From Cognatitamlana onchidii (lineage in GTDB: Bacteria > Bacteroidota > Bacteroidia > Flavobacteriales > Flavobacteriaceae): DNA of 64,000 nucleotides. Shown here in pieces: positions 1 to 64,000 of the stretch. The position numbers were made by a program, and so were the translations under genes. Position 1 is the stretch's first letter. Each line of letters begins with the position of its first letter. The stretch is taken from assembly GCF_004804355.1 (NCBI RefSeq), contig NZ_SRWZ01000002.1, positions 496,001-560,000 on the forward strand, in the 5' to 3' direction. The notes under the pieces are model-generated. The model saw only the letters and a program-made list of their open reading frames with translations, was not told the origin of the DNA and searched no databases.

Positions 1-174
1 ATTGTCTAGCCACCCTTCATAATTATCAAAGGCTAATCTAATTCTACTCCAGTTTTTGCGATGCTCTATTACTTTAAAAATTTCACCATATAGCACTTGC
101 GATACTAGCTCGCTCGTGTCTGCTGGTTCATTTCTCAGAGGGACAATGCTTAAATTACAAATTCCGTATTGCAT
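1..174 (-). CDS. NlpC/P60 (C40) family peptidase, N-terminal fragment
   Basis: Reverse-strand reading from an ATG at 174-172 stays open to the window edge (58 codons), so only the N-terminus is present. It begins MQYGICNLSIVPLR and continues into a small beta-rich bacterial SH3-like module, as at the start of many Bacteroidetes cell-wall peptidases of the C40 family. The catalytic Cys-His domain would lie outside the window. The gene starts 9 bases after the thiolase stop on the same strand, so the two are probably co-transcribed. The family call rests on the N-terminal module only. Confidence 0.6.
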   Translation of the reverse strand, partial: MQYGICNLSIVPLRNEPADTSELVSQVLYGEIFKVIEHRKNWSRIRLAFDNYEGWLDN

Positions 175-183
175 TAAAACCTC

Positions 184-1362
184 TTAATTACGTTCTACAA
201 TAATTGCCGATGCACCTCCGCCACCATTACAAATAGCTGCAGCGCCAATTTTGGCATCGTTTTGTTCAAGAACATTTAATAATGTGGTTATAATTCGAGC
301 GCCAGAGCAACCCAAAGGATGCCCTAAAGATACAGCGCCCCCATGAACGTTAACCTTGTCTTCATTAAGGCCTAAAATTTTCATATTAGCAAGTCCAACA
401 ACAGAAAAAGCCTCGTTTAGTTCAAAAAAATCTACATCAGATAGGTTTATATTAGCCTTTTTTAAAGCTTTTGGTAAAGCTTTGGCAGGTGCTGTGGTAA
501 ACCATTCTGGTTCTTGGGCTGCATCTGCATAACTTTTTATGGTTGCCATGGGTTTTATACCAAGCGCAATTGCTTTTTCTTTACTCATAAGTATTAAGGC
601 AGCAGCACCATCGTTAATTGTAGATGCATTGGCTGCCGTAACGGTGCCATTTTTTGAAAAAGCTGGACGCAACAGTGGTATTTTATCCATTTTTACATTT
701 AGAAACTCTTCATCTTGAGTTATCGATATAGGGTCTCCTTTGCGCTGAGGAACTTCAACTGGGACGACTTCATCATTAAATTTATGATTATCCCAAGCGC
801 TTTTGGATCGCTTATACGATCGAATAGCAAAGGCGTCTTGGTCTTCTCTTGTAAACTTGTATTTTCCAGCACAGGCGTCAGCACAAATTCCCATGGCATT
901 GCTATTATATGCATCAACAAGTCCATCTCGTTGCATGCCATCAATTAAAGTTGAAGATCCAAATTTAGTTGCTGTTCTTATATTTGTATAATGAGGAATT
1001 AAACTCATATTCTCCATGCCTCCTGCTACTATTACATCGGCATCTCCTAAAGCAATGGATTGAGCAGCTTGCATAACGGCCTTCATGCCAGATGCGCATA
1101 CTTTATTAACCGTTGTGCATGGTACGGTATCAGGAATACCTGCATAAATAGCTGCTTGTCTTGCGGGGGCTTGACCAGTTCCCGCTTGCACAACGTTACC
1201 CATTAGAACCTCTTCGACAAGATCTGGTCTAAGGTTTATCTTGTTCAGGGCACCTTGAATAGCTATGGCACCAAGTTTAGGCGCAGGAATAGTGGATAAA
1301 GCACCTAAAAAACTGCCTATTGGCGTTCTGGCTGCAGAGACGATAACAACTTCCTTATTCAT
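184..1362 (-). CDS. acetyl-CoA C-acyltransferase (thiolase)
   Basis: Thiolase II-type enzyme of 392 residues, the usual family length. It condenses two acyl-CoAs or cleaves 3-ketoacyl-CoA. The nucleophilic cysteine is Cys89 in VCASGMKAV. The second-domain motifs are NEAF, the GHPLGCSGAR histidine (His348) and the CNGGGG cysteine (Cys378), so the Cys-His-Cys set is complete. No membrane or signal segment is visible. Whether it works in beta-oxidation or in acetoacetyl-CoA synthesis cannot be told from the neighbours: an NlpC/P60 gene follows 9 bases downstream and a divergent HD-domain gene lies upstream. Confidence 0.93.
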   Translation of the reverse strand: MNKEVVIVSAARTPIGSFLGALSTIPAPKLGAIAIQGALNKINLRPDLVEEVLMGNVVQAGTGQAPARQAAIYAGIPDTVPCTTVNKVCASGMKAVMQAAQSIALGDADVIVAGGMENMSLIPHYTNIRTATKFGSSTLIDGMQRDGLVDAYNSNAMGICADACAGKYKFTREDQDAFAIRSYKRSKSAWDNHKFNDEVVPVEVPQRKGDPISITQDEEFLNVKMDKIPLLRPAFSKNGTVTAANASTINDGAAALILMSKEKAIALGIKPMATIKSYADAAQEPEWFTTAPAKALPKALKKANINLSDVDFFELNEAFSVVGLANMKILGLNEDKVNVHGGAVSLGHPLGCSGARIITTLLNVLEQNDAKIGAAAICNGGGGASAIIVERN

Positions 1363-1465
1363 CTATTAAACAATTTAGTTTAGTACTTGCGAAAATAACG
1401 ATTTTTTAGTTTATAAATGTATGATTCCTTCAGTATAAAATAACGCTAGAAGCTTATAATTTTAT

Positions 1466-1473
1466 TATTTTTG
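1466..1473 (+). promoter_or_regulatory. -7 promoter element (TATTTTTG) for the 7TM-HD gene
   Basis: Matches the Bacteroidetes -7 consensus TAnnTTTG. It ends only 8 bases before the ATG at 1482, so the transcript would have almost no leader. No convincing -33 TTTG was seen at the ideal distance. Confidence 0.45.
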
Positions 1474-1481
1474 GTATCTAC

Positions 1482-3536
1482 ATGAAAGACCTTATTAATA
1501 AATTATACAGAAATCATTCCTTAATTTACAAGGCTCTGCTTTTTATTTGTACTACCATTTTAATTGTTTATTTATTTCCTAAAAGTGGTAAGTTTAAGTA
1601 TAGTTTTGAAAAAGGCAAACCTTGGCAATCTGAAAACTTGTATGCGCCTTTCGATTTTGCCATTAAAAAGACCGATTTAGAGATTGCTTCAGAAAAAAGG
1701 GCAATCACTTCAAATTCTGTGTTGTATTTTAATATAGATAAGAGTATTCATTCTAAAGTAAAGGAGGATTTTATTGTTCAGTTAAAGAGTCAGTTTTTAG
1801 ATTCTATTCCAAAATCGAAGTTTCAGAAGTTACAGCAAGCAGGTGAAAATATTATTTCAACCCTTTATGCATATGGAGTGCTAAATGAAAAATTGAATTA
1901 TAGCAAAGAAAGGAGTATTGTCGTTATTGATGGGCGAGAAAAGTTCAAAGAAGGTTTTTTTAGTAATTTAATTGCGCAAGATGAATTGGCTCCAATAATT
2001 GAAAACGAGTTTGTTGGAAGTAGTTTACTGGATTATAAAGAAGATTTTATTGCATTATTTTTCGATTTGGTTGAGCCTAACCTAGAGTTTAATAAGGCTT
2101 TTTCAGATAATTTATTAAAGGATGAGTTAACTAAAGTCGCGTACACCAGAGGAAGTGTGGCCAAAGAAACCCTTATTGTCTCTAAAGGAGAGGTGGTTGA
2201 GGGCGATAAGTTTCAAATACTAAAATCACTTCAGTCAGAATACGAATCTCAAGTATGGAATGAGTCTAACTACAATTGGATTCTCTTTGCTTATACGTTA
2301 CTTGTGTCATTAGCATTGCTCATGCTTTTACTTTTTTTAAGGAAATATAGAACAAACGTATTTGAGAATAATACTAAAGTAACATTTATTTTCTTCAATA
2401 TTTCCCTATTAATATTTATAACTACTTTGGTAGTAAATTATAATTCTAAGTACATTTATGTGGTCCCCATTTGTGTATTACCTCTAGTTTTTAAAGCGTT
2501 TTTTGATGCTAGGTTAGGGCTGTTTGCTCATGTTCTTACAGTGCTTCTTTTAGGTTTTATTGTACCTAATAGTTATGAGTACGTATTTTTGCAAATTATA
2601 GCAGGAATAGTAACTATACTTACCGTGTCTGAATTATACAAACGAGCTAATTTGTTTATTTCTGTAGGGCAAATAACACTTATATACATTATTGCTTATT
2701 TTGCTTTTTTTGTTATCCATGAAGGAAGTGTAGAGGCACTTAAGTGGGAAACTTTTATATGGTTTATACTTGGGGGGGTTGCTACTTTGTTTGTTCAGCC
2801 TTTAATATATGCCTATGAAAAACTTTTTGGACTAGTTTCCGATGTATCCCTATTAGAATTATCAGACACCAATACCAAATTGTTAAAGGAATTGGCTAAT
2901 AAGGCTCCAGGCACGTTTCATCATTCTTTAAACGTGGCGAATTTAGCCGAAGCCTCTGCTAACGAAATAGGAGCGAACGCCATGTTAGTTAGAGTGGGTG
3001 CTTTGTATCATGATATAGGTAAAATGAAAAATCCAACTTACTATACTGAAAATCAATCTACAGGTATTAACCCTCATGACGAGCTCTCATCAAAAGAGAG
3101 TGCTAAAATTATTGTAGATCATGTTATTAATGGTATTGAAATAGCCAGGAAAAATAATTTACCAGATCGCGTTATTGACTTTATAAGAACGCATCATGGT
3201 ACTAGCATGGTATATTACTTTTATATGCAGGAAAAAAATGCGTATCCTGATAATGAGGTAGATAAGTTAGATTTTAGTTATCCTGGTCCAAAACCGTTCA
3301 GCAAAGAAACGGCTATTTTAATGATGTGCGATAGTATAGAGGCCGCATCCAAAAGTTTAAAAGAACCAACCTCGTCAAAAATTGAATCCTTTGTAGAAAA
3401 TATCATTAACAAACAAATTGAAGAGGATCAATTTTTAAATGCTAATATTACTTTTAAAGAAATTCAATCGATAAAAAAAGTGCTAAAACACAAGCTAGCA
3501 AACATTTATCATTTAAGGATTGAATACCCCGAATAA
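1482..3536 (+). CDS. 7TM-HD (PgpH-type) HDIG-domain phosphohydrolase
   Basis: 684-residue membrane protein. One N-terminal membrane helix (about 17-34) is followed by an extracytoplasmic domain (to about 260), a bundle of hydrophobic helices (about 262-455) and a cytoplasmic HD domain. The metal-binding HD motif is HDIGK at His510-Asp511, with an upstream HH pair at 480-481 and a later HH in RTHHGT. This is the 7TMR-HD architecture of PgpH, which degrades cyclic di-AMP in Firmicutes. The architecture and HD residues are seen directly; the c-di-AMP substrate is inferred from that family. It is transcribed away from the thiolase and followed by tRNA genes. Confidence 0.9.
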   Translation: MKDLINKLYRNHSLIYKALLFICTTILIVYLFPKSGKFKYSFEKGKPWQSENLYAPFDFAIKKTDLEIASEKRAITSNSVLYFNIDKSIHSKVKEDFIVQLKSQFLDSIPKSKFQKLQQAGENIISTLYAYGVLNEKLNYSKERSIVVIDGREKFKEGFFSNLIAQDELAPIIENEFVGSSLLDYKEDFIALFFDLVEPNLEFNKAFSDNLLKDELTKVAYTRGSVAKETLIVSKGEVVEGDKFQILKSLQSEYESQVWNESNYNWILFAYTLLVSLALLMLLLFLRKYRTNVFENNTKVTFIFFNISLLIFITTLVVNYNSKYIYVVPICVLPLVFKAFFDARLGLFAHVLTVLLLGFIVPNSYEYVFLQIIAGIVTILTVSELYKRANLFISVGQITLIYIIAYFAFFVIHEGSVEALKWETFIWFILGGVATLFVQPLIYAYEKLFGLVSDVSLLELSDTNTKLLKELANKAPGTFHHSLNVANLAEASANEIGANAMLVRVGALYHDIGKMKNPTYYTENQSTGINPHDELSSKESAKIIVDHVINGIEIARKNNLPDRVIDFIRTHHGTSMVYYFYMQEKNAYPDNEVDKLDFSYPGPKPFSKETAILMMCDSIEAASKSLKEPTSSKIESFVENIINKQIEEDQFLNANITFKEIQSIKKVLKHKLANIYHLRIEYPE

Positions 3537-3560
3537 AAATTAAAAAAAGTAAATAAAATA

Positions 3561-3592
3561 GTTGCGTTCTTATTGAGTTTAGGCTACATTTG
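3561..3592 (+). promoter_or_regulatory. promoter of the tRNA-Ser/tRNA-Pro unit
   Basis: A GTTG -33-like element at 3561-3564 lies 20 bases ahead of a perfect TACATTTG -7 element (3585-3592), and the first tRNA starts 39 bases further on. This is the Bacteroidetes housekeeping promoter pattern. Confidence 0.6.
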
Positions 3593-3631
3593 CAACCGCA
3601 ATTTTATTGCAGAAGTTCTTATAGAATTTTA

Positions 3632-3715
3632 GGAGAGGTGCCAGAGTGGTAATGGAGCAGATTGCTAATCTGTCAGCGCGCAAGTGCTGCCCGGGTTCGA
3701 GTCCCGGTCTCTCCG
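3632..3715 (+). tRNA. tRNA-Ser (anticodon GCU)
   Basis: 84-nt cloverleaf. The acceptor stem GGAGAGG pairs with TCTCTCC (last pair G-T). The anticodon loop TTGCTAA gives GCT. A long variable arm (class II, as in serine tRNAs) is present, and the T arm is CCGGG/CCCGG around TTCGAGT. CCA is not encoded. It is co-directional with tRNA-Pro 21 bases downstream. Confidence 0.97.
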
Positions 3716-3736
3716 CAATTTTTAGATAACCAGAAT

Positions 3737-3811
3737 CGGGGTGTAGCGTAGCCCGGTTATCGCGCCGCGTTTGGGACGCGGAGGTCGCAGGTTCGAATCC
3801 TGCCACCCCGA
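3737..3811 (+). tRNA. tRNA-Pro (anticodon UGG)
   Basis: 75-nt cloverleaf. The acceptor stem CGGGGTG pairs with CACCCCG, and the discriminator base is A. The anticodon stem CCGCG/CGCGG encloses TTTGGGA, giving TGG. The T arm is GCAGG/CCTGC around TTCGAAT. It is the second gene of a two-tRNA unit that ends at the terminator at 3825. Confidence 0.97.
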
Positions 3812-3824
3812 CGAATAGTTCTTG

Positions 3825-3858
3825 AAAGCCTCAATTCATTTGAATTGAGGCTTTTTTT
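3825..3858 (+). terminator. intrinsic terminator of the tRNA unit
   Basis: Perfect 14-bp inverted repeat (3825-3838 with 3841-3854) separated by TT and ending in a run of seven T (3852-3858). It directly follows tRNA-Pro. Confidence 0.92.
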
Positions 3859-3996
3859 ATTTTAATAAGGAGTTATTTGTTTAAAATGGAAGCCCATTAA
3901 AAAAGCTTAATATATAAGCTTTTCTATTAACTTTTAGTTATTCCAGTAACTTGTTATCCAAAATATAATAGCGCATTCTAAAATAAGCTTTTGCGT

Positions 3997-4959
3997 CTAA
4001 TAAACCCTATTGATGGGAGCACCTTGTAGGAACGCTTTAATATTGTTTAAGGCCGTATCCATAAGTCTTTGACGAGCTTCTTTTGGAGCCCAAGCAATAT
4101 GTGGTGTTATAATGCAATTTTTTGCCTCTAATAGAGGGTTATGCTTTCTCATGGGCTCCTCAGAGATAACATCTAAGGCTGCGTACGCTATCTTGTTTGC
4201 GTTTAAAGCCTCCTTTAAATCGTCTTCCACTATTAATGGACCTCTAGAGGTGTTAATTAGCATAACGCCATCTTTCATTTTGGCGATATTAGTTTTGTTA
4301 ATGATTCCTGAAGTCTTTTCAGTAAGAGGACAATGCAAACTAATAATATCTGAATGTTTTAAAAGTTCCTTGAAAGAAACAAATTTGCAGGTTTCACTTT
4401 CAAATTCTGGTTTAATGGTTCTGCTGTAAACAAGTACCTTTAGCCCAAAAGCCTGCGCCATTTTCGCTGTTGATTGTCCTATATTACCAAAGCCTATAAG
4501 TCCAATGGTTTTGTTTTGTAATTCAATAAGTGGGTATTTCCAGAAACTAAAATCTTTACTGTTAACCCAATCTCCTTGTTTAACAGCTAGATTGTGCCCC
4601 CCAATATGATGACACATTTCTAACAGGAGTGCCATGGTAAATTGTGCTACAGATATGGTACTGTACGCTGGTACGTTGGTAGCTACAATATTGTGTTTTC
4701 GAGCCGTTTCAACATCTACAACATTATACCCAGTAGCGAGCACACCAATGTACTTTAGGTTGTTTGATTGTTCTATAACCGCTTTATTAATAGGCGTTTT
4801 GTTGGTTAACACTATATCGGCTTCGCCTATATTAGTCAGAATATCTGACGTATTAAAAGGGGTTCTGTCAAATACCTTTAATTCGCCAAACTTTTTGATG
4901 CCTTCCCAGCTTAAATCTCCTGGATTAAGGGTGTAACCGTCAAGAACTACTATTTTCAT
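3997..4959 (-). CDS. D-2-hydroxyacid dehydrogenase (glycerate dehydrogenase-like)
   Basis: 320-residue NAD(P)-dependent dehydrogenase that reduces a 2-keto acid such as hydroxypyruvate to the D-hydroxy acid. The Rossmann motif GFGNIGQ lies near residues 156-162. The catalytic triad is Arg239 (NTSRGPLI), Glu268 (SEEP) and His287 (TPHIAWA), all present. Length and motif spacing fit the family. Among its subfamilies it most resembles hydroxypyruvate/glycerate dehydrogenases, but the substrate is not proven. It appears monocistronic. Confidence 0.9.
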   Translation of the reverse strand: MKIVVLDGYTLNPGDLSWEGIKKFGELKVFDRTPFNTSDILTNIGEADIVLTNKTPINKAVIEQSNNLKYIGVLATGYNVVDVETARKHNIVATNVPAYSTISVAQFTMALLLEMCHHIGGHNLAVKQGDWVNSKDFSFWKYPLIELQNKTIGLIGFGNIGQSTAKMAQAFGLKVLVYSRTIKPEFESETCKFVSFKELLKHSDIISLHCPLTEKTSGIINKTNIAKMKDGVMLINTSRGPLIVEDDLKEALNANKIAYAALDVISEEPMRKHNPLLEAKNCIITPHIAWAPKEARQRLMDTALNNIKAFLQGAPINRVY

Positions 4960-5046
4960 TATAATAGGGTTTAATCACAGGGACAGTTCATTATAATTTC
5001 AGAACGATTCCTATGAAGAAGAATTCAATAAATGTTGGTATTATAA

Positions 5047-5727
5047 TTATTTTAAACTTTCTAAAACAGCTTTAGCATAATTGTTGGCTAAATTATGCGA
5101 GGTTTCAACATTTTCAATTTTTGATGTTACCACTGCAACAAGCTGCTCTTTTTCAGGTAAGTCTAGATTGTATGTTCTGGTTTCTAATACATATATTTTT
5201 GCAGTTTGTATGTCATAGGTAGGTTCCTCATATACGCCTTTAAAAGCCGGTGTAGGAATAGGAGAGGTGTAAAAACCATAAAATCCTACAGTGTTTATGT
5301 ACGGATGAGCTCCTAAAGTAGTTCCTGCCTCATATCCTCCAGAAACCGATGTTTTAGAAAGCGTCTCAACTCCAATAACAGCGCTATAAACTACCGCATT
5401 GAAGCCTTCTTTTTTGAAAAGTGCTTTTATTCTGTCTATATCGGCTTCGGAAATAGAATCGTTAGGATTTAATTCAGGAAATTTTGAGTAGCTCTCAATA
5501 GCATTAAAATTAGCACCTCTAAGCTTTTTTGCAATTTTGGCCTCATACGTTTGTCTGAGTTGGTCTTTTTTTGCCTTTACTATTACCAATATATTTTTGG
5601 AAGCTATTGTTTCTATATTATCAGAGGACCATGAGTTCACAACTTTCACGGTTGAGCAGTTTGAAAAACATATGGCAAGAACAGCTACTAATAAAAGTTT
5701 TGCAAAAGGCGTATTTTTTTTAGACAT
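5047..5727 (-). CDS. envelope lipoprotein, paralogue of the gene at 45742
   Basis: 226-residue protein with a lipoprotein signal: a hydrophobic stretch, then the lipobox-like CFSNC (Cys about 24). The mature part starts STVKVVNSW and contains an SEADIDRIKALFKKEGFNAV segment. It shares this layout, a VxxSWS motif after the cysteine, and a late ExRxYDL..E.QLVAVV-type segment with the 228-residue lipoprotein at 45742-46428. It may belong to the DUF4136-like envelope lipoproteins, from memory of the family rather than a search. Function unknown. Confidence 0.8.
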   Translation of the reverse strand: MSKKNTPFAKLLLVAVLAICFSNCSTVKVVNSWSSDNIETIASKNILVIVKAKKDQLRQTYEAKIAKKLRGANFNAIESYSKFPELNPNDSISEADIDRIKALFKKEGFNAVVYSAVIGVETLSKTSVSGGYEAGTTLGAHPYINTVGFYGFYTSPIPTPAFKGVYEEPTYDIQTAKIYVLETRTYNLDLPEKEQLVAVVTSKIENVETSHNLANNYAKAVLESLK

Positions 5728-6050
5728 AAAACAAGTTTAATTGAATTTAGATTTAATTACCTAATCTATAATTAGGCTCTTTGTATTAAAGACAAATATA
5801 AATGAATCAACTTATTATAGATAGGCGAGGGTAAAAAAAATATTCAGAACATACATGAACCTTTTTCAGTACTTTTTAAGTGGAGAAAGAAAGTCTCAGT
5901 CTTGTTAAAGTATTTGCTCATGTTAAAGTTATATGAACAAAAAAAAGCTAGAACAAAGCCTACGTTTTTTATATGTCAAGCATAGCGCTTGTTTGGTTTT
6001 GCATTTTCATACGCTTATGAAAGCAAACTTTCAACGTATTCTGAAAATAC
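5728..6050. other. gene-free stretch
   Basis: Intergenic DNA between the lipoprotein gene and tRNA-Ser. A CAAATATA at 5793-5800 reads TATATTTG on the minus strand and could be the -7 element of the lipoprotein gene. A short hairpin of the form CCTAAT/AATTAGG lies at about 5760-5774. Short open frames at 5933-6246 run over the tRNA and its terminator and are not believable genes. Nothing else recognised. Confidence 0.5.
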
Positions 6051-6078
6051 AAAACCCGAAACGAAAGTTTCGGGTTTA
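6051..6078 (-). terminator. intrinsic terminator of tRNA-Ser(UGA)
   Basis: 11-bp inverted repeat AAACCCGAAAC/GTTTCGGGTTT (6052-6062 with 6067-6077) with a 4-base loop. Read on the minus strand it ends in T-rich sequence, directly downstream of the tRNA. Confidence 0.85.
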
Positions 6079-6083
6079 TTTTG

Positions 6084-6168
6084 CGGAGAAAGAGGGATTC
6101 GAACCCCCGGAGGTGTGACCCTCAACAGTTTTCAAGACTGCCGCATTCGACCACTCTGCCATTTCTCC
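6084..6168 (-). tRNA. tRNA-Ser (anticodon UGA)
   Basis: 85-nt class II tRNA read on the minus strand. The acceptor stem GGAGAAA pairs with TTTCTCC, the discriminator is G, the anticodon loop CTTGAAA gives TGA, and a long variable arm and a GGGGGTTCGAATCCCTC T-arm region are present. Its promoter lies at 6238-6269 and its primary transcript carries an unusual GC-rich leader. Confidence 0.97.
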
Positions 6169-6192
6169 AGTGTCTATTGCGTTTGCCTTTTA

Positions 6193-6235
6193 GCGGGCTT
6201 GCCCGCCGGAGGGAAATTCTTTTCCCGTAGGCGGG
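6193..6235 (-). other. two overlapping GC-rich hairpins in the tRNA-Ser(UGA) leader
   Basis: Hairpin A: GCGGGC (6193-6198) pairs with GCCCGC (6201-6206). Hairpin B: CCCGCC (6202-6207) pairs with GGCGGG (6230-6235), with an inner stem GGGAAA/TTTCCC (6211-6216 with 6221-6226). CCCGC is used in both, so A and B cannot form together. The element sits between promoter and tRNA and would be transcribed as the pre-tRNA leader. It could also be a dispersed palindromic repeat. Confidence 0.7.
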
Positions 6236-6237
6236 TG

Positions 6238-6269
6238 CAAATATAGAACCCTTTTTCAATTCTTTCAAA
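6238..6269 (-). promoter_or_regulatory. promoter of tRNA-Ser(UGA)
   Basis: On the minus strand: TTTG (complement of 6266-6269), a 20-base spacer, then a perfect TATATTTG (complement of 6238-6245). Spacing and both boxes fit the Bacteroidetes consensus. Confidence 0.75.
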
Positions 6270-6360
6270 TAATTCGTCATTTTTTTAAAAATAATTTTCA
6301 TTGATTTTGCTTCAAACTATATTTTTATTCCTTTGTGTTTAAAATCACATCCACATCCCG

Positions 6361-6368
6361 TATTTTTG
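6361..6368 (+). promoter_or_regulatory. -7 promoter element (TATTTTTG) of the nitroreductase gene
   Basis: TAnnTTTG match 18 bases ahead of the ATG at 6387. It lies inside the longer open frame that begins at 6333, which argues for the downstream start codon. Confidence 0.5.
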
Positions 6369-6386
6369 CATTCAAATAATCTTAAG

Positions 6387-7016
6387 ATGGAAACCATAAA
6401 GAAGCTACAATGGCGTTATGCAACTAAAAAATTTAATGCCTCCAAAAAGCTTTCAGAAGATAAATTAAGTCTTTTAAAACAAGCTTTTAATTTAACGGCA
6501 ACCTCATTTGGTTTGCAAACAATTAAGCTTTTAGTGGTTGAAGACAAGCTTTTACGAGCAAGTCTAGTAGAGCATTCTTACTTTCAAAAACAGGTTTTAG
6601 AAGCCTCGCATTTATTGGTTATATGCATTCAAAAGGATATTGAAAAAAAAGATGTTGAAGCTTATTATGACAACATTCAGGATATAAGACGAACTTCAAA
6701 TGAAATACTAGATCCTTATAAAGACGATTTAATTAAAATGATGGCGAGTATGTCTGTTAGCGAACGTCAACAATGGTCGACCAATCAGGCATATATAGCA
6801 TTAGGTAATTTAATGACCGTGTGCGCCATTGAAGGGATAGATTCCTGCCCTATGGAAGGCTTTATACCAGCAAAGTACGATAGTATTTTAAATTTAGAAG
6901 AAAAAGGCTTAAAATCGGTGTTGCTATTACCTATTGGCTATCGAGCAGATGACGATATATTTGCAGATTTCAAAAAAGTAAGAAAACCAATTGCGCAAGC
7001 AGTAATTGAATTATAA
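6387..7016 (+). CDS. NAD(P)H-dependent oxidoreductase, nitroreductase family
   Basis: 209 residues from the chosen ATG. The open frame extends back to 6333, but the family start METIKKLQWRYATKKFN and the promoter-like element at 6361 favour 6387. It is an FMN-dependent nitroreductase/dihydropteridine reductase-like fold: the N-terminal RYATKKFN segment contributes FMN-binding residues, and LLPIGYRADDD near the C-terminus is the usual flavin/phosphate loop. Soluble, no signal peptide. The physiological substrate is unknown. A structured repeat follows the gene. Confidence 0.88.
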   Translation: METIKKLQWRYATKKFNASKKLSEDKLSLLKQAFNLTATSFGLQTIKLLVVEDKLLRASLVEHSYFQKQVLEASHLLVICIQKDIEKKDVEAYYDNIQDIRRTSNEILDPYKDDLIKMMASMSVSERQQWSTNQAYIALGNLMTVCAIEGIDSCPMEGFIPAKYDSILNLEEKGLKSVLLLPIGYRADDDIFADFKKVRKPIAQAVIEL

Positions 7017-7026
7017 TGAATAAATT

Positions 7027-7127
7027 GGGCGTTACCTATATCCTGAATTTAGTTCAGTATATAGGTCAGGCTTTCGGCAGTCGCTCTCTGCGAGGAGCTT
7101 CAACAAATGCCTCAATCCCTAACGCAA
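7027..7127 (+). repeat. structured intergenic repeat, copy 1
   Basis: Bounded by GGGCGTTA (7027-7034) and CCCTAACGC (7117-7125), whose GCGTTA/TAACGC ends are inverted. Inside is a long hairpin, ACCTATAT-C-CTGAA / TTCAG-T-ATATAGGT (7034-7066), then GGTCAGGCTTTCGGCAGTCGC. A diverged copy in the opposite orientation lies at 36617-36699 (shared GGTCAGGCT and ATCCyTwrCGCAA-type ends). It resembles dispersed Flavobacteriaceae intergenic repeats known to me; copy number here cannot be checked. Confidence 0.6.
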
Positions 7128-7161
7128 GAATACGATCAACATATAATAAAATATTAAAATT

Positions 7162-8355
7162 ATGCCAGGATTTGAATTAATTGGAGATTTAGAGAGAAAA
7201 GAAGTAAACGATGTTTTAGATAATGGTGTCTTTATGCGCTATGGTTTTGATGGTATGCGCAATGGCCATTGGAAAGCTAAAGAATTGGAAGCCGAGATTG
7301 GACAAAAATTACAATCTAAACATGTACAATTAGTTTCTAGTGGTACAGCTGCCGTAACCGTAGCACTGGCAGCGGCTGGTGTGGGAGCCGGAGACGAGGT
7401 GATTATGCCAACATTTACCTTTGTGGCTAGTTTTGAATCCATTATGCTTTTGGGTGCCATTCCTGTTTTGGTAGATATTGACGACACCCTTGGATTAGAC
7501 CCTAAGGCTGTAGAAGCTGCTATAACCCCAAAAACTAAAGCTATAATGGTGGTACAGATGTGTGGCAGTATGGCCAGAATGGGAGAGTTACAAGCTATAG
7601 CAAAAAAGAATGATGTTTTGCTTATTGAAGATGCTTGCCAAGCTATTGGAGCCACTTTTAATGGGGTTCCTCTTGGTAGTATTGGCGACTTAGGGTGTTT
7701 TTCATTTGACTTTGTAAAAACTATAACTAGTGCAGAAGGCGGTGCGGTAATAACCAATAATGAGGATTATTATTTAAATGCAGATCATTACACCGACCAT
7801 GGTCATGATCATGTTGGTAACGATAGAGGGGCCGAAACACATCCGTTTTTAGGATACAACTTTAGGATTTCAGAATTACATGCAGCTGTGGGCTTAGCGC
7901 AAGCCAGACGTTTACCTGAGTTTTTGGCAATTCAAGAAAAGAACTTTGGTATTATAAAGGAGGCGCTTTCAGAAATTCCAGAAGTTGCTTTTAGAACAGT
8001 ACCAGAAGGAGGTGTTGAAAACTATGGGTTTTTAAGTTTCTTTTTGCCGAGCTTAGAAATAACAAATAAAGTGTCTGCAGCGTTTAAAGAAAATGGTGTT
8101 GATGGATGTTTTCATTATTATAATAATAACTGGCATTATATTAGGAGATGGGATCATTTAAAAGAGTTAAAATCTTTATTTCCAATATCTAAAGAAGTAA
8201 AAGAAGGCTTGGCCTATCTTAAAACGGCTGAATTCCCGCAGTCTGATGCATTAATAGCGAGAAATATTTCTTGCTTAATAAAACTATCTTGGACAGAAGA
8301 GGAAGTTAAAGATAGAGCAGCTAAAATGGTTATGGCTATAAAAGCTTGTCTTTAA
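7162..8355 (+). CDS. DegT/DnrJ/EryC1/StrS-family PLP aminotransferase
   Basis: 397-residue fold-type I PLP enzyme of the sugar-aminotransferase family. The PLP-binding lysine is Lys186 (SFDFVKTITS). Asp157 in EDACQAIGA binds the pyridine nitrogen, and SSGTAA near 59-64 is the phosphate-binding turn. These enzymes usually transfer an amino group to a nucleotide-linked keto-sugar, but no other sugar-nucleotide genes lie nearby, so the substrate is open. The gene stands alone between a repeat and a terminator. Confidence 0.9.
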   Translation: MPGFELIGDLERKEVNDVLDNGVFMRYGFDGMRNGHWKAKELEAEIGQKLQSKHVQLVSSGTAAVTVALAAAGVGAGDEVIMPTFTFVASFESIMLLGAIPVLVDIDDTLGLDPKAVEAAITPKTKAIMVVQMCGSMARMGELQAIAKKNDVLLIEDACQAIGATFNGVPLGSIGDLGCFSFDFVKTITSAEGGAVITNNEDYYLNADHYTDHGHDHVGNDRGAETHPFLGYNFRISELHAAVGLAQARRLPEFLAIQEKNFGIIKEALSEIPEVAFRTVPEGGVENYGFLSFFLPSLEITNKVSAAFKENGVDGCFHYYNNNWHYIRRWDHLKELKSLFPISKEVKEGLAYLKTAEFPQSDALIARNISCLIKLSWTEEEVKDRAAKMVMAIKACL

Positions 8356-8378
8356 AATATAAGAACGTAGATTCGAAA

Positions 8379-8425
8379 TATGCCCTAGGAGACCGCATAA
8401 CCTGGTCTGTTAGGGTATTTTTTTT
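8379..8425 (+). terminator. intrinsic terminator after the aminotransferase gene
   Basis: Imperfect stem (ATGCCCTAGGAGACC with GGTCTGTTAGGGTAT, including G-T pairs and one mismatch) around GCATAACCT, ending in a run of eight T. Confidence 0.8.
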
Positions 8426-8513
8426 ACTTGTACTTTTTTGGCTTTTTCTTATGTCATTTACATGAGATGGTGTTTTAAACACATCTATTACAGTTAGTTA
8501 AAGTCTTTTTGTG

Positions 8514-8548
8514 TTTGTTTAATTCTTTTAAATCATAATTTAATTTTG
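8514..8548 (+). promoter_or_regulatory. promoter of the T9SS repeat-protein gene
   Basis: TTTG (8514-8517), a 23-base spacer and TAATTTTG (8541-8548) match both consensus boxes. If used, the leader is about 210 bases long and carries two hairpins, GTAAAACG/CGTTTTAC (8588-8617) and TAGCAA/TTGCTA (8636-8655). The rest of the 8426-8760 gap shows nothing else recognisable. Confidence 0.5.
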
Positions 8549-8760
8549 TATCTTTAATCAAATATTTTAGATTATTCTCTCTGCAAAGTAAAACGTTAAG
8601 AACTTCTGTCGTTTTACGTATAAGCAATTAATTAGTAGCAAAAAGGTAGTTGCTAAATATATAAGGTTTTAAATTGCTTCGTTTTTTTTCTAGTTTTTAA
8701 AGGATATTGTATAGGTAGTAACGGCTTATTTCAACATATTTTAATTTAAAGCTATTAATC

Positions 8761-9882
8761 ATGAAACAATTCTATTTTTTTTCAGTATTTATTTTCTTCT
8801 CGCTCTTTAGTTTTGCACAGAATTACAAGATAGAGACGAAAAAAATTTATTCTTGGGATACAAGTTCGAACCCTTCAGAATGGAAACACGATGTTACCGA
8901 GCAATATACTTATGATAACGGAGGAGATAAGGAAACGAAAATACTGGCATATCAAGTGCCAAGTATGGAAACGATTTATCAGATTACAAAGACTTATGAT
9001 GCTAACAATAACATAACATTAGCGATTCAGCAGTTTTGGGATAGTTCTTCAATGGAGTGGTTAAATGGCTCAAAAGTAACCTATGTTTATTATAATGGAT
9101 CAAGTAATTTAAAGGAAGAAACCAGAGAGACTTATAACTTTTTAACCATGAGTTACCAGAATAGTTCTAGAATTAAATATGAGTATGATGGTTCTAACTT
9201 AACTGTTCAGATTGACCAAAGATGGGATATCGGTATGAGTAAATGGGTTAACGAAGATAAATTGGAGTTATCCTACTCTTCTGGACTCGCTTCTCAAGGG
9301 GTGTTTAGCGAGTGGAATGAAAGCAGCGAAATGTGGGAACTAGACGAACGTATCCAAAGAAGTTACAATATGAATGATTTACCAGAAGAAGATTTTGGGG
9401 AAACATGGAATGGCAGTGGATGGGATACATCAGAAAGATCTTTATACTCATATATGGGGACACTTCAAACTGAGCAATTAACGCAAACGTGGAATGGTAG
9501 CAGCTGGGAAAACAGCGATAGAGCCTCGAGCGAGTATGACAATGGAAATAGAAGTGTTTTTACTTATGAAAATTGGGATTCTGGAACGGATAAGTGGCTT
9601 CCTGAATATAAAGAGGAAGCTACTTATAGTATGATAGGATTAAGTATAAGTACTTTTGAGGAAGATAGTTTTAAGGTGTTTCCTAATCCTGTTTCAACGG
9701 TGCTTAATATAAAATCTGCAGGAACCATTAATACTATAGAACTTTATAATTTACTAGGTAAAAAAGTACTGTCGTCAAATAAAGTCAATCAATTGAATGT
9801 AGAAGGCCTTAAATCGGGATTATATATTTTACGCGTAGATATAGAAAACAATAAATTTTCCAGAAAACTAGTAATTAAGTAA
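8761..9882 (+). CDS. secreted repeat protein with T9SS type A sorting domain
   Basis: 373 residues. A Sec signal peptide (residues 1-19, ending SLFSFAQ) is followed by about six repeat units of 30-45 residues. Each has a W(D/N)xxxxxW core with a Y-rich strand, for example around WDSSSMEWL, WDIGMSKWV, WNESSEMWEL, WNGSGWDTS, WNGSSWENS and WDSGTDKWL. The last ~70 residues form the sorting domain: FKVFPNPV start, LYNLLGKKV core, GLYILRV and terminal RKLVIK. The protein is therefore exported by the type IX system and probably attached to the cell surface. Ligand unknown; the repeats resemble YD-like beta repeats only loosely. Confidence 0.88.
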   Translation: MKQFYFFSVFIFFSLFSFAQNYKIETKKIYSWDTSSNPSEWKHDVTEQYTYDNGGDKETKILAYQVPSMETIYQITKTYDANNNITLAIQQFWDSSSMEWLNGSKVTYVYYNGSSNLKEETRETYNFLTMSYQNSSRIKYEYDGSNLTVQIDQRWDIGMSKWVNEDKLELSYSSGLASQGVFSEWNESSEMWELDERIQRSYNMNDLPEEDFGETWNGSGWDTSERSLYSYMGTLQTEQLTQTWNGSSWENSDRASSEYDNGNRSVFTYENWDSGTDKWLPEYKEEATYSMIGLSISTFEEDSFKVFPNPVSTVLNIKSAGTINTIELYNLLGKKVLSSNKVNQLNVEGLKSGLYILRVDIENNKFSRKLVIK

Positions 9883-9885
9883 CAA

Positions 9886-11046
9886 TTAATAATTTACATA
9901 ATCGACAATCTCTAAACCATAACCAATCAAACCAACGCGCTTGGTTTGTTTGGTGTTTGAAATGAGACGTAACTTATGGATGTTTAAGTCGTGCAATATT
10001 TGTGCGCCAATACCAAAATCTCTGTTATCCATATTAACCTTAGGAGCTTTAGCTATTTGCTTATTAGATTGATTTTCTTTTAAGTAGGCTAGTCTACTTA
10101 AAATATTCATAGATTGAGATTCTTGATTTATAAAAATAATAGCACCTTTTCCAGCATCATTAATGACTCTAAACATATCGTCTAGTTGCTTATCGGCATT
10201 ATTGGTTAGTGTTCCTAATATATCATTATTAACCAAGGTAGAATTAATGCGGGTTAGTACCTCCTCATGATCTTTCCATTGTCCTTTAGTAAGAGCAATA
10301 TGTATTTGATTGTTAGTGGTTTGCTTGTAGGCTCTTAACCTAAAACTTCCAAATCTTGTTGTTATTTGAAAATCTTCCTTTTTTTCAATTAAGGAGTCAT
10401 GTTGCATTCTGTAAGCAACCAAGTCTTCAATAGAAACAATTTTTAAATCCAGTTTATGGGCCACCTCAAATAATTCAGGGAGCCTAGCCATACTGCCATC
10501 TTCATTCATAATTTCCACAATGACTCCAGCTGGATTTAAACCTGCTAATCGAGCAAAATCAATGGCGGCTTCAGTATGTCCTGTTCTTCTTAAAACCCCA
10601 CCTTCTTTTGCTACCAGAGGAAAAATATGACCTGGACGTGCCAATTCAAAAGGTTTGGTGTCATGGTCAATGAGAGCCTTAATTGTTTTGGCTCTGTCAC
10701 TAGCAGATATACCTGTTGTTACTCCATTTCCACGCAAATCTACAGATACTGTAAAAGCAGTTTCCATGGGATCCGTATTATTACGAACCATCATATTTAG
10801 TTCCAATTCTTTGCATCTGTTTTCGGTAAGTGGCGCGCAAATAAGCCCTCTACCATGGGTAGCCATAAAGTTTATCATTTCTGGGGTAACCTTATCGGCT
10901 GCGGCCAAGAAATCACCTTCATTTTCACGGTTTTCATCGTCTACAACAATAATTACTTTTCCGTTTCTAATGTCATCAATAGCCTCATGAATGGTATTTA
11001 ATTTCAAAGGTGTACCGTTTTTTGGTGTCATGGTGTTTACTGTCAT
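9886..11046 (-). CDS. ribB: RibBA-like protein: active-looking DHBP synthase, degenerate GTP cyclohydrolase II
   Basis: 386 residues. The N-terminal domain (about 15-215) is 3,4-dihydroxy-2-butanone-4-phosphate synthase of riboflavin synthesis, with DDENRENEGD (36-45), HGRGLICAPL, RPGHIFPL and GHTEAA intact. The C-terminal domain has the length of GTP cyclohydrolase II but lacks its chemistry. At the three zinc cysteine positions I read Leu271, Asn282 and Ala284, and the RQEGR motif is NQESQ (307-311). It is probably mono-functional for DHBP synthesis, with cyclohydrolase supplied elsewhere. It follows the lptF/G gene. An alternative start is five codons in (MTPKNG). Confidence 0.9.
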   Translation of the reverse strand: MTVNTMTPKNGTPLKLNTIHEAIDDIRNGKVIIVVDDENRENEGDFLAAADKVTPEMINFMATHGRGLICAPLTENRCKELELNMMVRNNTDPMETAFTVSVDLRGNGVTTGISASDRAKTIKALIDHDTKPFELARPGHIFPLVAKEGGVLRRTGHTEAAIDFARLAGLNPAGVIVEIMNEDGSMARLPELFEVAHKLDLKIVSIEDLVAYRMQHDSLIEKKEDFQITTRFGSFRLRAYKQTTNNQIHIALTKGQWKDHEEVLTRINSTLVNNDILGTLTNNADKQLDDMFRVINDAGKGAIIFINQESQSMNILSRLAYLKENQSNKQIAKAPKVNMDNRDFGIGAQILHDLNIHKLRLISNTKQTKRVGLIGYGLEIVDYVNY

Positions 11047-11050
11047 AATG

Positions 11051-11058
11051 CAAAGATA
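11051..11058 (-). promoter_or_regulatory. -7 element (TATCTTTG) directly before ribBA
   Basis: Minus-strand TATCTTTG followed by only four bases before the first ATG. This implies a leaderless transcript from the first ATG, or a very short leader for the Met five codons in. Confidence 0.5.
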
Positions 11059-11182
11059 TTGCTTATTTTAAAGATTCTAAACTATTAGGGCTTTAGTCTT
11101 TGTTTGTTTAAGGTAGAGATTTAATAGTTTAGATAAATTGAGAGACCAATGAGAGCGTATTTTTCTAAATTTATAGAGTGGC

Positions 11183-13189
11183 TTAATCGGTAAGATGTAA
11201 ACTTTTGTCAACTTTTTTCTTCTCATATAAGTACACTAAAAAGTATGCAGGTAAGCCAATAAGAATAAAAACTATAGATCCAGTTAACGACTCCTTACCA
11301 ACATGCTTATTAAAAATAGAGCTACTTATAAAAGATCTAATTAAAGCGAAGAAATACAAGACTCCAACCAAAACTCCAAATATAAACAACGGATTTCCAA
11401 TGCATTCGTAGCCATTGTTTTCTAAAATCCTACCAGTTAAACTTAACACTGCAAAAATGATATAAAGTATAAATGCTAGTTGTGAATCTTCCGTAAATCT
11501 ATTTCTTAATCTAAAAGCTTCTTCAAATTTTTGATTGGTAAAATGCCCTGCAAATTTTAACTGTTGATTCGTAATACCTCTATTATTTAAAACAGAAAGT
11601 GCGGTGTTTTTGTAAGTTATGGAATAGTCATACTCCCTGTAATTTTTAATTATGTTAATAAGTTTATTGTTGTCGTAAGCATTTAAGGTTTCGTACTCTT
11701 TAGAGGAAACATCATATTTAGATTCGTCAGGATCGGTACTTGCTTGCTTAATGCCAAATACTTTCTTAAGAGGTTCTAAAATCCCTTGACCTTCAAATAG
11801 GCCTCTATCGGCTGTGGCGCGCTTGGTTAAAAAGAACCCAAGGGGCAACATAACTAAGGTAGAAAACCAGCTGGCTAATATTGGATTAAATCCGTCACTT
11901 TTTGCACTATTGGTGGCAAAAATACCAATAAAATGATACGTTAAAAACAACAGGATGGCTATAACCATAGGTAGACCAATACCTCCTTTTCTAATTAAGG
12001 CTCCAAGAGGTGCTCCAACAAAAAACAGAATAATACAGGCAAAGCCTAAGGCAAATTTTTCATGAAACGAAATGATGTGCCTATTTAGCCATGCTTTCGC
12101 GCTTTTTACTGTGGAGTCTTTAGATGTAATAATCTGTTTGGAACTTTTCAATGATTTTGTCGCAAAATCGACAAGCTCAATTTTATCTTTTGTTTTATAA
12201 ATATCTAACAGGTTGCCAGAATATTGAACGCTATCTGGCTTGCTTATTTTTTTATTTTTAACGGGACGAATGGAATTTCTATTAAACCTTGTAAAACCAG
12301 ACCGTTGATGTAAATTTTTAGAAAAAGCCCTATGGTCAACTTCACTGCGCTTAACTAAGGAATCAATGGTTGTATTTAATCCCACTATATTAAGCATATT
12401 GTATTTGTCGGTCTGAGACTCGTCATCAAAATTTACTTCATTGAGTTTCGATAAGTCAATATTGATTACTTTTTTCTCAAAAGAGCTTTTCACAAATGGT
12501 TTCTTCTCTTTTTCTTTTGTTTTTTTAGGTGAAAGATCACTGTAATAATAACCATCTAGTAAAATTAGTTTTAGTACGTTTGAATCCTTTTCACTCGCTA
12601 ATTCTCCAGTTTTAGATTTAATTACAGTCGCATTTGTTCTTCCGTCGTTACCCTTAACATGAATGGTAACATCCTTTAAAAACTGATCTCTATCGCCGTA
12701 TTTGTCTATAAATTTAATGTTGTAGGTGCCTACTTCATTAAATTGTCCTTCTGCCAATAACATAGCCGGTTTTAATTTGGCTATGTTACGCCTTAGATTA
12801 TAGGACTTTAATTCGGCCCAAGGAATAACATTGTTAGAAAACAAAAATGTTAAGATGCCCAAGCCTACAATAAAAATACTTAAACCAGACATAGCACGTT
12901 GAAGCGAGATTCCTGTAGATTTCATGGCAGCGAACTCGTAATTCTCGGCAAAACTCCCAAACACCATAATGGAAGCCAAAAGTATGGTTAGTGGTAAAAC
13001 TAAGGGAATTAGTTTTGGCATGAAATAGACCAGAAATTTTACAATAACTATAATGTCTAAATCTTTCCCTGCCAGTTCCTTAATATAAAGCCAGATAGTC
13101 TGTAAAATAAAAATCAGCATGAGTATAATAAACACGCTGAGGAAGGTTTTAAGATAAGAGGTTAATATGTAGCGATCTAGAATTTTCAC
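11183..13189 (-). CDS. LptF/LptG-family lipopolysaccharide export permease
   Basis: 668-residue inner-membrane protein of the YjgP/YjgQ family, the permease that lifts LPS from the inner membrane to the Lpt bridge. There are three N-terminal membrane helices (about 10-120), a periplasmic beta domain (about 130-370), then three helices (about 375-470). A ~190-residue extension with further hydrophobic segments makes it longer than the ~360-residue E. coli proteins; this form is usual in Bacteroidetes. It ends 8 bases before the lolA stop side and belongs to the ftsK-lolA-lptF/G run. No partner permease or LptB lies in the window. Confidence 0.9.
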   Translation of the reverse strand: MKILDRYILTSYLKTFLSVFIILMLIFILQTIWLYIKELAGKDLDIIVIVKFLVYFMPKLIPLVLPLTILLASIMVFGSFAENYEFAAMKSTGISLQRAMSGLSIFIVGLGILTFLFSNNVIPWAELKSYNLRRNIAKLKPAMLLAEGQFNEVGTYNIKFIDKYGDRDQFLKDVTIHVKGNDGRTNATVIKSKTGELASEKDSNVLKLILLDGYYYSDLSPKKTKEKEKKPFVKSSFEKKVINIDLSKLNEVNFDDESQTDKYNMLNIVGLNTTIDSLVKRSEVDHRAFSKNLHQRSGFTRFNRNSIRPVKNKKISKPDSVQYSGNLLDIYKTKDKIELVDFATKSLKSSKQIITSKDSTVKSAKAWLNRHIISFHEKFALGFACIILFFVGAPLGALIRKGGIGLPMVIAILLFLTYHFIGIFATNSAKSDGFNPILASWFSTLVMLPLGFFLTKRATADRGLFEGQGILEPLKKVFGIKQASTDPDESKYDVSSKEYETLNAYDNNKLINIIKNYREYDYSITYKNTALSVLNNRGITNQQLKFAGHFTNQKFEEAFRLRNRFTEDSQLAFILYIIFAVLSLTGRILENNGYECIGNPLFIFGVLVGVLYFFALIRSFISSSIFNKHVGKESLTGSIVFILIGLPAYFLVYLYEKKKVDKSLHLTD

Positions 13190-13197
13190 TTATAAGC

Positions 13198-13833
13198 TTA
13201 GTCGAGGTTATTGATGTAATAGTCTTTATACTTATTAGCATCAAACACAAATAAAGTTTTTGATAAAGGCTGGTTGGTTTCAAAAGTGCTTACCGTAAGA
13301 GTCGTTTTAGTACCGTTTTTGCCAGTTTGAATTAAGTTATAAATATGTTTGGTTTGAGCGTCAATTCCTAAAAGGATATTCTCTATTTCTGAATTAGAAT
13401 CAATAGGAATTAATTTGACATATTGTATTTTTCTGCCTTTTATGTTTTGCTCAATATCTAGTTTATATGTGTATCCATCTTCATAAAAAGATAACATTTT
13501 ACTAGGTGTAATACTATTATTATCTTCATCAATATTAGAAGTTATAGAAACTTCTTCATCTTCAGCACTTATGCTGTATAATGCTTTGCCATCAAAAAGC
13601 CGTGTCACTCCAAGAATATTCAATCGGTATTTATCGCCCTGCATAACCACATCTCCTTTGGTTTCTTGTTTAATATGCTCTGAAGTGTTTTCTAAAACAT
13701 ACTTAAAATCTAGACTTATGTTGTCATAACTCTTTACTTTCTCCGACACTTCTTTTAGCAAAGTTTCCGCATTGATTTGGGCAAATGTGTGTATACTAAA
13801 GGTCAGTATTAATATGGTAATGATTCTTTTCAT
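13198..13833 (-). CDS. lolA: outer-membrane lipoprotein carrier LolA
   Basis: 211 residues from the ATG at 13833. The frame extends to 13854, but that start would overlap ftsK and precede the signal peptide MKRIITILILTFSIHTFAQ. The mature protein is a LolA-type periplasmic chaperone: KETKGDVVMQGDKYRL, and GKALYSIS-like strands, form the half-barrel. It ferries lipoproteins to the outer membrane. It lies immediately downstream of ftsK and upstream of the LPS permease, a usual Flavobacteria arrangement. Confidence 0.88.
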   Translation of the reverse strand: MKRIITILILTFSIHTFAQINAETLLKEVSEKVKSYDNISLDFKYVLENTSEHIKQETKGDVVMQGDKYRLNILGVTRLFDGKALYSISAEDEEVSITSNIDEDNNSITPSKMLSFYEDGYTYKLDIEQNIKGRKIQYVKLIPIDSNSEIENILLGIDAQTKHIYNLIQTGKNGTKTTLTVSTFETNQPLSKTLFVFDANKYKDYYINNLD

Positions 13834-13843
13834 GCTCTTATAA

Positions 13844-16234
13844 TTATATTTCATTTTCTAAGTGTTGATCTAAAGCTTGTAAATCTGGAATTAAAACTTG
13901 TCGCGCTTTACTTCCTTCAAAGGGACCTACAATACCAGCAGCTTCTAATTGATCTATGAGTCTTCCGGCTCTATTGTACCCTAATTTAAGTTTTCGCTGC
14001 AGCAAAGACGCCGATCCTTGTTGTGCAGTTACAATCACTATGGCGGCATCTTTAAACAATTTATCTCGGTCCGAAATGTCTATATCAAGACTTGTGCCAC
14101 TCTCTTCACCAATATATTCTGGCAACATATAGGCATCAGGATATGCTTTTTGAGATCCGATGTAGTCTGTTATTTTTTCGACTTCGGGGGTATCTACAAA
14201 AGCACATTGTACACGAATAAGGTCGTTGCCCTGAGTGTATAACATATCGCCTCGTCCAATAAGCTGGTCGGCACCAGAGCCATCTAAAATAGTACGTGAG
14301 TCAATTTTAGAAGTTACCCTAAAGGCTATTCTTGCCGGGAAATTGGCCTTAATAATACCAGTAATAACATTAACAGAAGGGCGTTGCGTGGCAATGATTA
14401 AATGAATACCAATGGCGCGTGCCAATTGTGCTAATCTTGCGATAGGCGTTTCCACTTCCTTTCCGGCCGTCATAATCAAATCGGCAAACTCATCAACCAC
14501 CAGTACTATGTATGGCAAAAATTGATGCCCATCATTAGGATTTAATTTTCTAGCCTTAAATTTTGCGTTGTACTCTGCTATATTTCTGCACATGGCATTT
14601 TTAAGCAGTTCATATCGATTATCCATTTCAATACAAAGCGAATTCAAAGTATTAATCACTTTTGTATTATCTGTAATAATGGCATCCTCGCTATCAGGCA
14701 ATTTTGCTAAATAATGACGTTCAATTTTATTGAATAGCGTAAGCTCAACTTTTTTAGGATCAACGAGTATGAATTTAACTTCGGCCGGATGCTTTTTATA
14801 GAGTAAGGAGGTTAATACAGCGTTTAGCCCAACCGATTTACCTTGCCCTGTTGCTCCTGCCATGAGTAAGTGAGGCATTTTTGCTAAATCAACAACAAAA
14901 GTTTCGTTGCTAATAGTTTTACCAAGAGCAATAGGTAACTGCATATTGGAGTTTTGGAACTTCTTTGAAGCAATAACAGAGCGCATCGAGACAATGGTAG
15001 AGTTCTTATTAGGGACTTCAATACCAATGGTTCCTTTACCTGGTATTGGTGCAATAATACGAATACCTAAGGCAGATAATGATAAAGCAATATCATCTTC
15101 CAAATTCTTTATTTTAGATATTCTAATCCCAGCTTCAGGAACAATTTCATATAGGGTAACCGTAGGGCCTATGGTTGCTTTTATGCTTGCAATACCTATT
15201 TTGTAATTATTGAGGGTTTCAACAATTCTGTTTTTGTTTTCTTCAAGTTCTTCTTGATTTATCTTGATGCCTTCGGTATCATATTTCTTTAAAAGATCTA
15301 ATGTTGGGAATTGATATTTTGCTAGTTCTAAAGTAGGATCAAATTGCCCAAAATCTTCAACTAGCTTCTGGGCTAAATTGTTAGATTCGGAGACTTCCTC
15401 TTTTAAATCTTCAACTTTTATTTCAAGTTCAGGAGTCTCTTCAATTTCAGGTTCAGTAACCTTAACTTGAAGAGGGGCCGTTTCAGCTTTTATTTTTTTC
15501 TCAACTACTTCTGCTTCAGGTTTTTTATTTTCTAAAGGAATTTCAAAAGCGGTTTTTATAGCTTCAGCTTCATCAGACAAATTGTTATCAACAGGAATAA
15601 TGAGGTCCTCCTTGAGTTCAGAAAGATCACCTTGTATATTTTTCTTCGTAGATTTAAATAATCCAGAAATGCTTTCAAAAGTAACCTGAAACCTTATAGC
15701 TAGATAGGTTATTAGCCCAAATACTAATAAAAGTAAAACACCAATTTTTCCTATATAATCTTGAAGATACGTATTGGTTTCAAAACCTATAGTACCTCCA
15801 AGTATGTCATATTGTTTATTAAAAAAGCCTAAAAGAATTGAAAACCAAATCACAATAAGAGTACCCCAAAACCAGTGTTTTGCTAACTTAGTTTTACTCA
15901 AATCCATTAGCACATAAACCCCTGATAGAAAAATCAAACCAGAAAAGATAAAAGAAGGAATTCCAAAACCTCTTTGAATAAAAAGATCACTTAGCCATGC
16001 CCCAGACTTGCTCAACCAGTTTTTTGTTTTTACTTCTCTGGCAGCAAATTCTGAGAGGGCACTTTGGTCGGCCTCACCTGTAAATAAAAAGGAGATAAAC
16101 GCGATAGCCAGTAATATGCCCAATATTACCAAAAAACTACCAAGCACCAGCTTTTGTTGATTTGACAACTTAAAACTGGGCATTTTTATTTGTTTTTTAG
16201 GTGCTTTTTTAGTTTTGGGTTTGCGTTTAGCCAT
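13844..16234 (-). CDS. ftsK: DNA translocase FtsK/SpoIIIE
   Basis: 796 residues. Four N-terminal membrane helices (about 28-180), a short acidic linker (about 200-290), the alpha domain, then the RecA-like motor with Walker A GATGQGKS and Walker B LVVDEFAD. The ATQRPSV motif is present. A C-terminal winged-helix gamma domain (about 725-790, from GSASLLQRKL) reads chromosome-orienting sites. It pumps the terminus region through the division septum for dimer resolution. First gene of the ftsK-lolA-lptF/G run. Confidence 0.97.
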   Translation of the reverse strand: MAKRKPKTKKAPKKQIKMPSFKLSNQQKLVLGSFLVILGILLAIAFISFLFTGEADQSALSEFAAREVKTKNWLSKSGAWLSDLFIQRGFGIPSFIFSGLIFLSGVYVLMDLSKTKLAKHWFWGTLIVIWFSILLGFFNKQYDILGGTIGFETNTYLQDYIGKIGVLLLLVFGLITYLAIRFQVTFESISGLFKSTKKNIQGDLSELKEDLIIPVDNNLSDEAEAIKTAFEIPLENKKPEAEVVEKKIKAETAPLQVKVTEPEIEETPELEIKVEDLKEEVSESNNLAQKLVEDFGQFDPTLELAKYQFPTLDLLKKYDTEGIKINQEELEENKNRIVETLNNYKIGIASIKATIGPTVTLYEIVPEAGIRISKIKNLEDDIALSLSALGIRIIAPIPGKGTIGIEVPNKNSTIVSMRSVIASKKFQNSNMQLPIALGKTISNETFVVDLAKMPHLLMAGATGQGKSVGLNAVLTSLLYKKHPAEVKFILVDPKKVELTLFNKIERHYLAKLPDSEDAIITDNTKVINTLNSLCIEMDNRYELLKNAMCRNIAEYNAKFKARKLNPNDGHQFLPYIVLVVDEFADLIMTAGKEVETPIARLAQLARAIGIHLIIATQRPSVNVITGIIKANFPARIAFRVTSKIDSRTILDGSGADQLIGRGDMLYTQGNDLIRVQCAFVDTPEVEKITDYIGSQKAYPDAYMLPEYIGEESGTSLDIDISDRDKLFKDAAIVIVTAQQGSASLLQRKLKLGYNRAGRLIDQLEAAGIVGPFEGSKARQVLIPDLQALDQHLENEI

Positions 16235-16301
16235 TAATAGCTTGTTGGTTTAATTTCAAACATTAAAAAATTGCTTGTACTGAATTGTTTTCACAATGCA
16301 A

Positions 16302-16331
16302 CAAAAATACAAATTACTAACGTTAACGAAA
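16302..16331 (-). promoter_or_regulatory. promoter of the ftsK operon
   Basis: Minus strand: TTTC (complement of 16328-16331) followed, 18 bases on, by TATTTTTG (complement of 16302-16309). The -7 box is perfect and the -33 box differs by one base. Confidence 0.55.
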
Positions 16332-16412
16332 CTTTATTTTGAAAAATTGCACCAGTTACATATTATGAATATGTGCCAAGCTTTTTACATAATAAAGGAC
16401 TCTTAGGCGGGG

Positions 16413-16781
16413 TTAAAATACTTTCGGAATATATATGATTAATCCAGCTATTGAAGCAAAAACGGAAGCAATAAATACAGCTCCTGCGGCAAGATCTTTA
16501 ATCAATCCAATTTTTGAATGTCTTTCTGGATGAATAAAATTTGCAATTTCTTCAATAGCTGTATTCATACCTTCCATACTCATAACCAGTCCAATAGCCA
16601 ATGTTTGTAAAATCCATTCATTAGTAGAAATCTTGAAATAGAATCCAGCTATGGTAACAATTACACCAATGGCGCATTGCACCTGAATACTCGCCTCGGT
16701 TTTTAATAGTAATAATGCCCCCTTAAAAGCATACCCAACACTTTTTATTCTATTTTTAAAAAAGGATTCCTTTTTATTCAT
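16413..16781 (-). CDS. dgkA: diacylglycerol kinase (DgkA family)
   Basis: 122-residue integral membrane kinase with three hydrophobic helices. The family motif EGMNTAIEEIANF includes the catalytic Glu and Asn. It phosphorylates diacylglycerol or undecaprenol in the inner membrane. The start overlaps the end of tpx by 8 bases, indicating translational coupling. Confidence 0.9.
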   Translation of the reverse strand: MNKKESFFKNRIKSVGYAFKGALLLLKTEASIQVQCAIGVIVTIAGFYFKISTNEWILQTLAIGLVMSMEGMNTAIEEIANFIHPERHSKIGLIKDLAAGAVFIASVFASIAGLIIYIPKVF

Positions 16782-17280
16782 TGTAAAGCACTTCTAAAGC
16801 TGCTTTATAGTTAGGTTCTTCTCCAGTTTCAGAAACTTGTTCAGTATAAATTATTTTGCCATGTGAGTCTGTAACAATAATAGATCTCGAAAGTAGTCCA
16901 GAAAATTTACCAGTTTCAAAAATTAAACCGTTTGCTTTTCCAAAGGCGCCTGTTTTAAAATCAGATAGCATAATTACATTTTCTAAGCCTTCAGCAGCAC
17001 AAAATTGATCTTGTGCAAAAGGTAAGTCTCTGGAAACACACAGAACTTTAGTGTTTTCCAATTCGCTTGCTTCAGTGTTAAATTGTCTTACAGAAGCTGC
17101 ACATACTCTAGTATTTACACTAGGAAAAATATTTAGAACTAACTTGTTACCAGCAAAATCATTAAGTGTTTTAGAAGATAGGTCTGTTGCTACCAATTCA
17201 AAATCTTGTAATTGAGATCCAATTACTGGTAAACTTCCGGAAGTTTTTACTGGGGTTCCGCCCAAAGTGATATTAGCCAT
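16774..17280 (-). CDS. tpx: thiol peroxidase (atypical 2-Cys peroxiredoxin)
   Basis: 168 residues, the family length. The peroxidatic Cys60 lies in NTRVCAAS and the resolving Cys94 in DQFCAAEG, matching the Cys61/Cys95 pair of E. coli Tpx. It reduces peroxides with thioredoxin as electron donor. It lies divergent from katG and overlaps dgkA. Confidence 0.95.
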   Translation of the reverse strand: MANITLGGTPVKTSGSLPVIGSQLQDFELVATDLSSKTLNDFAGNKLVLNIFPSVNTRVCAASVRQFNTEASELENTKVLCVSRDLPFAQDQFCAAEGLENVIMLSDFKTGAFGKANGLIFETGKFSGLLSRSIIVTDSHGKIIYTEQVSETGEEPNYKAALEVLYNE

Positions 17281-17534
17281 TTTTTGTTTTTTTTAGAACG
17301 ACTAAAATAAGCATATTTAAAATGTAAAGACCCGAAAACATCATCTTTATGAAATAATTATGACGAAGATATTACAAACTCTAAAAACACAAGTATTAGT
17401 TTAAATTATGGTTTTTTGACCAATAATAAGTTTTTTCAATGAAAATATAATATATAAAGATATGTTGGTTGTATTTTGAATCTATACAATCCTTAACTTT
17501 ATGGGAACTAGAGGAAGGATATTAATTAAAATAA

Positions 17535-19733
<2,199 letters not shown>

Positions 19734-19804
19734 AATAAATGTAAGTACTAAAGGAAATGGGATGGGTTTTAAGCTTATCCCTTTTCTGTTTATAAAATCC
19801 TACC

Positions 19805-20275
19805 ATGAACGAAAACGAATTATTTTTTAAAACCATACAAACGGGTAATATTGAAGCCCTGAAAGCTCAATTAAACAGAAATCCAGATTTGGTTAATACT
19901 AAAGACGCAAGAGGTTTTACACCGCTTATTTTTGCGTCTTATTTTGATAAAGTTGAAGTTGTTAAAACTTTAGTGGAACATCAAGTAACGATTGATGCTA
20001 CCGATACCCAAGGTAATACCGCGTTAATAGGTGTTGCCTTTAAAGGGAATACGAGTTTAGCAGATGTACTAATAAAACATGGCGCACATGTTAATGCCAA
20101 AAATAATAATGGCGTAACACCTTTGATTTTTGCAACCATGTATAATCAAGTTGGTATGGTCGATTTATTGTTAAAACATAAAGCAGATAAACGCTTAAAA
20201 GATAATGAGGGTAAAATAGCTTTAAACTATGCTGAAGAAAAAGGGTTTAAGGGGATTTTAGAGTTGTTGCATTGA
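19805..20275 (+). CDS. ankyrin-repeat protein, probable partner of KatG
   Basis: 156 residues made almost entirely of four ankyrin repeats, with G(F/N)TPLIFA and GNTALIGVA helix-turn-helix cores. No signal peptide or membrane helix is visible, so it is probably cytoplasmic. It directly follows katG and precedes a terminator. In Pseudomonas aeruginosa an ankyrin protein (AnkB, membrane-bound there) is encoded with catalase KatB and supports its activity; a similar role is inferred here from position only. Confidence 0.85.
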   Translation: MNENELFFKTIQTGNIEALKAQLNRNPDLVNTKDARGFTPLIFASYFDKVEVVKTLVEHQVTIDATDTQGNTALIGVAFKGNTSLADVLIKHGAHVNAKNNNGVTPLIFATMYNQVGMVDLLLKHKADKRLKDNEGKIALNYAEEKGFKGILELLH

Positions 20276-20398
20276 GTTATCTATAAACCATTTTCATGGG
20301 TTTTTCGTTTACTAGTTGGTTACGTCGTTTTAGTGAGGCATTGCAGATAGGAAAATAGGTGGCTGAATATTTTTGCAAAGTCAATATTTGAGAATAAA

Positions 20399-20424
20399 AA
20401 AACCACTTCAATTGAAGTGGTTTT
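20399..20424. terminator. bidirectional terminator
   Basis: Perfect palindrome AAAACCACTTCAA/TTGAAGTGGTTTT between two convergent gene groups. A-rich on one side and T-rich on the other, so it can act for both strands. Confidence 0.85.
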
Positions 20425-20447
20425 ATAAACTAATTTTTCTTTTTCAA

Positions 20448-20705
20448 TTATGTGTCAATAGAACCAAGAACCCGCTGCATAAAACTATTTAAAGCGTCTT
20501 TTTTAGGCGTACCTTCTTTAACCATGTTATTAACCTCAATGGCACCATACATATTCGAAATCAATTCACCTATAACATCTAGTTCTTCATCTTTAAGTGA
20601 AGGCACTTCGGTTAAGGCCTCGAGGGTCTCAATAGTTTCAACAACGAAATCCTCGTCATTGTCTTCAATAAATTGAGTTAAATGCTTAATTACTGGTAAC
20701 TTCAT
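20448..20705 (-). CDS. small acidic conserved protein downstream of thioredoxin
   Basis: 85 residues, acidic and helical, beginning MKLPVIKHLTQF. No signal peptide or metal-binding motif. Its start overlaps the end of the thioredoxin gene by 20 bases, so it is translationally coupled to it. It matches my memory of a small Flavobacteriia family (DUF6952) found in this position; the assignment was not checked. It may assist the thioredoxin/peroxiredoxin pair. Function unknown. Confidence 0.75.
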   Translation of the reverse strand: MKLPVIKHLTQFIEDNDEDFVVETIETLEALTEVPSLKDEELDVIGELISNMYGAIEVNNMVKEGTPKKDALNSFMQRVLGSIDT

Positions 20706-21000
20706 TTACTAAGTCTTTTAAAACATCAAATTTATTAGTCTGCACTTGGTTCACAAATGCCCCATTTTTAAAAGTGGCAAAGGTTGGTAAGTTATCTACG
20801 GTAGCCAATTTTCTGCTTTCAGGGAATTTTTCCGCGTCAGCAATAATAAAAGTAACGTCTGCTAACTCAGATGCTAACTTTTTTACTTTTGGTTTCATGA
20901 TTCTACAATTACCACACCAAGTTGCTGAATACTGTACAACAACCGTCTCATTATCAGAGACTAAACTTTGCAGATTATCTTCACTCAATTCTTTTAACAT
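20686..21000 (-). CDS. thioredoxin-family protein
   Basis: 104 residues from MLKELSEDNL. An upstream in-frame ATG at 21039 would add 13 residues not typical of the family. The active site is WCGNC (Cys29, Cys32), and the cis-proline motif is NLPTF. It is a soluble disulfide reductase, likely reducing the peroxiredoxin encoded just upstream on the same strand. It overlaps the small acidic gene downstream. Confidence 0.9.
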   Translation of the reverse strand: MLKELSEDNLQSLVSDNETVVVQYSATWCGNCRIMKPKVKKLASELADVTFIIADAEKFPESRKLATVDNLPTFATFKNGAFVNQVQTNKFDVLKDLVNEVTSN

Positions 21001-21078
21001 GACATTTTTTTTAGTTGAATCATTCCAAGTTCTAATCATGACATTACATTAGAACTTCGAACTTATCTATTGAAGTTT

Positions 21079-21723
21079 TTAGTTTACGTGAGCAGCTAAA
21101 TATTCGGCAGTAGCTTTTGCGTTTGCGTTCATAGCTTCTTTACCATCTTCCCAGTTTGCAGGACAAACTTCTCCTTTCTCTTGTACATGTGTAAGGGCGT
21201 CAACAATACGCAAATATTCTCCAACATTTCTTCCTAAAGGCATATTGTTTACACTTTCGTGTTGAATCACACCTTCTTCATCAATAATGTAAGTAGCTCT
21301 GTAAGTAACATTGTCTCCTTCTACCTGAACAGTACCTGTTTCTTCGTCGTAAGTTTCATTGGTAATATCTAAAATACCTAAAACACTAGATAAGTTTCTG
21401 TTGCTATCAGCTAAAAGCGGATACGTTACGCCTTCAATACCTCCGTTGTTTTTTTCAGTGTTTAACCAAGCAAAATGAACTTCTGGTGTGTCGCAAGACG
21501 CTCCTATTATAATGGTATTGCGTTTTTCAAATTCTGGTAAAGCTGCTTGAAAAGCATGTAATTCAGTTGGGCAAACAAACGTAAAATCTTTTGGGTACCA
21601 AAAAAGAAGCACTTTCTTTTTGCTATTTATTGCTTCTTCAAGAACGTTTACTTTAAAAGTATCGCCCATTTCGTTCATGGCGTCTACGTTTAAATCTGGA
21701 AATTTTTTTCCTACTAATGACAT
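21079..21723 (-). CDS. AhpC/Prx1-type 2-Cys peroxiredoxin
   Basis: 214 residues. The peroxidatic Cys51 lies in FTFVCPTE and the resolving cysteine (about 187) in GEVCPANW. It reduces hydrogen peroxide and organic peroxides. The short C-terminal tail after the resolving cysteine fits the Prx1/AhpC class. The co-directional thioredoxin gene 78 bases downstream is the natural reductant; no ahpF is nearby. Confidence 0.95.
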   Translation of the reverse strand: MSLVGKKFPDLNVDAMNEMGDTFKVNVLEEAINSKKKVLLFWYPKDFTFVCPTELHAFQAALPEFEKRNTIIIGASCDTPEVHFAWLNTEKNNGGIEGVTYPLLADSNRNLSSVLGILDITNETYDEETGTVQVEGDNVTYRATYIIDEEGVIQHESVNNMPLGRNVGEYLRIVDALTHVQEKGEVCPANWEDGKEAMNANAKATAEYLAAHVN

Positions 21724-21859
21724 CTGAAATATGTTTTAATTATTATTGATTTTAAGTCGCAAATTTAATATTAACACAGGCTTTTAGAAGTAAATAAAAT
21801 TTTAATTTCTTATTTAAACATAGATTTTGTTTATCTCAAGCGAAGACACCCTGAGTATA

Positions 21860-22489
21860 CTATTTGCTGGAGTATTTTCCAACCAAAATTGCAACGATTA
21901 CAGCAACATAAAACTGCCCGGTTACGGCTATTAGCATTGCTAAAGATTGTGTAATAGGGAGTTGAGGTGTTATATCGCCATATCCAATGGTGGTTAATGT
22001 AATCATGGTATAATAAACTAATTCCATGTTACTTTCTGCAGAGGCATTATAGGCCCCAGCTAAATATTGATTACAAAACCCAACTAGACTATAAAACATA
22101 AGACCTAAAAGTAAATACCCGTTTCCTGCATCTATAAGGGTGTATATATTAACATCTTTTGTTTTCATTAGGGTTTTTATGAGATGTCCTACGATATAAA
22201 TTAAAAAGAGATTAGAAGTAATTTCTGCGAGATAATTTAGATATATAAAATCTGTTGCTCTGGTAGATAACTCAATTAAAACAGTTGCGATGCCTATTAC
22301 GGTTACTTTTATGCTTATGGAGTATCCCGCTAAAATTATAATAAACGATAATAGTATAACGGAAATGAATTTATTATTATACTCAAATACAGGTAGTAAA
22401 AAAATGAAAATTAATGATAGCACAAGCAAAAGCACAGAAGCTACGGGCTTATTATTCATTATGTTTAAAATCCACCTAGTCATTTTCAA
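21860..22489 (-). CDS. potassium-channel-like membrane protein
   Basis: 209 residues with about six hydrophobic segments. The last pair flanks a pore loop with the selectivity filter TIGYGD, preceded by YYTMITLT. No cytoplasmic RCK/TrkA domain follows, so gating is unclear. It starts 5 bases after the NhaC-type antiporter gene on the same strand, suggesting a joint role in monovalent cation balance. Confidence 0.87.
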   Translation of the reverse strand: MKMTRWILNIMNNKPVASVLLLVLSLIFIFLLPVFEYNNKFISVILLSFIIILAGYSISIKVTVIGIATVLIELSTRATDFIYLNYLAEITSNLFLIYIVGHLIKTLMKTKDVNIYTLIDAGNGYLLLGLMFYSLVGFCNQYLAGAYNASAESNMELVYYTMITLTTIGYGDITPQLPITQSLAMLIAVTGQFYVAVIVAILVGKYSSK

Positions 22490-22494
22490 TACAT

Positions 22495-23985
22495 TTATTT
22501 AGATACAATTTGCTTAATTTTAATTCTAAAAGCTGCAAAAAGTAGGGTTGTAAAAGGACTTAACCAGTTGAAAATAGCAAAAAAGAAATAGTCTGCTACA
22601 GGCACTCCAAGCACTCCAGATTGATAAGCACCACAAGTATTCCATGGAATTAAGACAGATGTAACGGTACCAGAATCTTCTAGAGTTCTACTTAGGTTTT
22701 CTGGTGCTAGCCCTTTGTCTTCAAAAGCCTTTTTAAACATTTTTCCAGGAACTACTAGCGCTAAATATTGATCAGAAGCTGTCACATTTAGGGCTAAGCA
22801 ACTAGCTACGGTACTTGCAAATAGGCCAAAGGTAGTAGAAGCTAAGCTAAGAAGTGCTTGGCTTATTCTAGATAAGGCACCTATGGCATCCATAACCCCA
22901 CCAAAAACCATGGCACAAATAATTAACCAAATAGTGCCTAACATACCAGACATGCCACCCGATGAAAACAAATCATTAAGTTCTTTACTAGAGGTCTCAA
23001 CAGCACTATCTACGGTAATTGCTTTCATTACCCCCTTATATGCAGATTGAAATGTTAAGTTATCGGCTCCTGAGATATTAATAACGATATTAGGTTGCGC
23101 TATAATTGCCGCAATACCACCTAACAAGGTTCCAATTAGCAAAGCAATAAGTGGCGGTGTCTTTTTAATAATCATGAAAATTACCGCCATAGGAACTAAA
23201 AAGAGCCACGGTGAAATATTAAAAGCATTATCTATGGCTATTAGTTTACCAGAAATATTGGGTATTCCAGTAGTGTCTATATTCAATCCAATTATTATAA
23301 ATACCACCAGAGTTACAACAATAGTAGGAACTGTGGTTAACGACATATATTTTATATGAGAAAACAGTTCGCCCCCAGCCATAGCTGGTGCTAAGTTAGT
23401 GGTATCGCTAAGAGGTGACATTTTATCTCCAAAATAAGCACCAGACAAAACAGCCCCCGCTGTCATACCAAGAGAAATCCCTAAGGTTTCCCCAATGCCA
23501 ATCAAGGCTATACCCACTGTTGCCGAGGTGGTCCATGAACTTCCAGTTGCAATGGATATAATGGCACAAATAACTACCGAGGCGGCTAAAAATATAGTAG
23601 GATTAAGCAATTGTAATCCATAATAAATCATGGAAGGAATAATTCCACTAATTAACCAGGTGCCAGCTAAAGCACCAACCATAAGCAATATAAGAATGGC
23701 ACCACTTGTAGATTTAACGTTTTCGGCAACTTCATCTAACATTTGTTTATAACTAACGTTGTTGTAAAAACCAACAACCGCTGCAACCGCCGCGCCAAGA
23801 ATAAGTATAAACTGATTGCTACCGCTAAGGGCGTCATCTCCAAAGACAAAAAAAACATTGTAGAAAAGCATCCCTACCAAAACGAAAACGGGAATTAACG
23901 CTTCCCAAATATTAAGCGCTTTATTCTCAATAATAGTATCGTCTTGTGGTTGATGAGGCTTAATATCTTTGCTTTGCATATTCAA
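22495..23985 (-). CDS. NhaC-family Na+/H+ antiporter
   Basis: 496-residue inner-membrane protein with roughly a dozen hydrophobic helices. Conserved NhaC-type segments include ATGSSWTTSATVGIALIGIG, GDKMSPLSDTTNLA and PWNTCGAYQSGVLGV. It probably exchanges Na+ for H+, as expected for a marine bacterium. Members of this family also exchange malate/lactate (MleN), which cannot be excluded. First gene of a two-gene unit with the channel. Confidence 0.9.
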   Translation of the reverse strand: MNMQSKDIKPHQPQDDTIIENKALNIWEALIPVFVLVGMLFYNVFFVFGDDALSGSNQFILILGAAVAAVVGFYNNVSYKQMLDEVAENVKSTSGAILILLMVGALAGTWLISGIIPSMIYYGLQLLNPTIFLAASVVICAIISIATGSSWTTSATVGIALIGIGETLGISLGMTAGAVLSGAYFGDKMSPLSDTTNLAPAMAGGELFSHIKYMSLTTVPTIVVTLVVFIIIGLNIDTTGIPNISGKLIAIDNAFNISPWLFLVPMAVIFMIIKKTPPLIALLIGTLLGGIAAIIAQPNIVINISGADNLTFQSAYKGVMKAITVDSAVETSSKELNDLFSSGGMSGMLGTIWLIICAMVFGGVMDAIGALSRISQALLSLASTTFGLFASTVASCLALNVTASDQYLALVVPGKMFKKAFEDKGLAPENLSRTLEDSGTVTSVLIPWNTCGAYQSGVLGVPVADYFFFAIFNWLSPFTTLLFAAFRIKIKQIVSK

Positions 23986-24046
23986 GGTTGAATTTATACG
24001 TAATGTTACAATTTTCGGGTCATCTATGCAAATAGAAATAGTTCAT

Positions 24047-24054
24047 TACTTTTG
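24047..24054 (+). promoter_or_regulatory. -7 promoter element (TACTTTTG)
   Basis: TAnnTTTG match 19 bases before the ATG at 24074 and inside the longer open frame from 23969. It supports the shorter gene model. Confidence 0.55.
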
Positions 24055-24073
24055 CGAGTCAACAAAGAAATTT

Positions 24074-25096
24074 ATGGACTCATTAACACAAATTGTATTA
24101 GGAGCAGCCTGTGGAGAAGCGGTTCTAGGAAGAAAAATAGGAAATAGGGCACTTTTGTTTGGGGCTATTGGTGGAACCATTCCAGATTTAGATGTTTACG
24201 TGGGAAGTCTAATTTATGGAAATGAAATTGATGCGATGCTGTTTCATAGAGGGTTTATGCACTCTATTTTGTTTTCGGTACTGGCAGCCTTTATTTTAGG
24301 ATGGGTTGTACATAAGTTATATGATTCTGGAAAACGCAAAGGCACGACTTCGGTAAGAAACTGGATAAGTCTGTTTTTTTGGTCTTTATTCACACACCCC
24401 ATCCTTGATTGTTTTACTCCTTATGGTACCCAATTATTTGCGCCATTTACCAATTATAGAGTGGCTTTTAACAATATTGCTGTTGTAGATCCTTTATATA
24501 CCTTGCCATTTTTAGTCTGTATTATGGTGCTAATGTTTTTTAAAAGAACCTCTTTAAAAAGAAGGCTATGGTTGAAGTTAGGTATTAGCATCAGTTCAGT
24601 TTATATGCTGATGACTGTTTGTAATAAACTATATGTTGACTCTATTTTTAGAAAATCTTTAAAAGAAAGTGAAATTGAGTATACTCGATTTAGCAGTCAG
24701 CCTGCTATTTTTAATAATATCTTATGGTATGGTATAGCCGAAACATCTTCTACATATTTTGTTTCTGATTATTCCTTATTCGATACCAAAAACAGGTTTT
24801 TGAATTTTAGAAGCATACCTAAACAAAGAGACTTAAAACCAGAAACTAGTAAGGATGTTTTAAATCTATCATGGTTTAGCAACCAATATTATAGCATTTA
24901 TAAACTTGATGATGGTACCTACAAATACAATGATTTACGCTATCCTTTAATCGATCTAGACAACCCAAAATCATCTGTATTTAGTTTAAAGTTATATAAG
25001 GACAAAAACAGGTTTAACATGAAACCTTTCGAGCCAGAGTTCGATAGTATGAGTAATGTTTTAATGGCTATGTGGAAGCGTATTAAAGGTATTTAA
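24074..25096 (+). CDS. membrane-bound metal-dependent hydrolase (YdjM/DUF457-like)
   Basis: 340 residues from MDSLTQIVLGAACGEAVLG. The frame extends upstream to 23969, but the preceding 35 residues are unlike the family and contain the promoter. Motifs seen are GGTIPDLDVYVG, LFHRGFMHSILF and THPILDCFTPYGTQ, which carry the Asp/His residues of this family. Four or so membrane helices lie in the first ~190 residues, with a soluble C-terminal part. Biochemical role unknown. Its end overlaps the convergent PLP-lyase gene by 14 bases. Confidence 0.85.
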   Translation: MDSLTQIVLGAACGEAVLGRKIGNRALLFGAIGGTIPDLDVYVGSLIYGNEIDAMLFHRGFMHSILFSVLAAFILGWVVHKLYDSGKRKGTTSVRNWISLFFWSLFTHPILDCFTPYGTQLFAPFTNYRVAFNNIAVVDPLYTLPFLVCIMVLMFFKRTSLKRRLWLKLGISISSVYMLMTVCNKLYVDSIFRKSLKESEIEYTRFSSQPAIFNNILWYGIAETSSTYFVSDYSLFDTKNRFLNFRSIPKQRDLKPETSKDVLNLSWFSNQYYSIYKLDDGTYKYNDLRYPLIDLDNPKSSVFSLKLYKDKNRFNMKPFEPEFDSMSNVLMAMWKRIKGI

Positions 25097-26312
25097 TGAA
25101 AGCATCCTTGGGTGATACTATGTCAAGTTGCTGCATACAATTTCTCATAACTTTGTACGTACGTTCAATATCTGCATCTAAACCAATAGAAAACCGTATT
25201 AAGCCATCTGTAAGCCCCATTTTTGCTTGCTCCTCTTCTGGGATTTCCGAAGAGGTAGAACTACCAGGCGCACTAAACAACGTTTTATAGAACCCCAAAC
25301 TAACAGCCAAATATCCTAAGTTTTCGCCCTGCATCATTTCCATGAGCTCATTTGCTTTTTCTAGCGATCCTACATCAATAGTGAGCATCCCTCCGAAACC
25401 ATAAGCGTCGTGCATCATACTTTTAAACAAATTATGGGAGGGGTGCGACTCAAGTCCCGGGTAAACGGTTTTTAATCCATCAGCCTCAAATTTTTGAGCT
25501 AAATACAAAGCATTTTTGCTGTGCTGTTGTATTCTTATATGCAGGGTTCGTAGATTTTTTAAAACGGAAGCAGCTCTTAGGCTATCCAATGTAGAACCTA
25601 GAAGCATGGACGCGCCATCATTTACATTTCTTAGCGCGTTAATAAATTCTTGAGAGCCGCAAATCACACCACCAACCGTATCGCTCGATCCATTTATGAA
25701 TTTGGTTAAGCTATGGATAACCACATCGGCCCCTAAAAGTGCAGGCGCAATAGACAGTGGAGAAAAGGTGTTGTCAACTACCAGTTTAAGATTATACTTT
25801 TTAGCAATCCTAGAGAGTCGAGTTATATCGGCCACTTCAAGCAATGGGTTGCTAACAGATTCGCAATAAATAACTTTGGTGTTTTCATTAATTAAGGTTT
25901 CTATCAGATCGAGCCTATTTATATCAACAAAACTTGTAGTGATATTAAATTTTGGAGCAAAATTTTTTAAAAAAGCGTAGGTGCCACCGTATATGGTTCT
26001 GCTAGAGATAATATGACTACCGGCATGACATAATTGCATTAAAGTGGCTGTAATAGCTCCCATTCCAGATGCAGAGACATTAGCTGTTTCTGTTCCTTCC
26101 AACGCGGCCAAGGCTTCGCCTAAATATAAATTGGAGGGAGAAGAGTGCCTGGAGTACAAATAGCACCCATCGGCATTTCCTTCAAAGGTATCAAACATGG
26201 TTTTTGCCGATAAGAATGTATACGTAGAAGAATCAGAAATGGACGGGTTAACACCGCCAAATTCACCAAAATATTGTAAATCTTGAATATTATTTGCTGG
26301 TTTAAAGGCCAT
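25083..26312 (-). CDS. trans-sulfuration PLP enzyme (methionine gamma-lyase/cystathionine gamma-synthase type)
   Basis: 409 residues. The PLP lysine is Lys204 (SLTKFINGSSD), with Asp180 (VVDNTFS) and the YSRHSSPS substrate/phosphate segment near 53-60. It is a Cys/Met-metabolism PLP lyase. I favour methionine gamma-lyase, because a divergent Lrp/AsnC regulator 160 bases away is typical of amino-acid catabolic genes, but the family cannot be resolved from sequence alone. No SAM riboswitch is seen upstream. Confidence 0.88.
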   Translation of the reverse strand: MAFKPANNIQDLQYFGEFGGVNPSISDSSTYTFLSAKTMFDTFEGNADGCYLYSRHSSPSNLYLGEALAALEGTETANVSASGMGAITATLMQLCHAGSHIISSRTIYGGTYAFLKNFAPKFNITTSFVDINRLDLIETLINENTKVIYCESVSNPLLEVADITRLSRIAKKYNLKLVVDNTFSPLSIAPALLGADVVIHSLTKFINGSSDTVGGVICGSQEFINALRNVNDGASMLLGSTLDSLRAASVLKNLRTLHIRIQQHSKNALYLAQKFEADGLKTVYPGLESHPSHNLFKSMMHDAYGFGGMLTIDVGSLEKANELMEMMQGENLGYLAVSLGFYKTLFSAPGSSTSSEIPEEEQAKMGLTDGLIRFSIGLDADIERTYKVMRNCMQQLDIVSPKDAFIKYL

Positions 26313-26472
26313 GATTATAATTTTATTAATGCTAAGTAAAATTATGATATTTTAGAATTATTATCAATTTTTATTTACTTTTATAGAAAATAAAACTATA
26401 TATTATGGTAATTGTTGTTTTTATTTTGTGAATCTTTCAATTTAACCTTTTAATTTAGAAAAACCTTCTGTT

Positions 26473-26931
26473 ATGATTTTCGATAGTATAGATAAGCGCC
26501 TCCTGGAATATTTACAGCAAGACAGTAAGCAAACCCATAAAGAATTATCAAACAAGCTAGGACTTTCTGTAACAGCTGTTTACGAACGTATAAAGAAACT
26601 GGAAAAAGAAGGGTTTATTGATGGCTATACAGCCGTTTTAAATAAAGCACGTATTGATAGAAATTTTGTAGTATTTTGTCATGTTAAGTTAATTCAGCAC
26701 AGCCAAGATTTTGTAATACGTTTTGAGCGTGAGGTGAAAAAATTAAATGAAGTATTGGAGTGCTATCATTTGAGTGGTGATTATGACTATTTATTAAAGG
26801 TAATTGTCAAGGATATGACAGAATTTAGAAGTTTTATGGTTGACAAATTAACTACGATTAATCATATTGGGAGTACGCACAGTATGTTTGTTATTAATGA
26901 GGTAAAGCAAACTTCAGTTATTAATTTCTAG
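26473..26931 (+). CDS. Lrp/AsnC-family transcriptional regulator
   Basis: 152 residues. The N-terminal winged HTH (about 5-60, DKRLLEYLQQDSKQTHKELS then SVTAVYERIKKLEKEG) is followed by a RAM/AsnC effector domain with the HLSGDYDYLLKV motif. It is divergent from the PLP lyase and probably senses an amino acid and controls that gene. The CAAX-type membrane protein gene begins one base after the stop. Confidence 0.94.
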   Translation: MIFDSIDKRLLEYLQQDSKQTHKELSNKLGLSVTAVYERIKKLEKEGFIDGYTAVLNKARIDRNFVVFCHVKLIQHSQDFVIRFEREVKKLNEVLECYHLSGDYDYLLKVIVKDMTEFRSFMVDKLTTINHIGSTHSMFVINEVKQTSVINF

Positions 26932-26932
26932 T

Positions 26933-27559
26933 ATGAGAACACCCCTGTATAAATACATCGAGTTATTCATATTGTTTGTCTTTACTCCCATTAGTTTTCT
27001 TTTTGATTATGCGCCTTGGGTTAAAATACTCCTAGGTCTTAGTGGCTTTCTTTATGTTTTGTTTGTTTTAATTAAAGTTGAAAAACAAAAAATAAAAATA
27101 TCAAAAAACATAAATTGGATGTTATTTTTAAAAACGACGTTGTTTAAACTTTTAGTCATTGCGACGCTTACAACTCTATTTGTTTGGTTGACCAATAAAG
27201 CGTTTTTGTTTCATGTGTTATTAAATAAACCCCAGCTTTGGGTCGTTATTTTAATTATTTACTCGTTGTTTTCAGTTTATCCGCAGGAGTTAATATTTAG
27301 AACTTTTTTCTTTAAGCGTTATGAAGCCTTATTTAATACCTCTGCTGTTTTAATTGTTGTAAATGCTTTTTTATTTGCATTGGCTCATATGCTGTTTAAG
27401 AATACATTAGTTTTAGTTATTACATTTTTAGGAGGGTTCCTATTTGCTTTTTCTTATAATAAAATACGATCAACTCTTTTAGTTTCAATTGAGCATGCCG
27501 TTTACGGCTCATGGTTGTTTACCGTGGGTATGGGGAGTATATTGGGATTTCCTTCTTGA
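26933..27559 (+). CDS. CPBP-family (CAAX-like) intramembrane protein
   Basis: 208 residues, about six membrane helices. The CPBP motifs are recognisable: QELIFR (motif 1, normally EExxxR), FALAH (motif 2, FxxxH) and SIEHAVYG (motif 3). The first Glu of motif 1 is replaced by Gln, so peptidase activity is uncertain. It begins one base after the Lrp gene and is probably co-transcribed with it. Confidence 0.8.
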   Translation: MRTPLYKYIELFILFVFTPISFLFDYAPWVKILLGLSGFLYVLFVLIKVEKQKIKISKNINWMLFLKTTLFKLLVIATLTTLFVWLTNKAFLFHVLLNKPQLWVVILIIYSLFSVYPQELIFRTFFFKRYEALFNTSAVLIVVNAFLFALAHMLFKNTLVLVITFLGGFLFAFSYNKIRSTLLVSIEHAVYGSWLFTVGMGSILGFPS

Positions 27560-27627
27560 TTTCATATAAAGTCTTGCAATAAAAAACTTTCACTATTTTA
27601 GAAGTCTATTAATCAAACTTATTAATC

Positions 27628-28134
27628 ATGAAAAAATTAATCTACGTTGTTTTGGGCTTTATTGTTGGAGCTGTATTAACCTATTATTTTTGTCCACGTC
27701 CTGACGACTCAGGGGTTACAGAAATATCAGAAAATAAAATGATCAAACCGAAGGGTGTGATAACTGTTACTGAAGCAAAAGAACTAAGTGAAAATTGGAC
27801 AAAATTCAGAAAGCCTGCCGTTGATTCTGCTGCTGCAAGACAGGGTAGGAAAATAGATAAACGCTCTGTGGGCTGGTCTGTAGCCGATGTTAGAAATTAC
27901 TTAGATTGGGCAGAAGTTGAATCTGAAAAACAAGGTTATAGCATGGACAGTATTCGTGTCTATTTAGGAGTTTATGGTGATAAACAAGGCAAGGAAAATG
28001 AAGGTTTTACTACCATGTTTATTGCTCCAATTGGATCTAAGTTAAATGCGGAGGCAGGATTTTCTTCTTCTAGTTTTATTCAAAGTGGTACTGGACCGTT
28101 GAATGAAGGTGGAGGTGGGCAAGAACCATATTAA
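27628..28134 (+). CDS. membrane-anchored protein of unknown function
   Basis: 168 residues: one N-terminal hydrophobic helix (residues 3-20), then a hydrophilic domain with KELSENWTKFRKP and SVADVRNYLDWAE segments and a Gly-rich C-terminus (EGGGGQEPY). No enzyme motif recognised. It precedes a 7TM protein and histidine kinase on the same strand by 19 bases, so it may form part of that sensory unit. Confidence 0.7.
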   Translation: MKKLIYVVLGFIVGAVLTYYFCPRPDDSGVTEISENKMIKPKGVITVTEAKELSENWTKFRKPAVDSAAARQGRKIDKRSVGWSVADVRNYLDWAEVESEKQGYSMDSIRVYLGVYGDKQGKENEGFTTMFIAPIGSKLNAEAGFSSSSFIQSGTGPLNEGGGGQEPY

Positions 28135-28135
28135 G

Positions 28136-28143
28136 TACTTTTG
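28136..28143 (+). promoter_or_regulatory. -7 promoter element (TACTTTTG)
   Basis: TAnnTTTG match 10 bases before the start of the 7TM protein; it would give a leader of only a few bases. Confidence 0.4.
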
Positions 28144-28153
28144 ATGCTAATCT

Positions 28154-28858
28154 ATGAATGATTTTTTATTAGAGTATTATAATTTAATTACTTACTGTTT
28201 TGAATTTTTAGCTGCTGCTACAGGAATTATACTTTATAAAAAGTATAAACATACAGCTGCTAAATTTTTTGTAATATTTTTAATAATGGTTTTTGCTTGT
28301 GATTTAGCAAATATGTATATTTTTTTGGTCAAAGATAATGGGATTTTAAGTTTTTTAGAAGATACTGTATTAAGAAGAAATTTTTGGTGGACTACGCTTT
28401 ATTGGAAAATAGGAGCAATTATCTTCGTTGTATTTTATTATAATAAAGTACTTAAAAGACCTCTTTTTATAAAGATTATTAAGATTTCTGGGTATAGTTT
28501 TGTTTTATATTCGGTATTACTCGTACTAATCAATTTGGATGAATATTTTGTCAAATTCTTTCCTTCTATAAGTGTTTTTGGGGCAGTTATAATTTTTATG
28601 TGCACGGTGTTTTATTTTATTGAGACTCTTATTAGTGATAAGATATTAACCTTTTACAAATCATTAAATTTTTATATTAGTGCAGCTATATTTATATGGT
28701 GGTTAATCATTACACCCTTAGTTTTTTACGATATTTATAATTCTCATAGAGATTGGAATTTCATTTTCTTAAAATGGCAAATTTATTTATTTGCAAATAT
28801 ACTTATGTATTCAACTTTTACCTTTGCTTTAATATGGTGCAGACCGGAGAACGACTAG
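28154..28858 (+). CDS. seven-helix membrane protein, possible sensor for the adjacent kinase
   Basis: 234 residues with seven hydrophobic helices spread over the full length and only short loops. No known ligand-binding motif. Its last 25 bases overlap the start of the histidine kinase gene in another frame, implying coupled translation. It is probably the sensing or membrane partner of that kinase. Its function has not been recognised. Confidence 0.75.
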   Translation: MNDFLLEYYNLITYCFEFLAAATGIILYKKYKHTAAKFFVIFLIMVFACDLANMYIFLVKDNGILSFLEDTVLRRNFWWTTLYWKIGAIIFVVFYYNKVLKRPLFIKIIKISGYSFVLYSVLLVLINLDEYFVKFFPSISVFGAVIIFMCTVFYFIETLISDKILTFYKSLNFYISAAIFIWWLIITPLVFYDIYNSHRDWNFIFLKWQIYLFANILMYSTFTFALIWCRPEND

Positions 28859-29634
28859 CAAGTACAGCAGCAGAACGATATCTATTAGTATACATGATAG
28901 CTGTCTTGGTTATTGTAACCACGCTAGTTATTATGTTTTTTATCATGTTTTTAAAACGAAAAAACAAACTACTTCAAGAGAAAATGCAGCAGCAGCAGGT
29001 TTTTGAATCGGAAATAGCAAAGGCGCAGACAGAAAGCCAAGAGCAAACGTTAAAAAATATTGGGTGGGAACTACATGATAATATTGGACAGTTGTTATCT
29101 TTTGCCAATATGCAGTTAAGTATTTTAAAGATGAGTGTTGATAATGATATAAAAGAAAAGTTAAAAGACACATCGAATGCTTTAAAGGAGAGTTTAGCAG
29201 AGGTAAGGGCGCTGTCAAAATCTTTAAATAATGAGGTTGTACTTAATTTAGGCTTCGAGAAATCTATTACTAATGAGTTAAATAGATTAAAGAAAATGAA
29301 GTTTGATTCAGCTGAACTTGAAACCTTTGGAAACAGAGTGCCTTTTCAAAACAGAAAGCATGAAATTATAGTATTCAGAATTGTTCAAGAGTTTTTGTCG
29401 AATTCTGTAAAATATTCGGAAGCAAAAAATATCAATGTTGCTTTAAAATATACAAACGAAGCTCTTATTATTACAGCCAAAGACGATGGCAAGGGGTTCG
29501 AAATTGATCACGTTGAAAAAGGGTCTGGTTTAATAAATATGAGGAGCAGAGCCGTATTAATTGGGGCGCAATTAGAATTAACTTCTAGAGTAAATCAGGG
29601 CGTTACCTTAACACTGGTTTACCCACTCATATAG
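28834..29634 (+). CDS. NarX/DesK-type sensor histidine kinase
   Basis: 266 residues from the ATG at 28834; the frame extends to 28753 but there it only shadows the upstream gene. One membrane helix (about 17-40), a coiled coil rich in Gln (41-75), then a HisKA_3 phospho-acceptor His81 in ELHDNIGQ. HATPase: N box EFLSNSVKY (187-195), G1 DDGKGF (217-222), G2 GSGLINM (230-236). No response regulator is adjacent. The gene ends two bases from the convergent aldehyde dehydrogenase. Confidence 0.9.
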   Translation: MVQTGERLASTAAERYLLVYMIAVLVIVTTLVIMFFIMFLKRKNKLLQEKMQQQQVFESEIAKAQTESQEQTLKNIGWELHDNIGQLLSFANMQLSILKMSVDNDIKEKLKDTSNALKESLAEVRALSKSLNNEVVLNLGFEKSITNELNRLKKMKFDSAELETFGNRVPFQNRKHEIIVFRIVQEFLSNSVKYSEAKNINVALKYTNEALIITAKDDGKGFEIDHVEKGSGLINMRSRAVLIGAQLELTSRVNQGVTLTLVYPLI

Positions 29635-29636
29635 TA

Positions 29637-31016
29637 TTATCCAAGCCATTTAAAGATTTTTTTTAAATGGTTTAGTTTTCCAGCGTATGGTGCATATCTT
29701 ACAGAAGGATCGGTAGATATGCCTCGTTTAATTATAGATTTATCATGCGAAAATGTATCAAAACCATATTTACCATGGTATTTTCCCATACCACTATGTC
29801 CTACACCACCAAATGGTAAACGTTGATTGCCAAAATGAATAAGTAAATCATTAATTACACCTCCTCCAAAACTAAACTTTGAAAGTATGCTTTCTACAAA
29901 AACTTGGTTGGTAGAAAATACATAAAGCGCCAATGGGGTATCTAGGCTCCAGATAATTTTTTCTATATCTTGTTCATTGTCGAAAGCTATTATTGGTAAT
30001 ATAGGGCCAAAGATTTCTTCTCTCATTAGGGGGTGATGTAAAGGGGGATTATCAATAAGAGTAGGTGATATATAGGTCTCTTCTAAATTTATATCACCTC
30101 CAAAAGGAACATTTAAACCACTAATTAAATTAGAAAGCCTTTGTGTGTTTTTTTTATCGATAATTCTTGGGAAATCTGGTGATTGTATTGGTGTACTTGT
30201 ATAGCGTTTAACAATTTCTGCTTTTAAAGCTTCTATAAGATGCTTTTTAATATTAGATTTAACTAAAACATAGTCTGGTGCAATACAGGTTTGCCCTCCA
30301 TTTAAAAATTTACCCCAAACAAGCCTACGAGCAATTAGTTTTAGATTAACCGATTCGTCAATAATACAGGGCGATTTACCACCAAGCTCGAGTACAACTG
30401 GAGTTAATGTGGAAGCGGCAGCTTGAGCAACCCGCTTTCCCACTTTAGTGCTTCCAGTAAAAAATATAAAATCCCACTTTTTATTTAATAATTGTTTAGC
30501 TACTTCGGCATCACCTTCTATACATATCGCTACAGCCTCCGGAAACACGTTGCTAATAATTTGGGTAACTAATCTCGAGGTATTTGGAGTTAATTCACTT
30601 GGTTTTAAAACTATGGTATTACCTGCAGCAAACGACATAATTAATGGCTCCATTGCCAATAAAAAGGGATAATTCCAAGGCGCTATTATTAGCGTATTTC
30701 CGTATGGTGATTTATATATGTAGTCTTTTGAAGGAAAGGTTAATAACGATGATTTTACTCGTTTTGGTTTAGTCCATTTTTTTAGATTTTTAATCACTAA
30801 GTTTAACTCAGACAGCACTAAGCCCAGTTCACTTAAATAAGATTCAAACTCAGATTTTTTAAAATCTTTATTTAAAGCATCAAAAATAGCTTGCTCATTA
30901 GATTCAATTTCAGTTTTAAGCGACTTAAGTAACTGCAATCTAAATGCAACATCTTTGGTTTGCTGAGACTTAAAAAAGGCTCGCTGCTTGTTAATAATGT
31001 TAGTAATAGAATCCAA
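29637..31016 (-). CDS. aldehyde dehydrogenase (class 3-like)
   Basis: 459 residues. The catalytic pair is Glu210 (VVLELGGKSP) and Cys244 (NGGQTCIAPD), with cofactor segments PWNYP and FTGSTKVG. The short length and C-terminal extension resemble class 3/fatty aldehyde dehydrogenases. It oxidises aliphatic aldehydes to acids with NAD(P)+. No membrane anchor is obvious apart from a basic tail. Convergent with the kinase gene. Confidence 0.93.
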   Translation of the reverse strand: MDSITNIINKQRAFFKSQQTKDVAFRLQLLKSLKTEIESNEQAIFDALNKDFKKSEFESYLSELGLVLSELNLVIKNLKKWTKPKRVKSSLLTFPSKDYIYKSPYGNTLIIAPWNYPFLLAMEPLIMSFAAGNTIVLKPSELTPNTSRLVTQIISNVFPEAVAICIEGDAEVAKQLLNKKWDFIFFTGSTKVGKRVAQAAASTLTPVVLELGGKSPCIIDESVNLKLIARRLVWGKFLNGGQTCIAPDYVLVKSNIKKHLIEALKAEIVKRYTSTPIQSPDFPRIIDKKNTQRLSNLISGLNVPFGGDINLEETYISPTLIDNPPLHHPLMREEIFGPILPIIAFDNEQDIEKIIWSLDTPLALYVFSTNQVFVESILSKFSFGGGVINDLLIHFGNQRLPFGGVGHSGMGKYHGKYGFDTFSHDKSIIKRGISTDPSVRYAPYAGKLNHLKKIFKWLG

Positions 31017-31050
31017 AGTATGATAATTTTATTAAAGATATTTAAAATTA

Positions 31051-31749
31051 TTACAAGCAAGCGTTCCAAATAGAATCGCTGGGTAGCGCCGCGTTTATTG
31101 AAATTTTTTCCTTTTTTACCGGGTGAATAAATTCTATATGTCTAGCATGCAGGCTAATGCTTGCATCTTTATTACTTCGTTCAAAACCATATTTTAAATC
31201 ACCCTTAATTGGGCATCCAATAGAAGCTAATTGACTACGAATTTGATGATGCCTGCCTGTTTCTAGATGTACTTCAAGTAAATAATAGTTGTCTAGCGTT
31301 TTAAGAAGCTTATAATGCAGAATCGCTTTTTTACTTTCTGGAACTTCTTTACTATGGGCTTTAGATTTGTTATGCTTTGGGTTTTTCTTTAACCAGTGTA
31401 CTAAGGTGTCTTGGTTTTTGGGTGGTTTAACTTTTACCAGTGCCCAATATGTTTTGTGAATATCTTTGGATAAGAATAGTTTATTAAGTCTTGGCAGGAC
31501 TTTGCTAGTTTTAGCGAAAATAACAAGCCCTGTGGTAGGTCTATCTAATCGATGCACAGTCCCTAGAAAAACGTTACCAGGTTTATTATATTTTTTTTTA
31601 AGAAACTCTTTAACTACGTCGCTTAGAGGCTTGTCCCCAGTTTTATCGCCTTGAACTATATCGCCGGCACGCTTATTTACAATAATAATGTGATTATCCT
31701 CATAAAGAATACTTAAGTTATTCTTGTTGGAACGTATTTTGTTTGACAC
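31051..31749 (-). CDS. RluA-family pseudouridine synthase
   Basis: 232 residues. The catalytic aspartate is Asp69 in HRLDRPTTG. LETGRHHQIRSQ is the second family motif. There is no S4 domain; the protein starts directly with the catalytic fold, as in RluA-type enzymes. It modifies uridine in rRNA or tRNA; the target site cannot be told. Upstream panB is 26 bases away on the same strand. Confidence 0.92.
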   Translation of the reverse strand: MSNKIRSNKNNLSILYEDNHIIIVNKRAGDIVQGDKTGDKPLSDVVKEFLKKKYNKPGNVFLGTVHRLDRPTTGLVIFAKTSKVLPRLNKLFLSKDIHKTYWALVKVKPPKNQDTLVHWLKKNPKHNKSKAHSKEVPESKKAILHYKLLKTLDNYYLLEVHLETGRHHQIRSQLASIGCPIKGDLKYGFERSNKDASISLHARHIEFIHPVKKEKISINAALPSDSIWNACL

Positions 31750-31775
31750 AGCGTTCTATTATTTAAACCAACAAA

Positions 31776-32594
31776 CTAGTACTTTTCACTCTCATTAGGG
31801 AAATCCTGCGTTTTTACATCGTCGACGTATTGAGAGATAGCATCTGTCATATCATCGTATAAGTGGAGATACCTTCTTAAAAATCTGGGGTTAAATTCAT
31901 GAGTCATTCCAAGCATGTCGTGTAGCACTAAAACCTGACCATCAACATCTGGTCCAGCCCCAATACCAATAATTGGAATACTAACACTCTCAGCTACTTG
32001 TTTCGCTAATTTGGCAGGTATTTTTTCTAAAACAATAGCAAAGCATCCAACACGTTCTAAAAACTTGGCGTCCTCAATAAGGCGCTCCGCTTCTTCTTCT
32101 TCTTTAGCTCTAACAGTATAAGTTCCAAATTTGTAAATAGATTGTGGTGTAAGTCCTAAATGCCCCATAACTGGTATTCCTGCATTAAGGATACGCTTAA
32201 TAGATTCTTTTATTTCCTTACCACCTTCAAGTTTTACCGAATGCGCACCACTTTCTTTCATAATTCGAATAGCCGAACGAAGTGCTTCTTTAGGGTCACT
32301 TTGGTAGCTTCCAAAAGGTAAATCGACCACAATCAAAGCTCGGTAAATGGCCCTTACAACGGACGAGGCATGATAAATCATTTGATCTAAAGTAATGGGC
32401 AAAGTAGTTTCATGCCCTGCCATAACATTACTAGCAGAATCGCCAACAAGAATAACATCAACACCTGCACCGTCAACTATTTTGGCCATGGTATAATCAT
32501 AGGCCGTAAGCATAGATATTTTCTCACCATTGGCTTTCATATCTACTAAAGTTTTTACGGTTACGCGTTTGTATTCTTTTTTGGCTACAGACAT
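31776..32594 (-). CDS. panB: 3-methyl-2-oxobutanoate hydroxymethyltransferase
   Basis: 272 residues. The first committed enzyme of pantothenate synthesis, transferring a hydroxymethyl group from methylene-THF to ketoisovalerate. Family motifs: [40 protein letters not shown] and [15 protein letters not shown]. Length is normal. panC/panD are not in the window. Confidence 0.97.
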
Positions 32595-32792
32595 TGGTTC
32601 TTTATTTAATTTAGCAAGTAAAAATACTAAATAAAGGCTTATGCTGTTACTATTTTCTTTAATGGAGGGTAGGAGGCTATATATCAGTTAGTTTAGCCCT
32701 AAAATTGAACAAGTTGCTTACATATAGTTCTATTTAACCTTTTTTAATCGTGAGTTCGCTAGTTGTCGTAGCAGAAAAAAACAGTTAGTATT

Positions 32793-33893
32793 TTATCTAT
32801 TCTCAAACTCCTTACAAAGTCTTTCTAATAATTCGGCAGCACTAGGAATATCATTTATTTTATCTACGCCTTTCCCAGCATACATAATCATTGCTTCTAA
32901 ATTGCCTGTTGCACCTTCAAAAGGGCCCGCTGTAGAATATCTATAAATGTCTTTGCCATTCTCCTTTTTACCTATTACGTCACCTTCTCCCGGCTTATTT
33001 CCTAGTAACGGGCAACCTGCGGCCTCCCAGTTTAGGAATGTGCTATTTCTTAATACTCTGGTCATCGCGTTCCATTTGTCACTAAAACAATTGGTATAGA
33101 CAGTGCTGTTTTCTTGAGCCTCAACAAGTTTTTGCCTATAAAAATCAGAAATATCACTTTCTATTGTGGCAATTAATCGGGTTCCCATTACGGCTCCAGC
33201 GGCACCCATATTGATTACATTTCTAATGTCATGACCTGTAGAGATTCCTCCTGAAACAAGAACAGGTACAGAACCAGCTGTTTCTATTATTTCATGTAAT
33301 ATATCCTTCACATATGAAGTCCCTTGAACATGACCTCCTGCTTCAATACCTTGGCATATCAAAAAATCTGGGCTATGTTCTAATGCTTTTTTTGTGTTTA
33401 GCGGGCTTGTTACTTGAATACCTAATGTTCCTTCAGCGTTTCTAATTTTATCCACAATACTTTTTTCTGGAGTACCCCAGGAAAATTGAAAATTTTTACA
33501 ACCTGCTTCCAAGGCCTTATCAAGTGATTTAGTTCCACGATGCAATACATAATTTGCATAATAATTGCCTTTGGTTTCATTATTTAACCTCTTGATTATT
33601 TCGTAAGCATCTTCTGGTTTCTTCCAGGCTAATTGAATACTTCCCATACAACCAGCATTGGCAACAGCAATAGCTAACTTTTCACCACCGGGAGCAGCTT
33701 GAAAAAATGGGTATTTTAAATTGAACAGTTTTAATAATCTTTTACTGCTCTCATTTAATTTCCCTATTTCTTTTTTGGTTTCTTTGAGTTGTTCTGATTT
33801 GTAAGAAGAAAAAATTGTAGTGGATAATCCTAATCCAGCTAATGAGCTTAGTTTTAAGAAATTCCTTCTTGAAGAATGGTCCTTTTTTTTCAT
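32793..33893 (-). CDS. Tat-exported nitronate monooxygenase-like flavoprotein
   Basis: 366 residues. The N-terminus carries a twin-arginine signal (SSRRNFLKLSSLAGLG), so the folded FMN protein would be exported to the periplasm or membrane. The rest is an NMO/2-nitropropane dioxygenase-type TIM barrel: EAGGHVQGTS, VLVSGGIS and GAAGAVMGTRL form the FMN and active-site loops. The substrate is not known. It is a distant paralogue of the cytoplasmic NMO at 41375-42325. Followed by an SDR gene upstream on the same strand 55 bases away. Confidence 0.85.
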   Translation of the reverse strand: MKKKDHSSRRNFLKLSSLAGLGLSTTIFSSYKSEQLKETKKEIGKLNESSKRLLKLFNLKYPFFQAAPGGEKLAIAVANAGCMGSIQLAWKKPEDAYEIIKRLNNETKGNYYANYVLHRGTKSLDKALEAGCKNFQFSWGTPEKSIVDKIRNAEGTLGIQVTSPLNTKKALEHSPDFLICQGIEAGGHVQGTSYVKDILHEIIETAGSVPVLVSGGISTGHDIRNVINMGAAGAVMGTRLIATIESDISDFYRQKLVEAQENSTVYTNCFSDKWNAMTRVLRNSTFLNWEAAGCPLLGNKPGEGDVIGKKENGKDIYRYSTAGPFEGATGNLEAMIMYAGKGVDKINDIPSAAELLERLCKEFENR

Positions 33894-33948
33894 TTTTATT
33901 GGTTTTTCTGGGAGTAGGTTTGTTTGACAATAGCTTTAATCTCGTGGT

Positions 33949-34887
33949 TTAGCTGTTAAACTCAGTTAAAGGAACAATTGCAGGACTAAATTCAATTTCT
34001 AAATCCTTTTGTGCTTCATCGTTTTTATAAACTATTCTAGTTTGCCCACTTGGTTTTTCTCCGTTCAGCATGGCAGATATATCTGAAACCTTCCAGCTTT
34101 CAGCACTTAGTAAGTAATTTTTACCGTTTAAGCCTTTTTTATTACTTGCACTATAAATACCATTGGCGACATCCTTCACGTCAACAACTGCAAATTCAGC
34201 ATCTGTGTCGAATAGCATTTGCACAAACGGATTTGGTGCAATCTTATTTTTAAATAAAAACTGTAAACCTGAAGATGTAGAATCCTCTCTGCTTGATAAT
34301 GATTTTCCCATAACTGCTACAGGAGAAACACTTGTTATCTCAAAATTAGTATTTGGATGTTCCTTTATAAATTTTTCTACGGTTTGGTTAGCAATAAACT
34401 TAGCCTGAGCATAAGGGTGGCTTTCTTCACTCATAAAAGGCGTGTCGTTCTCGTCAATGGTGTCATCTAAGTTTTTTCCGTCTGGAAGCATTGGGAAATT
34501 GGTGTTATATGCCGCAACAGACGCTACGAAAACGACTTTTTCAATGCTTGGGGTTTCGTTAACGATTTCAAGAAAGTTTTCGGTACCCTTAATAGTAGGA
34601 TCAAATAGCTCCAATTTAGGGTCTTGCACATCTAACTGAAACGGGGTACCACCATGTACCACGATGTCACAGCCTTTTACGAATTCCCTTAATTGGCTTT
34701 TGTTTTCAACTTTTAAAGGAAGAATTTCAAGATTCTCAGCATTGGGCAACGCTTTTAGGTGGTTGTATTTTTCGGTTTTAGAAATATCTGTTGCCGAAAC
34801 TTTTACCTTATAACCTTCTTCTAAAAATTTTAATGTAGTATGACTTCCTATAAATCCTGAGCCCCCAATAATTCCAACTGTTTTCAT
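33949..34887 (-). CDS. extended short-chain dehydrogenase/epimerase family protein
   Basis: 312 residues. The N-terminal NAD(P)-binding motif is GGSGFIGSH (8-16), with VFVASVAAYNT and a YAQAK (YxxxK) active-site segment. Similar to dihydroflavonol reductase/cinnamoyl-CoA reductase-type aldehyde reductases. Substrate unknown. Probably in one unit with the Tat-NMO downstream. Confidence 0.88.
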   Translation of the reverse strand: MKTVGIIGGSGFIGSHTTLKFLEEGYKVKVSATDISKTEKYNHLKALPNAENLEILPLKVENKSQLREFVKGCDIVVHGGTPFQLDVQDPKLELFDPTIKGTENFLEIVNETPSIEKVVFVASVAAYNTNFPMLPDGKNLDDTIDENDTPFMSEESHPYAQAKFIANQTVEKFIKEHPNTNFEITSVSPVAVMGKSLSSREDSTSSGLQFLFKNKIAPNPFVQMLFDTDAEFAVVDVKDVANGIYSASNKKGLNGKNYLLSAESWKVSDISAMLNGEKPSGQTRIVYKNDEAQKDLEIEFSPAIVPLTEFNS

Positions 34888-35081
34888 ATTTTCTGGTTTT
34901 TTGATTAGTTATGCCACTATAAAACAAGAGGTAATATAAAGACCATGTGACATAAATAAGGGGAGCGAATCTTCAATATGATTGTTTTTAAAGATAGCTG
35001 AAAATTAGTACAAAATCAAGAAATTCACCCAACATTGCAGAAAACAGCTTTACGGATGCTGTATTTGGTAGGAATAATAGA

Positions 35082-36503
35082 TTAACAATCCGTTAAATGA
35101 ACTCCTACAGCTAAGCCACCTTTACTGGTTTCTTTATACTTAGAGTTCATATCCTTAGCGGTTTCCCACATTGTGGTCACTACCTTGTCTAACGGTACTT
35201 TAACATGATGGGCATCTGTATCTAAAGCTAGTTCTGCTGCGTTAATTGCTTTAATGGCTCCCATTGCGTTACGTTCAATACATGGTACTTGAACTAATCC
35301 TCCAATGGGGTCGCAGGTTAAGCCAAGATGATGCTCCATAGCAATCTCTGAAGCTATTAAAACTTGTTCAGGGCTTCCACCAAGAAGTTCACATAAGGCG
35401 CCTGCAGCCATGGCCGATGATACACCGATTTCTGCTTGACAACCACCCATGGCTGCACTAATAGTTGCACCCTTTTTAAAAATACTTCCTATTTCGCCTG
35501 CTACTAGCAGAAATCTTTTAACATCCTCAAAATTACCATCATGGTTTTCTATGACTAAATAATACATGAGTACTGCTGGAATAACGCCAGCACTACCATT
35601 TGTTGGTGCCGTAACAACGCGACCTAAATCGGCGTTAACCTCGTTTACAGCAAGGGCAAAACAGCTAACCCATTTTATGATTTGGCGAAATTTAACCTCA
35701 GTATTTCTTATGGCTGCAATCCATTCAATCGGGGTAGAATATTCTGCATTTTCAATAAGCTTTTTATGTGTGTCAAAAGCTCTACGGCGAACCTTTAAAC
35801 CACCAGGTAATTCGCCTTCGGTATGGCAACCAAGATACATGCTCTCAAGCATGACGTTCCAAATTCGTTTTAGTTCATAATCTATAGAACTTTCATTTCT
35901 TATAGATTTTTCATTTTCTAAAACAATTTGTGAAACCGATTTATCATATAACTGACAGTAGTTTAAAAGGTCAATTCCTTTTTCAATTGGGTACGGAAAA
36001 AGGCATTTAATTTCATAGTTTCTTTTTGAGTTTTTAAGTTCTTTTTTTACTACAAAACCGCCCCCAATGGAGTAGAAGGTTGAAGTTTTGATTTCTTTTT
36101 TTAAATGAGCCTGAAAACTAAGTCCGTTGGCATGAAAAGGTAAAAACGTTTTATTGAATACGATATCTAAGCCGTAATTAAAAGGAAGTGGTTTTTCGCC
36201 ATTTAAAAGTAACGTTTTTGTGGTTTTAACTTCATTAATTAGTTTGGGAATGCTACTGGTTGATAGGGTTTCAGGATCTGTGCCTAATAAACCCAATACA
36301 ATAGCTTTATCTGTGGCATGACCTTTACCAGTAAGCGATAGTGAGCCATAGAGTTGTATGGTTATGGTATTGACGGCGTCAAAAGATTGATCTGTTTTTA
36401 GTTCTTGAATCCAGCGTTGAGCCGCGCGCCAAGGGCCTAATGTGTGCGAACTTGAGGGACCAATTCCAATTTTAAGCATGTCAAAAACAGAGATACTTTC
36501 CAT
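35082..36503 (-). CDS. sdaA: L-serine ammonia-lyase (single-chain, Fe-S)
   Basis: 473 residues combining the beta and alpha domains in one chain, as in E. coli SdaA/SdaB. Motifs: GIGPSSSHTLGPW (N-terminal), TAPTNGSAGVIPAVL, GGCQAEIGVSSAMAAGALCEL and LTCDPIGGLVQVPCIERNA, which carry the cysteines for the 4Fe-4S cluster. It deaminates serine to pyruvate in the cytoplasm. No regulatory ACT extension beyond the usual domain is seen. Confidence 0.96.
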   Translation of the reverse strand: MESISVFDMLKIGIGPSSSHTLGPWRAAQRWIQELKTDQSFDAVNTITIQLYGSLSLTGKGHATDKAIVLGLLGTDPETLSTSSIPKLINEVKTTKTLLLNGEKPLPFNYGLDIVFNKTFLPFHANGLSFQAHLKKEIKTSTFYSIGGGFVVKKELKNSKRNYEIKCLFPYPIEKGIDLLNYCQLYDKSVSQIVLENEKSIRNESSIDYELKRIWNVMLESMYLGCHTEGELPGGLKVRRRAFDTHKKLIENAEYSTPIEWIAAIRNTEVKFRQIIKWVSCFALAVNEVNADLGRVVTAPTNGSAGVIPAVLMYYLVIENHDGNFEDVKRFLLVAGEIGSIFKKGATISAAMGGCQAEIGVSSAMAAGALCELLGGSPEQVLIASEIAMEHHLGLTCDPIGGLVQVPCIERNAMGAIKAINAAELALDTDAHHVKVPLDKVVTTMWETAKDMNSKYKETSKGGLAVGVHLTDC

Positions 36504-36616
36504 AGTTTACGAAAACGTTATAGTTAAACAAATATAAATATTGTTTTTTGGCTTACAAATGGCGTTTAGGTAAAGTTTGTCAGTTATTACCATTGCTTAA
36601 TAGAGCCTTCTTGGTT

Positions 36617-36699
36617 GCGCAAAGGATAGTAGTGAAAAGCCCACAGCGAAGTATGAGCGCGGACTTGTAGCGTATAGCCTGACCCGATAGGGATGCGCC
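36617..36699 (-). repeat. structured intergenic repeat, copy 2 (inverted relative to copy 1)
   Basis: Read on the minus strand it begins GGCGCATCCCTATCGGGTCAGG and ends ATCCTTTGCGCAA. It shares GGTCAGGCT and the terminal ATCC...GCGCAA-type sequence with the repeat at 7027-7127 in the same relative order. It occupies the gap between sdaA and the dnaK promoter region. Confidence 0.55.
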
Positions 36700-36732
36700 A
36701 TTAGAATAATAAAAAATTGTTACTTACTGAAT

Positions 36733-36747
36733 ATGACACTGTGTCAT
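36733..36747. promoter_or_regulatory. palindromic operator upstream of dnaK
   Basis: ATGACAC-T-GTGTCAT: perfect 7-bp arms around one base, 10 bases upstream of the sigma-54-like element. Likely a binding site for a heat-shock regulator; the regulator is unknown. Confidence 0.65.
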
Positions 36748-36757
36748 ACTTTTGGGG

Positions 36758-36773
36758 TTGGCATAATGATTGA
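36758..36773 (+). promoter_or_regulatory. sigma-54-like -24/-12 promoter of dnaK
   Basis: TTGGCATAATGATTGA fits the TTGGCA-N5-TTGC layout with correct spacing; the -12 C is replaced by A. Predicted start about 36785, 40 bases ahead of the ATG. No TAnnTTTG element is visible here. Confidence 0.5.
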
Positions 36774-36825
36774 CTTATACAACTAGAATTTAAAAAAGAA
36801 TATTCAACAATATAAATAAACAGTT

Positions 36826-38739
36826 ATGAGTAAAATTATTGGAATTGATTTAGGAACAACCAACTCTTGCGTTTCTGTAATGGAAGGTAATGAGCCTGTA
36901 GTTATTCCTAATGCAGAGGGGAAAAGAACAACACCTTCTGTAATTGCCTTTGTTGAAGGCGGAGAAATTAAAGTTGGTGATCCAGCAAAGCGTCAGGCGG
37001 TGACAAACCCAACAAAAACAGTTTATTCTATTAAACGTTTTATGGGTAATAAATATAGTGAGTCTCAAAAAGAAGCAGATCGTGTACCATATAATGTTGT
37101 GAAAGGTGATAATGATACACCTAGAGTAGATATTGATGGACGTTTATATACACCACAAGAATTATCTGCAATGATTCTTCAAAAAATGAAGAAGACTGCT
37201 GAAGATTATTTAGGAGTCGATGTAAGTAGAGCGGTAATTACTGTACCAGCTTACTTTAACGATAGCCAACGTCAAGCAACTAAAGAAGCAGGTGAAATTG
37301 CAGGCTTAAAAGTAGAGCGTATTATTAATGAGCCTACCGCCGCAGCATTAGCTTATGGTTTAGATAAAAAAGGGTCTGACCAAAAAATAGTAGTATTCGA
37401 TTTTGGTGGTGGTACCCATGATGTATCGATCCTTGAATTAGGAGACGGTGTATTTGAAGTATTGTCTACAGATGGAGATACGCACTTAGGTGGTGATGAT
37501 GTAGATGAAAAAATTATTAACTGGTTAGCTGAAGAGTTTAAGGCTGAAGAGTCTATGGACTTAAGAGAAGACCCTATGTCTTTACAGCGTTTAAAGGAAG
37601 CAGCTGAAAAAGCAAAGATTGAGTTATCATCTTCTGCGCAAACAGAAATTAACTTACCTTATATTACTGCAACAGCGAGCGGACCTAAACACTTGGTGCG
37701 CACTTTAACACGCTCTAAATTTGAGCAATTGATCGACGATTTAGTAAAGCGTACGATTGAGCCATGTGAGTCTGCTTTAAAAGCGGCTGGATTAAGTAAG
37801 AGTGATATAGACGAAGTTATTTTAGTAGGTGGTTCTACACGTATTCCTGCGGTACAAACAGCAGTTGAGAAATTTTTCGGAAAAGCGCCAAGTAAAGGCG
37901 TAAACCCAGACGAAGTAGTATCGTTAGGAGCTGGAATCCAGGGAGGTGTATTAACAGGAGATGTAAAAGACGTTCTTTTATTGGACGTAACGCCGTTATC
38001 TCTTGGTATTGAAACGATGGGTAATGTATTTACCAAGTTAATCGAAGCCAATACAACCATTCCTACCAAGAAATCGCAAGTGTTCTCTACAGCAGCCGAT
38101 AATCAGCCTTCAGTAGAAATTCACGTATTACAAGGTGAACGTGCAATGGCAGCAGATAATAAAACAATTGGACGTTTCCATTTAGATGGTATTCCACCAG
38201 CAAGACGTGGTACGCCTCAAATTGAAGTGACATTCGATATTGATGCTAATGGTATCATTAAAGTGTCTGCAGAAGATAAAGCGACTGGTAAGAAACAAGA
38301 TATCAGAATTGAAGCCTCTTCTGGTTTAACTGAAGAAGAAATCGAGAAAATGAAAGCAGATGCTGAAGCAAACGCGGAAGCAGACAAGGCTGCAGCTGAA
38401 CAAGCACAGAAATTAAACGAAGCGGATTCTATGATTTTTCAAACTGAAAAATTATTAGAAGAGTCTGGCGATAAATTATCAGCTGATAATAAATCGAAGA
38501 TAGAAGCTGCTTTAGAAGAATTGAAAAAACAATTTGAAACTAAAGATTTAGCTTTAATTCAACCAGCTTTAGATAACTTGAATGAGATTTGGAAAGCGGC
38601 AAGTGAAGAGATTTACAAAGCACAAGCAGCCGAAGCTCAAGCAGGTGGTGCACAGCCAGGGCCAGATGCTGGTGCAGCTGATCAAGCACAGTCTGAAGGA
38701 AGTGATGTTGAAGACGTAGATTTCGAAGAAGTAAAGTAA
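36826..38739 (+). CDS. dnaK: Hsp70 chaperone DnaK
   Basis: 637 residues. The ATPase domain starts [13 protein letters not shown]. The phosphate-2 and adenosine motifs ([21 protein letters not shown]) are present, followed by the linker [16 protein letters not shown], the substrate domain and a helical lid. The tail is Gly/Ala-rich and ends [11 protein letters not shown]. Cytoplasmic chaperone for folding and heat shock. It stands alone, with no grpE or dnaJ adjacent, under the palindrome/sigma-54-like region and before a strong terminator. Confidence 0.98.
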
Positions 38740-38780
38740 TTGAACAATACTTACTTTGCAGGTAATGCATAAATTAAAGT

Positions 38781-38814
38781 AAAAAACGCAACCAATTTGG
38801 TTGCGTTTTTTTTT
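38781..38814 (+). terminator. intrinsic terminator of dnaK
   Basis: Stem AAAAACGCAACCAA/TTGGTTGCGTTTTT followed by nine or more T. The longer open frame of the next gene begins inside its T-run. Confidence 0.93.
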
Positions 38815-38838
38815 AAACCTATCTTCACAAAAAAAAGT

Positions 38839-39360
38839 ATGAAAAAAATAAGCTTATTTGTATCCATTTTATGTCTTGTTATGTCAGCTTGCTCCAGCGA
38901 CGATGATGGAGGAAACACTATAACGGGTGATATAGTTGGCACTTGGAATGTAACTAAATTAGATTTAACCGGAGAAATTCAAGCGGAAGTATCTGGGACA
39001 CCAATATCCTCAAGCGTTACAGGCGAAGGGTTTGATTTGGATAATAGTTTGGTGACCTTTAATGAGTCTCCAAGTTCTATTGAGTCTGAAGGCACGATTA
39101 GTATGAGACTAACCTATTCTTTAAATGGAACAGAATTGACTGAAGAAATTGAGGATTTTGAATTTTTAGAAGGAGGTACTTGGGAATTAAATGGTAATAC
39201 CCTTATTATTACCGAAGCAGGTGAGGAAACCGAAGTCGAAATTTTGACACTAACTGATACCGAACTTGTCATTAAAGTTTATGAGGAGGAGACAGAGATA
39301 GAAGATGATGAGGCTATAACAAGTACATTTGTGTTGGAAGCCTCTTTTAAAAGAGTTTAA
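38839..39360 (+). CDS. small secreted lipoprotein, lipocalin-like
   Basis: 173 residues from the ATG at 38839, chosen because the upstream frame starts within the dnaK terminator and because MKKISLFVSILCLVMSAC is a complete lipoprotein signal with Cys18. An acidic SSDDDGG stretch, typical of surface-exposed Bacteroidetes lipoproteins, follows. The rest is beta-rich (GTWNVTKLDL start, GGTWELNGNTLII), like the lipocalin-like DUF family of this phylum. Function unknown; it stands between two terminators. Confidence 0.8.
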   Translation: MKKISLFVSILCLVMSACSSDDDGGNTITGDIVGTWNVTKLDLTGEIQAEVSGTPISSSVTGEGFDLDNSLVTFNESPSSIESEGTISMRLTYSLNGTELTEEIEDFEFLEGGTWELNGNTLIITEAGEETEVEILTLTDTELVIKVYEEETEIEDDEAITSTFVLEASFKRV

Positions 39361-39381
39361 ACGATTATACCATATTAGAGG

Positions 39382-39412
39382 AAAGCCACTTTTATATAAG
39401 TGGCTTTTTTTT
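39382..39412 (+). terminator. intrinsic terminator of the lipoprotein gene
   Basis: AAAGCCACTT/AAGTGGCTTT stem with TTATAT loop and a run of T, 21 bases after the stop codon. Confidence 0.9.
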
Positions 39413-39469
39413 GCTTTAAGATAAATAATAAGGTTTAAAACAATACATTTGGGTAAAGAAAATTAGTAA

Positions 39470-40702
39470 ATGTCATTCTCTTCAAAACTAACATATTTCG
39501 ATAGACCAAAACGTCTCGCAGTCAAACTTAATGCTAAAGGAGAACAGTTCGTACAGAAAGGACATCCATGGGTGTTTTCAAATAATATCACGAAAGTAAG
39601 TAATGATGGAAAACCTGGTGATCTGGCCATTGTTTTTAGTAAGAAGAAAAATAAAGTCATTGGGTTGGGCTTATTTGATTTGAATTCCCCTATTCAAATT
39701 AAAATGATACATCATGGTTTTGAAAAAGCCGACGTAAATGCTGAGTTTTTTCAGAGGAAAATAGAAAACGCCTATGATAAAAGGACACCTCTATTAAAAA
39801 CAAATACCAATAGTTATCGTTTACTTTTTGGAGAAAATGATGGATTCCCGGGCTTAATTGCCGATGTTTATGCCTCGGTACTTGTGGTAAAGATTTATTC
39901 TGAAATTTGGTTTCCTTATTTAGAGGATATTGTTCTTAGTCTACAGAACATTTCAAAAGCATTGTCGGTTGTAATTAGGTTAAGCAGGCAATTAGAGCAG
40001 TCAAAACTTCATCAATTAATTAACGGCGAAGTCGTTTATGGAACACTTGAAAATGAAGTTGTGCAGTTTATAGAGCATGGCGTAAATTTTTCGGCAAATG
40101 TGATTAAAGGCCACAAAACAGGGTATTTCTTAGATCATAGAGCCAATAGAAAGCAAGTAGGAGCTTGGAGTCAAGGAAAAACAGTATTGGACGTGTTCTC
40201 CTATGCGGGCGGATTTTCAGTGCACGCCCTTGCCAATGGCGCTAAAGAAGTGACGAGCTTAGATATTAGTAAACAAGCTCTAGAAATTGCCGTTCAAAAT
40301 GCAAAGCTAAATAGTTATACGGGGACTCATAAAACCATTGCTGGTGATGCCTTTGAAGAGCTTAAAAAATTAATAATAAACAAAGTTAGATTTGATGTTG
40401 TTGTTATCGATCCACCAAGTTTTGCAAAGCAATCCTCCGAAATTGAACTGGCTAAGAAAAAGTATAAGCAATTAGCTGAACTAGGGCAAAAACTTGCGGC
40501 TACAAATGGTTTGTTGGTTTTGGCTTCTTGCTCATCCCGAGTATTGGATACCGACTTTTTTGAAATTAATCATAGTGTTTTAGTCTCCAACCAGCGACGG
40601 TTTAAGACTATACAAAAAACGAAACACGATACCGACCACCCAATTGGTTTTCCAGAAGGCGCTTATTTAAAATGTGGGTATTATCGTTTTTTAGATACTT
40701 AA
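39470..40702 (+). CDS. class I rRNA cytosine-C5 methyltransferase (RlmI-like)
   Basis: 410 residues. The N-terminal PUA domain (about 12-90, KGHPWVFSNNI) is followed by a Rossmann methyltransferase: SAM motif VLDVFSYAGGFSVHALANGA, VVIDPPSF (motif IV) and LASCSSRV with the catalytic cysteine. This is the arrangement of RlmI, which makes m5C in 23S rRNA. Target position is inferred from that family. Convergent with the next gene, 4 bases apart. Confidence 0.9.
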   Translation: MSFSSKLTYFDRPKRLAVKLNAKGEQFVQKGHPWVFSNNITKVSNDGKPGDLAIVFSKKKNKVIGLGLFDLNSPIQIKMIHHGFEKADVNAEFFQRKIENAYDKRTPLLKTNTNSYRLLFGENDGFPGLIADVYASVLVVKIYSEIWFPYLEDIVLSLQNISKALSVVIRLSRQLEQSKLHQLINGEVVYGTLENEVVQFIEHGVNFSANVIKGHKTGYFLDHRANRKQVGAWSQGKTVLDVFSYAGGFSVHALANGAKEVTSLDISKQALEIAVQNAKLNSYTGTHKTIAGDAFEELKKLIINKVRFDVVVIDPPSFAKQSSEIELAKKKYKQLAELGQKLAATNGLLVLASCSSRVLDTDFFEINHSVLVSNQRRFKTIQKTKHDTDHPIGFPEGAYLKCGYYRFLDT

Positions 40703-40706
40703 AGAC

Positions 40707-41207
40707 TTAGAGTATATCTCCTTTTTCGTTTGTTTTAATAGACATGGTTTTATTGTCTTTTTCAAGTTTTATTTTGTAGATCTGAACTAATGATGGCGCG
40801 TCTTTTGTATAACTTAAGTAATATTGGTCTTCTTTAATGTTCCAATCTGGGTATTGTTTCAATATAGTGTTCAAAACACTTGTTGGTAGTTTTACATTTT
40901 GGTAATTTTCAACGGTCTTAACAATACGCCCATCTTTATCATAACTGGCTACTGCTTTGCCTTCAGGTAATCTAAAAGTTACAGTGTATACGTCGTCATT
41001 ATTATCATACAATGCCTGAAGATTTTTAAAATCGTAAGTTAATATTTTGCTTTCTATTTTTTTTATCGAAGGTGGTAAATCGTCATTTTGTGCAATTTGA
41101 GAATAACTGATATTGGAGTTTATATAAGTTTCTTGAAGCTGAATAGTTTGTCCGTTTAACAAGAAAGAGCATACTAACGCTACAGGCAGGGTGTAAAAAG
41201 ATTTCAT
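40707..41207 (-). CDS. periplasmic PepSY-like protein
   Basis: 166 residues with a signal peptide (about 1-20, ending LLNGQ). The mature part has the repeating pattern of PepSY-like/BLIP-type domains (YTVTFRLPEGKAVASYDKDGRIV, then YPDWNIKEDQYYLS). It is expected in the periplasm; function unknown. It shares an identical operator with the divergent nitronate monooxygenase gene, so the two are probably controlled together. Confidence 0.72.
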   Translation of the reverse strand: MKSFYTLPVALVCSFLLNGQTIQLQETYINSNISYSQIAQNDDLPPSIKKIESKILTYDFKNLQALYDNNDDVYTVTFRLPEGKAVASYDKDGRIVKTVENYQNVKLPTSVLNTILKQYPDWNIKEDQYYLSYTKDAPSLVQIYKIKLEKDNKTMSIKTNEKGDIL

Positions 41208-41232
41208 GGAATTAAGGATTTAGTTTATTAGA

Positions 41233-41240
41233 CAAAAATA
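41233..41240 (-). promoter_or_regulatory. -7 element (TATTTTTG) of the PepSY-like gene
   Basis: Minus-strand TAnnTTTG 26 bases ahead of the start codon, directly next to the operator at 41241-41256. Confidence 0.6.
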
Positions 41241-41256
41241 ACTATGCGTGCATAGT
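41241..41256. promoter_or_regulatory. operator 1, ACTATGC-GT-GCATAGT
   Basis: Palindrome with perfect 7-bp arms around GT. It touches the -7 box of the minus-strand gene. The core TATGCGTGCATA recurs at 41328-41339. MarR-type regulators often use ATGC/GCAT palindromes of this kind; the regulator is not identified. Confidence 0.75.
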
Positions 41257-41326
41257 AAAAATATGATAATAGTCATAATATCAGATTTTTATCTCATAGC
41301 TTCAGCGTGGCTTACTTGTTCTAGTG

Positions 41327-41340
41327 TTATGCGTGCATAA
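41327..41340. promoter_or_regulatory. operator 2, TTATGC-GT-GCATAA
   Basis: Second copy of the TATGCGTGCATA core, 7 bases upstream of the -7 box of the nitronate monooxygenase promoter, in the spacer region where a bound repressor would block RNA polymerase. Confidence 0.75.
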
Positions 41341-41347
41341 TATTTAC

Positions 41348-41355
41348 TATATTTG
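41348..41355 (+). promoter_or_regulatory. -7 element (TATATTTG) of the nitronate monooxygenase gene
   Basis: Perfect TAnnTTTG, 19 bases before the ATG at 41375. Confidence 0.6.
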
Positions 41356-41374
41356 TTAAACTCAATTACAAATC

Positions 41375-42325
41375 ATGGAAACTAAGCTTACAGCATTGCT
41401 AAATATTCAATATCCAATTATCCAAGCTCCCATGTTTTTAGTGTCTAATGTAGCTATGGTTAAAGCGGCCATGGATAGTGGAATTGCGGGATGTATCCCA
41501 GCACTCAATTATAGAACGTTAGAGGAGTTAAGAGCCGCTCTTATAGCGTTAAAGGAGGCAAAACCAGAGGGAGGTGCTTTTGGTTTTAACCTCATTGTAA
41601 ACAAGTCTAATGTTAAATATAAAAGCCAATTAAAAGTTATTTGCGAAGAGGGGTGCGACTTTATTATAACCTCCTTAGGAAGCCCTGAAGAGACAATTAG
41701 GCTAGGGCATCAAGTTGGGATTAAAGTATTTTGCGATGTGGTCGATTTAAAGTTTGCTAAAAAGGTAGAGAATTTAGGAGCCGATGCCATTATTGCCGTT
41801 AACAATGAAGCTGGTGGGCATAGAGGAGATAGGTCTCCAAAAGACTTGATACAAGAATTGAAGACGCACTGTGAGATCCCAATTATTTCGGCTGGAGGGG
41901 TAGGTAGAAAAGAGGATGTCGATAGGATGTTAAGCTTTGGTGCGGATGGTGTTTCTGTGGGTAGTCCTTTCATTGCTTCTACAGAAGCGCAAGTAACACA
42001 GGAGTATAAGCGAGCCTGTGTTGATTATGGGGCTAAAGACATTGTTATTACCGAACGTATATCTGGAACCCCATGTACCGTTATTAATACACCTTATGTT
42101 CAAAAAATTGGGACCAAGCAAACTTGGTTAGAATCAATTTTGAACAAAAACAAAAAACTAAAGAAGTGGGTAAAAATGATTCGCTTTGCTATTGGCATGA
42201 ATGCCACAAAAAATGCTGCTACCAAAGCTACGTATAAAACAGTTTGGGTAGCAGGACCTAGTATAGAACATACAAAGAATATATTACCTACTAAAGACAT
42301 TATTAAAAGGCTAATAGAGCGTTAG
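41375..42325 (+). CDS. nitronate monooxygenase
   Basis: 316 residues, FMN-dependent TIM barrel. Family motifs: YPIIQAPMF (N-terminus), NNEAGGHRGDRS, ISAGGVG and GADGVSVGSPFIAS. It oxidises toxic alkyl nitronates (such as propionate-3-nitronate) to carbonyl plus nitrite. Cytoplasmic, without signal peptide, unlike the Tat-exported paralogue at 32793-33893. Regulated with the divergent PepSY-like gene through a shared operator. Confidence 0.9.
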   Translation: METKLTALLNIQYPIIQAPMFLVSNVAMVKAAMDSGIAGCIPALNYRTLEELRAALIALKEAKPEGGAFGFNLIVNKSNVKYKSQLKVICEEGCDFIITSLGSPEETIRLGHQVGIKVFCDVVDLKFAKKVENLGADAIIAVNNEAGGHRGDRSPKDLIQELKTHCEIPIISAGGVGRKEDVDRMLSFGADGVSVGSPFIASTEAQVTQEYKRACVDYGAKDIVITERISGTPCTVINTPYVQKIGTKQTWLESILNKNKKLKKWVKMIRFAIGMNATKNAATKATYKTVWVAGPSIEHTKNILPTKDIIKRLIER

Positions 42326-42457
42326 TATTGTAGTTTTATATCGCCTTTAGTACAATTTAAGTGAAATATGTTTAAGCCCATCCTATAATTCTGTTAAGAA
42401 CAAAGCGTTTTTAAGAACCAGAATTGATGAAAATAAATAGCAGATAGACCTATTAAT

Positions 42458-42488
42458 TTTGTATTGTTTTTTTAACTTAATATTTTTG
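42458..42488 (+). promoter_or_regulatory. promoter of the riboswitch transcript
   Basis: TTTG (42458-42461), a 19-base spacer and TATTTTTG (42481-42488): full consensus match. The predicted start (about 42492) falls at the first base of the riboswitch P1 stem. The remainder of the gap from 42326 shows nothing recognised. Confidence 0.75.
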
Positions 42489-42492
42489 TAAA

Positions 42493-42641
42493 GTTATTAA
42501 GGTTTAGCATGAGCTAATAAAAAGAAGGAATTGTGTTAAAATCACAAGCTGTCGCGCAACTGTATTTAATGGTTAGATACCATTATGAGCCAGATACTTC
42601 CCTTAATAGATAACCAATGGTGCTTTCGCGATTTGAAGCAG
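42493..42641 (+). ncRNA. cobalamin (B12) riboswitch
   Basis: Core elements in order: P1 strand TTAAGG (with CCTTAA at 42601-42606), hairpin TAGC-ATGA-GCTA (42505-42516), GGAA (42527-42530), hairpin TTGTG/CACAA (42531-42547), the GCTGTCGCGCAACTGT motif (42548-42563), hairpin TAATGG/CCATTA (42567-42585) and the B12 box GAGCCAGATAC (42587-42597). A downstream hairpin TGCTT/GAAGCA presents CGCG in its loop, complementary to CGCG of the core loop, as required for the L5-L13 kissing contact. An AT-rich hairpin plus T6 (42667-42706) may be part of the switch output. The downstream gene is the LOV-like protein 93 bases away. Confidence 0.88.
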
Positions 42642-42733
42642 GTCAGGATGTTTTCATTTTCCAACGAGTTTAATTGATTAAGTATTAAACTGCTGATAGC
42701 TTTTTTGTTGCAAGCACGCAAATTTACTTAACT

Positions 42734-43216
42734 ATGAAAACAAAACAAGGGCCGTTAAAAAGTTGGGATATTTACGCCATGTATTTATCAAATCAGTCTA
42801 AATCTTTTAGGATTAATGAGGACATTAAAACACTTTCTATCTTTAAAGATAAATATAATTGGAATTTTAATATAAGCTCCACACTTCATGATATAGAGTT
42901 TGATGCTATTGTTTTAACTTCTGCAAATAGAGAGATTGCATGGGTTAACAGGGGATTTACAAAAATGACGGGGTATCCCATTAAATTAGCAATTGGCAAA
43001 AAGCCAAGTTTTTTACAAGGAGAACAAACAAGTAAAGCTTCTTTAGGCAGAATAAGAAAGAGGCTAAAGGATGGCTCTCCGTTTACAGAGTATATTTTAA
43101 ATTATAAGAAGAATGGAAGTCTTTACAAATGTGAATTGAATATCTATCCAATTAAGAATTATGAGAATACAATTACACACTTTATAGCTTTCGAAAAAGA
43201 GTTGAAGTATATATAA
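42734..43216 (+). CDS. LOV-like PAS protein lacking the photoactive cysteine
   Basis: 160 residues, a single PAS domain (about 52-155) with a helical N-cap. It shows LOV landmarks: WVNRGFTKMTGYP, FLQGEQTS, IRKRLKDGSPF, ILNYKKNGSLY and HFIAFEKEL. The canonical GRNCRFLQ reads GKKPSFLQ (88-95), so the adduct-forming cysteine is Pro91, and the usual late flavin-contact Gln is Glu. Flavin binding is therefore doubtful. There is no output domain, so it would act through protein contacts. It is preceded by a B12 riboswitch. Confidence 0.8.
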   Translation: MKTKQGPLKSWDIYAMYLSNQSKSFRINEDIKTLSIFKDKYNWNFNISSTLHDIEFDAIVLTSANREIAWVNRGFTKMTGYPIKLAIGKKPSFLQGEQTSKASLGRIRKRLKDGSPFTEYILNYKKNGSLYKCELNIYPIKNYENTITHFIAFEKELKYI

Positions 43217-43250
43217 ATTTAAACATTAAGTGCTTTTCAACTTTAAAGAT

Positions 43251-43258
43251 TATATTTG
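43251..43258 (+). promoter_or_regulatory. -7 element (TATATTTG)
   Basis: Perfect TAnnTTTG 62 bases before the start of the outer-membrane protein at 43321, suggesting that gene has its own promoter apart from the riboswitch transcript. Confidence 0.5.
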
Positions 43259-43320
43259 AATTGACAGTATTTTTTGAATAATTTAAAAAAATTGGAAGCA
43301 GTTTAACCTAAATAGCTCTA

Positions 43321-44142
43321 ATGAAATTAAATTTAGCTTTTTGGAAGTTAATTTTTCTCTTATGCTTTTTGTTCACGAATCAATTGTTTTTTGCACAGAA
43401 CAAAGAAATAACACTTAATGACAGTACGGTAATCGGAATTGTTGAAAAGAAAAGTGAAAAAGATAAAATTAATGATATCCTATTACCTTATGGTTGGATA
43501 GACTATAATGCAGAATATTATACTGTTGATGCCAAGAACAGTTATTTAGATCATCACTTTATATACCAACCATACCTTAGTAAAGATCAGGTATTTCAAA
43601 TTGAGTTAGGTCTCGTAAATACATTTACGGATGCTCAACAATACTTTTCGCCAAGCGATTTAGATATAACCTATCAACGAAATATTACACCTAAAAACAA
43701 AAAAGATGTAGGCTACGTCGGCATGATTGCAATAGCCAAACTTACTATACCTACAGGCAGGGAAGAATATTTTAGTGGTTCTGATAATTGGGCTTTTGAG
43801 CCACAAGTAGGAGCGCAGTGGAGTGTATTTAATCCAGATTGGTTAATTTCTGGAATTTTACGCTATAGATATCATTTTGCGACGTTACCAGAGAAGTCAT
43901 TAGCGAATAATTATGTTAGAGTTGAATCGTTCTTTGGATTCGAAAATGATAAATTCTGGATTTTCGGATCCCCAGACTATAGGTATACCCCTAAAACATC
44001 CAAAAGCAACTTGTTTTTTAGTGCTTTGGTTGGTTATAAATTTTCAAGACAGTTCATTATTAAAGGGAGCTATAAACCTAGGCTAGAAGGGAATGATTTT
44101 TATCGTTCCATGTTATCTTTTGGCTTTACGCTGTTTTTTTAG
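43321..44142 (+). CDS. putative outer-membrane beta-barrel protein
   Basis: 273 residues. A signal peptide (about 1-26, ending LFFAQ) is followed by alternating polar/aromatic beta strands throughout, ending in a terminal Phe-rich strand (SFGFTLFF), as in outer-membrane barrels. No family recognised. It lies between the LOV-like gene and a FadL-like porin gene on the same strand (35 bases before the latter). Confidence 0.72.
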   Translation: MKLNLAFWKLIFLLCFLFTNQLFFAQNKEITLNDSTVIGIVEKKSEKDKINDILLPYGWIDYNAEYYTVDAKNSYLDHHFIYQPYLSKDQVFQIELGLVNTFTDAQQYFSPSDLDITYQRNITPKNKKDVGYVGMIAIAKLTIPTGREEYFSGSDNWAFEPQVGAQWSVFNPDWLISGILRYRYHFATLPEKSLANNYVRVESFFGFENDKFWIFGSPDYRYTPKTSKSNLFFSALVGYKFSRQFIIKGSYKPRLEGNDFYRSMLSFGFTLFF

Positions 44143-44177
44143 TTTTTTGCTATTTAATGAGCTAAGAATAAGTTAGT

Positions 44178-45596
44178 ATGAGATTAAGGATTAGGTTTTT
44201 GTTAATTGTGTTTTTCGTTGGAGGCCTGATTGCGGCTCAAGAAAATAATTATTGGAATTTTCATCAGGGCGCTATTGCTTCCCTTACCGGTGGTGCTGCT
44301 GTTGCAAATGCAAAAAATCAAGCGGCAGCTTATTATAATCCAGGGTTATTACCTTTTGTTAAAAATAATAGCGTGTCTTTAAACATGCAGTCTTTCTTTT
44401 TTAATAGCCTACTTATCGAAAATGGAGCAGGAGATCATATAGATTTGGAACAATCGGCTGTAGGTATTGTGCCATCTAGTTCTTACGGTGTTATAAAAAA
44501 CAATGAAGAAAGCAAATGGACGCTTTCATTTGGAATTATCACGCAAGCCTTTTCCGATTATGGTTTAGGGGCATATAATGAAACTCAATTGGATGTTATT
44601 AGTAGTAATCCTGGAGAGGAGACCTATTTGGCAAACTACAACTATAATACCAGACTGAAAGAAAATTGGTTAGGACTTGCTACAGGCTACGAAATCAATA
44701 AAAACTTTGGGGTAGGCTTAACTACCTTTATAGTGGCAAAAAGTATTGATTATATTCAAAGCACCAACGCCAGCGCCATTTTAGTGGATCAGGAAAATGA
44801 TTTTGTTAGAACTATAGCCAATACTTCTTTAAATGAAAACTTTGCTTATAGGTCTGCTGGTTTAGTATTTAAGCTGGGACTTTCTTATAGAATAGAAAAC
44901 CTAAGGCTAGGATTAACCTTATCCAGTCCTCTAATTAATGTTGATTTTATTGGGAAAGGAAATATTAATAGGGAGTTGTTTATTACTTCAGATAACACTG
45001 ATGAGAGTAATATAAGGCAAGTTGCATTTCAAGAAAAAATTAATACCATAAATAAGCTTCCTTTTGCTTTAGATTTAGGTGCGACATACCAATTTGGTAA
45101 GACAGAACTTTCTGCTAGAATTGCCCATTATTTAGGAGTAGGAACCTATGAATTAATAGAAAAGGAAGAATTCGATAATTCAAGTATGTTTAACCAATTT
45201 AGTGCTTTTGGTGTTCCGAAAACAGCCATTAAATCGGTAACAAATTTTGGAATTGGATTGGCTCAAGAATTGAATGCAAAAACAACCTTGTATCTGGGTT
45301 TTAATACGGATAATAACAGTTTTGACGATTCTAAACTTAATAGGGCGACCGATTTTGTTCCTTCCATTTCTCAATGGGATTTGATGAATGTTTCAGCAGG
45401 ATTAAGCCATTATTTAAAGCATTTTCAGCTTATTTATGGGCTATCATATATTTCTGGTAGGAGCACAGGAGATTCTCAAATTATAAATATTTCAGATCCT
45501 TTAGAAGAAAACTTCCTTTTAGGCGAGCTAACTAGTAATACCAAAACCTCAATAAATCAACTTAATTTAAATATTGGCTTTGTTTATTATTTTTAG
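44178..45596 (+). CDS. FadL/OMPP1-like outer-membrane transport protein
   Basis: 472 residues. Signal peptide (about 1-21). The N-terminal region GGAAVANAKNQAAAYYNPGLL is the FadL-family segment that contacts the substrate channel. The remainder is beta-barrel-like and ends with an aromatic strand (NIGFVYYF). The family takes up hydrophobic compounds such as long-chain fatty acids across the outer membrane; substrate here unknown. Probably transcribed with the barrel gene before it. Confidence 0.75.
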   Translation: MRLRIRFLLIVFFVGGLIAAQENNYWNFHQGAIASLTGGAAVANAKNQAAAYYNPGLLPFVKNNSVSLNMQSFFFNSLLIENGAGDHIDLEQSAVGIVPSSSYGVIKNNEESKWTLSFGIITQAFSDYGLGAYNETQLDVISSNPGEETYLANYNYNTRLKENWLGLATGYEINKNFGVGLTTFIVAKSIDYIQSTNASAILVDQENDFVRTIANTSLNENFAYRSAGLVFKLGLSYRIENLRLGLTLSSPLINVDFIGKGNINRELFITSDNTDESNIRQVAFQEKINTINKLPFALDLGATYQFGKTELSARIAHYLGVGTYELIEKEEFDNSSMFNQFSAFGVPKTAIKSVTNFGIGLAQELNAKTTLYLGFNTDNNSFDDSKLNRATDFVPSISQWDLMNVSAGLSHYLKHFQLIYGLSYISGRSTGDSQIINISDPLEENFLLGELTSNTKTSINQLNLNIGFVYYF

Positions 45597-45664
45597 GGAT
45601 ACCATATGCACGGGTTTTCTAAATTTGTTTTTTGCTTGTACTATAAATATATTTCAATATTGCT

Positions 45665-45672
45665 TATATTTG
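45665..45672 (+). promoter_or_regulatory. -7 element (TATATTTG)
   Basis: TAnnTTTG match 69 bases before the lipoprotein gene at 45742; no good -33 box seen. Confidence 0.4.
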
Positions 45673-45741
45673 AACGTACTATTAATTTAAATAAGGAAAT
45701 CTGTTATTTTACAGATATGTAAAAACATTAAAACAAAAATT

Positions 45742-46428
45742 ATGAGAAAAAAATTGCAAATATTTGCTGCTTTAATTCTTCTAGCCGTAGTGTATAGTTG
45801 TGGACCTTCCATTAAAGTTACAGACTCATGGTCTGCACCAGACGCTAGAGAAATGATGGATGATAAGTTTTTGATTATTGCAAGAACCGATGATTTAGCT
45901 TCTAGGCAGTTATTTGAACAGGAGTTAACCTCTAAAATGCAAGCAGCGGGGATTGATGCTACTTCAAGTTACGTGAAGTACCCCAAAGTTAAGCACAATC
46001 AAAAGCTAACAGAAGCTGATATCGATGGATTGGTTAAGAAGTTTAAAAGTGATGGCTTTACAGGGATTGCGTTAACGGTTTTAAAAGATGTAAAAACAGA
46101 AATAAGAACAGAGGAATCTGGTGGGTATACAACTGGCGGATACTACCCTGCATACTATGGTGGATATGGTGGTTTTGGAGGCTACTATGGTTCGTTTTAC
46201 TCGCCTTATGGTTATGGAGGAACTTACGTACCTCGTTCTCAAAGAACTTATGAATCTGAAATATATAAGTTAGAAACAGTAATTTACGATTTAGAAAGGA
46301 CTGAAAATCGTCAGTTAGTTGCTGTTGTCGCTAGTAATATTACAGATCCAGGTTCTGCTTCAGCTGTCGCTGGGCCATATGCTAAGAAAGTTTTAGGAGC
46401 CTTTGCTAAACAGGCAGAAAAGAAATAG
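45742..46428 (+). CDS. envelope lipoprotein with Gly/Tyr-rich loop, paralogue of the gene at 5047
   Basis: 228 residues. Lipoprotein signal ending VVYSC (Cys20), then the paralogue-defining KVTDSWSAPDA and TEADIDGLVKKFKSDGF segments. A central Gly/Tyr-rich insertion (about 133-170, YYPAYYGGYGGFGGYYG) replaces the shorter loop of the copy at 5047-5727. The tail RTENRQLVAVVASNI is shared. Possibly DUF4136-like. Likely an outer-membrane or periplasmic lipoprotein; role unknown. It ends at a strong terminator. Confidence 0.82.
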   Translation: MRKKLQIFAALILLAVVYSCGPSIKVTDSWSAPDAREMMDDKFLIIARTDDLASRQLFEQELTSKMQAAGIDATSSYVKYPKVKHNQKLTEADIDGLVKKFKSDGFTGIALTVLKDVKTEIRTEESGGYTTGGYYPAYYGGYGGFGGYYGSFYSPYGYGGTYVPRSQRTYESEIYKLETVIYDLERTENRQLVAVVASNITDPGSASAVAGPYAKKVLGAFAKQAEKK

Positions 46429-46452
46429 ATTTTTTTATTAAGCAATATATTG

Positions 46453-46486
46453 TGCCGCGTGTTACTTTACACGCGGCATTTTTTTT
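46453..46486 (+). terminator. intrinsic terminator of the lipoprotein gene
   Basis: TGCCGCGTGT/ACACGCGGCA stem, 6-base loop and eight T. It abuts a spurious upstream ATG of the following thioesterase gene. Confidence 0.93.
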
Positions 46487-46552
46487 ATGGAAATGTTATC
46501 ATTTCATTTAAACACACCCAATGGTTTTGTATTTTTACAAGAAAAAAGAACC

Positions 46553-46978
46553 ATGCAATTATCACGAGAAGAAATTTTAATTAGAGCCAGTAAAGTATGT
46601 AAAAACACTTTAATGGAAACATTAGATATTGAAATTACAGATTTCTCAGAGGATTACGTCATTGCTAAAATGCCTGTAACGCCTAAGGTACACCAACCAG
46701 ATGGCGTATTACATGGGGGTGCTACAGTGGCTCTAGCAGAAACTACTGGAAGTTTTGCTGCTGAAATATTAATGAATTTAGATAATATATTTGTTCGAGG
46801 TATTGAGATTTCAGCTAATCATTTAAAAAGTGTAAGAAACGGCTATGTATATGCTAAAGCATCTTATTTGCATAAAGGAAGAACTACGCAATTATTAGAA
46901 ATTAGAGTAACTGATGATTTTGATAATTTAATTTCAATTTGCAAGCTAACTACTATTGCACTTCCAAAATCTAAATAA
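46553..46978 (+). CDS. hotdog-fold thioesterase (PaaI/MenI-like)
   Basis: 141 residues from MQLSREEIL; the upstream ATG at 46487 lies on the end of a terminator and is rejected. Hotdog fold with the HGGATVALAETTGSFAA motif that holds the catalytic residue. Because menF and menD follow (5 bases to menF), it is likely the 1,4-dihydroxy-2-naphthoyl-CoA thioesterase of menaquinone synthesis, an inference from context. Confidence 0.87.
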   Translation: MQLSREEILIRASKVCKNTLMETLDIEITDFSEDYVIAKMPVTPKVHQPDGVLHGGATVALAETTGSFAAEILMNLDNIFVRGIEISANHLKSVRNGYVYAKASYLHKGRTTQLLEIRVTDDFDNLISICKLTTIALPKSK

Positions 46979-46983
46979 ATAAA

Positions 46984-48120
46984 ATGAATTCAGAGGATTT
47001 TATTGCTCGTGTTGTTGAGCAATATAAAAATAAACTGCCGTTTGTTGTGTATAGAAAACCCAATGATTCAGAAGTAAAAGGCATTTTTCAAAATACAGAT
47101 CAACTTTATTTTACTGAAAACTTTACTGAAAAGGGTTTTGTTTTTTCGCCATTTGATAACACTAAACCAACGGTACTTTTACCATATAATAAATCTGAAA
47201 CAATAAAGTGTCAGGATTGGAACTATGCATATAATGAAGCGGATAAGAATACCTCTGTAAAGAACACGCTTTATGATGATGAAAATGGGGATTCTAAGGA
47301 TATTCATATTGATTTGGTTAATAAGTGTTTAGACGCTTTGGATTCTAATAGTTTCCAAAAATTAGTTATTACTAGACGGGAGTGTATTGAGTTAAAAGAA
47401 TTTGATATTATTACTACGTTTAAACGTCTTATTAGTAAATATCAATCAGCATTTGTATATGGTTGGTATCATCCAAAAGTAGGACTTTGGTTGGGAGCTA
47501 CACCAGAAACGTTATTAAAAATTGAAGGAAAACGATTTTCAATGATGGCTTTAGCTGGGACTCAGGTTTATAACGGCAGTTTAGATGTAACATGGGAGGA
47601 AAAAGAAAAAGAAGAGCAGCAACTAGTTACCGATTTTATTATTGACAGTTTAGATGCTTTGACTGAAACAAAACAGGCATTAGCAACGACTACAGTTAAG
47701 GCAGGCAATCTGGTACATTTAAAAACAATGGTAACCGCCTTGTTAAAAGAACATGTTTCATTAAAAGAGGTCATTGATATTTTGCACCCAACACCTGCTG
47801 TATGTGGACTTCCCAAAGGAAAATCGAAACAGTTTATTTTGAATAATGAGGACTATAATCGAGAGTTCTATACAGGTTTCCTAGGTGAATTGAATCTTGA
47901 ATCCATGGTGGCGCCAAGATCTGGCAAAAGAAATATTGAAAATAGGGCATATACTATAAATAGATGTAGTACGCAATTGTATGTTAATTTACGCTGCATG
48001 CAAATTAAAAAGAGCCAAGCATATATTTATGTGGGCGGTGGGATAACCAATAAATCAAATCCAGTGCATGAATGGCAAGAAACTGTATCAAAATCTTTGG
48101 TAATGAAAAGCATTTTATAA
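46984..48120 (+). CDS. menF: isochorismate synthase
   Basis: 378 residues, chorismate-binding family. Motifs: KLVITRREC, GWYHPKVGLWLGATPETLL, MALAGTQ, LHPTPAVCGLPK and REFYTGFLGEL, which include the active-site Glu and Lys residues. With menD next, the product is isochorismate synthase for menaquinone rather than an anthranilate or salicylate enzyme. It begins 5 bases after the thioesterase gene. Confidence 0.93.
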   Translation: MNSEDFIARVVEQYKNKLPFVVYRKPNDSEVKGIFQNTDQLYFTENFTEKGFVFSPFDNTKPTVLLPYNKSETIKCQDWNYAYNEADKNTSVKNTLYDDENGDSKDIHIDLVNKCLDALDSNSFQKLVITRRECIELKEFDIITTFKRLISKYQSAFVYGWYHPKVGLWLGATPETLLKIEGKRFSMMALAGTQVYNGSLDVTWEEKEKEEQQLVTDFIIDSLDALTETKQALATTTVKAGNLVHLKTMVTALLKEHVSLKEVIDILHPTPAVCGLPKGKSKQFILNNEDYNREFYTGFLGELNLESMVAPRSGKRNIENRAYTINRCSTQLYVNLRCMQIKKSQAYIYVGGGITNKSNPVHEWQETVSKSLVMKSIL

Positions 48121-48133
48121 CCATCGTATTTCT

Positions 48134-48141
48134 TATTTTTG
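48134..48141 (+). promoter_or_regulatory. -7 element (TATTTTTG) before menD
   Basis: Perfect TAnnTTTG 18 bases before the menD ATG; suggests an internal promoter between menF and menD. Confidence 0.5.
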
Positions 48142-48159
48142 TTTATTGATAAATTCTGA

Positions 48160-49920
48160 ATGATTTACCCTAAAATTCCCCTTGCACAAACTGTTATCCA
48201 GTTATGCAAATTACAAGGCGTTAAGCATATAATTATTTCTCCAGGTAGCAGAAATGCACCGCTAACAATTGGCTTTACTAACGATTCTTATTTTAAATGC
48301 TATAGTATTGTAGACGAACGTTGTGCAGGTTTTTTTGCCTTGGGAATTGCGCAACAGTTGCGAGAGCCCACGGCGTTGGTATGTACGTCTGGAAGCGCTC
48401 TACTAAATTATTACCCGGCGGTATCTGAAGCCTATTATAGCGATATCCCTTTAATTGTTTTATCTGCAGATAGACCCAAATATTTAGTAGGTATTGGTGA
48501 TGGGCAAACCATTAATCAAAAAAATGTTTTTGAGAATCATGTTGTGCTTTCTGTCAACTTAAAACTGGACTTAAAGACGGATGGGCAAATGACATATGCA
48601 AACGAACCCCCTATTATTAAGAATATTCAAAATAAACTAGAGCACACCTTAGGTTTAAAGGAAGATATACAAGCTTATAATGAGCAATCCATTAATAAGG
48701 CAATAAGCGCGGCCATTGTAGAAAATGGACCTGTTCATATAAATGTACCTTTTGATGAGCCTCTATATGAAATAGTCCAAAGCCTAAACGTATCTCCAAG
48801 GGCCATAGACTTTAAAAAGAACCACCAAAACGTTGGAACCGAATTAATAAGAGCATGTGTTGATACGTGGAATACTTCTTTAAAAAAAATGATATTGGTT
48901 GGGGTTAATTATCCTAATGAAATAGACCCTGATTGGTTGGTTAAATTAGCAGAAGACGATAGCGTTATTGTGTTGACCGAGACTACCTCTAATTTGCATC
49001 ATCACAGTTTTTTCAGCAATATAGATCAGCTCATAGCTCCGCTTACGGAAAAAAATCAGAAAGAGCTACAACCAGATGTTTTATTGACCTTTGGAGGACT
49101 TGTAGTTTCAAAAAAGATAAAGCAATTATTAAGAAAGTTTAAGCCTAAGCATCATTGGCATGTGGATCCTAAAAAGGCAAACGATACCTTTTTTAGCTTA
49201 AATAAACATATAGAAACAACACCAAATTCCTTTTTTAAGGCCTTTCTGCCTAAGGTGTCTAAAACTACTAAAAGTAGCTACAAACCATATTGGTCTGGCA
49301 TAAATGATTATCGAGCAAATCGACATAAAGCGTATTTAACGAAGATACCTTTCTCAGATTTTAAAGTATTTAAACATGTTTTAGATGCTATCCCAGATAA
49401 CAGTATTTTACAATCAGGAAATAGCTCAACAATACGCTATACGCAATTATTTAATTTAAAATCAAATATTGAAGTATATTGTAACAGAGGGACAAGTGGC
49501 ATTGATGGCAGTACCTCTACAGCCATTGGTTGTGCAGTTGCTCGGAACGAACCAACAATATTTATTACGGGCGATTTAAGTTTTTTATATGACAGTAATG
49601 CACTTTGGAACAATCATATTCCAACGTCATTTAGAATTATCGTAATAAATAATCAAGGAGGTGGTATTTTTAGAATACTACCTGGGCATAAAAACACGGA
49701 GAACTTCGACACCTATTTTGAAACGAACCATCAGTTAACAGCAGAGCATTTGTGCAAAATGTACAACCTTGAATACCAGTCTGCTTTTAATGAAGGTGAA
49801 TTAAAAATGGCACTTACATCCTTTTATTTAAACGGAGGAAGACCAAAAGTACTTGAGGTATTTACACCAAAATCTATAAATGATACCATACTGTTAGACT
49901 ATTTTGAGTATTTAAAATAA
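48160..49920 (+). CDS. menD: SEPHCHC synthase
   Basis: 586 residues, thiamine-diphosphate enzyme that adds a succinate semialdehyde unit to isochorismate in menaquinone synthesis. Motifs: ISPGSRNAPLT (N-terminal domain), VDERCAGFFALG with the conserved Glu, and GDLSFLYDSNALWNN for Mg-ThDP binding. Length is typical. It follows menF and precedes DUF2853. Confidence 0.96.
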   Translation: MIYPKIPLAQTVIQLCKLQGVKHIIISPGSRNAPLTIGFTNDSYFKCYSIVDERCAGFFALGIAQQLREPTALVCTSGSALLNYYPAVSEAYYSDIPLIVLSADRPKYLVGIGDGQTINQKNVFENHVVLSVNLKLDLKTDGQMTYANEPPIIKNIQNKLEHTLGLKEDIQAYNEQSINKAISAAIVENGPVHINVPFDEPLYEIVQSLNVSPRAIDFKKNHQNVGTELIRACVDTWNTSLKKMILVGVNYPNEIDPDWLVKLAEDDSVIVLTETTSNLHHHSFFSNIDQLIAPLTEKNQKELQPDVLLTFGGLVVSKKIKQLLRKFKPKHHWHVDPKKANDTFFSLNKHIETTPNSFFKAFLPKVSKTTKSSYKPYWSGINDYRANRHKAYLTKIPFSDFKVFKHVLDAIPDNSILQSGNSSTIRYTQLFNLKSNIEVYCNRGTSGIDGSTSTAIGCAVARNEPTIFITGDLSFLYDSNALWNNHIPTSFRIIVINNQGGGIFRILPGHKNTENFDTYFETNHQLTAEHLCKMYNLEYQSAFNEGELKMALTSFYLNGGRPKVLEVFTPKSINDTILLDYFEYLK

Positions 49921-50013
49921 TTGTGACGCTTAAGTTAGAGCTGTGTCTAAAAAATAGTATCTTTAAAAAGTTATCTATTAATCAAATTTCAATTCATTAA
50001 AAAGTTATTATTT

Positions 50014-50352
50014 ATGAGTAAAAGAGATGATCTTATTGCTAAATACGCAGCAGATTTAAAAGAAAAATGTGGAGTTAACGCAGATATGGATTTATTAACA
50101 AAAGTTACCATAGGTTGTGGACCTTCAATTTACAATGCTGACTCCTCAACTGTTTCTAGTTCGGATGAGTCTGAGTTGGCAACCGTTAAAAATAATTTTC
50201 TAATTAAAAAGCTAGGGCTTACTGATAGCGACGATTTAGATGCAGGTATCGCGTCTGTTATGGAACAATATGGGCAATCTAATAGAAATAAATATAGAGC
50301 TGTTGTTTATTATTTATTAACGAAGCATTTTGGTAAAGAATCTGCTTATTAG
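50014..50352 (+). CDS. DUF2853 family protein
   Basis: 112-residue small soluble protein beginning MSKRDDLIAKYAADLKEKCG and ending YYLLTKHFGKESAY, which I recognise as DUF2853. Function unknown. It is flanked by an 11-base sequence that is repeated in its terminator (see findings). Confidence 0.85.
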   Translation: MSKRDDLIAKYAADLKEKCGVNADMDLLTKVTIGCGPSIYNADSSTVSSSDESELATVKNNFLIKKLGLTDSDDLDAGIASVMEQYGQSNRNKYRAVVYYLLTKHFGKESAY

Positions 50353-50375
50353 CATCAATACAATTTTAAAGGTTT

Positions 50376-50404
50376 AAAGCGTCACAAGATTGTGACGCTT
50401 TTTT
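50376..50404 (+). terminator. intrinsic terminator of the DUF2853 gene
   Basis: AAGCGTCACAA/TTGTGACGCTT stem with a GA loop, then a T run. Confidence 0.92.
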
Positions 50405-50427
50405 ATTATCTAAAAAACTAATATGAT

Positions 50428-50435
50428 TACCTTTG
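50428..50435 (+). promoter_or_regulatory. -7 element (TACCTTTG) abutting the cvfB start
   Basis: Perfect TAnnTTTG ending four bases before the ATG at 50440, implying a leaderless transcript if used. Confidence 0.5.
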
Positions 50436-50439
50436 CGGC

Positions 50440-51273
50440 ATGATTAAACTTGGGCAAATAAATACGTTAGAAATAATGCGTGAAACCAATCACGGAATTT
50501 ATTTAATTGATGAAGAAGATAACGAGGTTTTATTGCCCAATAGGTATGTCCCCCAGTCTTTTAAGATTTGGGATAAGCTAGATGTTTTTGTGTATCTGGA
50601 CAACGAGGAACGTCCAGTAGCAACTACGGAAACACCCTATGTAAAGTGTAATGATTTTGCCTTGTTACGATGTAATCAGGTCACAGAATATGGTGCCTTT
50701 CTGGACTGGGGTTTGGTAAAGGAATTGTTTTGTCCTTTTAAAGAGCAGGCTTTTAAAATGAAACCAGGAGGGTGGTATTTGGTGTATTGTTATTTAGATG
50801 AAAAAACAGAACGTCTAGTGGCATCAAGTAAAACCAATAGGTTTTTAGATAATAAAGAGCTAACTGTAGAGCCGTTTGAGGAAGTAGATTTGATAGTATC
50901 TCATCCTTCAGAGATTGGAATGAACGTTATTGTTAATAAGAAGCATTCAGGCATTATTTACAAGGATAATATTTTTAGAGATTTAAGTGTTGGCGATAAA
51001 GTAAAGGGTATTGTTAAAAAAATAAGACCAGGAAATAAGCTCGATATTGCACTGGGTCAGATAGGGTACAGAAATATAGAACCCAATGCAGAACGTATTT
51101 TAAAAGAACTTCAAGATAATAGTGGATTTTTAGGTTTAAACGATAAATCTAGTCCAGAAGATATTAAGGAAGTCATGCAGATGAGTAAGAAAAATTTTAA
51201 GAAGGCTATAGGAGCATTGTATAAGCAGCGCCAAATAGAGATAAAGCCTGAAGGTATTTATCTTGTTTCTTAA
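50440..51273 (+). CDS. CvfB-like S1-domain RNA-binding protein
   Basis: 277 residues. Tandem S1-like beta-barrels (about 1-60, 65-135, 145-210; EYGAFLDWGL is a typical S1 strand) and a C-terminal winged helix (about 225-277). This matches CvfB/YitL, a virulence and RNA-binding regulator in Firmicutes; its role in Bacteroidetes is unknown. Followed by mnmE 12 bases downstream. Confidence 0.88.
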   Translation: MIKLGQINTLEIMRETNHGIYLIDEEDNEVLLPNRYVPQSFKIWDKLDVFVYLDNEERPVATTETPYVKCNDFALLRCNQVTEYGAFLDWGLVKELFCPFKEQAFKMKPGGWYLVYCYLDEKTERLVASSKTNRFLDNKELTVEPFEEVDLIVSHPSEIGMNVIVNKKHSGIIYKDNIFRDLSVGDKVKGIVKKIRPGNKLDIALGQIGYRNIEPNAERILKELQDNSGFLGLNDKSSPEDIKEVMQMSKKNFKKAIGALYKQRQIEIKPEGIYLVS

Positions 51274-51285
51274 ATTCACGATACC

Positions 51286-52701
51286 ATGATTAATCAAGAT
51301 ACCATTGTTGCTTTAGCAACACCCTCGGGGGCAGGTGCTATTTCAGTTATTCGGCTGTCTGGAGAGGATGCTATAAAAATTGCTAACAACTGTTTTAAAT
51401 CTGTAATAGCTAACAAATCCCTTTTGGAACAAGCCACACATACCATACATTTAGGTCACATTGTGGATAATAAGCGTACCATTGATGAGGTTTTGGTTTC
51501 TGTTTTTAAAAATCCGAACTCATATACCGGAGAAAATGTAGTTGAGGTATCTTGTCATGGTTCTACGTATATACAGCAGGAAATTATTCAGTTATTCCTC
51601 AGGGAAGGGTGCAGAGTGGCAACAGCGGGAGAATTTACCATGAGGGCTTTTCTAAATGGAAAACTTGACTTATCCCAAGCTGAAGCGGTTGCCGATTTAA
51701 TATCAAGTGATAATGAAGCCAGTCATCAAATCGCAATGCAACAAATGCGGGGCGGATTTTCGTCAGAGATTGCAAAATTGCGAGAAGAACTTTTAAACTT
51801 CGCATCGCTAATAGAATTGGAGCTTGACTTCGCTGAAGAAGATGTAGAGTTTGCCGATAGAACGCAGTTCAAGGATTTAATAGACAGAATTATCCATGTC
51901 TTAAAACGACTTATAGATTCGTTTGCGGTAGGTAATGTTATAAAAAATGGTATTCCTGTAGCTATTGTAGGTGAGCCCAATGTTGGAAAATCGACATTAT
52001 TAAATGCCCTTTTAAATGAGGATCGTGCTATTGTGTCTGATATTGCAGGTACCACAAGAGATACGATTGAAGATGAAATTAGCATTGGAGGGATTGGTTT
52101 TCGATTTATTGATACGGCAGGAATTCGAGATACAAAAGATGTTGTTGAAAGTATAGGCATCAAGAAAACTTTTGAAAAAATTGAACAGTCTCAAGTAGTG
52201 GTCTACTTATTCGAAGCCGATGCTATTTCTGGAAACAATGTTAAAGCATCCAATATTGGTGTTGAGATCGAAAAAATAAAAAATAGATACCCTCAAAAGC
52301 CACTAGTGGTTGTAGCAAATAAAATTGATAAAATTTCTGAGGCAGATAAAGCAGCATTAATAGAGGTTTTTAGGGATTTAGAAAGCGCACAGTTTATTAT
52401 GCTGTCGGCCAAAGCGAATATTGGTGTGGATAGCTTAAAAGATAAACTACTAAGTTATGTAAACACTGGAGCCTTAAGAAATAATGATACTATTGTAACA
52501 AATTCAAGGCATTATGATTCTTTATTAAAGGCCTTTGAAGATATTCAAAAAGTAAAAGAAGGATTAGAAATAGGCTTGTCCGGCGATTTATTAGCTATTG
52601 ATATTAGACAAGCACTTTACTATTTTGGTGAAATTACAGGTGAGATTACCAATGATGATTTACTAGGGAACATTTTTGCTAATTTTTGTATTGGCAAATA
52701 G
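51286..52701 (+). CDS. mnmE: tRNA modification GTPase MnmE
   Basis: 471 residues. N-terminal folate-binding domain, helical domain and inserted G domain: GEPNVGKST (G1), DTAGIRDT (G3) and NKID (G4). It ends with the conserved FCIGK tail whose Cys is needed for catalysis. With MnmG it makes the cmnm5U wobble modification. Its 3' end closely resembles the SGI1-type attachment site and an integrase gene begins 160 bases downstream. Confidence 0.97.
   Translation: MINQDTIVALATPSGAGAISVIRLSGEDAIKIANNCFKSVIANKSLLEQATHTIHLGHIVDNKRTIDEVLVSVFKNPNSYTGENVVEVSCHGSTYIQQEIIQLFLREGCRVATAGEFTMRAFLNGKLDLSQAEAVADLISSDNEASHQIAMQQMRGGFSSEIAKLREELLNFASLIELELDFAEEDVEFADRTQFKDLIDRIIHVLKRLIDSFAVGNVIKNGIPVAIVGEPNVGKSTLLNALLNEDRAIVSDIAGTTRDTIEDEISIGGIGFRFIDTAGIRDTKDVVESIGIKKTFEKIEQSQVVVYLFEADAISGNNVKASNIGVEIEKIKNRYPQKPLVVVANKIDKISEADKAALIEVFRDLESAQFIMLSAKANIGVDSLKDKLLSYVNTGALRNNDTIVTNSRHYDSLLKAFEDIQKVKEGLEIGLSGDLLAIDIRQALYYFGEITGEITNDDLLGNIFANFCIGK
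52684..52701 (+). other. putative attachment site (attL) at the mnmE 3' end
   Basis: TTTTGTATTGGCAAATAG encodes the FCIGK-stop end of mnmE. It agrees with the 18-base attB used by Salmonella genomic island 1 at the same place in trmE/mnmE at most positions. The integrase gene begins nearby, as expected of an element that inserts here. No second copy was found in this window. Confidence 0.5.
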
Positions 52702-52837
52702 ACAGTAATTTTATTTGATGTCAATTGGTTTTAATTAACTGTAAATCAAATTGTTGTTGAAAACTTTTTGATTTATAATTTCTTTTTATATCTCATTTTT
52801 AGTACTTTTTTGTACCTCATTTACACCTCAAAATTGA

Positions 52838-52860
52838 TTTTTACACCCGAGGTGTAAAAA
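52838..52860. promoter_or_regulatory. inverted repeat in front of the integrase
   Basis: TTTTTACACC-CGA-GGTGTAAAAA, perfect 10-bp arms, ending one base before the first integrase ATG. A third ACACC copy (TTACACCTC, 52821-52829) lies upstream. Could be an operator or integrase/excisionase arm sites. Confidence 0.6.
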
Positions 52861-52861
52861 A

Positions 52862-54034
52862 ATGCGAATTATGAAATTACATCTAAGAAAGAAAAAACTA
52901 AAAAGTGGGAAGCTAAGTTTATACATTGAATATTACAAAGGTTTTAAAACTACTCAAGAAGGAAAAATTAAACATATTAGGGAATTTGAGTATTTAAACC
53001 TATACCTAACTGATGATCCTCAAACTAGTTTTGAAAGAAAGAAAAACAAAGAACAGTTAGAATTAGCTGAACAAATTTTTGTAATTAGAAAAGCGGAAGT
53101 ATTACAGGGAAAGTATAAAATCCAAAATACCCATAAGGGTAAAACAACATTATTGGATTTTTATGAATTGAAGAAGGAAGAACGTTATGAAACCAAAGGT
53201 AATTATGATAATTGGGATGCTGCCCAAAAACACTTAGAGAAATATTGTCCAGAACATATTACTTTTAATGATATTGACGTAGACTTTATTAAAGGGTTTA
53301 GGAAATATCTCGATACGGTTGCTGTTACTAAAAGTAAAAAAAGATTATCGCAAAATACTAAGCATACTTACTTTAATAAATTCAAAGCTTGTTTAAATGC
53401 TGCGTTTGATGAAGGTTATTTAAAAGAAAACCTAATCAAAAAAGTTAAAGGATTTACAATGGGTGAGTCTACCAGAGAATACCTTACTTCTGATGAACTC
53501 CAAAAATTAGCTGAAACACGGTGTTCTATTCCTTTGCTAAAGCGTGCCTTTCTCTTTTCGGCTTTAACTGGGATTCGGTGGTCTGATGTTAATAAACTAA
53601 AATGGTCTGAGGTACGCGAAGAGGGGGCAGATAATTCAGGAAATGATATTTACCGTATTGTATTTCAGCAGAAGAAAACAGATGGGGTTGAATACTTGTA
53701 TATATCTGAGCAGGCTAGAGAACTCCTGGGGAAAAGACAAGATTCTAAAGCACGCGTATTTAAAGGACTTCGTTATAGTGCTCATATGAATCTTCAATTA
53801 TTACGATGGTGCATGTTTGCAGGTATAACTAAGCATATTACATTTCATTCAGCAAGGCATACAAATGCAGTCTTGCTTTTGGAAAATGGAGCAGATATCT
53901 ATACAGTTTCTAAGCGTCTGGGACACAAAGAAATTAGAACCACAGAAATATATGCCAAAATCATAGACAAGAAAATGAAGGAAGCTGCTAATTTGATTCA
54001 AAAATTAGAACTGGAATTAGATGGGGTTGAATGA
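52862..54034 (+). CDS. int: tyrosine recombinase (site-specific integrase)
   Basis: 390 residues. An N-terminal arm-binding domain, a SAM-like core-binding domain (about 100-200) and the catalytic domain: Arg239 (TGIRWSD), His329/Arg332 (HSARHT), His355 (GHKEIRTT) and the nucleophile Tyr364 (EIYAKI). All catalytic residues are present. A second ATG nine bases in (MKLHLRKKK) is an equally good start, leaving more room after the inverted repeat. It integrates and excises the element; co-directional with the rest. Confidence 0.95.
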   Translation: MRIMKLHLRKKKLKSGKLSLYIEYYKGFKTTQEGKIKHIREFEYLNLYLTDDPQTSFERKKNKEQLELAEQIFVIRKAEVLQGKYKIQNTHKGKTTLLDFYELKKEERYETKGNYDNWDAAQKHLEKYCPEHITFNDIDVDFIKGFRKYLDTVAVTKSKKRLSQNTKHTYFNKFKACLNAAFDEGYLKENLIKKVKGFTMGESTREYLTSDELQKLAETRCSIPLLKRAFLFSALTGIRWSDVNKLKWSEVREEGADNSGNDIYRIVFQQKKTDGVEYLYISEQARELLGKRQDSKARVFKGLRYSAHMNLQLLRWCMFAGITKHITFHSARHTNAVLLLENGADIYTVSKRLGHKEIRTTEIYAKIIDKKMKEAANLIQKLELELDGVE

Positions 54035-54356
54035 AAATTGACGTTCCTTAGAGTAGAAAAAATAACCCTATACCTTTCTAGTTGTTAATAACTCAAAAAC
54101 CTTCTAAATATTGGTTCTTAGACGTAATTTATATTATAGTTAAATAACATCAAATGATTTCATGAAAAATTATACTTTACTGTTGTAATGAAATTTGTCT
54201 TAAATTAAGTTAATTTGCTGTATAAGAGATTTTTGTGAATAAATAATAAGGTTTGCTTCTTCTTTCATTAGCCTATTTTTATACTTTTATTTACATACTC
54301 CCAAAAGGGAAAACAAAAGCGCTTTTGTTCATTTTATAAATCCTAAAAAGAATAAA
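54035..54356. other. gene-free stretch between integrase and HTH gene
   Basis: No believable open frame. It carries the palindrome at 54312-54329 close to the HTH gene. No clear promoter pair was found; the rest is featureless AT-rich DNA. Confidence 0.6.
54312..54329. promoter_or_regulatory. 18-bp palindrome upstream of the excisionase-like gene
   Basis: AACAAAAGC/GCTTTTGTT, perfect, 27 bases before the ATG at 54357. Likely operator for the HTH protein or another element regulator. Confidence 0.55.
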
Positions 54357-54644
54357 ATGGACAATTTATTAATTCTGGAACGATTAGATCGTTTAGAAAA
54401 ATTGCTCATAGGTCACAAGGAAGTATTGACCTTTGATGAGGCCTGTGATTATACAGGTATATCAAGAAGTTATCTCTATAAACTAACATCTTCAGGCAAG
54501 ATTCCGCACTCCAAACCCAATGGCAAAATGCTCTTCTTTGAGAAGAAAAAACTGGTGGATTGGCTACTCCAAAACAATCGGAAATCAAAACAGGAGCTCG
54601 AAGCAGAAGCCCTGACTTACACCAATCGCAATAAATTAAGATAA
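54357..54644 (+). CDS. excisionase-like helix-turn-helix protein
   Basis: 95 residues. MerR-like HTH_17 fold (about 18-70): LTFDEACDYTGISRSYLYKL then SGKIPHSKPNGKMLFF and KKLVDWL. This is the Bacteroidetes mobile-element excisionase/regulator family that sits next to tyrosine integrases. It probably directs excision and regulates its own promoter. The primase/helicase gene starts 26 bases downstream. Confidence 0.88.
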   Translation: MDNLLILERLDRLEKLLIGHKEVLTFDEACDYTGISRSYLYKLTSSGKIPHSKPNGKMLFFEKKKLVDWLLQNNRKSKQELEAEALTYTNRNKLR

Positions 54645-54670
54645 GGGTCTCTATAAGAAAAATTATTGAC

Positions 54671-55876
54671 ATGAAACAGATACCATATATACGTGTGGGT
54701 ACGTCCTATTATAAAAAAGTCAAGGCACCCACCATAGCAGGCCATTTTAATGAAATCTTAGTGCCTTGGAATATGGAAACAATCAAACAGGACCATGGCA
54801 AGGATCATTTAGGCAAAATACCCAAATATGATGGATTTACCTGTATTCCAAGTCATATAGAATTTAAACAGGAATATCTGGGCTTCTACAATATTTATTA
54901 TCCACTAGGCAAATCTCCCAAAGCGGGCGATGTTTCTAACTCTTTAAAATTTATAGAGCATATTTTCGGAAAACACTTTGAATTGGGTTTGGATTATCTA
55001 CAATTATTATATCAAAAGCCCATACAAGTACTGCCCATTTTATGTTTGGTTTCCAAAGAACGTTCCACAGGAAAAAGCACCTTCTTAAAATGGCTCAAGG
55101 AAATCTTTGAGAACAACCTCACTTATTTGACCAATGATAGCTTCAGTAGCCAGTTCAATGCAGATTGGGCAAATAAGCTTTTAATATGCATTGATGAAGT
55201 CCTGTTCAACAAAGAAGAACTGACCGAGCGTATTAAATACCTGAGCACCACCAATATCAACAAACTGGAAGCGAAAGGAAAAGATAAGCGGGAAGTTGAA
55301 TTTTTTGGAAAGTTTATACTCTGCAGTAATAATGAATAGAACTTTATAAAGATTGATGCCAATGAAACCAGGTTTTGGGTTATAAAAGTACCAGTGTTGG
55401 ACAAAGAAGATACCCATTTCTTAGAAAATTTGATTGCAGAAATACCTGCATTTCTGCATTTTCTAGCAAATCGTAAGATGCATTCAGAACATGTAACCCG
55501 TATGTGGTTTACCCCAAAACAAATAAAAACAAAAGCCCTGACCAAGTTGGTACAGAACAACCGCAATCGTGTAGAAAAGGAATTAGCCAGCATTTTATTA
55601 GATGTAATAGAGAAGTTTGATTTAGAAGCAGTAGATCTCTGCCCAATGGATGCCTTATTGGCTCTCAATAGAACCCGGGTAAAAACAGATTTAACACAGT
55701 TACGCCGCTTGCTGAAAAAGGACTGGCAACTGACAAATAAAGATAATTCAAATAGCTATCAAAAATTTGTAATCTGGACTGATGGCGATATGACCATGGT
55801 AGACGCCAAAGGAAGATATTTTACAGTTCAAAAGGATTTTTTAGTCCAAAATTTTGATGAAACGATGACAGAGTAG
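54671..55876 (+). pseudogene. primase-helicase (DUF5906-like) gene with internal amber stop
   Basis: A continuous 402-codon frame interrupted only by TAG at 55337-55339. Residues 1-222 carry a P-loop (SKERSTGKST) and a Walker B-like LLICIDEVLF, ending FILCSNNE. After the stop the frame resumes with NFIKIDANETRFWVIK and ends at 55876. The type is the SF3-like helicase/primase found in Bacteroidetes mobile elements for their replication. One base change removes the stop. An upstream 222-residue product lacking the C-terminal part would be made if it is not suppressed. Confidence 0.85.
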
Positions 55877-55907
55877 ATGAAGCCCTGTATTTATTGATGC
55901 TAAGGTT

Positions 55908-55958
55908 GTCATCAAACAGTCATCATTCTGTCATCAAAAAAAATAATGATGACAGAAT
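55908..55958. repeat. iteron-like GTCATCA repeats and hairpin
   Basis: Three direct GTCATCA copies at 55908, 55919 and 55930, exactly 11 bases apart, plus one inverted copy (TGATGAC, 55947). The third and inverted copies form a hairpin with 12-bp arms ATTCTGTCATCA/TGATGACAGAAT. More ATCATCA copies follow at about 56042-56060. The 11-base phase puts sites on one face of DNA, as in origin iterons. Confidence 0.7.
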
Positions 55959-56083
55959 ACAAGAGATAAAAACCAAAAACGATGAAACGATGAAAAAATG
56001 ATGCTAGGTCAAAGCTAGTATTGATAGGGTTTTACAGAGAAAATCATCAAATCATCAAAAAATAAACCAATACACACTTGCTA

Positions 56084-56947
56084 ATGAAAAGAAAGATAAA
56101 TTGTGAAACAGCCCGTAATTTTTCCGTGCTAACGGCCCTGGAAAAACTCGGGTACTTTCCCAATCGGACAACGGAAAAAGAAGCTTGGTTTCTAAGTCCT
56201 TTCAGGTCAGAAACCCAAGCCTCTTTTAAAGTCTCTTTAACCAGGAACAGGTGGTACGATCATGGGATGGGAATAGGAGGTAATGTCATAGATTTAGTAA
56301 GCAGGATTCTAAAATGTACAGTAAAAGAAGCCCTGGAGTTTTTAAACAATGAAATTTCTCATTTTTCTTTTCAACAGCAACCCATTATTCTGCAAAGAAC
56401 CACGGGCATTATAATTACAAAAGTTCAGGAGATAAAACACCCTGCTCTGATACGCTATCTACAATCCAGAAGCATTCCATTATCCATAGCAAAATTATAC
56501 TGCAAAGAAGTTTGGTACACCCATAAAACCAAAACCTATTTTGCCATAGGTTTAAAAAATGATCTGGGAGGTTGGGAGCTACGGAATAAAATCTTAAAAA
56601 ATAGTAGTAGCCCAAAAACCTTTACCCATATAAATCAAGGGCATTCTCAACTGATAATTCTGGAAGGCATGTTTGACCTGATGTCATTGGCAGTAATGAG
56701 TAATGTTCTGCTAAATACCTCGGATATACTCATATTAAATTCCATAGCATTTATAAAAGATGTGGAACAATATATAACCAACTATACAACAGTACGCCTC
56801 TATTTAGACAAAGATAATACGGGGCAAAACATATCCCAATACCTGACCAAAAAATTTAAACACATCAAAGACCAAAGCGCGAGTTATAAACATTATAAAG
56901 ACCTAAACGAATTATTAAGATATGAAACAAAAATGGACAGAAGATGA
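56084..56947 (+). CDS. Toprim-domain primase of the mobile element
   Basis: 287 residues from ATG 56084; the frame can begin at TTG 56078. The N-terminal DnaG-like zinc-finger region keeps the fold (AWFLSPFRSETQASFKVS, RWYDHGMGIGGNVIDLV) but has few cysteines. The C-terminal Toprim domain shows ILEGMFDLMSL and YLDKDNTGQ with the catalytic acidic residues. It likely primes DNA during element replication or transfer. It overlaps mobC by 26 bases. Confidence 0.87.
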   Translation: MKRKINCETARNFSVLTALEKLGYFPNRTTEKEAWFLSPFRSETQASFKVSLTRNRWYDHGMGIGGNVIDLVSRILKCTVKEALEFLNNEISHFSFQQQPIILQRTTGIIITKVQEIKHPALIRYLQSRSIPLSIAKLYCKEVWYTHKTKTYFAIGLKNDLGGWELRNKILKNSSSPKTFTHINQGHSQLIILEGMFDLMSLAVMSNVLLNTSDILILNSIAFIKDVEQYITNYTTVRLYLDKDNTGQNISQYLTKKFKHIKDQSASYKHYKDLNELLRYETKMDRR

Positions 56948-57446
56948 TTTCCAGTGGATGCCAAAAAAAGAAAAACCTCGGTATTTAAAAATTCCGACCG
57001 AGCAGTTACAAGAATCAGATGCCATTCCTTTGGATATAAAAACCGACGCATCGGAAACAAAATTGACGTTGGGGAGGAATTCGAGATGTGTGTCTGTGGA
57101 CACAAACTCGTTTGCTCCCGAAGGTCGCAAAGCAAAAAGAGTGTTTAAGGGCAAGGGAGACCTCGTAAAATTTCGATGTACAGCCTTCGAAAAGAAACTC
57201 CTAAAAATAAAAGCCGATAGAAGTGGATTGAGCCTAAGCGAATATATAAGAAGAAGCGTACTGGAAAAAGAAATTATAGAGCGTATGACAGATGAACATA
57301 TAGACATATACAAAACACTCATAAAATACCATAACAACTTTAAAGCCATAGGAAACATGTACAGGAAACGAAACCCCAAACTCACGGAAACCGTATACCA
57401 ACTGGCAGCAGAAATCAAGACCCACCTTCAAAAACTACAAACATGA
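56922..57446 (+). CDS. MobC-type mobilization accessory protein
   Basis: 174 residues. The C-terminal half (about 90-174) is a ribbon-helix-helix/MobC-like region (RCTAFEKKLLKIKADRSGLS then LSEYIRR). It helps the relaxase open oriT. A TGTGTC-TGTG-GACACA hairpin (57089-57104) lies inside the gene. Start overlaps the primase gene and the end overlaps the relaxase by four bases (ATGA), so this is one translational unit. Confidence 0.85.
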   Translation: MKQKWTEDDFQWMPKKEKPRYLKIPTEQLQESDAIPLDIKTDASETKLTLGRNSRCVSVDTNSFAPEGRKAKRVFKGKGDLVKFRCTAFEKKLLKIKADRSGLSLSEYIRRSVLEKEIIERMTDEHIDIYKTLIKYHNNFKAIGNMYRKRNPKLTETVYQLAAEIKTHLQKLQT

Positions 57447-58300
57447 TAGGGAAGGGGAAAAGCATATCACATACCAGGGCATCTATGTCCTATGGATGGA
57501 ACCAGGAAAAAGAAGCAGAAATCATCTTAAAAGAATACCTGTACGGCGAAACCCCGGCAGAGATCACAGAAGAATTTAAGATGATACAAGACCAGAACCA
57601 TCACTGCAAAAAGAACACCCTGTCATTTGTTATAAGCCCAACCATAGAAGACGGTAAAAAACTAAACACAAAAGAACTCGAAAACATTACAAGACAATTC
57701 ATAAAAGAAATGGCAATAGGAGAGCGGCAAGCCATAGCCTTTGTACATCAGGACAAAGAACACAAGCACATCCATTTATACGTTAACCGTATAGACTTTA
57801 AAGGACAAGCCTACAATGACAGCTTTATAGGCAAACGCAGCCAACAAGCAGCAGAAAGAACAGCAGAACACTTGGGGCTGACCACCGTAAAACAAGTACA
57901 AATGGAAAAAGAATTCAACCAAAGCGAAATACAAGCAGAAATAAAACGCAGGCACGATCTGACCATGAAACAATTTCAACCCAAATCCTTTGATGATTAC
58001 CTAAAAGCCATGGAAACCAATGGCGTTAAGGTCATACCAACCATAAACAACCAAAACAAACTACAAGGCTTTAGATTTGAATTTGACGGACATAACCTCA
58101 AAGGCAGTGAAGTACACCGCCAAATGTCACTTGGAAACATAGGCAAGCAAATAGCAGGCATAGAAGGAAACAGTATGTCAAAAGAAAATTTAAATACCAT
58201 ACAACTAGCAGATAAAGTAGTAGACCTTACCCCAAACATGGCATTAAAACTAACCAAGTTCATCATTAAGAAAACCGTACAAAAAGGCATAGGATATTAA
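57443..58300 (+). CDS. MOBP-like relaxase/mobilization nuclease
   Basis: 285 residues. The nuclease motif is HQDKEHKHIHLYVNR with His102, His107, His109 and His111. A candidate nucleophile Tyr17 lies in MSYGW. No helicase or primase domain is fused, so it is a small relaxase. It nicks oriT and leads the DNA into a transfer channel. No type IV secretion or coupling-protein gene lies nearby, hence a mobilizable rather than self-transmissible element. Confidence 0.93.
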   Translation: MIGKGKSISHTRASMSYGWNQEKEAEIILKEYLYGETPAEITEEFKMIQDQNHHCKKNTLSFVISPTIEDGKKLNTKELENITRQFIKEMAIGERQAIAFVHQDKEHKHIHLYVNRIDFKGQAYNDSFIGKRSQQAAERTAEHLGLTTVKQVQMEKEFNQSEIQAEIKRRHDLTMKQFQPKSFDDYLKAMETNGVKVIPTINNQNKLQGFRFEFDGHNLKGSEVHRQMSLGNIGKQIAGIEGNSMSKENLNTIQLADKVVDLTPNMALKLTKFIIKKTVQKGIGY

Positions 58301-58312
58301 ACAGCAAACACC

Positions 58313-58627
58313 ATGGGAAAACTAGAAGAACTAACAGAATTATTGGTCAATGAACTGGAGGACTTTAAGACTGGTATAGAAAAAATGGAAACAATCAATA
58401 GTCAATTACAAGACACAAAAATCCAGATGGACGTTACCGAATATAAATCCATAATTAAAGAACATCAACAGCAGATGCAATCGCATTTAAACGAGATTAA
58501 AAGTTTTGAAAGGAGGTTCAATAGTAAGATTGAGGATGCCAAGATATATCCGACTTGGGTGGTAGTTGTATTTATATTGAGTATTTTAATTAGTATAACA
58601 TTAATTGTTATAAATTTTTTTGATTAA
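58313..58627 (+). CDS. small coiled-coil protein with C-terminal membrane anchor
   Basis: 104 residues. Helical, Gln/Glu-rich coiled coil (about 5-75) then one hydrophobic helix at the C-terminus (about 80-100, WVVVVFILSILISI). It starts 12 bases after the relaxase and is probably the last gene of the mobilization operon. Such anchored proteins may link the relaxosome to the membrane; function inferred from position only. Confidence 0.7.
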   Translation: MGKLEELTELLVNELEDFKTGIEKMETINSQLQDTKIQMDVTEYKSIIKEHQQQMQSHLNEIKSFERRFNSKIEDAKIYPTWVVVVFILSILISITLIVINFFD

Positions 58628-59093
58628 AAATCTTCTGATGTCTAAAAAAATACCTTATCATGACGAATACATATTGATTCAAAACTAACATTTTAACTTT
58701 TTTTAACTTTTAGTATTTTCTTGATTTTTTAATTTTAACAGAAATTTGTAATAGTCATAAATATGCAATTTATTAAACAAGAAAATAGCTTTTTGCCCGC
58801 ATTTTTTGTTTGGTCAATTGGAAAAGTAACAGGCAAATTAGTGCCGAACAAAATTAGTAGCGGGCTTAATGAGGAACTACAATCCTCCCCAATGTCATTT
58901 CGATTAATCTTTCCTATGCTTCTTTTAGGAATAAAACTTTTTGAATTTAAGTTTTATAGATAATCACTCACTAATACTACTAAGGGACTCTTCAAATATA
59001 TGTAGTCTTACTTTTTAATAAAATTATCATTCTTCGTTCTGTTTCTTTAGTCGAATACTTAGGAATATTCAAGTATAATTTAAAAAAATAGCC
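58628..59093. other. gene-poor stretch at the probable right side of the element core
   Basis: Only a 66-codon frame (58763-58963) with no family resemblance. I searched by eye for a repeat of the mnmE-end 18-mer and found none here. No hairpin terminator stands out. The element border, if here, is not recognisable. Confidence 0.5.
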
Positions 59094-59447
59094 ATGGAAT
59101 CAATAAATACTATTAAAAAAAAGAATAATCAATTTAGACCTAACACTTTTTCTTCAAAGGGATTTAAAAAATTTAAAATGGATTTCGACGCCACAGGAAT
59201 TCATATACTCATTTCGGCCAGTTTTCTCAAAAAGGAAAATTATAAGATAGAAGTGCAAAATGGAAGACTCCGACTTAAGATAAAATGCCCTAAAGAGAAT
59301 GAAGAATATATAGATTTTGATATACTTCTACCTGATAAGCGATATCAATATATAAACTCTGCTTTATTTGAAAATGACACGTTACAAATACAGCTTACCC
59401 AAAAAGACAATATAGGTAGTTATATTAAACTAGTAGAGGCTTCTTAA
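59094..59447 (+). CDS. Hsp20/alpha-crystallin-like small protein
   Basis: 117 residues. The core (about 28-110) follows the alpha-crystallin pattern: ILISASFLKKENYKIEVQNG, LRLKIKCP, FDILLPDK and YINSALFENDTLQIQLTQK, where the usual GxLxIxxPK motif is NDTLQIQLTQK. It is shorter than typical Hsp20 proteins and lacks a clear C-terminal IxI motif. Probably an ATP-independent holdase or a related fold. It is 23 bases upstream of a secreted protein gene. Confidence 0.68.
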   Translation: MESINTIKKKNNQFRPNTFSSKGFKKFKMDFDATGIHILISASFLKKENYKIEVQNGRLRLKIKCPKENEEYIDFDILLPDKRYQYINSALFENDTLQIQLTQKDNIGSYIKLVEAS

Positions 59448-59470
59448 GTATCAATTTAATTTGAAATATC

Positions 59471-59890
59471 ATGAAAAAGTTAAGCATAACACTTTTAATA
59501 ATTTCTTTATGGTTTAGTGCAACCACGTATGCCCAAAAAAAGGATTCCATACAACAGCCTAAGGAGAAAATAGAAGTAAATAAAGAGTTTGATGAACATG
59601 GAAACCTTATCAGGTATGATTCCATTTACAGTTATTCCAGTAGTAGTTCCAATATGGAAGCTAAAGCAATGGATTCCATAATGAAGCATTTTTTTTCAAA
59701 TCGAGAATCCATGCCCTTTAGAGATCCTTTTGATAGCTTAGAATTTGGTTTTCCTAGTATATTTCCACAAAACTTTGGAAACTTCGATTCCATCTGGAAG
59801 CAAAGATTAGAAGCCCGTCAAAAACTATTTGATAGTATTTTCAAAAGGCATCAGCCCAAAAAAAAGCAATCGCCTACCAATAAAATTTAA
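59471..59890 (+). CDS. small secreted protein of unknown function
   Basis: 139 residues. Signal peptide (about 1-21, ending ATTYAQ). The mature part is rich in Ser, Phe and charged residues (KEFDEHGNLIRYDS; DPFDSLEFGFPSIFPQNFG) with a Lys-rich tail. No catalytic motif seen. It lies between the Hsp20-like gene and an ABC exporter, on the same strand with short gaps, so it may be part of their unit. Confidence 0.72.
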   Translation: MKKLSITLLIISLWFSATTYAQKKDSIQQPKEKIEVNKEFDEHGNLIRYDSIYSYSSSSSNMEAKAMDSIMKHFFSNRESMPFRDPFDSLEFGFPSIFPQNFGNFDSIWKQRLEARQKLFDSIFKRHQPKKKQSPTNKI

Positions 59891-59927
59891 ATTATTGTTT
59901 AACCAAATAAATACGTGATATATCAAT

Positions 59928-60857
59928 ATGGATATACAAATAGAAAAACTAACCAAAACTTACGGGCCTCAAACTGCTGTAAATGATATCAGCTTTGATG
60001 TTAAGACGGGAGAGGTCCTTGGTTTTCTAGGTCCCAATGGGGCAGGTAAATCTACCACCATGAAAATGATTACTGGCTATATAGGCATTGAAAAAGGTGA
60101 TATTCAGATAGGAGGAAAAAGCGTTACAGATCCTTCATATGACTTAAAAAAGCATATCGGCTACCTTCCAGAAAACAACCCGCTATACCTAGATATGCCC
60201 GTAATAGACTATTTGGAGTTTTGTGCATCCCTCCAAGGAATAGACAAACCCAACATTGACAAAAGGATTCGTGAAATGGTGGGGGTTTGTGGTTTGAATA
60301 GAGAAAAGCACAAAAAGATAGGAGAATTATCAAAAGGGTATCGGCAACGCGTGGGGCTAGCTCAGGCCATGATTCACGACCCTGAAATTTTAGTTTTAGA
60401 TGAACCTACAACAGGACTAGACCCTAATCAAATAATCGAGATTAGAAAATTAATTCGGGATTTAGGAAAAGAAAAAACAGTGATACTTAGTACACACATT
60501 CTTCCCGAAGTAGAGGCCACATGCGACCGTATTCTTATCATTAATAGAGGTAAGATAGTAGCAAACGGCACACCGGAAACCTTGAGAAAACAGGCTCAAG
60601 GTAATGAAGTATTAAAATTACGTATTGAAGACGGTGATGCTGATGTAATTTTTAAATCACTGAGTGAATTAGATTCTGTTCAATCAGTAGAGTATATTCA
60701 GAAAAACCAAAATGCATTTGAAATACAGAGCCTTGAAGAGAAAACTTCCAAGCGGAATATATTTGATCTGTGTGTTCAGAATAAATGGGTTTTGACAGAA
60801 CTTACACCTATGGAAACTAAGCTTGAAGATATTTTCAGAAACTTAACGGTAAACTAA
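59928..60857 (+). CDS. ABC transporter ATPase (GldA-like)
   Basis: 309 residues, CcmA/GldA class. Walker A GPNGAGKST (35-43), signature LSKGYRQRVG, Walker B ILVLDEPTTGLDPNQ and the H-loop STHILPEVE. It powers an ABC-2 exporter with the permease that begins two bases downstream. GldA of Flavobacterium gliding is the nearest named family, but generic ABC-2 exporters with GldG partners also exist, so a gliding role is not implied. Confidence 0.9.
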   Translation: MDIQIEKLTKTYGPQTAVNDISFDVKTGEVLGFLGPNGAGKSTTMKMITGYIGIEKGDIQIGGKSVTDPSYDLKKHIGYLPENNPLYLDMPVIDYLEFCASLQGIDKPNIDKRIREMVGVCGLNREKHKKIGELSKGYRQRVGLAQAMIHDPEILVLDEPTTGLDPNQIIEIRKLIRDLGKEKTVILSTHILPEVEATCDRILIINRGKIVANGTPETLRKQAQGNEVLKLRIEDGDADVIFKSLSELDSVQSVEYIQKNQNAFEIQSLEEKTSKRNIFDLCVQNKWVLTELTPMETKLEDIFRNLTVN

Positions 60858-60859
60858 AT

Positions 60860-61582
60860 ATGCAAACAATATGGATTATAGCCAAACGAGAATTGGCAAC
60901 TTTTTTTGACTCACTTATAGCCTATATTATTTTAGGGCTTTTTTTAGGATTTAGTGGTTTTTTTACCTGGCTTTATGGAAACGATATTTTTTTGGTAGGT
61001 CAGGCAAATTTGCGGGTATTCTTCAGTATTGCCTCATGGAGTCTTTTCTTTTTCATTCCAGCTATAACTATGAAAATGCTAGCAGAGGAAAGAAAAACAG
61101 GTACTCTGGAACTTTTACTAACAAAGTCGGTATCCGATCGTCAATTAATATTAGGTAAATTTTTAGGTTCGGTTTTGTTGGTAGGTATTGCTTTATTGGC
61201 AACATTACCTTATGTAATCACGGTTTCCAGTATAGGTAATTTGGATAATGGTGGTACAATTTGTGGCTACTTTGGTTTATTATTGATGAGTATTACATAT
61301 ACAGCCATTGGGATTTTTGCAAGTAGTATTACCACAAACCAGATAGTCGCCTTTATGACGGCTCTTTTTATTGGTCTCTTTTTCCATATCATTTTTGGCG
61401 TATTAGCTCAAAACTTTACAGGTACTTTGGGACAGGTTTTTGAAGCCTTGAATCTTCAATCTCATTTTGAATCAATTTCCAGGGGAGTCATAGATTCTAA
61501 GGATTTAGTTTATTTTCTTTCTATAACCGTTTTAGGGCTTTACCTGGGAGAATGGGCCCTATCAAAAAGACATTTTTCTTAA
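60860..61582 (+). CDS. ABC-2 permease (GldF-like)
   Basis: 240 residues with six hydrophobic helices; family motif MLAEERKTGTLELLLTKSVSD in the cytoplasmic loop. It is the membrane partner of the ATPase before it and is followed 16 bases later by the GldG-like gene. Confidence 0.9.
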   Translation: MQTIWIIAKRELATFFDSLIAYIILGLFLGFSGFFTWLYGNDIFLVGQANLRVFFSIASWSLFFFIPAITMKMLAEERKTGTLELLLTKSVSDRQLILGKFLGSVLLVGIALLATLPYVITVSSIGNLDNGGTICGYFGLLLMSITYTAIGIFASSITTNQIVAFMTALFIGLFFHIIFGVLAQNFTGTLGQVFEALNLQSHFESISRGVIDSKDLVYFLSITVLGLYLGEWALSKRHFS

Positions 61583-61598
61583 TCAATATTACAAACAC

Positions 61599-63101
61599 AT
61601 GAAAAAAACATACATAACTATTCTATTGGTTTTTGGTATTCTGCTATTTGTAAATTTAGTGTCTGAACAATATTTTTTTAGAATAGATTTAACCGAAGAC
61701 AAGCAATATACTTTAAGTGAAGCAACAATAGATATCATGAAGTCTTTGGAAAACCCCATTACCGTCAAAGCCTATTTTTCTGAGAATCTTCCACCTCATA
61801 TAGCTAAGACCAAAGATAATTTTGAAGAATATTTAATAGAGTACGCTAGAAATTCAGATGACAATCTGGTATACACGTTTATTAATCCTAATGAAAATGA
61901 AAAAACAGAACGCGATGCTGTTGAAGCAGGGATTAATTCGGTGATGATTAATGTTCGTGAGAAGGATCAAATGAAGCAGCAAAGAGCATTTTTAGGAGCA
62001 GTTTTGGAATTGGAAGACCAAAAAGAAGTGATTCCATTTATGCAACCTGGAGCTCCTTTGGAATACTTGTTATCTTCGTCAATAAAGAAGATAGCCGTTA
62101 CCGATAAACCAGAAATTGGTTTGATGGAAGGTAATGGACAAGCCTCAATTAGAGAGCTTTCACAAGTAAAAACAGCTTTAGATGTTTTATATGATTTTAA
62201 GTCTACTATCGTAAACGATAGCATTCAGGTTCCTGATGAGATAAAGACCTTAGCCATAGTACGTCCTACAGATACTATAAATAATTCTACCCTTAATCAA
62301 TTAGATGAATTTTTGGAAAATGGAGGTAACTTGTTTATTGCCTTGAATCGGGTAAACGGAGATTTAAATAATTCTTATGGAAATGGAGTTACAACTGGTA
62401 TAGAAAAATGGCTGAAAGAAAAGGGATTGGAGGTGCGTGAAGATTTTGTTGTAGATGCCCAATGTGCCACCGTAGGTGTGCAACAGCAACAGGGATTCTT
62501 TAATTTTACCTCGAATGTTTCTTTTCCATACATTCCTATTGTAAGCCAATTTGCAGACCACCCAGTAACCAAAGGTCTGGAAGCAGTGGTAATGCAATTT
62601 CCTAGTTCTTTAAAATTTACAACCAAAGATTCTCTTAGCACGTTTACCCCTTTAGCATTTTCATCAAAAAATTCCGCGACATTGGCGGCTCCCCAGTTTT
62701 TTGACATTCAAAAACAATGGACAGAAAGGGATTTTAATGCTCCCAATCAAGTAGTAGCTGGGGTATTGGAACGGATTCATGATAATGGTAATAAGTCACG
62801 AATTTGTGTAGTTACAGATGGTGATTTTCCCGTTAATACTGGCCAACAACAGTTACAATCAGGAAATGTTAACCTTATGGTCAATGCCATTGATTGGTTA
62901 AGTGATGATACTGGATTAATCGATCTAAGAAATAAAGGCATAAGATACCGCCCAATAGATACCTTAGAAGAAGGGACTAAAACTACTTTAAAATATCTCA
63001 ACTTTTTACTACCAATTGCACTGGTAATCATCTATGGTGTAGTTAGGATTCAGATGAACAGGAATAAGCGCAGTAGAAGAATAGAAGAAAATTATGAGTA
63101 A
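61599..63101 (+). CDS. GldG-like ABC-associated protein
   Basis: 500 residues. One N-terminal helix (about 5-23), a large extracytoplasmic domain (about 30-460) of the ABC_transp_aux type with FRIDLTEDKQYTLSEAT near the start and VRPTDTINNSTLNQLDEFLE, then a C-terminal helix (about 466-485) and basic tail. It acts with the ATPase and permease; the cargo is unknown. Confidence 0.9.
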   Translation: MKKTYITILLVFGILLFVNLVSEQYFFRIDLTEDKQYTLSEATIDIMKSLENPITVKAYFSENLPPHIAKTKDNFEEYLIEYARNSDDNLVYTFINPNENEKTERDAVEAGINSVMINVREKDQMKQQRAFLGAVLELEDQKEVIPFMQPGAPLEYLLSSSIKKIAVTDKPEIGLMEGNGQASIRELSQVKTALDVLYDFKSTIVNDSIQVPDEIKTLAIVRPTDTINNSTLNQLDEFLENGGNLFIALNRVNGDLNNSYGNGVTTGIEKWLKEKGLEVREDFVVDAQCATVGVQQQQGFFNFTSNVSFPYIPIVSQFADHPVTKGLEAVVMQFPSSLKFTTKDSLSTFTPLAFSSKNSATLAAPQFFDIQKQWTERDFNAPNQVVAGVLERIHDNGNKSRICVVTDGDFPVNTGQQQLQSGNVNLMVNAIDWLSDDTGLIDLRNKGIRYRPIDTLEEGTKTTLKYLNFLLPIALVIIYGVVRIQMNRNKRSRRIEENYE

Positions 63102-63130
63102 AAACTAAATCATATTCTAAGTTATAAAAG

Positions 63131-64000
63131 ATGAAAAAAAATAACATATTAATAATAGTATTAATTGGATTGGTGTTGCTATTTGTAGCCACAAATTATT
63201 TTAAAAAGAATAGCAATACAAATTTTAAATCTGAAGTAATTCAATTGGATTCATCCATGGTGAATAAAATTGTCATTCGTTCATCATTAGTTACAGAGGA
63301 AGAACCAATTATTATTTCGAAAGACAATGATAGTTGGCTAGTTGAACAAGGAACTGTTAAAACTAAAGCGAATCAATCTACAGTTAAGAATACATTGGGT
63401 CAGTTGGAAGAAATGAAAACCGAGAGATTAGTGGCTAAATCCAAAGATAAATGGAAGGCATACGCACTAACCGATTCTTTGGCACAATGTGTTGAAATCC
63501 ATCAGCAGGGTAAAGAACAGATAACAAAGCTGTATTTTGGGAAAACAACCTATAAACAATCTCAAAACCCCGGATATGGAGGGCGACCTTCTGTTGATGC
63601 CTCTACTTATTTTAGAATAGATAAAAACCCTAAAACCTATGCTACAAAAAGCGGACTAGCTAATACATTTAAGCGTAATTTCAATACATGGAGAAATACT
63701 GAATTTATTAAGGTTGATAAAGATTTGATTACACAATTGAAATTTGAAACCGAAGATAACAGTGGTTTTTCCCTTTCTAAAAACGAATCTGTTTGGACTA
63801 TGGGCAACCTAACGCCGGATTCTACCAAAGTGGCTCAATACCTCAATACATTGCGCCATCAAAATAGCTCAAAATTCGCAAATGAGTTTACCCCAAAAAG
63901 CAAAGCAGATTATAAGCTAACAATTCAAGGAAACTCAATAGAAGACCTGGTTGTGAAAGCTTATAGGGATTCCATAAAAAATAAGTTTTTCTTGAATTCT
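63131..64000 (+). CDS. DUF4340 domain protein, N-terminal part
   Basis: Open from ATG 63131 to the window end (290 codons). N-terminal membrane helix (about 5-22, IVLIGLVLLFVATNYF), then a DUF4340-type extracytoplasmic domain (KIVIRSSLV, WLVEQGTVKTKANQS, GQLEEMKTERLVAKSKDKW). DUF4340 proteins commonly follow GldG-like genes in ABC-2 systems. The C-terminus is outside the window. Confidence 0.83.
   Translation, partial: MKKNNILIIVLIGLVLLFVATNYFKKNSNTNFKSEVIQLDSSMVNKIVIRSSLVTEEEPIIISKDNDSWLVEQGTVKTKANQSTVKNTLGQLEEMKTERLVAKSKDKWKAYALTDSLAQCVEIHQQGKEQITKLYFGKTTYKQSQNPGYGGRPSVDASTYFRIDKNPKTYATKSGLANTFKRNFNTWRNTEFIKVDKDLITQLKFETEDNSGFSLSKNESVWTMGNLTPDSTKVAQYLNTLRHQNSSKFANEFTPKSKADYKLTIQGNSIEDLVVKAYRDSIKNKFFLNS

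Follow-up and report, generated by a model that had tools for sequence, protein, structure and literature searches.

We have analyzed a 64,000-nucleotide stretch of the genome of Cognatitamlana onchidii (hereafter the window), in which a cobalamin riboswitch precedes the gene of a small LOV-like PAS protein. With good confidence, we read it as a conserved and functional riboswitch that is predicted to turn OFF the translation of a cysteine-less LOV-like protein when B12 is plentiful, this protein being in part of its family a member of a B12 regulon and, most likely, an adaptor. Computation establishes the riboswitch itself and that it is conserved and recurs in other B12 operons, and likewise that the protein has a LOV fold with changed residues. 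The switch is of a known kind, and the target is new and unusual.

A cobalamin riboswitch without P6 extension

The original prediction had placed a near-complete B12 riboswitch upstream of the LOV-like gene and proposed a check by Infernal with the Rfam Cobalamin model. The covariance search with RF00174 bears this out, since the match in the window (Table 1) covers the full model (1-189) with a score of 47.5 bits and an E value of 8.6e-9, the gathering score being 31.5. The orthologous leaders of L004, L006 and L007 were also above the gathering score, and that of L005 was below it. One correction has to be made: the aptamer has no P6 extension. Actually, the spacing between CUGUA and AGCCAG is about 15-25 nt in the window and 24 relatives (by reading), while in nine other copies (L001, L007, L062, L064, L068, L082, L098, L103 and L104) it is 62-158 nt. 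Among these long-spacing copies, those of L007, L068 and L082 stand likewise directly 5' of the LOV-like gene. The window aptamer shares the absence of this extension with class II cobalamin riboswitches. The available portion of PMC8123684 describes a MeCbl class lacking it, and suggests that riboswitches for the light-stable aquocobalamin originated in marine bacteria under strong light.

The aptamer core, P13 and L13 were nearly invariant in 25 leaders despite their diverged flanks. RNAalifold on the leader alignment (A4) gave 22 pairs, of which just one had changed on both sides, so that the aptamer helices rest on Rfam and not on covariation within the clade.

A Bacteroidota-type promoter lies at the 5' side. 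The TAnnTTTG box appears just 5' of the aptamer in 20 of the 26 orthologous leaders (5.8% in simply shuffled segments) and is absent from L025, L027-L029, L036 and L048; a TTG 18-22 nt upstream of the box was found in only 6 of the 26. Because the Bacteroidota box is placed at -12 to -5 in the accessible text of PMC9723704, transcription is predicted to start near 42493, 3 nt before P1 (42496).

Table 1. Features of the riboswitch and the LOV-like gene in the window
Feature	Position	Strand	Basis
Bacteroidota-type promoter TTG-N19-TATTTTTG	42459..42488	+	sequence reading; box recurrence in orthologous leaders
Promoter parts: TTG; -7 box TATTTTTG	42459-42461; 42481-42488		by reading
Cobalamin aptamer P1-P6, without P6 extension	42496..42607	+	Rfam match 42483-42619 (+)
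L5 loop UCGCG, partner of L13	42552..42556	+	loop complementarity, compensated changes
P13 hairpin GCUUU-CGCGAUUU-GAAGC	42622..42639	+	kept in 25 aligned leaders with variation; L5/L13 compensation
L13 CGCGA	42627-42631	+	complementary to L5
UGUUUUCAU, predicted partner of the start codon region (42734-42742) with P13 formed	42649..42657	+	constrained folding
Anti-P13 elements, predicted partners of the P13 strands in the fold without P13	42690..42719	+	constrained folding of 26 leaders, shuffle control
Anti-P13 CUGCU; AAGCAC	42690-42694; 42712-42717	+	by reading
Single-domain LOV-like PAS protein, 160 aa	42734..43216	+	Pfam, AlphaFold, Foldseek, profile search

A predicted translational OFF switch

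RF00174 riboswitches have an L5-L13 kissing loop, and here the two loops are complementary with compensated changes. In 58 distinct riboswitch copies from the fetched loci they co-vary, with fully matched sets UCGCG/CGCGA (30 copies), UUCCCG/CGGGA (6), ACGCG/CGCGU (2) and UUGCG/CGCAA (1) and the bulged pair UCCCG/CGUGGA (2), counts that carry some bias from a script that picked the best complement near CTT/CTC. The other 17 copies comprise 14 pairs with a mismatch, wobble or bulge and three without a convincing partner. In L041 both loops have diverged, UGUGA replacing the CGCGA of L13.

We folded the 26 leaders, aptamer and ribosome left out, with P13 either forced or forbidden. The mean unpaired probability of the start region (-14 to +3) was 0.43 with P13 and 0.68 without it, where the start codon is in several leaders a choice between two ATGs. 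The region was freer without P13 in 22 of the 26 leaders (the mean difference in shuffled leaders was 0.01), the exceptions being L026, L039, L041 and L044; in L033, L034 and L053 the gain was at most 0.03. In the window, forcing P13 gives a fold whose start codon is paired with the element at 42649-42657, and in the alternative fold P13 pairs with sequence up to 42719 and the start is freed. Leader folding thus predicts a translational OFF switch. With B12 bound, L5 would kiss L13 and P13 would be held, the start-codon region would pair with upstream leader sequence and translation would be OFF. Without B12, both strands of P13 would pair with the leader farther down, the start codon would be freed and the LOV-like protein would be made in B12-poor cells.

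Other control elements were considered and set aside. The terminator scan gave no intrinsic terminator between 42300 and 42734, and the hairpin upstream of the start codon leads into the start itself and not into a U run (by eye). A uORF at 42648-42677 (MFSFSNEFN by reading) was dropped, being not kept in the leaders of the relatives as judged by eye.

Conservation of the riboswitch next to the LOV-like gene

The original prediction called for a survey of riboswitch-LOV pairs in other Flavobacteriaceae, and such pairs do recur. A cobalamin riboswitch is located directly 5' of the orthologue in 27 of 80 loci, made up of 24 in the short form of the window and two in a longer form (L068 and L082), all counted by motif within 600 nt upstream of the gene, and L050, found with the covariance model R1. 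This model was built from the window and 24 leaders, with the structure hand-drawn on the Rfam layout, and we applied it to L001, L007 and the 56 loci outside the short-form group. Besides adding L050, it confirms L068 and L082, and all of its 10 matches in LOV loci of the 80-locus set are upstream and on the strand of the gene. A motif match in L061 had no B12 box and no R1 match, and was left out of the count. The genera in the conserved loci include Algibacter, Lacinutrix, Flavivirga, Wocania, Gaetbulibacter, Hyunsoonleella and Seonamhaeicola, and L068 is a Crocinitomicaceae MAG. Outside the 80-locus set the riboswitch stands directly before the gene in L167 and L207.

The pair is conserved; B12 control of the gene is not universal. 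In the tree, 43 of 82 decidable orthologues had no riboswitch in the stretch examined, mostly 4 kb upstream, so that riboswitches farther up would be missed; L051, L073 and L088, with less than 1 kb of upstream sequence, were left undecided. A further 40 loci, picked mainly among those without a nearby match, gave two riboswitches, one of them (L240) repeating the genome of L166. The link has also been lost, since L037, L045 and L049 have no R1 match inside the same part of the protein tree. In the tree of 85 proteins it changes 10 times and well-supported branches force at least three changes, rough numbers given a quick tree in which 32 branches have weak support and some (L166, L091, L077) are long.

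At least 17 of 102 single-domain genes (94 genomes) have an R1 match no more than 2.6 kb upstream on the same strand, a lower bound in which places inside large multi-domain frames are left out. None of the 73 riboswitch places compared with these genes (the strongest ones, and weaker ones mainly from genomes with a LOV-like gene) was on the opposite strand at a distance of 20 kb or less. In three genomes a riboswitch lies on the same strand as the LOV-like gene, about 7.8 kb 3' of it, and in the two examined (L169 and L170) this riboswitch precedes metE; these were not counted as linked.

The LOV-like gene inside B12-controlled operons

It had been stated that none of the usual targets of B12 riboswitches is downstream. 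This is true of the window, but elsewhere a cobalamin riboswitch heads operons in which the LOV-like gene follows metE or a TonB receptor, and by this it joins the usual B12 regulon. Such operons were found in seven of the 80 loci. L062, L071 (Echinicola) and L103 (Muricauda) have riboswitch, metE and LOV-like gene in this order, with a CWC protein ahead of the LOV-like gene in L103; Pfam confirms MetE in L062 (PF01717, PF08267). In L064, L076 and L104 (Winogradskyella) and L098 (Croceivirga) a TonB receptor takes the place of metE. Between receptor and LOV-like gene, L064, L076 and L098 encode proteins that fall into a single cluster (the one of L064 has DUF5074), and a BtuF-like cluster gene (by reading) diverges in all four. 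The R1 scores were weak in L076 (23.7 bits), L098 (28.4) and L064 (29.2). The same orders appear outside the 80-locus set in L166 (metE) and L168 (TonB receptor). Counting the direct one, the gene therefore recurs under B12 control in three arrangements and is, in part of the family, a member of the B12-limitation regulon, Cyclobacteriaceae and Crocinitomicaceae included.

Behind this type of riboswitch we have also found ribonucleotide reductase small and large subunits and a 4HBT thioesterase, together with metE and TonB receptors. The thioesterase cluster is directly 3' of the LOV-like gene in 10 of the 80 loci (Pfam in L059), the two frames overlap in L062, and L207 has the order riboswitch, LOV-like gene, thioesterase.

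Several other loci deserve a mention in their own right. In the Flavobacteriaceae loci L177-L180 and L182-L184 a short cobalamin riboswitch is located before an nrdB-like gene (Pfam in L180); an nrdA-like gene follows in L177-L180 and L182-L183 and not in L184, whose nrdB frame is short, and in L180 and L183 a 4HBT-type thioesterase lies between the two. L173 has a cobalamin riboswitch at 5282-5506 (-) directly before a 4HBT thioesterase (4805-5191) of the kind found 3' of the LOV-like gene elsewhere. In L165 (732-3083) a riboswitch of 118 bits with R1 lies before two genes, one epimerase-like and one for a 329-aa protein that carries the MetE catalytic domain (PF01717), and in L175 (1800-5785) a cobalamin riboswitch precedes frames of 424 and 595 aa that are maybe ribonucleotide reductase parts (by reading). 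L208 (2971-4952) has a metE-like frame of 431 aa, the C-terminal half of which seems missing, then the LOV-like gene, a CWC-like protein and a thioesterase, and gave no riboswitch with R1. In the Zunongwangia loci L059, L067 and L072, genes of the BrkB and DUF2805 clusters come before the LOV-like gene and a thioesterase after it (Pfam in L059).

A dinB-like gene (by reading) comes before the LOV-like gene in L201-L205, L215, L219 and L240, and in the genome of L166 and L240 the order is dinB-like gene, riboswitch, metE, LOV-like gene. Except for this genome, no R1 match appeared in the loci examined that have the gene beside dinB-like genes. Since the dinB-linked copies without a match come from five genomes of one genus (g147, perhaps Flavobacterium), L215 and L219, the job of the protein is probably wider than B12.

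The LOV-like protein

The single-domain LOV-like protein of the original prediction has proved to have one PAS domain (PF13426, E 1.5e-13) and a LOV fold, but not the LOV photo-cysteine. AlphaFold gave a mean pLDDT of 91, with an N-terminal helix (11-41) and the PAS core. LOV domains rank first in both Foldseek and profile searches and are the closest solved relatives among the matches listed; each of the 50 entries in the Foldseek listing is a LOV structure or a variant derived from one. In the alignment to the YtvA LOV domain (2pr5) the adduct-forming cysteine corresponds to P91, the Asn of 'FWN' to C133 and the Gln to E154 (the Gln by reading). The cysteine lies in NCRFLQG in 2pr5, which we take to be the adduct-cysteine motif of LOV domains.

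The invariance of P91 in alignment A5 is circular, because the motif used to find the loci demands Pro at the cysteine position. We have therefore used a set without motif filter, obtained by profile or protein search, with the single-domain matches in L004-L024, L105-L134 and L193-L240 (88 proteins, 66 distinct, some from genomes also in the 80-locus set). P91 was present in 64 of the 66, the exceptions being one Cys (L019) and one Ala; C133 was found in 65, E154 and N123 in all 66, and H149 in 56. Judged by these residues, the protein is not a canonical photoreceptor and flavin binding is doubtful; it seems to form a coherent family that left photoreceptor chemistry behind.

A profile of seven relatives matched the family in 111 of the 397 genomes of Flavobacteriaceae (E<=1e-20), in some cases within a larger protein. 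Of 395 genomes sampled from the phylum, 27 had a match at E<=1e-30, and only five of these were outside Flavobacteriaceae, two of them inside large proteins. The protein is thus rare outside the family in this sample.

Downstream genes and B12 in the host genome

The outer-membrane barrels 3' of the gene had been suggested as perhaps part of the unit, but they do not belong to the conserved one. Among the frames of the 80 loci, that at 43321 had no homologue and that at 44178 had one in L025 only, and in 13 of the 24 short-riboswitch loci the next downstream frame is on the opposite strand. The frame at 44178-45596, previously called FadL-like, gave no Pfam family at E<=0.1 and just two weak PorV/PorQ-type NCBIfam matches below their cutoffs. 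An outer-membrane link is not supported. The terminator scan found no terminator between 43216 and 43321, and read-through into the barrel genes is possible in this one genome. Farther on, the frame at 46487 is a PaaI-like thioesterase beside menaquinone genes (by reading).

The 3.42-Mb host genome has two RF00174 matches, that of the window included. The second stands before a TonB receptor at an apparent B12 salvage locus with cobU-, cobT-, cobS-, btuF- and btuC-like genes (all by reading; TonB receptor and Peripla_BP_2 by Pfam). Since metH is present and no match to MetE (PF01717) was found in the genome, methionine synthesis of the host should depend on B12. Three frames matched a B12-binding domain (896, 715 and 1148 aa), none of them CarH-sized.

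Possible roles and alternative readings

We infer that the LOV-like protein belongs with metE, TonB receptors and partly the 4HBT thioesterase to a regulon of Bacteroidota B12 limitation, most likely as a soluble ligand-sensing adaptor. It would use its PAS pocket (N123, C133, E154) and N-terminal helix to act on some step of importance to cells short of B12. In a more specific version it would be a dedicated B12-limitation sensor, LOV-derived with the photo-cysteine lost, made only without B12 and reading a B12-linked ligand, which may be an acyl-CoA, a corrinoid bound through C133/E154 or the redox state of a flavin. The RNA and the protein sensor would then form a two-step B12-status circuit in part of the Bacteroidota; we regard this as rather unlikely. 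Somewhat doubtful as well, if a serious possibility, is that the protein and the 4HBT thioesterase together relieve acyl-CoA stress in B12 shortage. Without B12 methylmalonyl-CoA mutase stalls, and propionyl- and methylmalonyl-CoA pile up. The thioesterase directly behind the gene, with overlapping frames in one locus, its own position behind the riboswitch in L173 and, within nrd operons, in L180 and L183, and the gene order of L207 point in this direction. Yet the direct pair is absent from 70 of the 80 loci, no such thioesterase adjoins the gene in the window, and the best match in the host genome is 31% identical.

That the protein is a blue-light receptor, raised by the riboswitch in the light because light destroys the cofactor form of B12, is in our opinion unlikely. 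LOV domains are its nearest folds and sequences, C133 is nearly universal and could serve as adduct residue instead (or photoreduction could stand in for the adduct), and a structure has been solved for an engineered CagFbFP in which the Gln is replaced by Glu (6ywi). The absence of the P6 extension recalls the MeCbl class and the suggested marine origin under strong light, as far as the excerpt of PMC8123684 goes; a DUF2805 cluster gene adjoins the LOV-like gene in the three Zunongwangia loci; and in Pseudomonas a short LOV protein acts on a LitR/CarH protein, according to the portion of PMC9758184 at hand. However, the adduct cysteine is Pro in nearly all sequences and the two flavin-contacting residues, Asn and Gln, are likewise changed; the host frames with a B12-binding domain are not of CarH size; and the metE and TonB-receptor operons, in which no light genes were recognised by reading among those examined, point to B12 metabolism. 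The light link, which comes mainly from the fold, is weak. It is very unlikely that the riboswitch is a relic no longer binding B12: the score is only 47.5 bits, the P6 extension has been lost and both loops have diverged in L041, but core, P13 and L13 hardly vary between diverged flanks and the loop changes are compensated. Hardly credible at all is a riboswitch serving the barrel genes with the LOV-like gene as passenger, a reading that the missing terminator would favor, because the barrels have next to no homologues in the 80 loci while riboswitch and LOV-like gene stay together.

The preferred reading, an OFF switch over an adaptor of B12 limitation, would matter in two ways. The recurrence of a sensor-type protein behind B12 riboswitches, in three gene arrangements or more, suggests that the cell responds to B12 shortage by a step not yet recognised, and the protein looks like an unrecognised part of how flavobacteria cope with it. 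Besides, it offers a clear test case for what cysteine-less LOV domains do.

Comparison with known systems

Our search of the open-access literature turned up no LOV/PAS gene described behind a B12 riboswitch, no full-text paper with 'cobalamin riboswitch' together with 'LOV domain', and none on the recurrence of the gene with metE or TonB receptors or on the cysteine-less LOV family. The functional survey in PMC3766115 lists, in its accessible part, B12 synthesis, B12 or cobalt transport and isozymes as targets. As far as the available portions of PMC10907184 and PMC8123684 describe them, class II or env8-type riboswitches have in common with the window the P3-P6 core, the L5-L13 kissing loop, P13, a predicted translational repression and the lack of a P6 extension. 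Unlike them, the window riboswitch has a PAS protein as target. Besides, in env8 the P13 loop holds the ribosome site, whereas in the window about 95 nt separate P13 from the start codon, which would be masked by a competing pairing. The repressing metE corrinoid riboswitch of Priestia megaterium acts by transcription termination in the text available of PMC10653944, while translation control is predicted here. The mycobacterial B12 riboswitch before ppe2 likewise precedes a gene of uncertain function in the excerpt of PMC11260477, the protein being unrelated. On the protein side, the LOV photoreceptor YtvA (2pr5) shares the fold, and the window protein has Pro for the adduct Cys and two flavin contacts changed. 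PmSB-LOV, which works with a class II LitR (PMC9758184, accessible part), is also a short LOV protein, but no LitR or CarH was recognised adjoining the window gene. A further comparison is with HeuR, described in the portion available of PMC5111405 as a PAS regulator of heme uptake, likewise a PAS protein tied to the supply of a cofactor.
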